Shown here: piece after piece, positions 1 through 34,185 of the stretch | How positions within the stretch are numbered: position 1 is the first letter of the stretch | Layout: each line of letters opens with the position of its first letter | DNA from: a virus | Length of the DNA: 34,185 nucleotides | IMG/VR virus record: IMGVR_UViG_3300030098_003533 | Span: 1 to 34,185 of that record | Strand: one strand, 5' to 3' | Notes under the pieces: generated by a model | Database searches by the model: none | What the model saw: the letters and a program-made list of their open reading frames with translations, nothing else | What the model was told of the DNA's origin: nothing | Made by a program: the position numbers and the translations under genes

Positions 1-236
1 CACCACAACCGTGGCAGATGCCGCCTCCACAGATAGACCAGTTGGCTAATGGAGAACAATATTATACAGCAAATGGCGGAGGACCTCCACCATTGGCAAC
101 ACAGCAGGGATATACCACATTACCAGTCGGAGCTATTGGCTGGAATATGGCAGGACAACCAATCGACATGAACGGAATGGTTGTAGCAACAACAGGTGAA
201 AAGTTGATGAATACGGCTCTCAGTAGGATATTATAA
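1..236 (+). CDS. Small membrane protein, C-terminal part (continues from 34014 across the window ends)
   Basis: The reading frame is open from base 1 and ends at the TAA at 234-236. It is in phase with the frame that starts at GTG 34014 and runs off the right end; the junction codon would be CCA. The joined protein is about 135 residues: a hydrophobic N-terminal half with one or two membrane segments, then a Pro/Gln/Gly-rich tail, which is the part encoded here. An ATG at 18 could start a 72-residue product, but the longer joined frame is preferred because it has a hydrophobic domain and overlaps the upstream gene in the usual manner of this genome. The stop overlaps the next ATG (TAATG). Function unknown; a structural or membrane-associated virion protein is possible. 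Confidence 0.6.
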   Translation, partial: PQPWQMPPPQIDQLANGEQYYTANGGGPPPLATQQGYTTLPVGAIGWNMAGQPIDMNGMVVATTGEKLMNTALSRIL

Positions 237-985
237 TGGCAAATTATTGTTTAGCTTCTGATGTCGCCAACTTTTTACAAGTTGATAATTTTAGTGGCTC
301 AACAACACCTACAGATTCAGTGGTTAGTACTTTTATTGACATGGCCGAAGCTCGTGTTAATCAACTTACAAATCATGCATGGCACACTAATTCAGCTATA
401 GAAGTAACAGAAGAAAGAGGAAGAATACAGAAAGTAAGAACCAATTCACTTAACAGTGTAGGAAGAATACAATTAGCACATTATCCTGTAATAGCATTTA
501 CTCAACACGCAACTCCTTCTTTAGCACAAACTAATGGAAATATTAAGATTTGGAACTCTAATCAATATACCGACTATTTAGATACAGATAATTCTAAAAC
601 AATGGGGACAACAACTGATGTTGTTAACAAGGATTTTTGGTTAGATACACAAAGAGGTATTATTTATATAGATAATTACAATCTTTTTGATACAATTACA
701 GATTCTCCAGCAGGAGTAGATGCTTATATTTCTTACAAATATGCAACACATCCAACTCCAAATGACATAAAGTTAGCAACTATTTACTTTGCAGCAGCAA
801 CGGTTGCAATGAATGATGATTTAAATTTAATGCCAGAGGGCGATGATTCAATGGATAATTCTACAAAGTCTCAGAAGTTTGAAGACATGGCAATGAAGAT
901 ATTAAAAGACAATAAAAGGTTGGACCGAGACATGACTATGTCAAGGGCAGTTGGTGGTTTTGGAACTGGGTTGGTGACTCGCTAA
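236..985 (+). CDS. Putative head-tail connector (neck) protein
   Basis: 249 residues. The N-terminus (CLASDVANFLQVD, then a stretch with an EARVNQLT helix) and the late helix DIKLATIYFAAATVAMNDD resemble the helical core of gp6/gp15-type head-completion proteins, which dock under the portal. The middle third looks like an inserted beta-rich domain, making the protein longer than the usual 100-150 residues. It follows the membrane-protein gene by TAATG and overlaps the next gene by one base. Its place just before the tail-terminator and tail-tube genes supports a neck role. Family assignment is by pattern and position, so moderate confidence. Confidence 0.6.
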   Translation: MANYCLASDVANFLQVDNFSGSTTPTDSVVSTFIDMAEARVNQLTNHAWHTNSAIEVTEERGRIQKVRTNSLNSVGRIQLAHYPVIAFTQHATPSLAQTNGNIKIWNSNQYTDYLDTDNSKTMGTTTDVVNKDFWLDTQRGIIYIDNYNLFDTITDSPAGVDAYISYKYATHPTPNDIKLATIYFAAATVAMNDDLNLMPEGDDSMDNSTKSQKFEDMAMKILKDNKRLDRDMTMSRAVGGFGTGLVTR

Positions 986-1446
986 TGGCAGTCAGTTTTA
1001 ATGAATTAAACGACCCTGTGACAACAGTATCGAGTTTGTTAGATGATAATTGGGATGTAGGAGACATTGCTGGAACTTCTACAAAGCCAGACATTGGTGA
1101 TTCTTGGGATTTAAATAAAGTTAATTTAAAAGATAATGATGTTGTTAGATGTTATGAAGTGGCAGCTAACCACGATTTTTTAGGTGTGGGGAATGGAGTA
1201 GATAAAGGCACCGCCCGCATTTCGATAGATATTGCAACACAGGTAAGTAGGTCAAGACTTAGAGATTTGTATTCAGAAGTTGTAAGTATTATTAGGGGTG
1301 CAAGGGCAGGAAACGCTGGAACTGCATTACACGCCAATTACGCAGACATAAAATTATTGTCTCGCATAGACCAGTCCGACAAACAACGTCGCTGGTACCG
1401 TTACGTTCTCGATTGTGAAATCACAAGTTACGAGGCGGTGGTATAA
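985..1446 (+). CDS. Putative tail terminator / tail completion protein
   Basis: 153 residues. The pattern of a helix containing RDLYSEVVSIIRGAR followed by strands ending WYRYVLDCEITSYEAVV fits the small alpha/beta tail-terminator or neck proteins that cap the tail tube at the head end. It lies exactly between the connector and the tail-tube gene, where such proteins sit in siphoviruses, and overlaps both by one base. No diagnostic motif is visible, so the call rests on length, fold-like pattern and gene order. Confidence 0.5.
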   Translation: MAVSFNELNDPVTTVSSLLDDNWDVGDIAGTSTKPDIGDSWDLNKVNLKDNDVVRCYEVAANHDFLGVGNGVDKGTARISIDIATQVSRSRLRDLYSEVVSIIRGARAGNAGTALHANYADIKLLSRIDQSDKQRRWYRYVLDCEITSYEAVV

Positions 1447-2726
1447 TGGTAAAAATAACACAAAATATAGAGGCAGCTTACGAACCAGAATCTGCATATG
1501 CAACAGCACCAGGTTCTAATTTGTATCATTTTGGTCTACTGGACACATTTGACCCAAGGCAGGTTGAGAGAAATATAACTCCTGTTCCTTCATTAGGGCA
1601 GTCAACAGATGCACATCATGCAAAAGGACCGCTTGGAGTTACGGTACCTATTAAGGTAGCTTGTAACGGCAACGGTTGGAAACAGCTACTTGGTAAGGCA
1701 ATAGGTGGAACTGAAATTTTAAGTGATAAGCGTGCTAACAATCTTACAACAAGTGTTGAATCACTTGCAGTAATAGCAAAAGAAACAGGCGGTGATTATA
1801 CATTAGTTGCAGGAGTTGTCCCTAATGAGGTAACTTTGTCTGCAGATTATACTACAGGAGGTTACATTACTGTAGAAGCTAATTGTACTGGTTATTATTC
1901 ATTAGATGAAGGCGATGCAAACTTTGATGGGTTTTTGGGAGATGATTACTCTGGTGTAACTTGGCCAGCAGCACCAAGTGCAGACCCATTACTTCCAACT
2001 GATTTATCGGTAACAGTAGGCTTTGCAGCAGCTACAAACAAACTTACAGTAGATGGGCCAGCTAATAGTTCAATAGAAATAGGTGAACAATATATGAGAA
2101 TATTTGATAATCCTACAGGAGGATTAGATACATCTATTTCTTCAGATGGTATTCTTGACCTTACAGCAGGTGCAGAAGATACTATGGAAGAAGTTAAAGC
2201 ATTAATTCATGCAGATGCTAATTGGACATGTACAAGAGGCGGTAGTGATGTTTCTTCTCAAAATTTACTTAAAGGAATTTACAGCACTGAATCTTCACAA
2301 GAGATTTTTGCAACTACAACTATGGCTGCTATTTCAAATTTAAAAACTGTATCTCTTAAAATAGCAAATAATAATGTTCCTATATCAGGAAAAGCAACTG
2401 GAGATGATAGTTCAGTTAAGTGGTTATTAAACAACGCTATAAGCCGTGGTAAGGCAGACGTAACATTAGACCTTACAATGACTGCGGAAAATGAAGATTT
2501 TTACGACAAATATGTAGCAGGGACAACTATCCCATTAATTAGATTAGATTTCGGTACACATGGAAGTATAGCATTGACAAATGGAACTATAACTTCTTTC
2601 TCAAGGCCATTAAGTGCAGGGGGAGAAATAGTAGATACATTGTCTATAAAATTCCGTGGTGCTGGAAATTATAAAAACTTTAGTGCGTATGCAATAAGTT
2701 CAAGCATATCACTTAATCCATCGTAG
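1446..2726 (+). CDS. Major tail tube protein
   Basis: 426 residues. The C-terminal part has the tail-tube pattern: a strand with SNLKTVSLKIANNN, a segment about residues 335-360 with GKADVTLDLTMTAENEDFYD, a hydrophobic strand ending in FGTHG, and a final NGTITSFSRP strand and hairpin. Tube proteins of this type polymerise into stacked rings around the DNA channel. At 426 residues it is larger than the common 150-300, and the region about residues 120-290 looks like one or two inserted beta domains that could project from the tail surface. Position right after the terminator and before the chaperone and tape measure genes supports the call. Confidence 0.65.
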   Translation: MVKITQNIEAAYEPESAYATAPGSNLYHFGLLDTFDPRQVERNITPVPSLGQSTDAHHAKGPLGVTVPIKVACNGNGWKQLLGKAIGGTEILSDKRANNLTTSVESLAVIAKETGGDYTLVAGVVPNEVTLSADYTTGGYITVEANCTGYYSLDEGDANFDGFLGDDYSGVTWPAAPSADPLLPTDLSVTVGFAAATNKLTVDGPANSSIEIGEQYMRIFDNPTGGLDTSISSDGILDLTAGAEDTMEEVKALIHADANWTCTRGGSDVSSQNLLKGIYSTESSQEIFATTTMAAISNLKTVSLKIANNNVPISGKATGDDSSVKWLLNNAISRGKADVTLDLTMTAENEDFYDKYVAGTTIPLIRLDFGTHGSIALTNGTITSFSRPLSAGGEIVDTLSIKFRGAGNYKNFSAYAISSSISLNPS

Positions 2727-2733
2727 GTAGGTT

Positions 2734-3306
2734 ATGGTAAGAGTCAGAGGTCAATTAGACGCCCCTCTGCTTGATATAGGGCAGGTCGAGAAAGAATACT
2801 GGGAAAGAAAAGTAGTTACTCTTCATAGTCTTGCTAAGTTTACCAAACCTAAAGGGTGGCGTAAATATGTTAAAAAAGCAAAGCCGCCTGTAATAGTCCT
2901 TAAAAGGCTTTCGGCAGAAGATTGGGATAAAATAGATATTAAGTTTCATGACATTAAAAAGAAATTAGTAGAGGATGCGCCGATATATCGTCGAATAACT
3001 AATAAAATGATGGAAGAAAAAGAATTAATGACTGCTGAAGATTATAAAATATTGGCCGATGCAAAGTTACGTTCTCTTCCTATTTACATAGGAATGTTAG
3101 AATTAATGATTGAAGAACCTAATATGACATATGACCAAGTACAAAAAATGTGGGATTGTTTAGATGAATATGATAGAGATACATTAGCAAGTTATGTTAA
3201 TATGTTAACTTCTGAAAAAATGGCAGTTGTAAATGACGTTAATAAAAAACGTTTGGCTGAATTTGACCAAATGAAAGCGGAGGCAATGACTAAGTATGGC
3301 AGATGA
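2734..3306 (+). CDS. Putative tail assembly chaperone
   Basis: 190 residues, charged and mostly helical. It starts with a short beta-rich N-terminus, has VIVLKRLSAEDWDKIDIKF near residues 53-71, and continues with helices rich in Lys and Glu. The position between tail tube and tape measure genes is where siphoviruses encode the G/GT chaperones that coat the tape measure during tail assembly. No slippery site or second frame is obvious, so there may be a single form. It overlaps the tape measure gene by 11 bases, suggesting coupled translation. Identification is by position and composition. Confidence 0.5.
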   Translation: MVRVRGQLDAPLLDIGQVEKEYWERKVVTLHSLAKFTKPKGWRKYVKKAKPPVIVLKRLSAEDWDKIDIKFHDIKKKLVEDAPIYRRITNKMMEEKELMTAEDYKILADAKLRSLPIYIGMLELMIEEPNMTYDQVQKMWDCLDEYDRDTLASYVNMLTSEKMAVVNDVNKKRLAEFDQMKAEAMTKYGR

Positions 3307-4000
3307 ATATGTAGTTAGAATTGTGTTAGATGGTGTAGATAATGCTTCGGATGATATAAGTAGAGTTGAAGAGGAGTTAGAGGGATTAACAGGAACTGCA
3401 GGTGCTGCAACGTTAGATTTTGCAATGTTTACTGGAGGTATGGCCTCTATGATAGGTGGTTTAAATCAATTTACTGGAGGTTTAAGAAAATCACACGGAG
3501 CAATGGAAAGACTAGGTATAGGAACTGAAGAAACAAGAGACCAATTAGCTGAAATGTTAGATTGGATAGAATTATTTACAGGACCTTTAGAATCGCTATT
3601 AGCTCTTTTCTTATTAGGTGCAGGTGCGGTAGCGGTTTTCGGTAGTGAAGCATTTGCAGCAGGGGCTGCGTCAATAGGATTAACTTCTGCAGCGAGTGCG
3701 TTGGGTGTTAGTTTAGGTACATTAGTGGGTATTATTGCTGGAGTTATAGTTGTCGTGGTTCTTTTAGCTTATACGTTAATGTTTCATAGAGATGCAGTTG
3801 TAGATATGGCACGTGGGTTTAGAGAATGGGCTGATTATTCTGATGAATTAGACGCAGCTTTATTGCGTCTTAAAAATACTGTAGATGGTTTATTTGATTC
3901 ATTGCGTTCTTCTGGTGGTAATTTAGTAGAAAATATAGACAATAAATTTAGAAAGAGTATATTTGGCGGAGGAGGAGGGTCTATCACTAGATTAGCTTAG
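3296..4000 (+). CDS. Tape measure protein, unusually short
   Basis: 234 residues. It has a short N-terminal beta segment (YVVRIVLDGVDNAS), a helical Gly/Ala/Met-rich part, a long hydrophobic stretch at about residues 96-163 with Gly-Ala-rich membrane-like helices, and a C-terminal amphipathic helix ending in a Gly-rich tail. This is the usual composition of tape measure proteins, which set tail length and can form a channel in the host membrane. At roughly 0.15 nm per residue the predicted tail is only about 35 nm. It sits between chaperone and tail-tip genes; its TAG is followed immediately by the next ATG. Confidence 0.65.
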   Translation: MADEYVVRIVLDGVDNASDDISRVEEELEGLTGTAGAATLDFAMFTGGMASMIGGLNQFTGGLRKSHGAMERLGIGTEETRDQLAEMLDWIELFTGPLESLLALFLLGAGAVAVFGSEAFAAGAASIGLTSAASALGVSLGTLVGIIAGVIVVVVLLAYTLMFHRDAVVDMARGFREWADYSDELDAALLRLKNTVDGLFDSLRSSGGNLVENIDNKFRKSIFGGGGGSITRLA

Positions 4001-7000
4001 ATGGGTGCAACAGCAGACACAAGTAGTAGCAAGATAGACATAACTAGTTCTACATATGTTCAAGAAGACGATAATGAAGCTAATAAAGATGATGCAGATA
4101 TTGCAGTAAACCACAATACTGGTGGCCAAGAAGAAGTGGGGTTGTTGGCATTTCAAGTTGCAGACACGGAAACGCTTGGCATTCCTTCTAATTCAATTCT
4201 AAGAAAAATTCACATTGTATTACGTAGATTAACTGCGGGGCCTGCTAGCGGTACCGTACAAATGTGTTTATTAAATGAAGGTTTTACAGAAAATCAAGCT
4301 AATTGGAAAAGTCCAACAGGAGGTTCTACAATTACTTGGGAACCTGCTTTTGATAATAATTCAGAATCAGATGTTAATCCAGGCCCATTAAAAGGCAAAC
4401 CTTGTGATACCGTTCTTACACAAACAATAGCAGATTATACTTTTGTAATAGATGACAATATAATTGCAGAAGAACGTTTTTCTTTTGGCTCTCAAATTAA
4501 TGTGGGGTTGTGGGACATAGGTGGTGTTGGAATTACATTTGAAGATGATTCTGCTACTTCTAATCAACCACAATATTATGTAACTTATGAAATACCAACT
4601 CCATCTTCTCCTAAAATAAGTATTACTGCTAATCCAGATGGAGTTACTGGAACTATAAATATTGACCAAGATACAGATTCAGAAGATTTGCAAAAATATA
4701 GTATTTGTTGGTCTACTTCTACAAGTTCAGGTTCTCCAAAACATAGTGATAATGTTACAGATTTTACAGATACAGGTAAAACTTCTTTTGATACAAGTAC
4801 ACTTACAGGTAGTGCTTTAGCAACAGAAGATACAAGTTATTATTTTAGATTATATGCTGAAGATTCGGTTAATACAGATGATAATGGAGGGGCTTCTAAT
4901 TTAATACATGTAAGGCGACCTAAAGTAACATTGAGTACTTCTTCAGTTATAACTCCTTCGTCTTTAACAATCGGACAAGAAACATCTTTAACAGTAATTG
5001 CAGATTCAGTTTCAGAAGCTGAATATGGTGGTAAATTTAAAAGTGTTTTAGTAAATTGGGATGCTGGAGCAAGTGACACTGATGCAGATTATAGTGAATA
5101 TTTTTTTAACCAAGCTACAGCACCTGCACTTACTACTGTAGGTAATCTTACAATAACTCATAGATATGATACAGATAGTGCAGGAAGTACAAAAACAATT
5201 AGAGTAAGAGTAAGAGACCCTAATGGTTTTGTAAGTGGTACAGTAGGTTCTGCAGCAACACGTACATTAGCTACAGGTGCAACGGTAGCAGAATCAAATC
5301 CAATTTCACGGTTAACAACAAGTCGGCGTAAAGTGTTGTTTTCTAAGTTTGCAGATTTAAATAATATGTTAACTATTAGTTCTGCACAAAGTAGAGCTAT
5401 TGGTAGTAATAAAGAAATACAAAACCATCTTTTTGCTTGTATTCCAGGTAGAACTGACACCTTATCTACAATGGGGGCTTTTAGTAATAACAATGAGGTG
5501 TTTGATTCTTCATCTAAACGAGTTCAATTTATACAATTAGATGACGGTAATATGTCTTCAATGAGGCTTAAAATTTATGGTCTAGCTTCATTTGCAGCAA
5601 CTGGTGTGCCTTGTGTAGATACGCATCAAGATTTTGCATATTATAAATATGTAAGTGAAGAATTGAAACCAATAGATGGTACTGATGCAAGTGTTGTTTT
5701 TATACCTGGAGATACGGCTGGAGATGATGGGGTAGTAGGTAATTATACTTATAATATATTTAAGAGTGTAGAAGCTGCAATAGTGACTACAGCAGATGCG
5801 ACAGATACAAATGGAAGTCGTTATATTTTAACAGCACGTAAAGACGATTGGACAATGCATTGGTCTGGTATATTAATTAATGAAGCTTTAGACAATTCAG
5901 AAAGAATAATTGATGTAGATAATACTGGTATCTTTAAAGCAGGACAGACTATTAGAATAGGTGCAGAATATATGAAAATAATTAGGGTTGATTCAGATGA
6001 TGATAGATTATATGTTATTAGAGGTTATTTTTCTAGTACAAAGGCATCGCATTCAGATGATGCTGAAATTAGAATAGTAGACCCTTTTATGATTAACAAT
6101 GAATTAAGATATGTATCTGATACATCTGTTCCTCTTGATAATATGTTTACTAGATATAGATGGGGTGGGTTTGCAAGAGTTAAAGGATTGAACAGTGGAG
6201 GTAAAATAGATTTTGTTGTTTATGATGGCTCAGGTACGGGAGTTGGTGATTCTATTACATTACAATCTCTTAACACTGCTATTGGTTCTGCAAATGATAC
6301 TTGTTGGATAAATAACGGTTTTTTCGAAGGAGATATAATTGCAGTAGGTAATACTTCTAATAATGGCAGTTATAGCACTCCTAAATATTATAAGTTAGCT
6401 GGTTTTGAATCTTCAGGTAGTGGTATTTTTGATACGGCTTACGTTTATGGAACTGATGTTGATGATTATATAACTGCAGGTGTTGCAACTGAGGCTAATC
6501 AAGAAGCAGATATTGTAAGGATAATAAGTAATCCAAATAGAACAGTTGGATTTTCTACATCTACAACTGATAGTGATTTTGTTACTTTTGAATCTGTTGT
6601 AATAGATGATGATGCAACTTCATTCTTTGTTAACTCTGACTTGTCTCATACTACTGTATTTGTTGCACAACCAAGTGTACTTGATTTAATTACTACCACA
6701 GATTATGATACAGGGACTACTGAAAATTCTTTGACTTCAGCAGACATTGCAATATCTAATGTTCAAAAAAGTAGAGAAGGTGGTGTTGTGGGTGTTATGC
6801 CTTTAGGTAATCGTAAATATCCAGTTAGTGTTGTTCGTAACAAAATGGGGTTGCCTACGTTAAATTTAAGTCTTAGGATAATGTCTAATACTGGTTTGCG
6901 TAAAATACGTTCTTTAATTGAAGGAGATACTTATGATTATGTATTTTTAGATAACAGGCAAATTACTACTCCAGGCACTGTTGACGTTACATATAGAATG

Positions 7001-7096
7001 AAGTATATAGATGGCACTTTACATCAAAGGCCAGACTTAGGTTCAGATTATTTAGCAGACCTTCGTTTTATAATTGTAGGTGAGGATGTTACTTAG
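4001..7096 (+). CDS. Multidomain tail-tip protein: beta-sandwich and FN3-like domains with a Dit-like C-terminus
   Basis: 1031 residues. Visible parts: an N-terminal beta-sandwich (about 25-195) with the FTENQANWKSP...TW pattern of DNRLRE-type carbohydrate-binding domains; FN3- and PKD-like beta repeats at about 200-410; a middle domain with a capsid- or tube-like beta composition; and a C-terminal domain (about 920-1031) with LNLSLRIMSNTGLRKIRSLIEGDTYDYVFLD, which resembles distal tail proteins. The product probably forms the tail tip ring with protruding domains that bind host surface glycans. It follows the tape measure with no spacer and precedes the hub gene with no spacer. The Dit assignment is inference. 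Confidence 0.55.
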   Translation: MGATADTSSSKIDITSSTYVQEDDNEANKDDADIAVNHNTGGQEEVGLLAFQVADTETLGIPSNSILRKIHIVLRRLTAGPASGTVQMCLLNEGFTENQANWKSPTGGSTITWEPAFDNNSESDVNPGPLKGKPCDTVLTQTIADYTFVIDDNIIAEERFSFGSQINVGLWDIGGVGITFEDDSATSNQPQYYVTYEIPTPSSPKISITANPDGVTGTINIDQDTDSEDLQKYSICWSTSTSSGSPKHSDNVTDFTDTGKTSFDTSTLTGSALATEDTSYYFRLYAEDSVNTDDNGGASNLIHVRRPKVTLSTSSVITPSSLTIGQETSLTVIADSVSEAEYGGKFKSVLVNWDAGASDTDADYSEYFFNQATAPALTTVGNLTITHRYDTDSAGSTKTIRVRVRDPNGFVSGTVGSAATRTLATGATVAESNPISRLTTSRRKVLFSKFADLNNMLTISSAQSRAIGSNKEIQNHLFACIPGRTDTLSTMGAFSNNNEVFDSSSKRVQFIQLDDGNMSSMRLKIYGLASFAATGVPCVDTHQDFAYYKYVSEELKPIDGTDASVVFIPGDTAGDDGVVGNYTYNIFKSVEAAIVTTADATDTNGSRYILTARKDDWTMHWSGILINEALDNSERIIDVDNTGIFKAGQTIRIGAEYMKIIRVDSDDDRLYVIRGYFSSTKASHSDDAEIRIVDPFMINNELRYVSDTSVPLDNMFTRYRWGGFARVKGLNSGGKIDFVVYDGSGTGVGDSITLQSLNTAIGSANDTCWINNGFFEGDIIAVGNTSNNGSYSTPKYYKLAGFESSGSGIFDTAYVYGTDVDDYITAGVATEANQEADIVRIISNPNRTVGFSTSTTDSDFVTFESVVIDDDATSFFVNSDLSHTTVFVAQPSVLDLITTTDYDTGTTENSLTSADIAISNVQKSREGGVVGVMPLGNRKYPVSVVRNKMGLPTLNLSLRIMSNTGLRKIRSLIEGDTYDYVFLDNRQITTPGTVDVTYRMKYIDGTLHQRPDLGSDYLADLRFIIVGEDVT

Positions 7097-8179
7097 ATGT
7101 CTATCATTGAACGAAAAAATTTAGTTTCTGACCTTATTGATTTTGAATGTACTGTAGATGGCGTGCCTTTTCCATTTCTTACTGGTCTTGAATATCAACA
7201 CACTGTAGACTCTGCACGTGTAATCAAAGCTTCAGTATCAGGTATAGAGCCAATCGCACTTCTTACTATAGGTTCTAAAGTTGTTATAAAAGTAGGGACT
7301 AACGAAACTACACATAATTTAGATTTTGTAGGATTAATTACAGAATTTTCACCATCTTATTCTGAATCAAAATTTACTGCAGTAGATTATATTACTGAAT
7401 TACAAACATCAGAATTAGTTGAATATGTTGAAAATGACATATTAGGTGAAGATTTATATTATTTAGCTGCAAATGCTTGTGATTATAGAGAAATAGATGT
7501 ATCTGAATTAAAAGAAGGTAGTGGAATTAAAGCTACAAAGGATATGAATTTAACAGGTTTAATGACTCGTAGACAGTTTATTGATAAATGTTTTAGGTAT
7601 ATGGTAGAAGTAAGAGATGATAATTATCATAAATCTGCAGTAGCGTTACAATGGAGATATGCAATAAGAAAAAATGAAGTAATGGATTTCTGGTTAGAAG
7701 ACCCTTCTAATTTTACTACTCGGCCTTTGTTAACTATTTCAGACGAAAGTAATAATTTAACAGGCCCTGGATTAATCGGCAATATAAATTCAAGTACAAT
7801 GGTTAATAGTGCTACATATCAAAGTAATAAAGACACTACCTTATTTGCAACTATTACAGATGAAGATAGTGTAGCAAGACATGGGATATATGGTAAAGTA
7901 TATCAAATCAATACATTAAGAAAAGATAGGTTAGAAGAATTAGCTTATCAAACAGTTTTATTACATAAAGAACCTACTCTCTCATATAAAGTAGTTATGT
8001 CTGAAGCTGAACATGTTACTTTAGGTGATTATATAAGAGTAAAAATACCTACTCTTGATAAAGATATAATTTTACCAGTAGTAGATGTAACACATACTTT
8101 TCAAGAAAGTGTAAGTAGTTCTATACTTCTAGGTACACCAAATCTAAGTATATCTCAATACATTGCATCATTAGTATAG
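7097..8179 (+). CDS. Tail hub protein (gp27/gpD-like)
   Basis: 360 residues. The N-terminal beta domain contains DFECTVDGVPFP, IGSKVVIKVG and the segment GLITEFSPSYSESKFTAVDY, which is the classic pattern of baseplate hub proteins of the gp27/late-control family. A middle helical region contains MTRRQFIDKCFRYM. The C-terminus includes LGDYIRVKIPTLDKDIILPVVDVTHTF, again hub-like. It would seal the tail at the distal end and bind the tip protein encoded just upstream. It is the last rightward gene before the terminator at 8186-8237. Confidence 0.65.
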   Translation: MSIIERKNLVSDLIDFECTVDGVPFPFLTGLEYQHTVDSARVIKASVSGIEPIALLTIGSKVVIKVGTNETTHNLDFVGLITEFSPSYSESKFTAVDYITELQTSELVEYVENDILGEDLYYLAANACDYREIDVSELKEGSGIKATKDMNLTGLMTRRQFIDKCFRYMVEVRDDNYHKSAVALQWRYAIRKNEVMDFWLEDPSNFTTRPLLTISDESNNLTGPGLIGNINSSTMVNSATYQSNKDTTLFATITDEDSVARHGIYGKVYQINTLRKDRLEELAYQTVLLHKEPTLSYKVVMSEAEHVTLGDYIRVKIPTLDKDIILPVVDVTHTFQESVSSSILLGTPNLSISQYIASLV

Positions 8180-8182
8180 ACA

Positions 8183-8327
8183 CACACACCTTTGTTTCCA
8201 CTGGAACTTTCTAAAGGTGTCTTGTTATTTTTTTTATAATTTTCAGAGAGGTACGGCGGCTTATTAGCTATAGTAGAAGTATATCATTTATTCTAGTAAA
8301 AAGTTCCAGTGGAAATGAAGGTGTCTG
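8183..8327. repeat. Long inverted repeat between converging operons
   Basis: The arm at 8183-8210 and the arm at about 8298-8327 are inverse complements over about 28 bases with two or three mismatches. Each arm contains the odd palindrome TTCCACTGGAA or its complement. The 87-base spacer holds the T-run and no gene. It could be a two-way terminator, a protein-binding site or a recombination site. Confidence 0.7.
8186..8237 (+). terminator. Terminator after the tail hub gene
   Basis: ACACCTTT at 8186-8193 pairs perfectly with AAAGGTGT at 8213-8220, and the hairpin is followed by a T-rich run at 8221-8235. It lies just past the hub stop codon, between converging operons, so it should end the late rightward transcript. 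Poly-T runs are the usual archaeal termination signal. Confidence 0.6.
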
Positions 8328-8332
8328 TCTCT

Positions 8333-8518
8333 CTATTTCTTATCTAAATAATTAATAAATTCTTGGTTTTCTTTAATAGAAATAGTTTCTGCTTGGATTT
8401 TAGTATTCTTTTTATTCATTACATATCCACACCGAAAGCATTTCCAAGACTTGTATCTGCTTTCGGCTGCTCTGGTTGTGTAGCACTTAGGACATTTTAG
8501 TATGTAGTTAGTCGCCAT
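8333..8518 (-). CDS. Small zinc-ribbon protein
   Basis: 61 residues starting MATNYI. It has two Cys-x2-Cys knuckles, CPKC and CFRC, spaced by about 18 residues, the layout of a zinc ribbon that binds nucleic acid or protein. A start 15 bases upstream (MVNTC) is possible but overlaps the neighbouring gene further. It is the last gene of the leftward operon led by the nuclease gene at 9850-10548 and overlaps its upstream neighbour by 11 bases. Specific function unknown. Confidence 0.65.
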   Translation of the reverse strand: MATNYILKCPKCYTTRAAESRYKSWKCFRCGYVMNKKNTKIQAETISIKENQEFINYLDKK

Positions 8519-8657
8519 ACATGTATTTACCATTGTAGCAATATGGACATGTATCTATTTCTTCTTTTTCATCAAATTCCATCTCTACTATCTCGCCACA
8601 ATCAGGACATTCAGTAATGCCACTACCATCAACAAAGTCACATATGTCGTATTCCAT
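8508..8657 (-). CDS. Small zinc-ribbon protein
   Basis: 49 residues, acidic, with CPDC and CPYC knuckles. This fits a four-cysteine zinc ribbon. The frame runs from the ATG at 8657 to the TAA at 8508-8510 and nests between two similar genes with overlap or a 1-base gap, the pattern of a translated operon. Function unknown. Confidence 0.55.
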   Translation of the reverse strand: MEYDICDFVDGSGITECPDCGEIVEMEFDEKEEIDTCPYCYNGKYMYGD

Positions 8658-8658
8658 A

Positions 8659-8733
8659 TTATTCTACCAACTTACCACATATAAGACATTTCCATCCATC
8701 ATCACCACAGATTTGAGCTTCGTGTTTACACAT
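8659..8733 (-). CDS. Tiny Cys/His-rich peptide
   Basis: 24 residues, MCKHEAQICGDDGWKCLICG followed by KLVE. It has Cys2, His4, Cys9 and a CLIC knuckle, so it could bind one zinc ion. It overlaps the upstream gene by 8 bases and ends one base before the next start. Its size makes it uncertain, but the in-operon packing favours real translation. Confidence 0.4.
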   Translation of the reverse strand: MCKHEAQICGDDGWKCLICGKLVE

Positions 8734-8959
8734 CTAATCTCTTTCCTAAATGACTTATTTTAGTTTCTACAGCTCTAACATGGCCTACTACATATATCAT
8801 ATTATCACTATGACCATAACCTTTCCTGCCATGATACTGTCTAGGTCTTTCCCATATTCCTAATCTGTTGTGATGATTAGGATGATATACTTCTTTTAAT
8901 TGATTAAGCCATCGTTTAGCAACAGCTAACGAATTAACTCTAACTATTTTAGTTGCCAT
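8726..8959 (-). CDS. Hypothetical basic protein
   Basis: 77 residues starting MATKIVRV. This start is chosen over the upstream ATG at 8980 because AAAGGAG lies 7 bases before it. The protein is rich in His, Arg and Tyr (HPNHHNR, PRQYHGRKGYGHSD) and ends in a helix. No family recognised; nucleic-acid binding would fit the composition. Confidence 0.6.
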   Translation of the reverse strand: MATKIVRVNSLAVAKRWLNQLKEVYHPNHHNRLGIWERPRQYHGRKGYGHSDNMIYVVGHVRAVETKISHLGKRLDV

Positions 8960-9155
8960 GTTGAACTCCTTTCTCTGCATCAGCCATTGCTTCTAGTAAC
9001 ATTATCTTAGCTCTGTTTCTAATGCGCTTCCAGTCTTGACTAAAGTTCTCTTCATCCATTGTAAGTTCTAATTCAATATCAGCCCTTACAGATTCATACT
9101 GTCTACTTGTAGGTCTAGTAGCTCCAACCTTTACTTTAATCTTGTCCAGTTTCAT
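8949..9155 (-). CDS. Conserved-looking small phage-type protein
   Basis: 68 residues. The pattern KIKVKVGATRP...YESVRADIELEL resembles a small, widely scattered viral protein family of unknown role with a VKVG...ESVRVDVELE beta core and a C-terminal helix. The ATG at 9155 has GGAG 7 bases upstream. It overlaps both neighbours. Confidence 0.6.
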   Translation of the reverse strand: MKLDKIKVKVGATRPTSRQYESVRADIELELTMDEENFSQDWKRIRNRAKIMLLEAMADAEKGVQHGN

Positions 9156-9294
9156 CTTTACTCCTTTTCATAAATTGTTTATCTACAATAATGCCACAAT
9201 TATTACAATTAAGTATTAGACAATCATAAGCATCATCACTACTCCTAATAGTATCAAGTACCAGGGAACCACCACATTTTGTGCAACTAGTCAT
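9136..9294 (-). CDS. Small zinc-ribbon protein
   Basis: 52 residues. CTKC near the N-terminus and C30-N-N-C33 form the two knuckles of a zinc ribbon, with an extra Cys at 25. The C-terminal tail is basic and overlaps the start of the next gene by 20 bases. Function unknown. Confidence 0.55.
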   Translation of the reverse strand: MTSCTKCGGSLVLDTIRSSDDAYDCLILNCNNCGIIVDKQFMKRSKDETGQD

Positions 9295-9508
9295 TCAATG
9301 CTTTCTCCTCTACATCTAACCATTGCTTTACTTTGAGTATTCGTTCTACACGATACTTGTAGCGGTCTGCATCAGATAGTTTATCTCTATGATACAACAT
9401 TGCATCATTAACTGTGAATAGATGCTCTTTAAGCACGTCTGTGTCCATAGCAAATAGTTCGTATAGGTAATGCCTTTCGACACCCGTAGTTTCTTTCTTA
9501 CGTGGCAT
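9287..9508 (-). CDS. Hypothetical helical protein
   Basis: 73 residues starting MPRKKETTGV. The start at 9508 is preferred to one at 9535 because AGGAA precedes it and the overlap with the upstream gene is smaller. The protein is helical and charged with no membrane segment. No family recognised. Confidence 0.55.
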   Translation of the reverse strand: MPRKKETTGVERHYLYELFAMDTDVLKEHLFTVNDAMLYHRDKLSDADRYKYRVERILKVKQWLDVEEKALND

Positions 9509-9689
9509 CTTGCATTTCCTGTATTTCTTTTTCATAGGAATACATACTATCTTTGCTTGAAAGATAACTCAACGCTAATGAAATTGTTTTCCATGCTTTT
9601 TTGAGTTCTTGCTGGCTATCCAATGACCTTGTAAGATTTACAATGTCTTGGGCTATTTCTTTTGGTTTTTTTATTTGTTTTTGTTTCAT
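9498..9689 (-). CDS. Hypothetical helical protein
   Basis: 63 residues, Lys- and Gln-rich at the N-terminus, then two helices. AAAGGAG lies just before the ATG at 9689, and the start sits in the ATGA overlap with the zinc-finger gene upstream. No family recognised. Confidence 0.55.
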   Translation of the reverse strand: MKQKQIKKPKEIAQDIVNLTRSLDSQQELKKAWKTISLALSYLSSKDSMYSYEKEIQEMQDAT

Positions 9690-9853
9690 AGTTTCTCCTT
9701 TTCTATGTCTATCAAGAATATACTTACAGACTCATAACAGTCTGCGCATATTCCTTGAACGTTATTAATGATATATATTATACCATCTTTTGTAAGGTCT
9801 TCACCACAAGTATCACACTCGTCGGTAAAGTAATCTATCCATTTTCTTATCAT
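9686..9853 (-). CDS. Small four-cysteine protein
   Basis: 55 residues with CDTC and CADC knuckles about 20 residues apart, consistent with a zinc-binding fold, followed by a hydrophobic strand. It starts at ATG 9853 overlapping the stop of the nuclease gene (ATGA) and ends in an overlap with the next start. Likely cotranslated; function unknown. Confidence 0.55.
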   Translation of the reverse strand: MIRKWIDYFTDECDTCGEDLTKDGIIYIINNVQGICADCYESVSIFLIDIEKEKL

Positions 9854-10548
9854 TTCTTACTCCATTTCTTAGTAAGGCCAAATTTTAATCTATAATCTAC
9901 AACAGCAGTATGATTCATTTTAAATATCTTAGTTGCTTGTTTAACGTTGCCGCCATTTTTAAAATGTTTAACAAAAGTATGTTTAAATCCTTTCTTACTA
10001 GCACCATCATATTCTAATAATTTTTTAGTCAATGTATTTTTCTTACGAGTAAAACTTGATTTATTATTATTTAAAAATATATCTAATCCTATTTCTCTAC
10101 ATGGTTTAAATTTCTTATAAGAACTACAAACCATAAATTTGTTTTCAGGTTCTGTAAGTATCTGAACCATTAAATCGCCAGTTTTAGTTTTGCGTGTTCT
10201 TGTCTGATGTAAGTAGTTTTGTGGTATTATGTAAATTACATCTACACTATCGTCTTCTTTTAATCCTACACATATTGCATAATCAAATGCATCTTTAATA
10301 CATTGTCTCTTTTCAAATCTAAAACAATAGGTTTGTGTTTTACAATTTCTTTTACCATGTGGCTTTGAAGTTTTTATTTCAACTCTATGATTACGTTCCC
10401 ATAAATATAAGTCAAATGTTTTATCTATACTTACAGAGTCAATATTAATTTTAACTAACTCAGACTGTATATAGTATTCACCTAACTTACCTCTTAGTTC
10501 ACGGTCTTCCTTGCTTGCGTTTGTTTGTGTGTCATGTTTTTGTTTCAT
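9850..10548 (-). CDS. PD-(D/E)XK nuclease-like protein with C-terminal helix-turn-helix
   Basis: 232 residues. The N-terminal half has the nuclease-like core: Glu24 in GKLGEYYIQSEL, Asp46 in FDLYLW and the Glu57-Ile-Lys59 strand (VEIKTSKP). The C-terminus, about 190-228, looks like a helix-turn-helix: KQATKIFKMNHTAVVDYRLK. The combination suggests sequence-directed DNA cleavage or nicking. It is first in the leftward operon, with a TATA box centred 27 bases before the ATG. Possible roles are host DNA degradation, resolution of replication intermediates, or homing. Confidence 0.65.
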   Translation of the reverse strand: MKQKHDTQTNASKEDRELRGKLGEYYIQSELVKINIDSVSIDKTFDLYLWERNHRVEIKTSKPHGKRNCKTQTYCFRFEKRQCIKDAFDYAICVGLKEDDSVDVIYIIPQNYLHQTRTRKTKTGDLMVQILTEPENKFMVCSSYKKFKPCREIGLDIFLNNNKSSFTRKKNTLTKKLLEYDGASKKGFKHTFVKHFKNGGNVKQATKIFKMNHTAVVDYRLKFGLTKKWSKK

Positions 10549-10605
10549 GTTATCAGGCTTATAGCAACCCAGTATATAAGTATTACTATAAACCCATTAT
10601 CGTCG
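10549..10605 (-). promoter_or_regulatory. Leftward promoter of the nuclease/zinc-ribbon operon
   Basis: Read leftward, CTTATATACT is centred about 10575, 27 bases before the ATG at 10548, so the transcript is probably leaderless. CTATAA and GCC follow it, as in the promoters at 24003 and 25474. Upstream sits the composite element ATGGGTTTATAGTA (10584-10597, complement strand) next to CGACGATA (10598-10605). Confidence 0.65.
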
Positions 10606-10627
10606 TGAAACCTCTTTTTGGGCGTTG

Positions 10628-10712
10628 TTCTATGGGTTAAACAAAAAACCCTGTAGGCTCCTTTTTGTGTTATTTTATACATTTTAGCACTATTTCTATG
10701 GGTTAAACAAAA
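10628..10712 (+). repeat. Two direct copies of a 19-base repeat
   Basis: TTCTATGGGTTAAACAAAA occurs at 10628-10646 and again at 10694-10712, 66 bases apart. The core ATGGGTT is shared with the composite promoter element at 13473 and 10584. Likely operator or origin-type binding sites. Confidence 0.75.
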
Positions 10713-10909
10713 TATCCTATGTTGCCAAAATCAGGTATATTCAAGATATAAATTAAGAAATCAAATAAAATCAAATAATTATTAATTGATAAATTATAGT
10801 GAAATCTAAAACGATGTGCTAGAAGCGCCGCTATTGGCTTGAAATGGGTCTGGACTATGTTGGTACTCTGGGTTGCTATAAACCCTACTATCGGCCACGG
10901 AAACGTATC

Positions 10910-10925
10910 AGAAATCGATTTCTGT
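10910..10925. promoter_or_regulatory. Perfect 16-base palindrome
   Basis: CAGAAATCGATTTCTG is fully self-complementary and lies in non-coding DNA. A dimeric repressor site is the simplest reading. Confidence 0.5.
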
Positions 10926-11020
10926 ATTAGATTAATTACCCTACTTGTTAAATTGGATTTTGGATTTATCCTATGCGTACGATAAAACCGAGGATAAAGG
11001 CGAGCCTCAAGGCTAACGCT

Positions 11021-11064
11021 GATTAAATTAAAAATGGGGTCGGCGGACCCTAGAACCGCCGACG
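11021..11064 (-). terminator. Terminator of the 13.4-11.1 kb leftward operon
   Basis: GTCGGCGG (11040-11047) pairs with CCGCCGAC (11057-11064) across a 9-base loop. On the leftward strand the hairpin is followed by CCCATTTTTAATTT. A T-rich segment with TTTTTTT precedes it. It lies downstream of the gene ending at 11147. Confidence 0.6.
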
Positions 11065-11099
11065 ATAGAAAAAAAGTTTCTAGGTTTTCAGGGGGGTTC

Positions 11100-11126
11100 T
11101 GCTAGAGCTGCGCTGATTGCTCTAGC
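11100..11126. other. Hairpin after the leftward operon
   Basis: GCTAGAGC pairs perfectly with GCTCTAGC over a 10-base loop. On the leftward strand C-rich and then T-rich DNA follows, so it may act with the next hairpin as a tandem terminator or be part of a stable 3' end. Confidence 0.5.
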
Positions 11127-11146
11127 TACCGACGACAAAAGACCCA

Positions 11147-11569
11147 CTAATTTCCCCCGAATTTTTCAATAAACCAGTCTTCGAGGTCTTCGTCAATCCA
11201 TGCGTTTACTTCTTGCTCGATGTAGCAATAAACCGCCACTCCTTCAAGGCCAAGCTGGAAAGAATCGGGGTTCTTGAGTACCTCGTCAACGGTACAAATT
11301 CCCGCATCCTCGAAGGCTTCCATTAGGACTTGTTTATGGACAAACATTAGGGCTTCTAATTGGGCAGTATAAACAGGTACGGAACCGTCTATAATTTCGT
11401 GCAAAGTTCCATCATATTCCAGAACTTCAACTATACTGTATTTATCCATAGTTTCGTCTATTGAACCGTCTTTAAGATACAGATAAGAAATAGTGTCTTT
11501 TATTTCCTCGATAGCTGAACTTACAAGGTCGCTTAAATCGGTCTCAATTTCTACGGTATAAGTTCGCAT
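11147..11569 (-). CDS. Acidic hypothetical protein
   Basis: 140 residues, strongly acidic. The segment LHEIIDGSVPVYTAQLEALM recalls a conserved phage and plasmid family of unknown function with a HEI.D.SVPVYT core. The C-terminus ends in an acidic helix (EQEVNAWIDEDLEDWFIEKF). The charge could suit a DNA mimic or inhibitor, but nothing proves that. AAAAAGGAGGTGA lies before the ATG, a strong ribosome binding site. Last gene of the operon. Confidence 0.7.
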   Translation of the reverse strand: MRTYTVEIETDLSDLVSSAIEEIKDTISYLYLKDGSIDETMDKYSIVEVLEYDGTLHEIIDGSVPVYTAQLEALMFVHKQVLMEAFEDAGICTVDEVLKNPDSFQLGLEGVAVYCYIEQEVNAWIDEDLEDWFIEKFGGN

Positions 11570-12756
11570 TATTTCACCTCCTTTTTGACTTCTCCTTTTG
11601 TAACTAAAATTAACGGTTTTTCGTATAATTTATATTTCTCGTTGTGGCGGTGCCTTGAGTGGTTAGTTCTCATCACAATGTCCTGTAGGGTCTGCGGGTC
11701 ACTTAGAGCCTCTATTTCGCCGTTTAACGCCTTGTTTTCGAGCCACTGGCGCCAAGTCTGCCCATATCTCGAGTGCTGGAGTAAAGAACCGCAGTTAAAG
11801 ACGTCCCATTTTGCAGCATCTCCGCCGTGTTCATATTCTCCGTCATGGCGATGCATTGCAATAGTCCAGCCTGATAAAATCCGAGAATCTCGGTCATACT
11901 CTCCGTCATTCTTACCAAATCTTAATTTAAAATCCATTAGAAAAGTTAAGAAATCTTGATATCTAAAATCTGCTAATTTTCTTAAACTTATTTCTCTTAA
12001 TTTCTCTTCAGGTATTCCGTTATAACAGCGGCTTAATTCCCAAGGAAAATTTAACGAATCATCGAGGCGGTCTAATTCCTCCATTATAGGCTCAAAAGCT
12101 CTTAACCATTCCTTAGCGTAAGCCATAGCCTCGAAAGCGTTCTCTCGGTTTTTCTCTGGGATATACTTATAATTTCCGTGCCTGTCCCTGTAGGTGGCTA
12201 ATCGTCTATAGTATCCCTTTCCTATTGAAAGCTCTACACCTTCGATTAATTCCCTCATGGCAGTTTTACGAACAGAAAAAGCAGCTTTAAACCCGATATA
12301 CTCCTCTATTCCTTTAGCCAAAATTTCCCTATTGTCCATGTCTTCCCGATACTGTAAACGCTCCGTTTCATTAGCTGCGTATTTTTCCAAATCTTCCTTT
12401 AAATCGTTGCTGAAAGTTTGAATAAATAAATCTTTCAAATCGTCGAGTTTTAGCTTATGAGTCCAAGAGTAATAAGGCCAATTCGAAATCTCCTTACTTA
12501 CAAAACCAAGACCAATTAAAAAATCAGTACTTAGTTTCCTTTCTTCCTCATAATTTAAGTCTTCTTTATGTTCGTCCATTTTAGGATATTTGTAATCCAT
12601 AAAAAAGCGCCTAAATCTTTTGGCTAAATCGGTCTTCTTTTTGATGTAAGTTAAACCTCCTAGTGGATTGTCTAAAACTTCGGGTTTTTCGTTCCAGCTT
12701 GACTGGTGGAAAATAAGCCCGTTAATCTCAATCTTTCCGTCGTCGGTCCAGTTCAT
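11569..12756 (-). CDS. Large unknown protein of the leftward operon
   Basis: 395 residues, soluble, charged and mainly helical, rich in Arg, Lys, Glu and Trp/Tyr. Late segments contain SGWTIAMHRHDGEYEHGG and a stretch with NHSRHRHNEKY, so clustered histidines and acids could form a metal site. No known nuclease, polymerase, helicase or protease motif is visible. AGGAGGTC precedes the ATG at 12756, which overlaps the upstream stop (ATGA). As the largest leftward protein it is the best candidate for a replication initiator or host-takeover factor, by position only. Confidence 0.7.
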   Translation of the reverse strand: MNWTDDGKIEINGLIFHQSSWNEKPEVLDNPLGGLTYIKKKTDLAKRFRRFFMDYKYPKMDEHKEDLNYEEERKLSTDFLIGLGFVSKEISNWPYYSWTHKLKLDDLKDLFIQTFSNDLKEDLEKYAANETERLQYREDMDNREILAKGIEEYIGFKAAFSVRKTAMRELIEGVELSIGKGYYRRLATYRDRHGNYKYIPEKNRENAFEAMAYAKEWLRAFEPIMEELDRLDDSLNFPWELSRCYNGIPEEKLREISLRKLADFRYQDFLTFLMDFKLRFGKNDGEYDRDSRILSGWTIAMHRHDGEYEHGGDAAKWDVFNCGSLLQHSRYGQTWRQWLENKALNGEIEALSDPQTLQDIVMRTNHSRHRHNEKYKLYEKPLILVTKGEVKKEVK

Positions 12757-12971
12757 TCTTTGACCTCCTTGTTTAGGTGTTTCCAGTTAAGGTGTAAATC
12801 TCCCGCTAGGTCCATCAATAAACGGCTAACTTCGTGCTTAGCTTCGTCGCCCATTTCGTCCAGTCTAGAGCTAAAAGATTGACACACTTTTTCAGCGTCA
12901 GCTTTTAGGTTATTTATTGGGGTTCTTATCCAGTAAGATAAACCAATAACAGAGCATTCTTTTCTATTCAT
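12753..12971 (-). CDS. Hypothetical helical protein
   Basis: 72 residues. A short beta start (SVIGLSYWIRTP) is followed by two amphipathic helices. GGAGGTG lies before the ATG at 12971. It overlaps the next gene by four bases. No family recognised. Confidence 0.65.
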   Translation of the reverse strand: MNRKECSVIGLSYWIRTPINNLKADAEKVCQSFSSRLDEMGDEAKHEVSRLLMDLAGDLHLNWKHLNKEVKE

Positions 12972-13109
12972 TTATTCACCTCCTTTTATGTAATAAACCG
13001 CAGTTTCGAAATCTTCAGCGGTTGCCTCTAATCCTGATTCTTTCAAATCTGGTATTAAATTTGTCTCTAAATATTCGACAAAATCGGCTTTATTTTCCCA
13101 ATTAAACAT
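12972..13109 (-). CDS. Small conserved-looking acidic protein
   Basis: 45 residues. The pattern DFVEYLETNLIPDLKESG...ATAEDFETAVYYI resembles a small phage protein family of unknown role. The last codons, GGA GGT GAA, double as the ribosome binding site of the following gene. Its own ATG at 13109 is preceded by GGAGGTGAATA. Confidence 0.6.
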   Translation of the reverse strand: MFNWENKADFVEYLETNLIPDLKESGLEATAEDFETAVYYIKGGE

Positions 13110-13223
13110 TTATTCACCTCCGAGGGTAAACTCTGGATAGTTAGAAGCGCAGAACTTACAAAGTAATTTTGTAGTATAGAAACTAATCTTTCTAGGATTA
13201 CAATTTAAGCACGGTTTAACCAT
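13110..13223 (-). CDS. Tiny zinc-binding protein
   Basis: 37 residues with CLNC and CKFC knuckles about 14 residues apart, and a basic middle. GGAGGC lies before the ATG at 13223. The C-terminal GGE again encodes the binding site for the next gene's start. Function unknown. Confidence 0.55.
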   Translation of the reverse strand: MVKPCLNCNPRKISFYTTKLLCKFCASNYPEFTLGGE

Positions 13224-13225
13224 TC

Positions 13226-13378
13226 TTAGAGCCTCCTTTCATAGGTCCTAAAGACTGGGTCCCATCGGTAGAGCCTAGACTCTCCGAATATCTGGCACTC
13301 CTCAAAGAAGTTTGCGAGTTCATCGGCTCGGCCCTCATTGCTGACATATTCATTTATGTTTGTTTGTATTTGTGACAT
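13226..13378 (-). CDS. Small first protein of the leftward operon
   Basis: 50 residues starting MSQIQTNI. The core SNEGRADELANFFEECQIFGESRLYRWD is recognisably of a small viral family of unknown function. An upstream ATG at 13408 lies inside the TATA-box region, so the start at 13378 is preferred; the TATA box is centred about 20 bases before it. Confidence 0.6.
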   Translation of the reverse strand: MSQIQTNINEYVSNEGRADELANFFEECQIFGESRLYRWDPVFRTYERRL

Positions 13379-13387
13379 AATTTTTGT

Positions 13388-13410
13388 CCTCACTATATAG
13401 TAAATCAAAA
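13388..13410 (-). promoter_or_regulatory. Leftward promoter of the 13.4-11.1 kb operon
   Basis: Read leftward, GATTTACTATATAGTGAG contains a TATA box centred near 13398, close to the start codon at 13378. The spacing is a little short for a strictly leaderless start, so the box at 13488-13505 may also contribute. Confidence 0.5.
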
Positions 13411-13460
13411 AGTAGCATTTCTCTTATAATAGGTGAAAAGACCCTATTTTTAGGCTGTTT

Positions 13461-13505
13461 TATCGTCGACAAATGGGTTTATAGTATCCTATATAAAGAA
13501 ACAAG
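13461..13505. promoter_or_regulatory. Composite element with TATA boxes
   Basis: TATCGTCG (13461-13468) and ATGGGTTTATAGTA (13473-13486) are followed by CTATATAAAG. Read leftward, TTTCTTTATATAGG then CTATAAACCC has the same TATA/CTATAA/CCC order as the other promoters. The 14-base block recurs inverted at 10584-10597. Confidence 0.55.
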
Positions 13506-13712
13506 GTTTTTTGGCTGTTTTTAGCGATTCGGCAAAATGTGTATTTTTTGGTCCGCTCATAGGTTAGAGCTTATCTCTATGCTTAAACACTAAAAAAATT
13601 TTAAACCTCTTTCTTAAGCTAAACGCTAGAAGCAACATTTTAGAAAAATGCAGTTATAGAGGATAGCCCCTTTTTTTCTCTTTTAATACTGCCACATTTT
13701 TTTAGAGGCCTT

Positions 13713-13860
13713 CTATTAAATAAACTATATAGGTTTATGCTTAAATTAGGACTTAGTATTTAAATAAACTAAAGCCTCATTTTTAGAAACTCATTTTTAT
13801 TTATATAAGCAGCTCTTCAGAGCCTTTTAAAATTTGGCACCTCTATTTAAAGAAACTAAG
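13713..13860. repeat. AT-rich iteron-like repeats
   Basis: Related copies lie at 13713-13730, 13756-13774 and 13843-13860, with a fourth relative at 13489-13505. The shared core is TATTTAAA(T/G)AAACTA. Read leftward they look like AGTTT(A/C)TTTAAATA, so they could be promoter elements or initiator-binding iterons. Confidence 0.5.
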
Positions 13861-14149
13861 AAAACCCAAAAAAAGCCCAAGCACAAAAGCAGGTAAATAT
13901 TAACCTATCAAAAATAATACACTAATTCCAGTATTTACCGACGATAGAAAAACCCCAAAAGTACCAATAAACGAAAACTTACAGAATTAACAACTTTAAC
14001 AATAGAAACAATAGATAGAATAGTAAGAGATACAATAATCATTTAGAGCCAAAGAAAGCCCCTAAGATTTAACAAAATAATAGAATCCCAAAAGTACCAT
14101 TAGTTTAATTCAAATTACTATAAACCTTCAAGCTCAAAATAATTAAAAT

Positions 14150-14250
14150 ACATCACCGAGAGGCGCTATCGTCTAAGGTTCTCTTCGGGCGGGAGAGGTG
14201 GCGGGGTTCCATGTCAAGGGGTACGGGTACTGGTTCTGAGGTAGGTAATC
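14150..14250. other. GC-rich island, possible structured RNA
   Basis: About 100 bases from ATCACCGAGAGGCGC to GGTTCTGAGG are far richer in G and C than the surrounding AT-rich DNA. Short complementary blocks (CTCT/AGAG around 14182-14198, GTAC repeats at 14221-14230) could pair. No tRNA cloverleaf could be drawn and no long reading frame is present. Confidence 0.35.
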
Positions 14251-14299
14251 TATATTTTTTCTAATGTTTTGAAACGTGAGCTGCTAATTTTTTTTTTGG

Positions 14300-14334
14300 A
14301 GTAGGTTTATATTGAGGGGGCTTATAGTGACCTT
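14300..14334 (+). promoter_or_regulatory. Rightward promoter of the packaging/modification operon
   Basis: GGTTTATATTG at 14304-14314 is centred about 26 bases before the ATG at 14335, with CTTATAG between them. This fits a leaderless archaeal transcript. A T-run at 14287-14297 just upstream may end other transcripts. Confidence 0.6.
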
Positions 14335-14529
14335 ATGGTAGGATATGCTAAAGACAAGCCAAAGCCAGAGACACACTTGCTTAGTGTGGGAAGGCATGAG
14401 GATAGGATAGAGACGTTGAGTACGATACGAGAGATTGCGAAGAAAGAAGGCACTAGTATGCAGGAACAGTTATGGGATGCATTGTGGGCTTATGCACAGT
14501 TGAAGAAGGGTTTGTTGAATGACGACTGA
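14335..14529 (+). CDS. Small protein, possibly ribbon-helix-helix
   Basis: 64 residues. The segment IETLSTIREIAKKEGTSMQEQLWDALWAYAQL looks like the two helices of a ribbon-helix-helix DNA-binding protein, with a short strand (THLLSVG) before it. If so it would autoregulate the rightward operon it leads. The start is supported by the TATA box 26 bases upstream. The overlap with the next gene is 11 bases. Confidence 0.6.
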   Translation: MVGYAKDKPKPETHLLSVGRHEDRIETLSTIREIAKKEGTSMQEQLWDALWAYAQLKKGLLNDD

Positions 14530-15100
14530 TAAACGCAAGAAGTTGTTGCAGCAGATGAAGGGCATGAGTATTGCTGATGCAGTTGTTGAGAAGAAGCCTG
14601 AAAAGAAGAAGGTTTATGGTATGGCAGTTAGAAATGCAGCTATGGAATTGTATTTGCAGGGCATAGATATGCGGCAGATTGCAGAAGAGTTGGCGTTACG
14701 TTTTGACGAGGTTAAGAAGATAGACCAAAGTACGATTAGTGGTTGGGCTAGGAAGCATGGTTGGGATGAGATAAAGGGTGAGGTTCAGTATGAGATTATC
14801 CAGGAGACTAAGCACAGGGTCAAGGATTACATTGGCAAGCAGTTAGGAGAGATAGAGGAAGTTCGTCAGGAGTATTTGGAGAGGATGCGAAGTAAGGAAG
14901 GCACGGACATAAGGGGCCATGAGTTTGCGAAGTTGACAGAGATGCAGAGTAAGTTGCAGGCGTTGAATGCAGATAGAGAGGGAGTTGTTGAGCATATTAG
15001 CAAGTGTATAGAGTATGCATTGGATGAGAGTGAGATGCCTATGAAGGTGAGGCAGAAATTTTTGATGGCGTATGTTAGTAGATTGGAGGAAGGCATATGA
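14519..15100 (+). CDS. Putative terminase small subunit
   Basis: 193 residues. An N-terminal helix-turn-helix (about 35-75) with AMELYLQGIDMRQIAEEL...IDQSTISGWARKHGWDEIK closely follows the DNA-binding domain of phage small terminases. Coiled-coil helices follow (KHRVKDYIGKQLGEIEEVRQEYLERM), as needed for ring oligomers. It would recognise viral DNA and load the large subunit. The large terminase gene is 3 kb downstream, further than usual, with small accessory genes between. Confidence 0.65.
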   Translation: MTTDKRKKLLQQMKGMSIADAVVEKKPEKKKVYGMAVRNAAMELYLQGIDMRQIAEELALRFDEVKKIDQSTISGWARKHGWDEIKGEVQYEIIQETKHRVKDYIGKQLGEIEEVRQEYLERMRSKEGTDIRGHEFAKLTEMQSKLQALNADREGVVEHISKCIEYALDESEMPMKVRQKFLMAYVSRLEEGI

Positions 15101-15342
15101 GTGATAAGGTTTGGAAGAAGGGGCATGTTTGGACAGAGAAGCATTTGAAGGCGAACGTGCGCTTGGTAGAGGTTAGAAATTTTGCAAAACGCAAGATGGC
15201 AGATTTGAAAGAAGACATACACGATTTGCATGTATGGGCACCTATGGGTGATGCTGAGATGAAGGCATTTTTGACTGGTTATCATGGTGCTATGGATGAT
15301 TTACAGAAGTGGGTTATGGAGAGTGTTAGTGATGGTGAATAG
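15097..15342 (+). CDS. Hypothetical protein
   Basis: 81 residues, helical, with basic N-terminus and acidic end. GGAGGAAGG lies before the ATG, which overlaps the upstream stop (ATGA). A central WAPMGDAEMKAFLTGYHGAMDDL segment is predicted helical. No family recognised. Confidence 0.6.
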   Translation: MSDKVWKKGHVWTEKHLKANVRLVEVRNFAKRKMADLKEDIHDLHVWAPMGDAEMKAFLTGYHGAMDDLQKWVMESVSDGE

Positions 15343-15529
15343 TTTAGATATGTGGGCAGTTCAGTTGAATGAGTTGATTCAGCATGCTATTAAGATACGT
15401 AATGAGAATGTTATGGAGTATAAGGACAAGGAGTTAGAGGCATTTGAGACAGGTTTGAATATATTTACGTTATTGATGAAGGAGATGCTTAAGGACATGA
15501 TGGAAGAGAGGAGTCATGAATATGACTAG
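15332..15529 (+). CDS. Hypothetical helical protein
   Basis: 65 residues starting MVNSLDMWA. An in-frame start at 15284 would overlap the upstream gene by 59 bases, so ATG 15332 with an 11-base overlap is preferred. It is one long charged helix ending MMEERSHEYD. No family recognised. Confidence 0.55.
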   Translation: MVNSLDMWAVQLNELIQHAIKIRNENVMEYKDKELEAFETGLNIFTLLMKEMLKDMMEERSHEYD

Positions 15530-15623
15530 AGGCGTGTGGCGTTGCAGGGCATGTGGTATGGTATTGTCTACGGCAGAGGTAGAGAAGCACGGTGGTTTTT
15601 GTCAGGAGTGTTGTGATGAGTAA
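15516..15623 (+). CDS. Tiny zinc-finger protein
   Basis: 35 residues: CRAC and CQECC knuckles spaced about 15 residues, a compact zinc ribbon. ATG 15522 is an alternative start. It overlaps both neighbours in the tight packing of this operon. Confidence 0.5.
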   Translation: MNMTRGVWRCRACGMVLSTAEVEKHGGFCQECCDE

Positions 15624-15717
15624 TTTATTGGCGTTTTTTTTGATGGTTGTGTTTTTCATAGCAGGTTTTTGGTTAGGCGTTCATGCTTATCGTGACCAGT
15701 TGAGGAAGAGTTTATGA
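15616..15717 (+). CDS. Tiny single-span membrane protein
   Basis: 33 residues. Residues about 4-22 (LLAFFLMVVFFIAGFWLGV) form one membrane segment, followed by a short basic tail. Tiny proteins of this form can be lysis or envelope-associated factors, but no function is shown. It starts inside the previous gene and its stop overlaps the next ATG. Confidence 0.5.
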   Translation: MSNLLAFFLMVVFFIAGFWLGVHAYRDQLRKSL

Positions 15718-15887
15718 GAAAGAAGCATGCGGCGAGTGAGGTTGTTAATATGACGTTATGTGGTCATGAGACAACGCCTGGAGAGTTTCAGAAGATTTTG
15801 CAAAGAAAGAGCAAATACATAAATTGTAAACGATGTTTACAAGCATTACAGTTGAGAGAGTTGATAAAAGAGGAACATAATATATGA
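15714..15887 (+). CDS. Small Cys-rich protein (LCG...NCKRC type)
   Basis: 57 residues with TLCGHET near residue 14 and INCKRCLQ near 37. The same TLCG...VNCKRC arrangement recurs in the protein at 16602-16772, so the two look like distant paralogues. This layout is known from small phage zinc-binding proteins of unknown role. The ATG overlaps the upstream TGA. Confidence 0.55.
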   Translation: MRKKHAASEVVNMTLCGHETTPGEFQKILQRKSKYINCKRCLQALQLRELIKEEHNI

Positions 15888-16219
15888 AAGAATGGTTTAA
15901 GGATATGGAAAGCACACACAAGTTAGTGATAAAATACTTGAAGGAGTATCCACATACTAGGGATAGTGATGTCGAGTTATTTTACATGATACTGAAGGAT
16001 TATTATAGGGCGATACCGCACAATAAGAAGACGAGTGTATATGAGGAGCAGTTTATGACTGATTTGTATGTACTTTTGAAATTTGCACCAGATAAGAGTA
16101 GTGTAAGTCGTTTGAGGAGGCGGATACAGAATGATGATGGTATGTTTCAGAGTACGGCAGAGGTCAGGAAGATGCGAGATGATTTGGAAGCTAAGTTTAG
16201 GGAGTGGGCTTCTCAATGA
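15884..16219 (+). CDS. Phage-type hypothetical protein with RRxIQ motif
   Basis: 111 residues. An N-terminal helical part (TRDSDVELFYMILKDYY) leads to SSVSRLRRRIQNDDGMFQSTAEVRKMR. The latter is a pattern met in a family of small phage proteins, in which a helix with R..R.IQ is followed by G.(Y/F). and a second basic helix. It is probably a nucleic-acid-associated accessory protein. Function unknown. Confidence 0.6.
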   Translation: MKEWFKDMESTHKLVIKYLKEYPHTRDSDVELFYMILKDYYRAIPHNKKTSVYEEQFMTDLYVLLKFAPDKSSVSRLRRRIQNDDGMFQSTAEVRKMRDDLEAKFREWASQ

Positions 16220-16401
16220 AGTGGCGTTTTGAGTGTTATCAATGTGGCGAGAGATGGGAAGAGGAACACAGGCTTTTGGATGCGGAGCATTTTATTTACA
16301 GCAAGAAGAAGGAGGGCAGGCCTATGAAGGATTGTTACAGGTGTAAGATGGATATGGTTTATACTCCTATAATGGGAAATTTGGTTGGTAATCGTGGTTA
16401 G
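16216..16401 (+). CDS. Small zinc-ribbon protein
   Basis: 61 residues starting MKWRFECYQC. CYQC and CYRC knuckles lie about 30 residues apart. The ATG overlaps the upstream stop (ATGA), so it is preferred to an in-frame GTG at 16204. Confidence 0.55.
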   Translation: MKWRFECYQCGERWEEEHRLLDAEHFIYSKKKEGRPMKDCYRCKMDMVYTPIMGNLVGNRG

Positions 16402-16591
16402 TAAAGAGTTGTTATATGCTCCCGATTATAAGCCATATTTTAGAGAAAGCTATATTGTAAAATGTGATGATTGCGATAATGATATTGTTTATCATGTGTT
16501 TGCTACTGGAGTTATGTCTGGTATAGATGCTGAATTGATTAAAGCACAAGGTGTGCAGTGTTCGTATTGTTATGGTGATGTTCGTGGTTAG
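16394..16591 (+). CDS. Small zinc-ribbon protein
   Basis: 65 residues from a GTG at 16394 that overlaps the upstream TAG. CDDC and CSYC form the knuckles; the segment between is beta-rich (NDIVYHVFATGV). The GTG is chosen because GTGGTTAG overlaps are used again at the next gene. Confidence 0.55.
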   Translation: MVSKELLYAPDYKPYFRESYIVKCDDCDNDIVYHVFATGVMSGIDAELIKAQGVQCSYCYGDVRG

Positions 16592-16601
16592 AAGAAATTA
16601 C

Positions 16602-16772
16602 ATGCGAGAGCGTGACCAGATAGTACACAAGTACAATGGCGAGACGCAGTGGACATTATGTGGTAGGTATGCAGATACTTTGGAGGGTTTGATGAATGTA
16701 GTAGCTACAGATAAGAAGCATGAGGTAAATTGTAAGCGTTGTGTGCGCATTATGGGAGGTCGTGATGAATAG
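16602..16772 (+). CDS. Small Cys-rich protein (LCG...NCKRC type)
   Basis: 56 residues from ATG 16602; a GTG at 16584 overlapping the upstream stop is an equally possible start and would add six residues. The signature WTLCGRYAD ... VNCKRCVRIM matches the protein at 15714-15887. It belongs to a small zinc-binding phage group. Function unknown. Confidence 0.55.
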   Translation: MRERDQIVHKYNGETQWTLCGRYADTLEGLMNVVATDKKHEVNCKRCVRIMGGRDE

Positions 16773-17115
16773 ATATGCAGTTCAGGAGCAGAGAAACAAG
16801 GTTTCTCGTTTATTGCGTACAAGTAATCGAAACAGGAATGCAATGCGGTGGAGTAGGAACGAAACAAAAGCACATATTGATATGAAATTTGCGATTTGCA
16901 AGCAGTTAAAGGAGTGGGGACACGAGTTTTACACGGAAGCGGTGTTCGAACCGTCAGGTTTGAGGGCAGATGTGATAGATGCAGACTCTGGAATAGTGTA
17001 TGAGGTCGTAAATACGGAAGGAAGTGACTCTATTTTGAAGAAACAGCACTTATATCCGTTAGAAATACGAGTTGTTAACGCTAATCAGAGGTTTTCGAAG
17101 GAGTTATTGCTATGA
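16765..17115 (+). CDS. Nuclease-like protein of the PD-(D/E)XK type
   Basis: 116 residues from ATG 16765. The order AHIDMKFAICKQLKEWGHEFYTEAVF, then RADVID (Asp69), then a strand with Tyr-Glu80-Val-Val matches the core of PD-(D/E)XK nucleases of the restriction-endonuclease or CoiA type. The usual Lys of ExK is absent; Val-Asn-Thr-Glu follows, so activity is uncertain. It overlaps both neighbours and sits next to a second nuclease-like gene. Confidence 0.5.
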   Translation: MNRYAVQEQRNKVSRLLRTSNRNRNAMRWSRNETKAHIDMKFAICKQLKEWGHEFYTEAVFEPSGLRADVIDADSGIVYEVVNTEGSDSILKKQHLYPLEIRVVNANQRFSKELLL

Positions 17116-17618
17116 ATTACAACTTTGACGACGATTTGAAGGATGGAAAAAAGGGTGAACAGGTGATTAGGTTTTTTGTTGAATCGACATTAGGACAAAG
17201 ATACATTAAGGATAATGACACAAGTGCATATGATTTACTTTTCGAAGATGAGAACATAGATTTGATAACATATGAGGTAAAGACTGACCTTTGGGAGAAG
17301 GATTGGGGCAAAGGAGGGTCAGGAAACATGGCAATAGAGTACAAATGTCGTGGAAAATCCAGTGGTATTGGTGTTACGAAGGCAAAATACTTCGTTTATT
17401 ATCTAGTAAATGTATCAGATAAGCAAATTTGGCTTATAGAAACCCAAAAATTGCAGGAATTATTGCTACGAGAGAAGTTTCCGAGCAAAACAGTGGGGGA
17501 AACTCACTACGGCAGCGATGAAAAGGTAGCAAAATGCTATATGATTCCACGTTTTGAGTATAAAGACGAATTTGACATATATTCTTTTGATGGTCAGCGT
17601 TGGTTGAGGGAGTTATGA
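17112..17618 (+). CDS. PD-(D/E)XK nuclease
   Basis: 168 residues. GKKGEQVIRFF supplies Glu16, AYDLLFED supplies Asp41 and TYEVKTD supplies Glu55-Val-Lys57: the full active-site set. A second part contains MAIEYKCRGKSSGIGVTKAKYFVYYLV, typical of the central strand and helix of this fold. A role in replication, recombination or host DNA breakdown is likely. AAGGAG lies before the ATG, which overlaps the upstream stop. Confidence 0.65.
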   Translation: MNYNFDDDLKDGKKGEQVIRFFVESTLGQRYIKDNDTSAYDLLFEDENIDLITYEVKTDLWEKDWGKGGSGNMAIEYKCRGKSSGIGVTKAKYFVYYLVNVSDKQIWLIETQKLQELLLREKFPSKTVGETHYGSDEKVAKCYMIPRFEYKDEFDIYSFDGQRWLREL

Positions 17619-18052
17619 GGATAGAAAGAGTATGGGCGATGCCAAATAAACGTACATTTACAATAGAACCTATTGAAAAATTGATAGAAGAAGAAATTGG
17701 GGATGAGTATATTGACCCTTTTCCTTTTGAGTATAAAGAAGATGCATCAGAGTATTTAAAAAGAATAGAGGCTCACAATTATGGGGTGTTTGACCCACCT
17801 TATTCGCCACGTCAGTTGAAAGAGTGTTACAAAGGACTTGGAGAATATGATACAAAGTCAAGCACGTGGAGTAATTGGAAGGATTTAATGGCTGAAAAAG
17901 TATTAGATAAATGCATTTCGTTTGGTTGGAACACATGTGGCCTTGGAAAGAAAAGAGGGTTTAAGATTACAAGAATCCTGATGGTATGTCATGGCGGAAT
18001 GCACAATGATACAATATGTACTGTAGAACGCAGAGTTCAGGAAAGGTTATGA
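17615..18052 (+). CDS. Phage DNA methyltransferase with DPPYS motif
   Basis: 145 residues. Asp60-Pro-Pro-Tyr-Ser is the catalytic motif IV of amino-methyltransferases that modify adenine N6 or cytosine N4. The flanking DPPYSPRQLKECYKGLG, SFGWNTCGLGKKRGF and HGGMHNDTICTVE match a family of short phage and archaeal methylases. The YIDPFPF segment (about 32-38) may be the cofactor motif. Modification could shield viral DNA from restriction or from the two nuclease-like proteins encoded just upstream. ATGA overlap with the upstream gene. Confidence 0.75.
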   Translation: MRIERVWAMPNKRTFTIEPIEKLIEEEIGDEYIDPFPFEYKEDASEYLKRIEAHNYGVFDPPYSPRQLKECYKGLGEYDTKSSTWSNWKDLMAEKVLDKCISFGWNTCGLGKKRGFKITRILMVCHGGMHNDTICTVERRVQERL

Positions 18053-18201
18053 TTCGTATAGTTAAGGATGGTAAGGTTGTTTTTAAGACTGACCAAATAC
18101 AACATATAAGTGATGAGTTGATTTTAAATGATTATAATGTTAAAGAGATAGTTGTAAATATTGACCGTGAAATGGTTGAAAAGAAGTATGGAAGAATTTG
18201 A
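18049..18201 (+). CDS. Hypothetical beta-rich protein
   Basis: 50 residues: alternating strands (IRIVKDGKVVFKTD, KEIVVNID) and no cysteines. It starts in the ATGA overlap with the methyltransferase gene and overlaps the terminase gene by 14 bases. No family recognised. Confidence 0.55.
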   Translation: MIRIVKDGKVVFKTDQIQHISDELILNDYNVKEIVVNIDREMVEKKYGRI

Positions 18202-19663
18202 GTTAGATTTTAAAACCAAAAGTGCTGCAATCAATTCTGCATATAATATGATGCAGGAGACTCCTCAAACATTGGGGGAGTTTATCAACGAAACATTGGA
18301 AAATTACATGGAACAAGAGCCTGGGACGTTCGTTCCTCTAGGTGAAATGCACTCAGAATGGGAGAAAACGTTCAATTCTGGCACTCATACGGCGATAATA
18401 TGTGCAAGAGGTCACTTGAAAACGAGTTGGGCTTTGTCTAATTTGGCATATCATATGCTTACAAATCAGAATTTTAGGGCTTTGTATATTTCAGCAACGT
18501 TGGAACAGGCATGGGATAAGTTAGAACAGTTTGAGGAATTGTGTCGTAGGTCTTGGAGGCTTGCGGGAATGATGAAGAAAAAGAGTAGTGATGAAGTAGG
18601 GGCTTGGCGTAAAGGTGCTAAGTATTTTAACAATGGAAGTAGGGTTCATGCGGCCAGTATTGGTAAAGCATTAGAAGGTCCTCACGTTCATATGATAATT
18701 TTGGACGACGTTTTGCAGGAGTTTCCGTCTATAACAGACGAGAACGTGATACATTACATAAAAAGAGTTGTAATGCCAATGAGACTTCCAGATGAGAGAA
18801 TCTTATTGGTAGGAACTCAGAAGAGGATTAATGATGCGACGGATTGGGTAACGGAGAGTCCACAGTGGAATGTGGTGCGACATCCTGCATTGTTGGATGA
18901 CGAGACCCCGAGATGGCCTGAGTATTGGACGTTACCAAGGCTAGAGGAGGAGAAATACACAATGGGAAGTCGGGCTTTTGAGTCTGAGTATATGTTAAAT
19001 CCATTAGACCCAGAGAGTGCAGTTATACCTTACGAAGTGTTGAACACTTGTTTAGACAAGGGCGTAAATATGGGATTAGCACCAGAAGGTTGGGAAACAA
19101 TTATGGGAGTTGACCTTGCCGTAGGTATGGATACGATGAATGATGAGACGAGTTACACTGTAGTTGCATATAATCGAGATACAGGAATGCGACAGATACT
19201 TTACAACTGGACTGGTAAGATACAGGCACAGGGTAATGCATGGTTAGATGCACAGTTACTTACGTTACGTCAATTAAGTGAAAGATTTAAACCGTTTAAA
19301 ATAATTGTAGAGTCTAATGGTTACCAGAGATTGGTAGTTCATGCGGCACAGCAGTTAGAAGGAGTTCCAGTAGAAGGACACAATACAGGTAGGGAAAAGC
19401 ATCGTGTAGATACAGGAATACCTGGGATTGCGGTAAGAATGGAGCAAGGAAAGTATGTTATTCCATGGGACAAGACGGCTAAAGAGAATTCAAAACCTGG
19501 GATGAGAAAGTTAGTAGATGGATTGAGTAGATTAGTTTATGGAAAGAATGGAAGACTAGAAGGACATACGCCAGATAGCGTTATGTCGCTTTGGATGTGC
19601 GAATTAGCGATACAAGAAATGGAGAAAAGAAGGTTGCATTATGTCCGTTGGGATTTCATGTAA
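18188..19663 (+). CDS. terL: Terminase large subunit
   Basis: 491 residues from ATG 18188; an earlier in-frame ATG at 18161 lies deep in the upstream gene. The ATPase half has a variant Walker A ARGHLKTS (73-80), Walker B MIILDD (169-174) and coupling motif LVGTQ (207-211). The nuclease half has Asp309 in MGVDLAVG, Glu375 in IIVESNG and Asp463 in TPDSVMSLW. The enzyme pumps DNA into the prohead and cuts it. The ARGH(F/L)KT form of Walker A is found in several terminase lineages. A T-rich stretch follows the stop. Confidence 0.88.
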   Translation: MEEFELDFKTKSAAINSAYNMMQETPQTLGEFINETLENYMEQEPGTFVPLGEMHSEWEKTFNSGTHTAIICARGHLKTSWALSNLAYHMLTNQNFRALYISATLEQAWDKLEQFEELCRRSWRLAGMMKKKSSDEVGAWRKGAKYFNNGSRVHAASIGKALEGPHVHMIILDDVLQEFPSITDENVIHYIKRVVMPMRLPDERILLVGTQKRINDATDWVTESPQWNVVRHPALLDDETPRWPEYWTLPRLEEEKYTMGSRAFESEYMLNPLDPESAVIPYEVLNTCLDKGVNMGLAPEGWETIMGVDLAVGMDTMNDETSYTVVAYNRDTGMRQILYNWTGKIQAQGNAWLDAQLLTLRQLSERFKPFKIIVESNGYQRLVVHAAQQLEGVPVEGHNTGREKHRVDTGIPGIAVRMEQGKYVIPWDKTAKENSKPGMRKLVDGLSRLVYGKNGRLEGHTPDSVMSLWMCELAIQEMEKRRLHYVRWDFM

Positions 19664-19801
19664 TGGCACTTTTATGATTTTCTTTTATATACAAAACATC
19701 ACTTAACTCTCTAATATCGCCGTAAATGGGGGTATATTCAATGCCGTGGGTTCATATAATCCACAATATTTATATTGGCTCCTTATATAATCGGATTCCA
19801 T
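19664..19801 (+). promoter_or_regulatory. Promoter region of the portal operon
   Basis: A T-rich run just past the terminase stop may end the upstream transcript. TATA-like boxes lie at 19683-19692 (TTTTATATAC), 19767-19777 (TATTTATATTG) and 19781-19790. The second is centred about 30 bases before the ATG at 19802 and is the most likely promoter. Confidence 0.55.
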
Positions 19802-19951
19802 ATGGCAAGGTTTGAGCTTTATGGAATTCGAAAAGAGACTAAGGTCAAAATGCAAACTGTAGCGAGGGAAAAGGGAGTGTCTGTTGGCCGTTTAGTAGAG
19901 TCTATTATGAATAGATACATTGAAGAACCACAAATTAAAAAGAGATTATAA
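19802..19951 (+). CDS. Ribbon-helix-helix DNA-binding protein
   Basis: 49 residues: ARFELYGIRKETKVKM as the strand, then QTVAREKGVSVGRLVESIMNRYIEEP as the two helices. This is a compact CopG/Arc-like regulator. It is the first gene after the promoter region and its TAA overlaps the portal ATG, so it may autoregulate the head operon. Confidence 0.7.
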   Translation: MARFELYGIRKETKVKMQTVAREKGVSVGRLVESIMNRYIEEPQIKKRL

Positions 19952-21426
19952 TGGGAATATTTGACAGATTTAGAAGTAAGCCAGTTAGAAAGGCATCACC
20001 ATTAGAACGCATGGTGTCTGGAGATGCACAATCTTTAGAAAAAGAGGCAAGAACTCCAGTATATTCTGGCGTATCTACAGATAAAGCTTACAGACATTCA
20101 ATACTTCCCGTTGTAGACCAACATTATTTAGAACAATTAGCTGACAGGTATTCTCATCTTAGGACTGTAATCACAAGGATAGCTTCGCAGTCTGTCGCCA
20201 AAGGGTGGGAGTACCATGCTATTGGCGAAGGAAACCCAGAGCAGAGAAAGATGGTAGAATCTCTTTTACGAAATCCGACAAATGGCAGTGCGGACATTAA
20301 TGGTTCGGAATTTTTCAAAGCAATGATTAGGCAGTTAGAAGTGTTTGATGATTGTTGGGTTAGTGTCGTATATGACCGTGTCGCAAGCGAGGATGGCTCT
20401 GTTAGCGGTAAAGTTGTCAAAGAACTTTGGGTAGAAGATGCAAAACATATGAGATTTAATGTCGATGCATATGGTCGATTTATAGAAGACGAGGAGAAGT
20501 TTGACCCAGTAACTAGAGAGTTTATGGGTGGCGATATTAATCCTGCTAATGGCGTTAAGTTAGAATCAATGGCTTATTTTTATGAAAGTGAGGACGGTAA
20601 GATACCTTTTGCACGTGATGAGATTATACATTTTAACAAATACAGTGCGAATGCTCGGTTGTATGGGCAGTCGCCAATTATAGGTCTTTCCAAAAAAATC
20701 GAAACAGCATTGGCCATAGAGTCATTTCAAAACAAAATCTATAGACTGGAAAGGCCACCTAAGGGTTTTTTAGATGTTCCAGGCCACGATGAGGAATCAT
20801 TAAACCGATTAGGTGAGTATATTGCAGAGGAAACAAGGCGTAATCCGAACTTTGTACCTATTTTAAGTAGCAGAGATGGTGGAAACACGGCCAAATTCGT
20901 TCCTGTCATGCCTAATATGGACGAATTAATGATGTTACCTTACATGGATAGGATAAATAATGACATTAATGCGTCGTATGGAGTCATGCCATTAGTGGTG
21001 GGACAGATGCAAGGCGTGGGTGGATTAAATTCAGAAGGCGAACAGATTACAATATTTGATAGAACTATTAGAGAAACTCAGCAATGTTTGGAAATGGGGT
21101 TCTTGAAACCGTTGTTGAAACTTATGGAAGTTGACACATGGAAGATTAGATTTAACGATATAAACGAAAGAGATGAGACTAAGTATCTAAATAATATGAA
21201 TTTAAAGGCTCAGATATTAACCCAAATGCAGAATGTAGGAGTGGAGATGGATTTGGATAGTGACGGTAACTTAGTACTTCCTCAACAGGCAGAGGTGGTG
21301 CGTCAGGATTTTCGAAAGCCGTTGCAGGAATCGCAGGAGGGCGAGGTGCTAGAAGAGCGTCCTCGTACATGGAAGCGGCAGCCAATGAGTTACGAAGAGT
21401 TATTACCAGAGAATTTAAAGAGTTAA
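19951..21426 (+). CDS. Portal protein (HK97-type)
   Basis: 491 residues. Landmarks are the N-terminal DRFRSKPVRK, VVDQHYLEQLADRYSHLRTVITRIAS, the DEIIHFNKYSANARLYGQSPI loop and crown-stem helix, and the NNDINASYGVMPLVVG...GLNSEGEQ segment typical of phage portals. The dodecamer forms the DNA entry vertex and docks the terminase. It overlaps the minor head gene by 58 bases, the longest same-strand overlap here. Confidence 0.85.
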   Translation: MGIFDRFRSKPVRKASPLERMVSGDAQSLEKEARTPVYSGVSTDKAYRHSILPVVDQHYLEQLADRYSHLRTVITRIASQSVAKGWEYHAIGEGNPEQRKMVESLLRNPTNGSADINGSEFFKAMIRQLEVFDDCWVSVVYDRVASEDGSVSGKVVKELWVEDAKHMRFNVDAYGRFIEDEEKFDPVTREFMGGDINPANGVKLESMAYFYESEDGKIPFARDEIIHFNKYSANARLYGQSPIIGLSKKIETALAIESFQNKIYRLERPPKGFLDVPGHDEESLNRLGEYIAEETRRNPNFVPILSSRDGGNTAKFVPVMPNMDELMMLPYMDRINNDINASYGVMPLVVGQMQGVGGLNSEGEQITIFDRTIRETQQCLEMGFLKPLLKLMEVDTWKIRFNDINERDETKYLNNMNLKAQILTQMQNVGVEMDLDSDGNLVLPQQAEVVRQDFRKPLQESQEGEVLEERPRTWKRQPMSYEELLPENLKS

Positions 21427-22079
21427 AACGAGCAAGGTCAGTTAACGACTTACAAGAATCTGTAGAAGACATGTCTATAATGATAGCCAGTAGAATGAAG
21501 CAAGCGTTAGAAGATGATATAGATGATGCATATCGGCATGGAGTCAGGTCTGCATTTACAGAACCAGGCCTTACAAAAGCAGAACCAACCTTTGATGCAG
21601 AAGATGATGATTTTTTACGTACAATGAAAGCAGGAGGAATACTTGCAAAGAACTATCAAACATTTGCATCTGAGTTAACTGACGGTTTAAGGGCCGCTAT
21701 TGTTGCAGGTGTGGCTTCGGGTAGTGGTGTACCAGCAATAGTAGATACAATGAGGCAAGTGGCCAATGCGTCGACTTTTAAGCTAGTTAGGATAGCAAGG
21801 ACTGAAATCAATGCAATTTACAATGAAGGCAGACTAAGAGGTTATGCAAAAGGTGAAGAATTATCAGGTAGACAATACAAGTACAGATTGATTGTAGGTC
21901 AGGATTCCAGAACGTGTCAGGCACATAATGATTTAGCACGCAGTATTCCATCCACAGGATTATACATGAATGATTTAGTAGAGTTACAGAAGAAGATAGC
22001 AGCAAGGTATGGACTTAGGTTATTAGGAACATCATTGTTGCATCCTAATCAAAGAACAGTTTTAGCGAGGGTTGTATGA
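21369..22079 (+). CDS. Minor head protein (Mu F / SPP1 gp7-like)
   Basis: 236 residues. The C-terminal domain carries the family signature: LVRIARTEINAIYNEGRLRGYAK, then DSRTCQAHNDLAR, then a final LHPNQRTVLARVV. Proteins of this type bind the portal and join the capsid interior early in assembly. The N-terminal half is helical. The ATG lies in the end of the portal gene. The usual zinc/ADP-ribosyl-like Cys and His landmarks are partly kept. Confidence 0.8.
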   Translation: MEAAANELRRVITREFKELKRARSVNDLQESVEDMSIMIASRMKQALEDDIDDAYRHGVRSAFTEPGLTKAEPTFDAEDDDFLRTMKAGGILAKNYQTFASELTDGLRAAIVAGVASGSGVPAIVDTMRQVANASTFKLVRIARTEINAIYNEGRLRGYAKGEELSGRQYKYRLIVGQDSRTCQAHNDLARSIPSTGLYMNDLVELQKKIAARYGLRLLGTSLLHPNQRTVLARVV

Positions 22080-22165
22080 ATAGGATGCCAGACCATATTA
22101 AGATTCATATTTGCAATGCAAAGTATGGACATCACGGAAACGGTAAGGAGAAAAAAGATGAGTAA
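22076..22165 (+). CDS. Possible micro-gene (29 residues)
   Basis: MNRMPDHIKIHICNAKYGHH continues with a Gly- and Lys-rich tail. The ATG overlaps the upstream stop in the ATGA form used throughout the genome, and it ends 8 bases inside the next gene. The peptide is His-rich. It may only be a coupling element. Confidence 0.3.
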   Translation: MNRMPDHIKIHICNAKYGHHGNGKEKKDE

Positions 22166-22397
22166 GCAATGTAAGAAATGTTTAGCAGGAGCAATGAGAG
22201 TTCACATTCTTAGCAGTGGTTTTTGCCAAGAGTGTCAGTCAGAATTAGAGTGGAAGAATGGTGATAGGGAACATCGCAGACAGATGGCAGTTAAGTCACG
22301 GGTAGATTATTACAAAAAGGCTGAGAAGTTTATTGAAAAGAAGTGGAAAAAGAAATACGGTGATGACAGCATCGACCAAGTATTAGGTAATAGATGA
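22158..22397 (+). CDS. Small zinc-ribbon protein in the head operon
   Basis: 79 residues from ATG 22158, preceded by AAGGAG. CKKC and CQEC knuckles lie near the N-terminus; a basic helical tail follows (REHRRQMAVKSRVDYYKKAEKFIEKKWKKKYG). DNA- or RNA-binding is plausible. It overlaps the next gene by four bases. Confidence 0.6.
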   Translation: MSKQCKKCLAGAMRVHILSSGFCQECQSELEWKNGDREHRRQMAVKSRVDYYKKAEKFIEKKWKKKYGDDSIDQVLGNR

Positions 22398-22948
22398 GTG
22401 CTTCTTTATCTGTAAATGTTAAAATAAGTGACAATGCACGTCATATCTTACAAGAGATTGGCGTTAACTTAGAAAAAGCATTGGATATTGCAATGACTGA
22501 TACAGCAGATAAGATGGCTAACGATGCTAATTCTAATTTAGCTGAGAGCATTGGAGTTAACAGTACATTGTTTGGAAGTGTTATGGTGAAAGATAAACCA
22601 TTTAGAAAAGAGATTTCAACTAATGTAGATTACGCAGGGCATGTAGAATTTGGGACTGGGCCTTCAAAAAGAAATCAGAAAGGACAAAAAACAGGAGCAA
22701 AGAAATATTGGCCACCATCATTAAAGCATCAATCTAAACATTCTAAGAAAGCAAAACAATTAGATAAATGGAGAACAAAAAAAAGTAAGTTTAAATCATA
22801 TGATGATTTACGTTTTGCAATATACAAAAAAGGGACTCGGCCACAACGATTCATGGCCAAGTCGTTACAGAAAAACAGAACTACCTTTGTCCGAAAGATA
22901 GGCGAGGAATTGTCTCGCCAATCTAACGGTAAGATAGTCAAGCGTTAG
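22394..22948 (+). CDS. HK97 gp10-like neck/tail completion protein
   Basis: 184 residues. ALDIAMTDTADKMANDANSN, then a strand with NVDYAGHVEFGTGPS, and a late RPQRFMAKSLQKN follow the gp10-like head-tail joining pattern (Y..yvEfGT...P.pFm.pa). An unusually basic insert (about 93-130) rich in Lys lies between them. The protein likely links head and tail. It ends three bases before a converging gene. Confidence 0.7.
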   Translation: MSASLSVNVKISDNARHILQEIGVNLEKALDIAMTDTADKMANDANSNLAESIGVNSTLFGSVMVKDKPFRKEISTNVDYAGHVEFGTGPSKRNQKGQKTGAKKYWPPSLKHQSKHSKKAKQLDKWRTKKSKFKSYDDLRFAIYKKGTRPQRFMAKSLQKNRTTFVRKIGEELSRQSNGKIVKR

Positions 22949-22962
22949 CGATTAGTAATCGC
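22948..22962. terminator. Palindrome between converging gene ends
   Basis: GCGATTAGTAATCGC is a near-perfect inverted repeat of 7+1+7 bases lying over the two converging stop codons. It may help end both transcripts. No T-run follows, so the call is weak. Confidence 0.35.
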
Positions 22963-23104
22963 CATAGACTTGACGAATGCCTTCGTTCGCTTTCATGCGG
23001 TCATGCACACACCACATACAATCGCACAATTCGCCACGAGCTGCTTTAGCATCGCACCAGCGTTGCCCTCTTGCAGACTTACGAATTTTAATAATCCGAC
23101 CCAT
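22952..23104 (-). CDS. Small Cys-rich protein
   Basis: 50 residues. The Cys cluster WCDAK...LCDCMWCVHD could bind a metal. It is basic at the N-terminus. The start overlaps the peptidase stop (TAATG), so it is translated with it. Third gene of the leftward island. Function unknown. Confidence 0.55.
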   Translation of the reverse strand: MGRIIKIRKSARGQRWCDAKAARGELCDCMWCVHDRMKANEGIRQVYGDY

Positions 23105-23652
23105 TAGTTTTCACCTCCTTTGTTTTTGTTACGGCTTATTTTTTCTATTACAAACAGTTCTTGCATCTTTGCTCTTTTCATCCAGCTAATCTTTGTAATA
23201 GGGCATCCTTTTTCTGGTGTGGATGTATCCCATACTTTGTTTCCTTTAACAACCATGTAATGATTGCCTGCAACAACTAGGTACCATGTCTTGCCTCGCT
23301 TACCATGAGTTGCTCTAGTCCATTGTCTAAAGGTTTGATTAGCTCCATGATTATCTGAACGAAACATTTTGTATCCATATCGTTTCAATGCTCGACGCAT
23401 TTGACCATTAGTCATTCCTTTAATTTGTGTTTCTTCCTTTGCAGGGATAAACTTCTTTCTTTCACCAGTCCACCAATCTAGTTGCCATCGACCTCTGTAC
23501 TTTACATTCTTGTTTACGTCTTTTAGTAAGTCCTTTTCTACAATGTCATATCGCTTACCAGTAAGAACTGTTAATGATACTGGTCCACAATATGAGTTGC
23601 CAGTCGCACGCTTACTAATCTGTCCTTTCTTATTGCGAATCACTTTAACCAC
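23104..23652 (-). CDS. Papain-like cysteine peptidase
   Basis: 182 residues, very basic. Cys22 in GNSYCGPVSLTVLTG and His131 with Asp142 in GNHYMVVKGNKVWDTST form a plausible Cys-His-Asp set of the C39/NlpC type. Known relatives process peptides, cut cell-wall peptides or strip ubiquitin-like tags. In an archaeal virus it could open host surface polymer at lysis or entry, but this is inference. It is read against the surrounding head genes. Confidence 0.6.
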   Translation of the reverse strand: MVKVIRNKKGQISKRATGNSYCGPVSLTVLTGKRYDIVEKDLLKDVNKNVKYRGRWQLDWWTGERKKFIPAKEETQIKGMTNGQMRRALKRYGYKMFRSDNHGANQTFRQWTRATHGKRGKTWYLVVAGNHYMVVKGNKVWDTSTPEKGCPITKISWMKRAKMQELFVIEKISRNKNKGGEN

Positions 23653-23939
23653 TTCTCCACTGAGACTAGTTTTTTCTTACCAACAAGCACTTGATAGATA
23701 GTATCAGTTCTTCGACATGGGCCAGTCCAACGAGTTTGTTGAACCATAAATCCATTCTTTTCAACCATCTTACCAGTGTATTCTCTGGTTGCTATTCGTG
23801 CATACCTTAATTGACCCTTTTTTGGGCCTCGTGTATACATTACTACTGACTTGACTTTTCCAAATTGCCAAGCGTATTTAGGCTTGCGATAGTAGACCAA
23901 TCGGCCTACTAATTCTGTGTGTGTATGACTCTTTGCCAT
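23640..23939 (-). CDS. Basic beta-rich protein
   Basis: 99 residues. LVGRLVYYRKPKYAWQFGKVKSVVMYTRGPKKGQLRYARI looks like an SH3- or KOW-type barrel. The protein is strongly basic and may bind nucleic acid. It leads the leftward island, with a TATA box about 24 bases before the ATG, and overlaps the peptidase gene by 13 bases. Confidence 0.6.
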   Translation of the reverse strand: MAKSHTHTELVGRLVYYRKPKYAWQFGKVKSVVMYTRGPKKGQLRYARIATREYTGKMVEKNGFMVQQTRWTGPCRRTDTIYQVLVGKKKLVSVEKWLK

Positions 23940-23954
23940 ATACTCCTAAAGGCG

Positions 23955-23970
23955 GGTGCATATAAACCTT
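23955..23970 (-). promoter_or_regulatory. Leftward promoter of the peptidase island
   Basis: Read leftward, GGTTTATATGCA is centred near 23963, 24 bases before the ATG at 23939. The spacing fits a leaderless start, although TAGGAG also lies just before the ATG. Confidence 0.55.
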
Positions 23971-23981
23971 TACGGTCTAAA

Positions 23982-24031
23982 ATATACGGAGTTTTGATTT
24001 CCTTTATATATAACATGCTATAATTTGGGCC
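23982..24031 (+). promoter_or_regulatory. Promoter of the protease gene, conserved late type
   Basis: ATATACGGAGT (23982-23992), TTTATATA (24003-24010), CTATAA (24018-24023) and GGG (24027-24029) match the promoter at 25453-25506 in order; the distance from ATATACGGAGT to TATA is identical (10 bases). The TATA centre is 25 bases before the GTG start, so the message is probably leaderless. Confidence 0.7.
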
Positions 24032-25453
24032 GTGGCAGACGAAAGTAACACTGGTTGGAAAGTCTACCGACCAGAGTGGTATAATGACAGAGTAATGGAG
24101 ACTTATATTTCCGCTCCAGTCGTCGACAAACAGAACGATATGATACCTACTGAGACTATCAAAGAGGCCATGGATTTTTACATGCGTTACGGCGTATATT
24201 CATATCGTCACGAAGAAATGCCGATTGGTTTGCCATTAGCTTACAAAATTAAAAACGGCAAGGTTAAGATTAGAGTAGGAATCCACAATAAGATTGCAAT
24301 GCACGACAAAGTGTGGAAAGAGATAGGAGATTACGGACCATCGGGTGCAAGTAGTATTCGAGGCGAAGCCACAGACCAAGAGAAAGTATGTTTATCAGAA
24401 AACGACTGCCACAATCGTATCAACGAGCTTTCTCTTTGGAGCATATCTTGGGTTGGCGATAATCCAGCTAACCCAGAGGCTAAAGTCACAGATGTTGCAA
24501 TGGCTAAATCTAAAAGTGTTCAAGTCACTTTAGATGAAGTTGAGTCTATGGTTGAAAAGATAATAGAGCGAAAAAACGGGCAATATTGTTTATACGCTAA
24601 AAAGAACCGAAAGCTTCTGGGCTGCCATGATACCAAGGCAGGAGCTATAAGGCAGGAAAGGGCCATACAAGCCAGAAGATTCGGCAAATCAGATACGCTA
24701 AATGAAATACTTACAAAGATAGAAAAGTATAAAATTCCAAAAGGAGTCAAAAACGAAGCAATTACGGGTAGAGAACTTCGTAAGAAACACGGATATGGTG
24801 GAGGTAAAGTTACTAAAGCCATTAACAATCATTTAATTAATAAAGAATATGTGACTTACAAAATGGCAATGGCAATTCACAAGTATTATAGAAGACATGA
24901 GAAAGTAGACCCACAGGGTAAGAACTTTAATAATAAAAAAAGACCTAGTAAGGGTTTGATAATGTGGAAAATGATGGGCGGTGATGCAGGTCACAGTTGG
25001 AGTAAGAGTTTAGAAACTAAAGTAAAGTCATTAGATAAGGCAGAATGTTCTTGTACTATAAAGACAGAACGCTTACAGAAGACAAATAATTACTTAGATG
25101 ACATAATGCGCATGATAAAGTTTGGAACATTTATAGAAAAGAAACCCGAAAATGATGATGATGACAAAAAAAAACCTGAAAGGGGCGGTGGTGCAGGGCC
25201 TTCGGGGACTTGGATGGAAAATTGTAAAATAAATGCACGCAAAATATCAAATGATTATACTGAATTTACAGGAAACCGTCGTAGAATTAGAAACCATGCA
25301 GCTTGGTGTGCTGAGTTATGGCACAATCCAGGAAAGTATAGTCAAACATATCATAAACCAGATGGAAGTAAGGGAAGAACTGATGGTTACAAATTACGGC
25401 GTAAAATAGGGCTGTCTAATTTCAAACTAGATAATCCAAAGCCTTCTAAATAA
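24032..25453 (+). CDS. Prohead protease fused to further domains
   Basis: 473 residues from GTG 24032, supported by the leaderless spacing. Residues 20-160 form a viral prohead protease-like domain: YISAPVVDKQNDMIPTETIKEAM, His60 in SYRHEEMPIG, a Ser at about 104-108 in PSGASSIRGEA, and the end NELSLWSISWVGDNPANPEA. Residues about 183-218 match a small QYCLYAKKNRKLLGCHDT...ERAIQ module seen in phage head proteins. Residues about 235-325 hold IPKGVKNEAITG...WKMMGGDAGHSW, another phage module. A Lys-rich linker and a fourth domain end it. The protein matures the capsid by trimming scaffold and capsid. Confidence 0.7.
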   Translation: MADESNTGWKVYRPEWYNDRVMETYISAPVVDKQNDMIPTETIKEAMDFYMRYGVYSYRHEEMPIGLPLAYKIKNGKVKIRVGIHNKIAMHDKVWKEIGDYGPSGASSIRGEATDQEKVCLSENDCHNRINELSLWSISWVGDNPANPEAKVTDVAMAKSKSVQVTLDEVESMVEKIIERKNGQYCLYAKKNRKLLGCHDTKAGAIRQERAIQARRFGKSDTLNEILTKIEKYKIPKGVKNEAITGRELRKKHGYGGGKVTKAINNHLINKEYVTYKMAMAIHKYYRRHEKVDPQGKNFNNKKRPSKGLIMWKMMGGDAGHSWSKSLETKVKSLDKAECSCTIKTERLQKTNNYLDDIMRMIKFGTFIEKKPENDDDDKKKPERGGGAGPSGTWMENCKINARKISNDYTEFTGNRRRIRNHAAWCAELWHNPGKYSQTYHKPDGSKGRTDGYKLRRKIGLSNFKLDNPKPSK

Positions 25454-25506
25454 TATACGGAGTCCCAATTTTCTTTATATACTAAGTTCTATAACTGGGT
25501 TTTCAT
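25453..25506 (+). promoter_or_regulatory. Promoter of the scaffold/capsid genes, conserved late type
   Basis: ATATACGGAGT (25453-25463), TTTATATA (25474-25481), CTATAA (25489-25494) and GGG (25497-25499) repeat the promoter at 23982. It lies 29 bases (TATA centre) before ATG 25507 and should drive the most abundant virion proteins. Confidence 0.75.
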
Positions 25507-25998
25507 ATGAGCGAATGTACTTGCGGAGGTTCACACGAAGCCCCTACCGAGGAAATCGTAGAGGCCGAAAAAAGTGAAGCTCTTGATGAACCAGTCGAAG
25601 AAACCAGTCTTGACAAGCATGAAGAATTGTATAAAGACATGGAGCAAACCTTAGCTAAACTCAAAGAAGTCATGGCATACCTAGAAGAGATGGCAGGCGA
25701 AGAGAAAGCAGAAGAGGAAGAAGAAGAAGCCGAACCTGAAGAAGAAGCTGAAGAAGAAGAAAAAGCTGAAGAAGAGGAAGAGGCAGAAGAGGAGGAAGAG
25801 GAAACTGTTGCAGAGAAAGCAGATGCTCTTCACAAATCACTTACAACATTAAAGAAATATGGAATAAACATATATGCAGGTAAGAAGGCAACACCTTCAC
25901 CAGCAAAAACTGACAGTCCTAAAGTAGAAACAATAGATTTCAACAATGTAGAAAAATCATTTGAAGAACTTGAAGCACTTTATGACGGAGGAATGTAA
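25507..25998 (+). CDS. Acidic scaffold-like protein
   Basis: 163 residues. CTCGGSH near the N-terminus, a helix with DKHEELYKDMEQTLAKLKEVMAYLEEM, then a Glu-rich repeat (about 66-102) and a C-terminal part with SFEELEALYDGGM. Glu-rich coiled proteins placed between protease and capsid genes usually act as scaffold. The Cys-x-Cys plus His start is odd and could bind a metal. No enzymatic motif. The call is by position and composition. Confidence 0.6.
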   Translation: MSECTCGGSHEAPTEEIVEAEKSEALDEPVEETSLDKHEELYKDMEQTLAKLKEVMAYLEEMAGEEKAEEEEEEAEPEEEAEEEEKAEEEEEAEEEEEETVAEKADALHKSLTTLKKYGINIYAGKKATPSPAKTDSPKVETIDFNNVEKSFEELEALYDGGM

Positions 25999-26000
25999 AC

Positions 26001-27131
26001 ATGGGAATGACAATGGAAGAATATGTAAACGCATACTACGGCGGCGAACTCGGTATCTCTAAGAGATATGGAATTAGCAAAGCTGACGACTTGACTTATA
26101 CAAGCGACCCATCCGCAGCGTTCAATACGACGTTTGGTGCAAAAGTGTTTGGTCAATTAAATTCAAAATCAGAAGTATTTAAGCTCTTGAAGAAAGAGCC
26201 ATGGACACAATCTGGATGGAGAGTAATGACTGGACGTCACGAAACAACTGCTGGCGTTGCAGAAAATGCCTCTGAAGCTGGTGGGGCATTACCAGACACA
26301 GACAAACCAGATATTGTAAATGTTACAGCAACTTTGAAACAAATTGTAACTCCATGGGAAATTACAACCAAAGCAGCAATGCTTTCTGAAGCTGATGATG
26401 GTCTAGGTAACTTGGCTGCATTTATGAGAAAAGAAAACTCAGAAGCACACGTTTACTACATTGACCAAATGCTTTGTGCAGATACAGATACTGTAGCAGG
26501 AAACAACTTTGAATCTTTAGACCGTGTAACTATGTCTGATGCAGCAGCACACGCACTATGTAATGACAGGGCAGACGCTGACATTTACGACTTGGATAAA
26601 TCAGCTCTAACTGCATGGGCAGATGCACACACAGGTCACAACAGCGATACACCAACAGCATTAACACTAACAATGTTGGACAATGCAATTCAATCTGCAT
26701 TAGAAAATGGTGTAAACTACAACAGTTTGATTCTATTAACTGGATATGATACATACCAAGATTTGAAAGCATTAATGAGAGCTACATCCAATGCAGCTTT
26801 CAGATATGATTTGAAACAAGGTGGTGCAGGTAGCTTAAACGGAGTTACTGGTGAAGCAGGACTTGCTTTTGATTCACGTGTAGGTTCATACGATGGAATA
26901 CCAATATTCCTATCACAGCACGTAGCATCCGAAACAGATGCAACTGCAAGAATCTTACTATTAGATATGGATAACTTAGCAATGAGAATTGCAGCTCCAA
27001 CAACTTATGTAGACAGCACAAATGTAGCAGTCACACAAAAGATGTCTCACGAGTTTGCATTGATTACTGCTGGTGAATTAATCTGTTACAAGTTTAACAC
27101 CCAAGGAAGTATTAGAGATTTGGACCAATAG
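26001..27131 (+). CDS. Major capsid protein (HK97 fold)
   Basis: 376 residues. The start VNAYYGGELGISKRYG is followed by a likely delta region, an E-loop-like segment (TAGVAENASEAGGALPDTDKPDIVNVTATLKQIVTPWEIT), a helix, and a late part with DGIPIFLSQHV...LLLDMDNLAMRIAAPT and KMSHEFALITAGELICY, the end pattern of HK97-type capsid proteins. It follows the scaffold gene by two bases, with GGAGG before the ATG. It is the most likely product of the strong promoter at 25453. Confidence 0.8.
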   Translation: MGMTMEEYVNAYYGGELGISKRYGISKADDLTYTSDPSAAFNTTFGAKVFGQLNSKSEVFKLLKKEPWTQSGWRVMTGRHETTAGVAENASEAGGALPDTDKPDIVNVTATLKQIVTPWEITTKAAMLSEADDGLGNLAAFMRKENSEAHVYYIDQMLCADTDTVAGNNFESLDRVTMSDAAAHALCNDRADADIYDLDKSALTAWADAHTGHNSDTPTALTLTMLDNAIQSALENGVNYNSLILLTGYDTYQDLKALMRATSNAAFRYDLKQGGAGSLNGVTGEAGLAFDSRVGSYDGIPIFLSQHVASETDATARILLLDMDNLAMRIAAPTTYVDSTNVAVTQKMSHEFALITAGELICYKFNTQGSIRDLDQ

Positions 27132-27152
27132 ATTGGTAGTGAGGCTTATTAA

Positions 27153-27461
27153 ATGGTCAAAATTACCAATATTGGGAATAAGTATCGCATCCTTCGCACT
27201 AGGGGCGGCAACGTCCTCCGTTGGAACCCAGGAGATACTGTCGAAGTTGAGGACGAAAACCTCCTTCGGCAGGTTGAATCCTCTAAATACTTTAAAGTTG
27301 AAGACGGATTACATGCAAAGGAAGTTGGTGCAGGGCTTAAGACTGGGGTCAGAAAGCCTAAATCTAGCAGCAAAGCTCCTAGAGTCAAACCCAAAAAAGA
27401 AGTAAAGTCTAAAGCTAAACCTAAGAAAGGACTTAAGTCCAAGAAAGGGAAGGCTGATTAA
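27153..27461 (+). CDS. Small Lys-rich structural protein
   Basis: 102 residues. An N-terminal beta segment (VKITNIGNKYRILRTRGGNVLRWNPGDTVEVEDENLL) is followed by a Lys/Ser-rich tail like a histone tail. Similar small proteins follow capsid genes in many tailed viruses. The frame beginning at 27133 overlaps it but lacks these features. Its stop overlaps the next ATG (TAATG). Function unknown; decoration or DNA-contact roles are possible. Confidence 0.6.
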   Translation: MVKITNIGNKYRILRTRGGNVLRWNPGDTVEVEDENLLRQVESSKYFKVEDGLHAKEVGAGLKTGVRKPKSSSKAPRVKPKKEVKSKAKPKKGLKSKKGKAD

Positions 27462-27859
27462 TGGCAAATACCGTAACGGAAACAATACACAGCCCATCTG
27501 TAAAGACATTACTTATAGAAAATACAGAAACGGCCTTTAGTGGAACTACTGTGATGATATCAACAGAAGATATTGCACTTTATGATAGGGCTACAATCCA
27601 GATTAGAAATGAAGGAGAAGGAGCAACCATAACTGCAAAGGTATGGGGAAGTCTTTTTGATTCAGCAGATGCAACTCCAGCAACTAACTCTAAATGGGTT
27701 CAAGTTGGAGATGACATTAGTATTGCAAATAATACTGGAGCTTTGAAAGCTATATCAACAACAGGCTTAAGATACATTGCAATTACAATGACTATCGCAT
27801 CAGGAACACCAACGTTTAATGCAGGCAATTGTAAGATATTCTTACAGGGGACCATTTAG
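27461..27859 (+). CDS. Beta-sandwich virion protein, possible capsid decoration
   Basis: 132 residues, Thr- and Ala-rich, with alternating strands: TVMISTEDIALYDRATIQIRNEG, ITAKVWGSLFDSAD, GLRYIAITMTIASG. This resembles small head decoration or connector proteins. It lies between the Lys-rich protein and adhesin genes. No motif fixes its exact role. Confidence 0.55.
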   Translation: MANTVTETIHSPSVKTLLIENTETAFSGTTVMISTEDIALYDRATIQIRNEGEGATITAKVWGSLFDSADATPATNSKWVQVGDDISIANNTGALKAISTTGLRYIAITMTIASGTPTFNAGNCKIFLQGTI

Positions 27860-27862
27860 TGA

Positions 27863-27913
27863 ATGGCTTCTCCTATATACTCTGAAATTGTCTTCGTAAG
27901 TGAGGTGGCCTAA
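27863..27913 (+). CDS. Possible 16-residue leader gene
   Basis: MASPIYSEIVFVSEVA is followed by a TAA that overlaps the next ATG. GAGGTG in its end is the ribosome binding site of the adhesin gene. It could couple translation or be chance. Confidence 0.25.
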   Translation: MASPIYSEIVFVSEVA

Positions 27914-29028
27914 TGGCTACAATATACTGGTCAGGTGCCATCGATACAGATATTGATGATTATCGAAACTATGTTACAGGTGAAAATGCAGACCCTTCGT
28001 CAGCAACAATAGCTGACAACAGCGGAGATTTTAGTGGCGATAATGTTATATTTCAAAGTTTGGCAGTAAGCAATGTAAGTAATAATCCTACAGTTAATGC
28101 TAATGAAACATTTAATTCAATAAGGATAGATTCAGGTAGTACGCTTACAGGTAATGCAAGTTTTTCAATAACTGTAGATGGTGAAGCAGATGGTGCTGGA
28201 ACTACCACATCAGGTTATGCAGTAGACATAGCTGGAGCATTAGGTTCTAATGTTAATTTAATAATAACAACGGCAGCTCATACATTTTTAGATATAGTGC
28301 CTTCTTCGGGAACAGTTACAAACTTAACGATTAATCACGCAAGTTGTGTAGCTAAATGGACAGGTAATTCTACTTTAACTGGCAATTTAACAATTAATCA
28401 AGGAGGTATAGAGGCTGATGATGGTGACGAGACTTTTACTGTAAATGGAGATGTAACAGTAGGAGATGGGACAGGTTCAGCAAATACAGCAGTTCTAGGA
28501 AACGCAGCAGATACGGCAGCTATGACATTTGGAAGTCTTACAATAGCAAGTGATGGTAAATATATTGCAACAAGCGGAACTACTACTATTACTAGTGAAA
28601 ATGGAACTAAATGTTTTGATAATCAAGATGGAGGAACGTTTACACATAATAATGGAACTTTAAAATTTGCATCTTCTATTGGCGATACTACTTTTGATAA
28701 TGCAGGAGCTGATGATTTTTATAATCTTACTTGTGAAACAAATGGAGACTGTGCATATTTGAATGCCATAACAGTCCTTAATAATCTTACTATTAATAAT
28801 TCTAATGCTAATTTTAAAGCTAACACCGATGCAAGTGGAGCTATTACAGTTCACGGCATTACTAAATTAGTTGACGGCATAGCATTTAGCACATCAGATG
28901 ATAATGCAAATGCAGACCATTATGGTTTTATAGTAATAGAAGGTGGCACATTTAGAATTTCAGACACAAGCAGTGCAACAAAAACTTGTAATGGTATTAG
29001 AAATATAGGAGGAACGTTAAGTGGGTGA
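27913..29028 (+). CDS. Beta-solenoid adhesin, N-terminal part
   Basis: 371 residues, rich in Thr, Asn, Ser and Gly, built of repeating strands such as VTNLTINHAS, LTGNLTINQGG, FTVNGDVTVGDG and GTFTHNNGTLKF. This is the pattern of a beta-solenoid fibre. The same TFTHNNG repeat occurs in the next protein, and the frames meet at a +1 shift at 29020-29029, so the two may be parts of one adhesin. It would sit on the virion surface and bind the host. Confidence 0.65.
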   Translation: MATIYWSGAIDTDIDDYRNYVTGENADPSSATIADNSGDFSGDNVIFQSLAVSNVSNNPTVNANETFNSIRIDSGSTLTGNASFSITVDGEADGAGTTTSGYAVDIAGALGSNVNLIITTAAHTFLDIVPSSGTVTNLTINHASCVAKWTGNSTLTGNLTINQGGIEADDGDETFTVNGDVTVGDGTGSANTAVLGNAADTAAMTFGSLTIASDGKYIATSGTTTITSENGTKCFDNQDGGTFTHNNGTLKFASSIGDTTFDNAGADDFYNLTCETNGDCAYLNAITVLNNLTINNSNANFKANTDASGAITVHGITKLVDGIAFSTSDDNANADHYGFIVIEGGTFRISDTSSATKTCNGIRNIGGTLSG

Positions 29029-32000
29029 TTTAAAAATAATAGGCACTGGCGGAATAATAGAAGGAAATCTTGGAGCAGCAGCCGTTAATGTAAATCTTGA
29101 CAGTGCTTTATTGTTTGATGGCACTAATGATTCTGTTGATTGTAATGATGTAAGCACATTAGATGGTGCAACAGACATTACTCTTACTTGTTGGATAAAA
29201 CCTGTGGCATTGTCTGGAACAGATTATTTTTTATCGAAAGAAGTAGATGGTGATAATAAAATTGGTATTGCTTGGGATTCAGATTTATTATATTTTCAAG
29301 TCGCCGATGATGCCAATGCTTATGGGACTTGTGCATTTGATGATGCTACATACAATGGAGTATGGACACATTTAGCTTTAGTTTTTGATGGTGGAGCAAC
29401 TGGTAATGCAAATAGATTAAAAGCATATATTAATGGTGTAGAACAAACCTTGTCTTTTACAGGAACTATTCCTGCTCAAACAGACAGTAATTCGGCTGAT
29501 TTTTTAATGGCAAAATTTAGTAGTAATTACTATAATGGATATATTGCAGATGTAAAAATATACAATACAAATTTAGGGCAAACGGACATTCAAACCTTAG
29601 CGTCTAAAATTAACTATCCCGATATATTGTCAACTGGTGCAAGACACTGGTGGAAAATAAATGAAGGCACTGGAACTGATATTGAAGATTACGGTGCAGC
29701 TACAGATTTTGATGGAACCGTATCTGGGGCAACTTGGAAATTCGACCAATATAGTGTAAATGTTCAGGACAACAGCACAACGACAGATGGGACGTTTACA
29801 GTAACACAAGGAAAGGTAGAGTGTTTGGCTTTGACTTCTTTAGATTTTGTAAATACTAATAACGATTATCTTTCAATAGGTGATACTAATAATGCAAGTT
29901 TTGGTGATGCTTCAGTTCAAACAAAGTTCAGCATATCTGCTTGGATTAATATGGATGAAGCTACTAATTTTCCTATTATATCTAAAGGAATTTACAATAC
30001 AAATGCAGAATACAAATTGCACGTAGATGGTGCTGATTTATTAGAATTTTTAGTATATGATGAGGATGTTAATAATTGTTTTCAAGGAGTTAAATATACA
30101 ACAGCTTTAGCTCAAAACAAATGGATTCACGTTGTTGCTACTTCGGGAGCTACTACTGAAAGTGGAACTGCTGTAAGAGGCACTATGAAATTATATGTTG
30201 ATGGAGTTCAAGTAAACAACGACACTTCAGGAAGTGGTGCAGCAAGTTATGATGCTATGGTTAATGGTTCTGCCGCAGTTCATATAGGGCGCTACGATTC
30301 AACTTATGCTAATGGTAGTATTAGAGATGTAAGAATATACGAACAGGAGTTAAGTGCAGACCAAGTAGCTTCTCTTTATTCGGGAAGTTATAATGTAAAT
30401 CCTTTATTGGGTTACAAGTTAGACGAAGGAACTGGTAACGCCAGTGGCTTTGGAACGGCTAATGCAGGTGGAGCTTCTGATGCAACAGTAAATGGTGCAG
30501 ATTGGGTAAACGGCACTCTTGACCTTGACGGAACACTTACGATAGCAGCAGAGGGAACTTTGTCAGCACCAAGAGGTAATTTAGATTTATCAGACGATTT
30601 AAGCGTTACTGGAACTTTTACTCATAACAATGGTAAAGTAAGGGCTATGGACACTCAAACTATTCAAATTCAAGCAGGAAATGCTACACCACTTACATTT
30701 TATAATTTAGAAGCTAATACGGGTTGGAACTCATTAAGAGGCACTGGCGGTATAACTGTTTTAAATCTATTAAGTGCCACTACAAGATACAATGTTATTA
30801 GACCTTTAGATGGCAACGTTTCTCTTACTTTAGGAACAGACTCAGATGCAGGAGGACTTACAGGTAATGCTATACAGTTTACAAGTAACGGCACTAATTA
30901 CGCAGAAATAAAAGCTGCAAGTTCTTTAAAACCTTGGACTGCTGAAACTGCACCAGATTTTGATTCTGGAGGTTCAGGCAGTAAAGTAAGAATTGCAGAT
31001 TGTGATATGGACCCAGACATAACAACAGGCGGTGGCGGTGTGACAATAACACTTACAGGAGATTGTGAGTTTGATGCATTTGTAGTAAGCGGTAATGATA
31101 CTTTAGATTTGAATGGACAGAGGGCTACCTTTGGTGGAGGATTATTTAATAACACAGGCACTTTAACAGACGGTGGCGATAATAGTTTAATACATATAAC
31201 AGGAACATCTGCATTACGTTCTTATACTGGAGATTCAAGCACACAGTGGAGTTTTGGACATCATAATGAAAACCCTAATATGACTTTAGGAAATACTGAT
31301 ATGATAATTTCAGGTGGGGCTGCAAGTATTAAAATGCCATCAACAGCAAATGACTTTGCACGAACTGTATTAGTTTCTGGTTCAGGGGCTCAGAAGATTA
31401 ATTCAGGTGTTGGATTTTGTCCACAGAATTTAATAGTTGCTTCAGAAGTAGATACTCACGGTTCAAATAATAATAAAATAGATACAACAAACCTTACAAT
31501 ACCGACAGGAGGAACTCTTACAGCTAATGCAAGTACACTTACAGTAGCAGGAGATTTTACTACCAGTGGTGGTCTGCTTGGCGCAAGTTGTCTTGATTTG
31601 GAAGCAGGAACTAAAGAGTTTGTTTCAGTGGCCGTTGATGCTTCATCTAAAAATCAGCACTTAAAAGGGGCACACACTTCAGGTAATGCAACGTATGAAT
31701 GTTGGTTAAAAGCAGAATCAGATGGAGGCCCTATGACTCCATTTATGAAAGGTAGCGAGTTTGCAATAAGGATTGATATTGGTGGTCAAATTGCTGCTGC
31801 TACTGGGTCAGATTATAATTGGAGAAATATTGGTTCAAGTCTCGGCACTCATATTACAGTTGGTAAATGGCATCATTTGGCGATGACTGTAGAGCCAACA
31901 ACAGTAGATGGAACTGCTCGTGCAATATGGACAATATATATTGATGGTAAAGCAAAAGCAGCCTACACTACAACTACTGGAGGTAGCACTTGGAGTGGCA

Positions 32001-33211
32001 ATAATAATTATGTATTTATTGGAAGATATAGTGATGCCACGTCTGGAGCAGGAAGTCAGTATTGGGATGGTAATATAGAAAACTTTAGAATGTGGAATAC
32101 GAAACGAACCCCTGCACAGATTAGAGAAAGTATGTTTACTGCCGAATATGCAGATGGAACATCAGGACTTGTAGAACAATGGTTGTTTAATGAAGGAACG
32201 GGAACTACCGTAGCAGGAACAAACCCAACAAGTGCAGGAACTTATGAAGCAGGAGCAGGAAAATATTGGGATGGTGATTCGGAAGAAAACTGGACAGGTA
32301 GTGATGCAGGAGGTTGGGCAGGAGCAGGAGGATATGATGGAGATTCATCAGAACTTGTAATGACAGGTTCAGGTGCAAAAATAAATTATTTAGCAGATGA
32401 TGAATTTGGTAAACTTTCAATAACAGGAACAGTTAGTCTTAATGGTGTAGATTCTTCAAGTGCTGCATTATTGTTAAGAGGTAATTTAAATTTTACAGGT
32501 AGTGCAAGTGGAACCTTAGCTTCTACTGGTACTGAGCATATTGTATTAGACCAGACTTGGAAAAACAATGGCCGAGTTATTGGGTTTCATGGTAGTGGAA
32601 ATCATATAGCAAATCTTAGTAAGCTAAGAACTACTCATACTTCTGGAAATATTGATATTCCAGCTTGTACAACAAAACGCATATTTTCTGATGGTAATGG
32701 GACAACCAAAGCAACAGGAGACCTTACAATTACAACAGAGTTAGAAGTAAACAGTGGGTCAACCTTCAATGGTCAAAATTATGCACATACAATAGAATTA
32801 ATTGATAATCAAGGAGCCATTGCTCAAAATGGAGGCTCAATTACCATCACTTCAAGAATTGATGGAAGTACTACTGCTTCTTGGGATTTACAAAATTGCA
32901 CAATAACTGGAACAAGTGGAGCAAATTGGTTCCGTGTAGCCCATGAATCAGATTGTGAATTAGTTGGTGGAACATTTGAGGGTTTCTTGATAAAAAATCA
33001 TGGTTATGGTGCAGGAGGAGGAAGTGGTATTACTGTTATTGGAAGTATTGTAAATTGCGACATTAGCGATGACACACATCCAAATCACTTAATACAATGG
33101 CATCACACCTTAGACACTCAGCAGTTATTGGATGCAGATGAGGCAGGGGATGATGATTTGAGACTTACAAAGCCAGCATTAGATAACGCACTAGAGTTAA
33201 TGACTAAATGA
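29021..33211 (+). CDS. Giant LamG-domain adhesin
   Basis: 1396 residues from GTG 29021. Three LamG/concanavalin-like domains are visible: about 28-205 (TLTCWIKP...AYINGV), about 275-480 (ISAWINM...LYVDGV...IGRYDS) and about 860-1075 (YECWLKA...IYIDGK...FIGRYSD). Each ends in the typical (I/V)xNxR(I/M)(Y/W)xxxL stretch. Beta-solenoid repeats lie between them. The C-terminus ends with a helical segment. The protein is the probable host-binding spike. An 8-base overlap with the previous gene uses a GTG start. Confidence 0.75.
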   Translation: MGDLKIIGTGGIIEGNLGAAAVNVNLDSALLFDGTNDSVDCNDVSTLDGATDITLTCWIKPVALSGTDYFLSKEVDGDNKIGIAWDSDLLYFQVADDANAYGTCAFDDATYNGVWTHLALVFDGGATGNANRLKAYINGVEQTLSFTGTIPAQTDSNSADFLMAKFSSNYYNGYIADVKIYNTNLGQTDIQTLASKINYPDILSTGARHWWKINEGTGTDIEDYGAATDFDGTVSGATWKFDQYSVNVQDNSTTTDGTFTVTQGKVECLALTSLDFVNTNNDYLSIGDTNNASFGDASVQTKFSISAWINMDEATNFPIISKGIYNTNAEYKLHVDGADLLEFLVYDEDVNNCFQGVKYTTALAQNKWIHVVATSGATTESGTAVRGTMKLYVDGVQVNNDTSGSGAASYDAMVNGSAAVHIGRYDSTYANGSIRDVRIYEQELSADQVASLYSGSYNVNPLLGYKLDEGTGNASGFGTANAGGASDATVNGADWVNGTLDLDGTLTIAAEGTLSAPRGNLDLSDDLSVTGTFTHNNGKVRAMDTQTIQIQAGNATPLTFYNLEANTGWNSLRGTGGITVLNLLSATTRYNVIRPLDGNVSLTLGTDSDAGGLTGNAIQFTSNGTNYAEIKAASSLKPWTAETAPDFDSGGSGSKVRIADCDMDPDITTGGGGVTITLTGDCEFDAFVVSGNDTLDLNGQRATFGGGLFNNTGTLTDGGDNSLIHITGTSALRSYTGDSSTQWSFGHHNENPNMTLGNTDMIISGGAASIKMPSTANDFARTVLVSGSGAQKINSGVGFCPQNLIVASEVDTHGSNNNKIDTTNLTIPTGGTLTANASTLTVAGDFTTSGGLLGASCLDLEAGTKEFVSVAVDASSKNQHLKGAHTSGNATYECWLKAESDGGPMTPFMKGSEFAIRIDIGGQIAAATGSDYNWRNIGSSLGTHITVGKWHHLAMTVEPTTVDGTARAIWTIYIDGKAKAAYTTTTGGSTWSGNNNYVFIGRYSDATSGAGSQYWDGNIENFRMWNTKRTPAQIRESMFTAEYADGTSGLVEQWLFNEGTGTTVAGTNPTSAGTYEAGAGKYWDGDSEENWTGSDAGGWAGAGGYDGDSSELVMTGSGAKINYLADDEFGKLSITGTVSLNGVDSSSAALLLRGNLNFTGSASGTLASTGTEHIVLDQTWKNNGRVIGFHGSGNHIANLSKLRTTHTSGNIDIPACTTKRIFSDGNGTTKATGDLTITTELEVNSGSTFNGQNYAHTIELIDNQGAIAQNGGSITITSRIDGSTTASWDLQNCTITGTSGANWFRVAHESDCELVGGTFEGFLIKNHGYGAGGGSGITVIGSIVNCDISDDTHPNHLIQWHHTLDTQQLLDADEAGDDDLRLTKPALDNALELMTK

Positions 33212-33549
33212 TGCCTAAAGAAGAAAAAGGCATGAGAGGCCCACAGAGAGCCTATAAGGGTGATTTATGGTATGGGATGGGTTCTTCATCAGATAGTAAC
33301 TTTAGCGCTGTTAAAACGGCTAGAAAGCGCCCTTATCGGTCTATACGGTTTGGAGCTTCTACTGTAGAATGGTTAGTTTGTAAAAAAATGGTATTTTTAA
33401 GAGAAAACGGCTATACGTATGGGGGTATAGCAAAGTATTTAAATGATGCAGGTATAAAGACTAAAGCAGACAGGCCGTGGAATTACAACACTGCACGGTT
33501 TGTGACGCTAAGAGCAAAAGAGGAAATCGAGAATGGACGAAACGATTAA
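33211..33549 (+). CDS. Small DNA-binding-like protein with recombinase-type domain
   Basis: 112 residues from ATG 33211; an ATG at 33208 is immediately upstream. FLRENGYTYGGIAKYLNDAGIKTKADRPWNYNTARFV resembles the Recombinase (PF07508-type) helix-turn-helix module of large serine recombinases. The catalytic resolvase domain is absent, so it is unlikely to recombine DNA. A regulatory or packaging role is possible. Confidence 0.5.
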   Translation: MPKEEKGMRGPQRAYKGDLWYGMGSSSDSNFSAVKTARKRPYRSIRFGASTVEWLVCKKMVFLRENGYTYGGIAKYLNDAGIKTKADRPWNYNTARFVTLRAKEEIENGRND

Positions 33550-34021
33550 GCACAAAATAAAACAATCATACAACAGGTTGAGTGCCTTGTTAGTTTTCAT
33601 AGCTAACGCATTCACTTTAATGTATGTAGGCGGCATGGCATACAATGACGCCCTATGGTTTGGTTCGGTAAGTGGTGCGTTTACGTATACAATACTGTCC
33701 ACGATAGCAGATTCTCAGGACTTAGATGAGTTTACTGAGAGAAAAAGAAAACCTTCGGGCTATCAGAACCAAGGGATGTTCACCAATGCGATGAACTATA
33801 TGGAAAACAAAACAGGCTGGGACATGAACAGAGATGGTCATGTGGGACAACCCATACCACCTAATATGATTCCATACCAACAATATCAACAACAACAACA
33901 ACCAATGCCAATGCCAGCACAGGCTGGAGGATATATTAATCCAAGCACTGGTGAGTTGTTAGAAGCGGAACAAGGTCCGCATATTGACAAGATAGCAAAG
34001 AAGGGTAAAAATAGTGGATGA
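33533..34021 (+). CDS. Membrane protein with EF-hand-like loop
   Basis: 162 residues. Two membrane segments lie at about 17-37 (LSALLVFIANAFTLMYVGGMA) and 40-60. A soluble part has GWDMNRDGHVGQP, a DxNxDG calcium-loop pattern, then a Pro/Gln/Met-rich tail. It overlaps both neighbours. A membrane or virion-tail role linked to entry or exit is a guess. Confidence 0.6.
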   Translation: MDETIKHKIKQSYNRLSALLVFIANAFTLMYVGGMAYNDALWFGSVSGAFTYTILSTIADSQDLDEFTERKRKPSGYQNQGMFTNAMNYMENKTGWDMNRDGHVGQPIPPNMIPYQQYQQQQQPMPMPAQAGGYINPSTGELLEAEQGPHIDKIAKKGKNSG

Positions 34022-34185
34022 GGGCTTAATTTTTGCATGGTTTATCGCAGTAGCGTTAGGAGTATCGGCAGCGGTAAAGAAAGCAAGAAAGTCAGCATTT
34101 AGTGATTATAAAATAAGAAGTTTACAAGGAAAAGCAGCAGCGCAAGTGTTTGGAGTTTTAGGAGCCTTAGTTTTCGGGGTTGGGC
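34014..34185 (+). CDS. Small membrane protein, N-terminal part (continues at base 1)
   Basis: The frame starts at GTG 34014, overlapping the upstream TGA at 34019-34021; an in-frame TAG at 33993 limits the start. The ATG at 34018 is in another frame and stops at once. Residues about 5-20 (LIFAWFIAVALGVSAA) and 46-56 are hydrophobic, separated by a basic loop. The frame is open to the end of the window and continues in phase at base 1 to a stop at 236. Confidence 0.6.
   Translation, partial: MDEGLIFAWFIAVALGVSAAVKKARKSAFSDYKIRSLQGKAAAQVFGVLGALVFGVG

Follow-up and report, generated by a model that had tools for sequence, protein, structure and literature searches.

A moron-like gene cassette with a predicted papain-fold cysteine peptidase among the head genes of a likely archaeal virus

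The window, a stretch of DNA of 34,185 bases that makes up a single virus record (GC 37.5%), carries among its head genes a cassette of three tightly coupled minus-strand genes (22952-23939), whose conserved core is predicted to encode a papain-fold cysteine peptidase. The reading that we prefer, and to which we give roughly an even chance, is that of a moron-like cassette providing a soluble cytoplasmic cysteine peptidase that acts on an intracellular, probably host or defence, target. No paper on this cassette was found among open-access articles.

Gene structure and surroundings

The genes of the head region run in the order terminase, portal, Mu-F-like head protein, small Cys-rich protein, neck/tail-completion protein, cassette, head-protease-like protein, scaffold-like protein and major capsid protein, the protease and scaffold names being based on weak matches, position and reading. 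The cassette is the sole leftward part of the terminase-to-capsid run. It and its two boundary genes are as follows.

22394-22948, plus strand: neck/tail-completion protein (phrog_5, HK97-gp10-like); left boundary, convergent with the cassette
22952-23104, minus strand: Cys-rich 50-aa peptide, pI 9.4; variable gene 3 of the cassette
23104-23652, minus strand: predicted papain-fold cysteine peptidase, 182 aa (Cys22, His131, Asp142), GTG start, pI 10.4; conserved core of the cassette
23640-23939, minus strand: small basic all-beta ("SH3-like") protein, 99 aa, pI 10.5; gene 1 of the cassette
24032-25453, plus strand: head-protease-like protein (weak phrog_80 match); right boundary, divergent from the cassette

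The leftward, overlapping trio set against the head genes that the earlier note had described is borne out. The three minus-strand reading frames are present, with an overlap of 13 nt between the SH3-like and peptidase genes and of 1 nt between the peptidase and Cys-rich genes, and homologues with intact frames were found in other contigs. All three products are basic. Among close relatives, the peptidase has a median pairwise dN/dS of 0.17 and the SH3-like gene one of ~0.30; conservation, together with these ratios, rules out chance open reading frames. For the 50-aa Cys-rich gene, the few pairs available suggest weak purifying selection at most.

The label "SH3-like" rests on an AlphaFold model that is predicted, fairly confidently, to be all-beta (pLDDT 84, pTM 0.70). 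The gene occurs in relatives as two main alleles, of 99 and 89 aa, and a 125-aa allele at L006:1761-2135 has a Cys-rich loop inserted (CHCRPTKSKPDKCKDLTKCPC). A match of the SH3-like protein to Gabija anti-defence 1 (Pfam E 0.07) is weak and was judged to be chance.

Distribution among relatives

Sampling based on the portal gave 80 contigs. The peptidase and SH3-like genes lie opposite to the head-gene strand in every one of the 15 contigs, window included, that cover the interval and have a terminase of the window's type (~92-100% identical where present). A further 25 contigs have no cassette: their portals are 83-89% identical and their terminases ~68-72% identical where present, their N-terminal protease-like parts are ~77-98% identical, and the gap between the neck and protease-like genes measures 88-191 bp. 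No copy of the cassette was found elsewhere in 14 whole records of cassette-free viruses, all of them fragments. In a more distant group of 15 contigs (portal ~53-60%), the peptidase occupies the same interval on the head-gene strand, among small Cys-rich open reading frames. Most of these same-strand contigs that were examined lack a recognisable SH3-like gene, and in two (L112 and L115) such a gene, 67% identical, lies just upstream of the peptidase, likewise on the head-gene strand. On the portal tree the carriers of the cassette do not form one clean clade, and the deeper joins are unsure.

This pattern of presence, absence and strand identifies the site as an accessory hotspot at which orientation varies between groups. 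It also meets the earlier note's proposal that presence and absence be checked in relatives, and its view of the genes as an accessory system stands, given the patchy distribution and the absence from 25 close relatives; the same absence rules out a universal structural trio. The Cys-rich gene is not a fixed member of the trio, its slot being filled across relatives by differing small Cys-rich frames or left empty.

It is against this distribution that a role in the virion has to be weighed. The peptidase might be a second, lineage-specific protease that is made late and either trims a protein of the neck, head or scaffold or is packaged and injected. This is the main rival because two virus groups have the gene at the same place, between the neck gene and the head-protease-like gene, and one of them has it tightly packed on the strand of the head genes, an arrangement that also fits a late or virion-associated role. 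Moreover, the gene was never seen lost in the window's lineage, a retention that is stricter than is usual for a disposable gene and tells to that extent against a dispensable cassette. We nevertheless consider a virion peptidase rather unlikely. The 25 relatives without it, with portals and protease-like genes so similar to those of the window, keep a separate head-protease-like gene, as does the window itself, which is not what would be seen of an essential head maturation protease; transcription divergent from that of the head genes is predicted in the window's lineage; and the bacterial-phage homologues examined do not lie in head modules.

Exchange of the cassette and of other modules

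Comparison of four-fold degenerate sites separates cassette genes from the other genes measured. Between the window and contig L002, these sites are 99% identical in the peptidase gene (the proteins are 98% identical) and 55-69% identical in the terminase, portal, Mu-F, neck, Cys-rich, protease-like and capsid genes; the SH3-like genes of the pair are differing alleles, at 43%. With contig L003, the values are 98% for the SH3-like gene and 91% for the peptidase, against 63-78% in the other genes measured outside the cassette. Codon constraint does not explain the signal, since the four-fold sites of the peptidase are not generally so conserved, identity being 69-71% for L006 and L008. The simplest reading of these alignments is that the cassette, or single genes of it, would have been transferred recently. 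A toxin-antitoxin or otherwise obligate pair was rejected because the peptidase and SH3-like genes are exchanged separately and most same-strand contigs examined lack a recognisable SH3-like gene.

Absence from relatives, a predicted promoter of its own and exchange independent of the backbone are all found here, as in a moron-like cassette. The likeness to morons extends to the opposite orientation, the patchy presence, the gene-by-gene character of the exchange and the variable small genes. Unlike usual morons, this cassette belongs to a relative of haloarchaeal viruses, has never been seen lost in its lineage and has an orientation that depends on the group.

Variation in this region is not confined to the cassette. 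The head-protease-like gene has a second variable slot around residue 333, where many relatives have several hundred extra bases between the conserved N-terminal 330 residues and the C-terminal part. In nine contigs (L077, L078, L081, L083, L087, L089, L091, L094 and L100), a piece ~52-61% identical to a portion of the head-protease-like protein lies between the terminase and portal genes, as if one domain of the protein were also encoded by a separate gene in that related virus group. The capsid protein (26001-27131) varies from ~48 to 89% among viruses with nearly identical terminases, and in contig L093, where the terminase is only 65% identical, the capsid protein is reported as 100% identical to that of the window; this mismatch between capsid and terminase identity points to extensive exchange of modules. 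Outside the head region, the 113-aa protein encoded at 33208-33549 matches the "Recombinase" domain associated with serine recombinases (Pfam E 5e-6) and is too short for a full recombinase.

Promoters in the divergent spacer

The cassette and the head-protease-like gene are separated by a divergent spacer of 92 nt (23940-24031) that contains two TATA-like boxes.

23959-23966, minus strand: TTTATATG, TATA-like box for the cassette, 27 nt ahead of the cassette's start codon
24003-24010, plus strand: TTTATATA, TATA-like box divergent from the first, 29 nt ahead of the GTG of the head-protease-like gene

Both boxes are conserved, with small variations, across 12 aligned loci, and their distance from the start codons suggests that the transcripts may be leaderless. 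The motif TTTATATR is not enriched in the window by number (eight copies, 8.06 expected); six of the eight fall within the 7% of the window that is noncoding, where 0.9 would be expected. The other noncoding copies are at 13490 (minus strand), 13800 (plus), 19684 (plus) and 25474 (plus), the last of these 33 nt before the scaffold-like gene at 25507. A scan for sigma-70 promoters is uninformative for an archaeal virus.

The earlier note's proposal of a TATA promoter belonging to the cassette therefore survives as a prediction for the window's lineage, where the box is conserved, and does not extend to the family at large. The same is true of independent regulation, which would apply to one lineage: in the distant group the peptidase gene is on the head-gene strand, with no obvious TATA box in the contigs read. 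The spacer was read by eye in four same-strand contigs, and these have an SD-like AAAGGATG before the protease-like gene and no obvious TATA box there.

Fold and active site of the peptidase

Sequence searches of Pfam, NCBIfam, PADLOC and the PDB gave no significant match to the peptidase, and its assignment is based on a predicted structure. The AlphaFold2 model, built from 16 sequences, has a pLDDT of 74 and a pTM of 0.68, and confidence in it is moderate since the five models range from 56 to 74. A Foldseek search of the PDB gave no match below E 1e-3. VIA-align, run over the PDB candidates of Foldseek, placed the C39-like domain 3b79 first (Z 9.0, 113 residues, rmsd 3.2 Å), followed by the C39 domains of PCAT1, ComA and HlyB and by staphopain, Josephin, pseudomurein endoisopeptidase and deubiquitinases; Foldseek itself gave its top ranks to enzymes of these kinds. 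YopQ is also in the VIA-align list (Z 7.9). A search of a library of viral models ranked A0A516LV78 best (E 3e-8), with uncharacterised phage proteins after it.

In the model, Cys22 precedes a helix (24-31), His131 opens a strand (131-136) and Asp142 follows another (139-141), a placement that gives the papain-like order. The predicted fold would thus belong to clan CA: the listed matches are mostly papain-fold enzymes, and a catalytic Cys at the N terminus of a helix is followed by His and then by a third polar residue. Across 34 relatives, with identity down to ~25%, Cys22 and His131 are invariant, as are Gly23, Pro24, Gly32, Gly79, Gly137 and Arg160. Position 142 is Asp in 29 of them and Cys in the other five (L019, L020, L102, L104 and L105), of which two come from Brevundimonas phages, one each from CRP-901 and XM05 and one from an unassigned contig; this suggests a Cys-His-Cys active site in those distant relatives. 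The earlier note had named a peptidase with Cys22, His131 and Asp142 and had called for a structure search; the residues are where it put them, and the search returned papain-like matches that agree with the predicted catalytic fold. Of the two outcomes that it had named as refuting, a missing catalytic fold and a trio present everywhere as structural genes, neither came about, the fold being one that the model predicts.

The match is general and not specific to one predicted peptidase family. The C39 domains (3b79, ComA, PCAT1 and the C39-like domain of HlyB) are alike in their small papain-like core and in the order Cys-His-Asp. They differ in that C39 is a bacteriocin-processing domain fused to an ABC transporter and cuts double-Gly leaders, whereas the window's peptidase is a stand-alone protein of 182 aa that is only 11-16% identical to them and in some relatives has Cys in place of the Asp; no match to Peptidase C39 (PF03412) was found in Pfam at E up to 1. 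Josephin-type deubiquitinases match the fold with Z 4.6-6.9, in the range of other papain-like enzymes, and have no Pfam match to the peptidase.

An enzyme of lysis or of the cell surface, an endolysin-like peptidase that cuts a component of the archaeal wall or S-layer, would accord with the resemblance of the fold to the pseudomurein endoisopeptidase PeiR (Z 6.2-6.4). These scores, however, lie within the general papain-like range and below those of C39, and the likeness to PeiR is one of general fold: the peptidase is a single 182-aa domain that matches no Pfam profile of the pseudomurein endoisopeptidases, nor any other wall-hydrolase profile. It is very hydrophilic and basic (GRAVY -0.95), and reading its sequence reveals neither a signal peptide nor a membrane segment nor a wall-binding repeat. 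Members of the family are also found in phages that infect Gram-negative bacteria, and the surfaces of those cells are entirely different. Lysis or breach of the cell surface, which the earlier note had raised, finds no positive support here and is very improbable.

It is also conceivable that the protein is not a protease at all. Papain-fold proteins carry out many chemistries, and the papain-like amidase Tae1 is reported to have Cys as its third catalytic residue (PMC10318531), as do five of the relatives by alignment; phytochelatin synthase, moreover, appears in both the Foldseek and the VIA-align lists. An amidase, a transglutaminase- or acyltransferase-like enzyme or a binding protein that retains the Cys and His would fit these observations. 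The top structural matches are peptidases, however, and we regard a non-proteolytic function as unlikely.

Virus affinity and homologues elsewhere

The closest annotated relatives of the window are the haloarchaeal tailed viruses HVTV-1, HCTV-1 and HCTV-5, with 29-32% identity in the major capsid protein and 21-23% in the portal, and a Methanofastidiosa virus also matches the capsid. An archaeal host is likely. Profile scans of genome contigs with the peptidase and portal found no link to a host, and searches for the peptidase were negative both in plasmids and, with the patterns applied, in 84,980 prokaryote genomes. It was not found by tblastn in HVTV-1, HCTV-1 or HCTV-5.

By the same method, seven giant phages of Brevundimonas proved to carry it (best E 2e-5), and L103, a relative from a metagenome, connects it to Roseobacter phage CRP-901 and Erythrobacter phage XM05. 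Hypothetical proteins of the Brevundimonas phages Bambus and Gurke, of CRP-901 and of XM05 have a CGP...H core in common with the peptidase; the Brevundimonas proteins are ~22-31% identical to it, and all four phages have profile E-values of 6e-14 or better. These homologues differ from it in being longer, with extra C-terminal parts, in having bacterial hosts and in having Cys at the position of Asp142. In Bambus and Gurke, the gene is near helicase and tRNA genes, and in CRP-901 it is near helicase and nuclease genes; in XM05 it has hypothetical genes as neighbours, and one short gene close by is labelled terminase. The distant homologues L103 (E 7e-8) and L119 (E 5e-4) match most of phrog_3754, a phage family with no assigned function, whose profile did not match the window protein itself. 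A protein with a C33-associated domain, gp34, has been described in pelagiphage HTVC027P (PMC12753301).

Proposed mode of action

What was computed comprises the gene structure, the predicted fold, the invariant Cys and His, the patchy distribution, the strand difference and the independent exchange. Beyond this, we infer proteolytic activity, its place, timing and target, and roles for the beta-protein and the Cys-rich peptide. The accessory cassette would occupy an insertion hotspot between the neck and head-protease-like genes, and in the window's lineage the peptidase would be expressed from the cassette's own promoter. The basic enzyme would then act in the cytoplasm after infection, with Cys22 as the nucleophile and His131 as the base, oriented by Asp142 (Cys in some relatives). 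It may cut or deconjugate a limited intracellular target, most probably a host or defence protein, and so aid the virus, while the small beta-protein, also basic, may serve to bind a partner or to position it.

Action on the host or its defences is preferred for three reasons: relatives whose portal and protease-like genes are very similar lack the peptidase, its exchange proceeds gene by gene, and unrelated phages, those examined, keep a homologue outside head modules. Defence counteraction, one of the functions suggested in the earlier note, is plausible; a known defence or anti-defence family was rejected, there being no PADLOC match at E up to 1. A bolder form of this proposal is that the peptidase family, common to archaeal and bacterial viruses, disarms a conserved intracellular defence or protein-tagging pathway, such as a ubiquitin-like modifier or a defence adaptor, and is carried in archaeal viruses on an exchangeable cassette that is either controlled by the head operon or inverted with a promoter of its own. 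We consider this decidedly unlikely.

Conclusions

Accessory genes within structural operons and papain-fold proteins of phages are kinds already known. What is new, as a variant, is their combination in a relative of the haloarchaeal viruses, together with an uncharacterised family found in viruses of both archaea and bacteria and with a strand that differs between groups. The accessory genes of uncultured archaeal tailed viruses are little known, and the insertion hotspot provides natural sets for comparison, in which the peptidase is present and inverted, present and co-oriented, or absent. It also connects this site with an uncharacterised papain-fold family that is found in bacterial phages as well. 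With a conserved active site and exchange at the level of the gene, the peptidase is a good candidate for a host-directed enzyme, and the sharing of the family means that its function would be testable in a culturable phage of Brevundimonas or Roseobacter.
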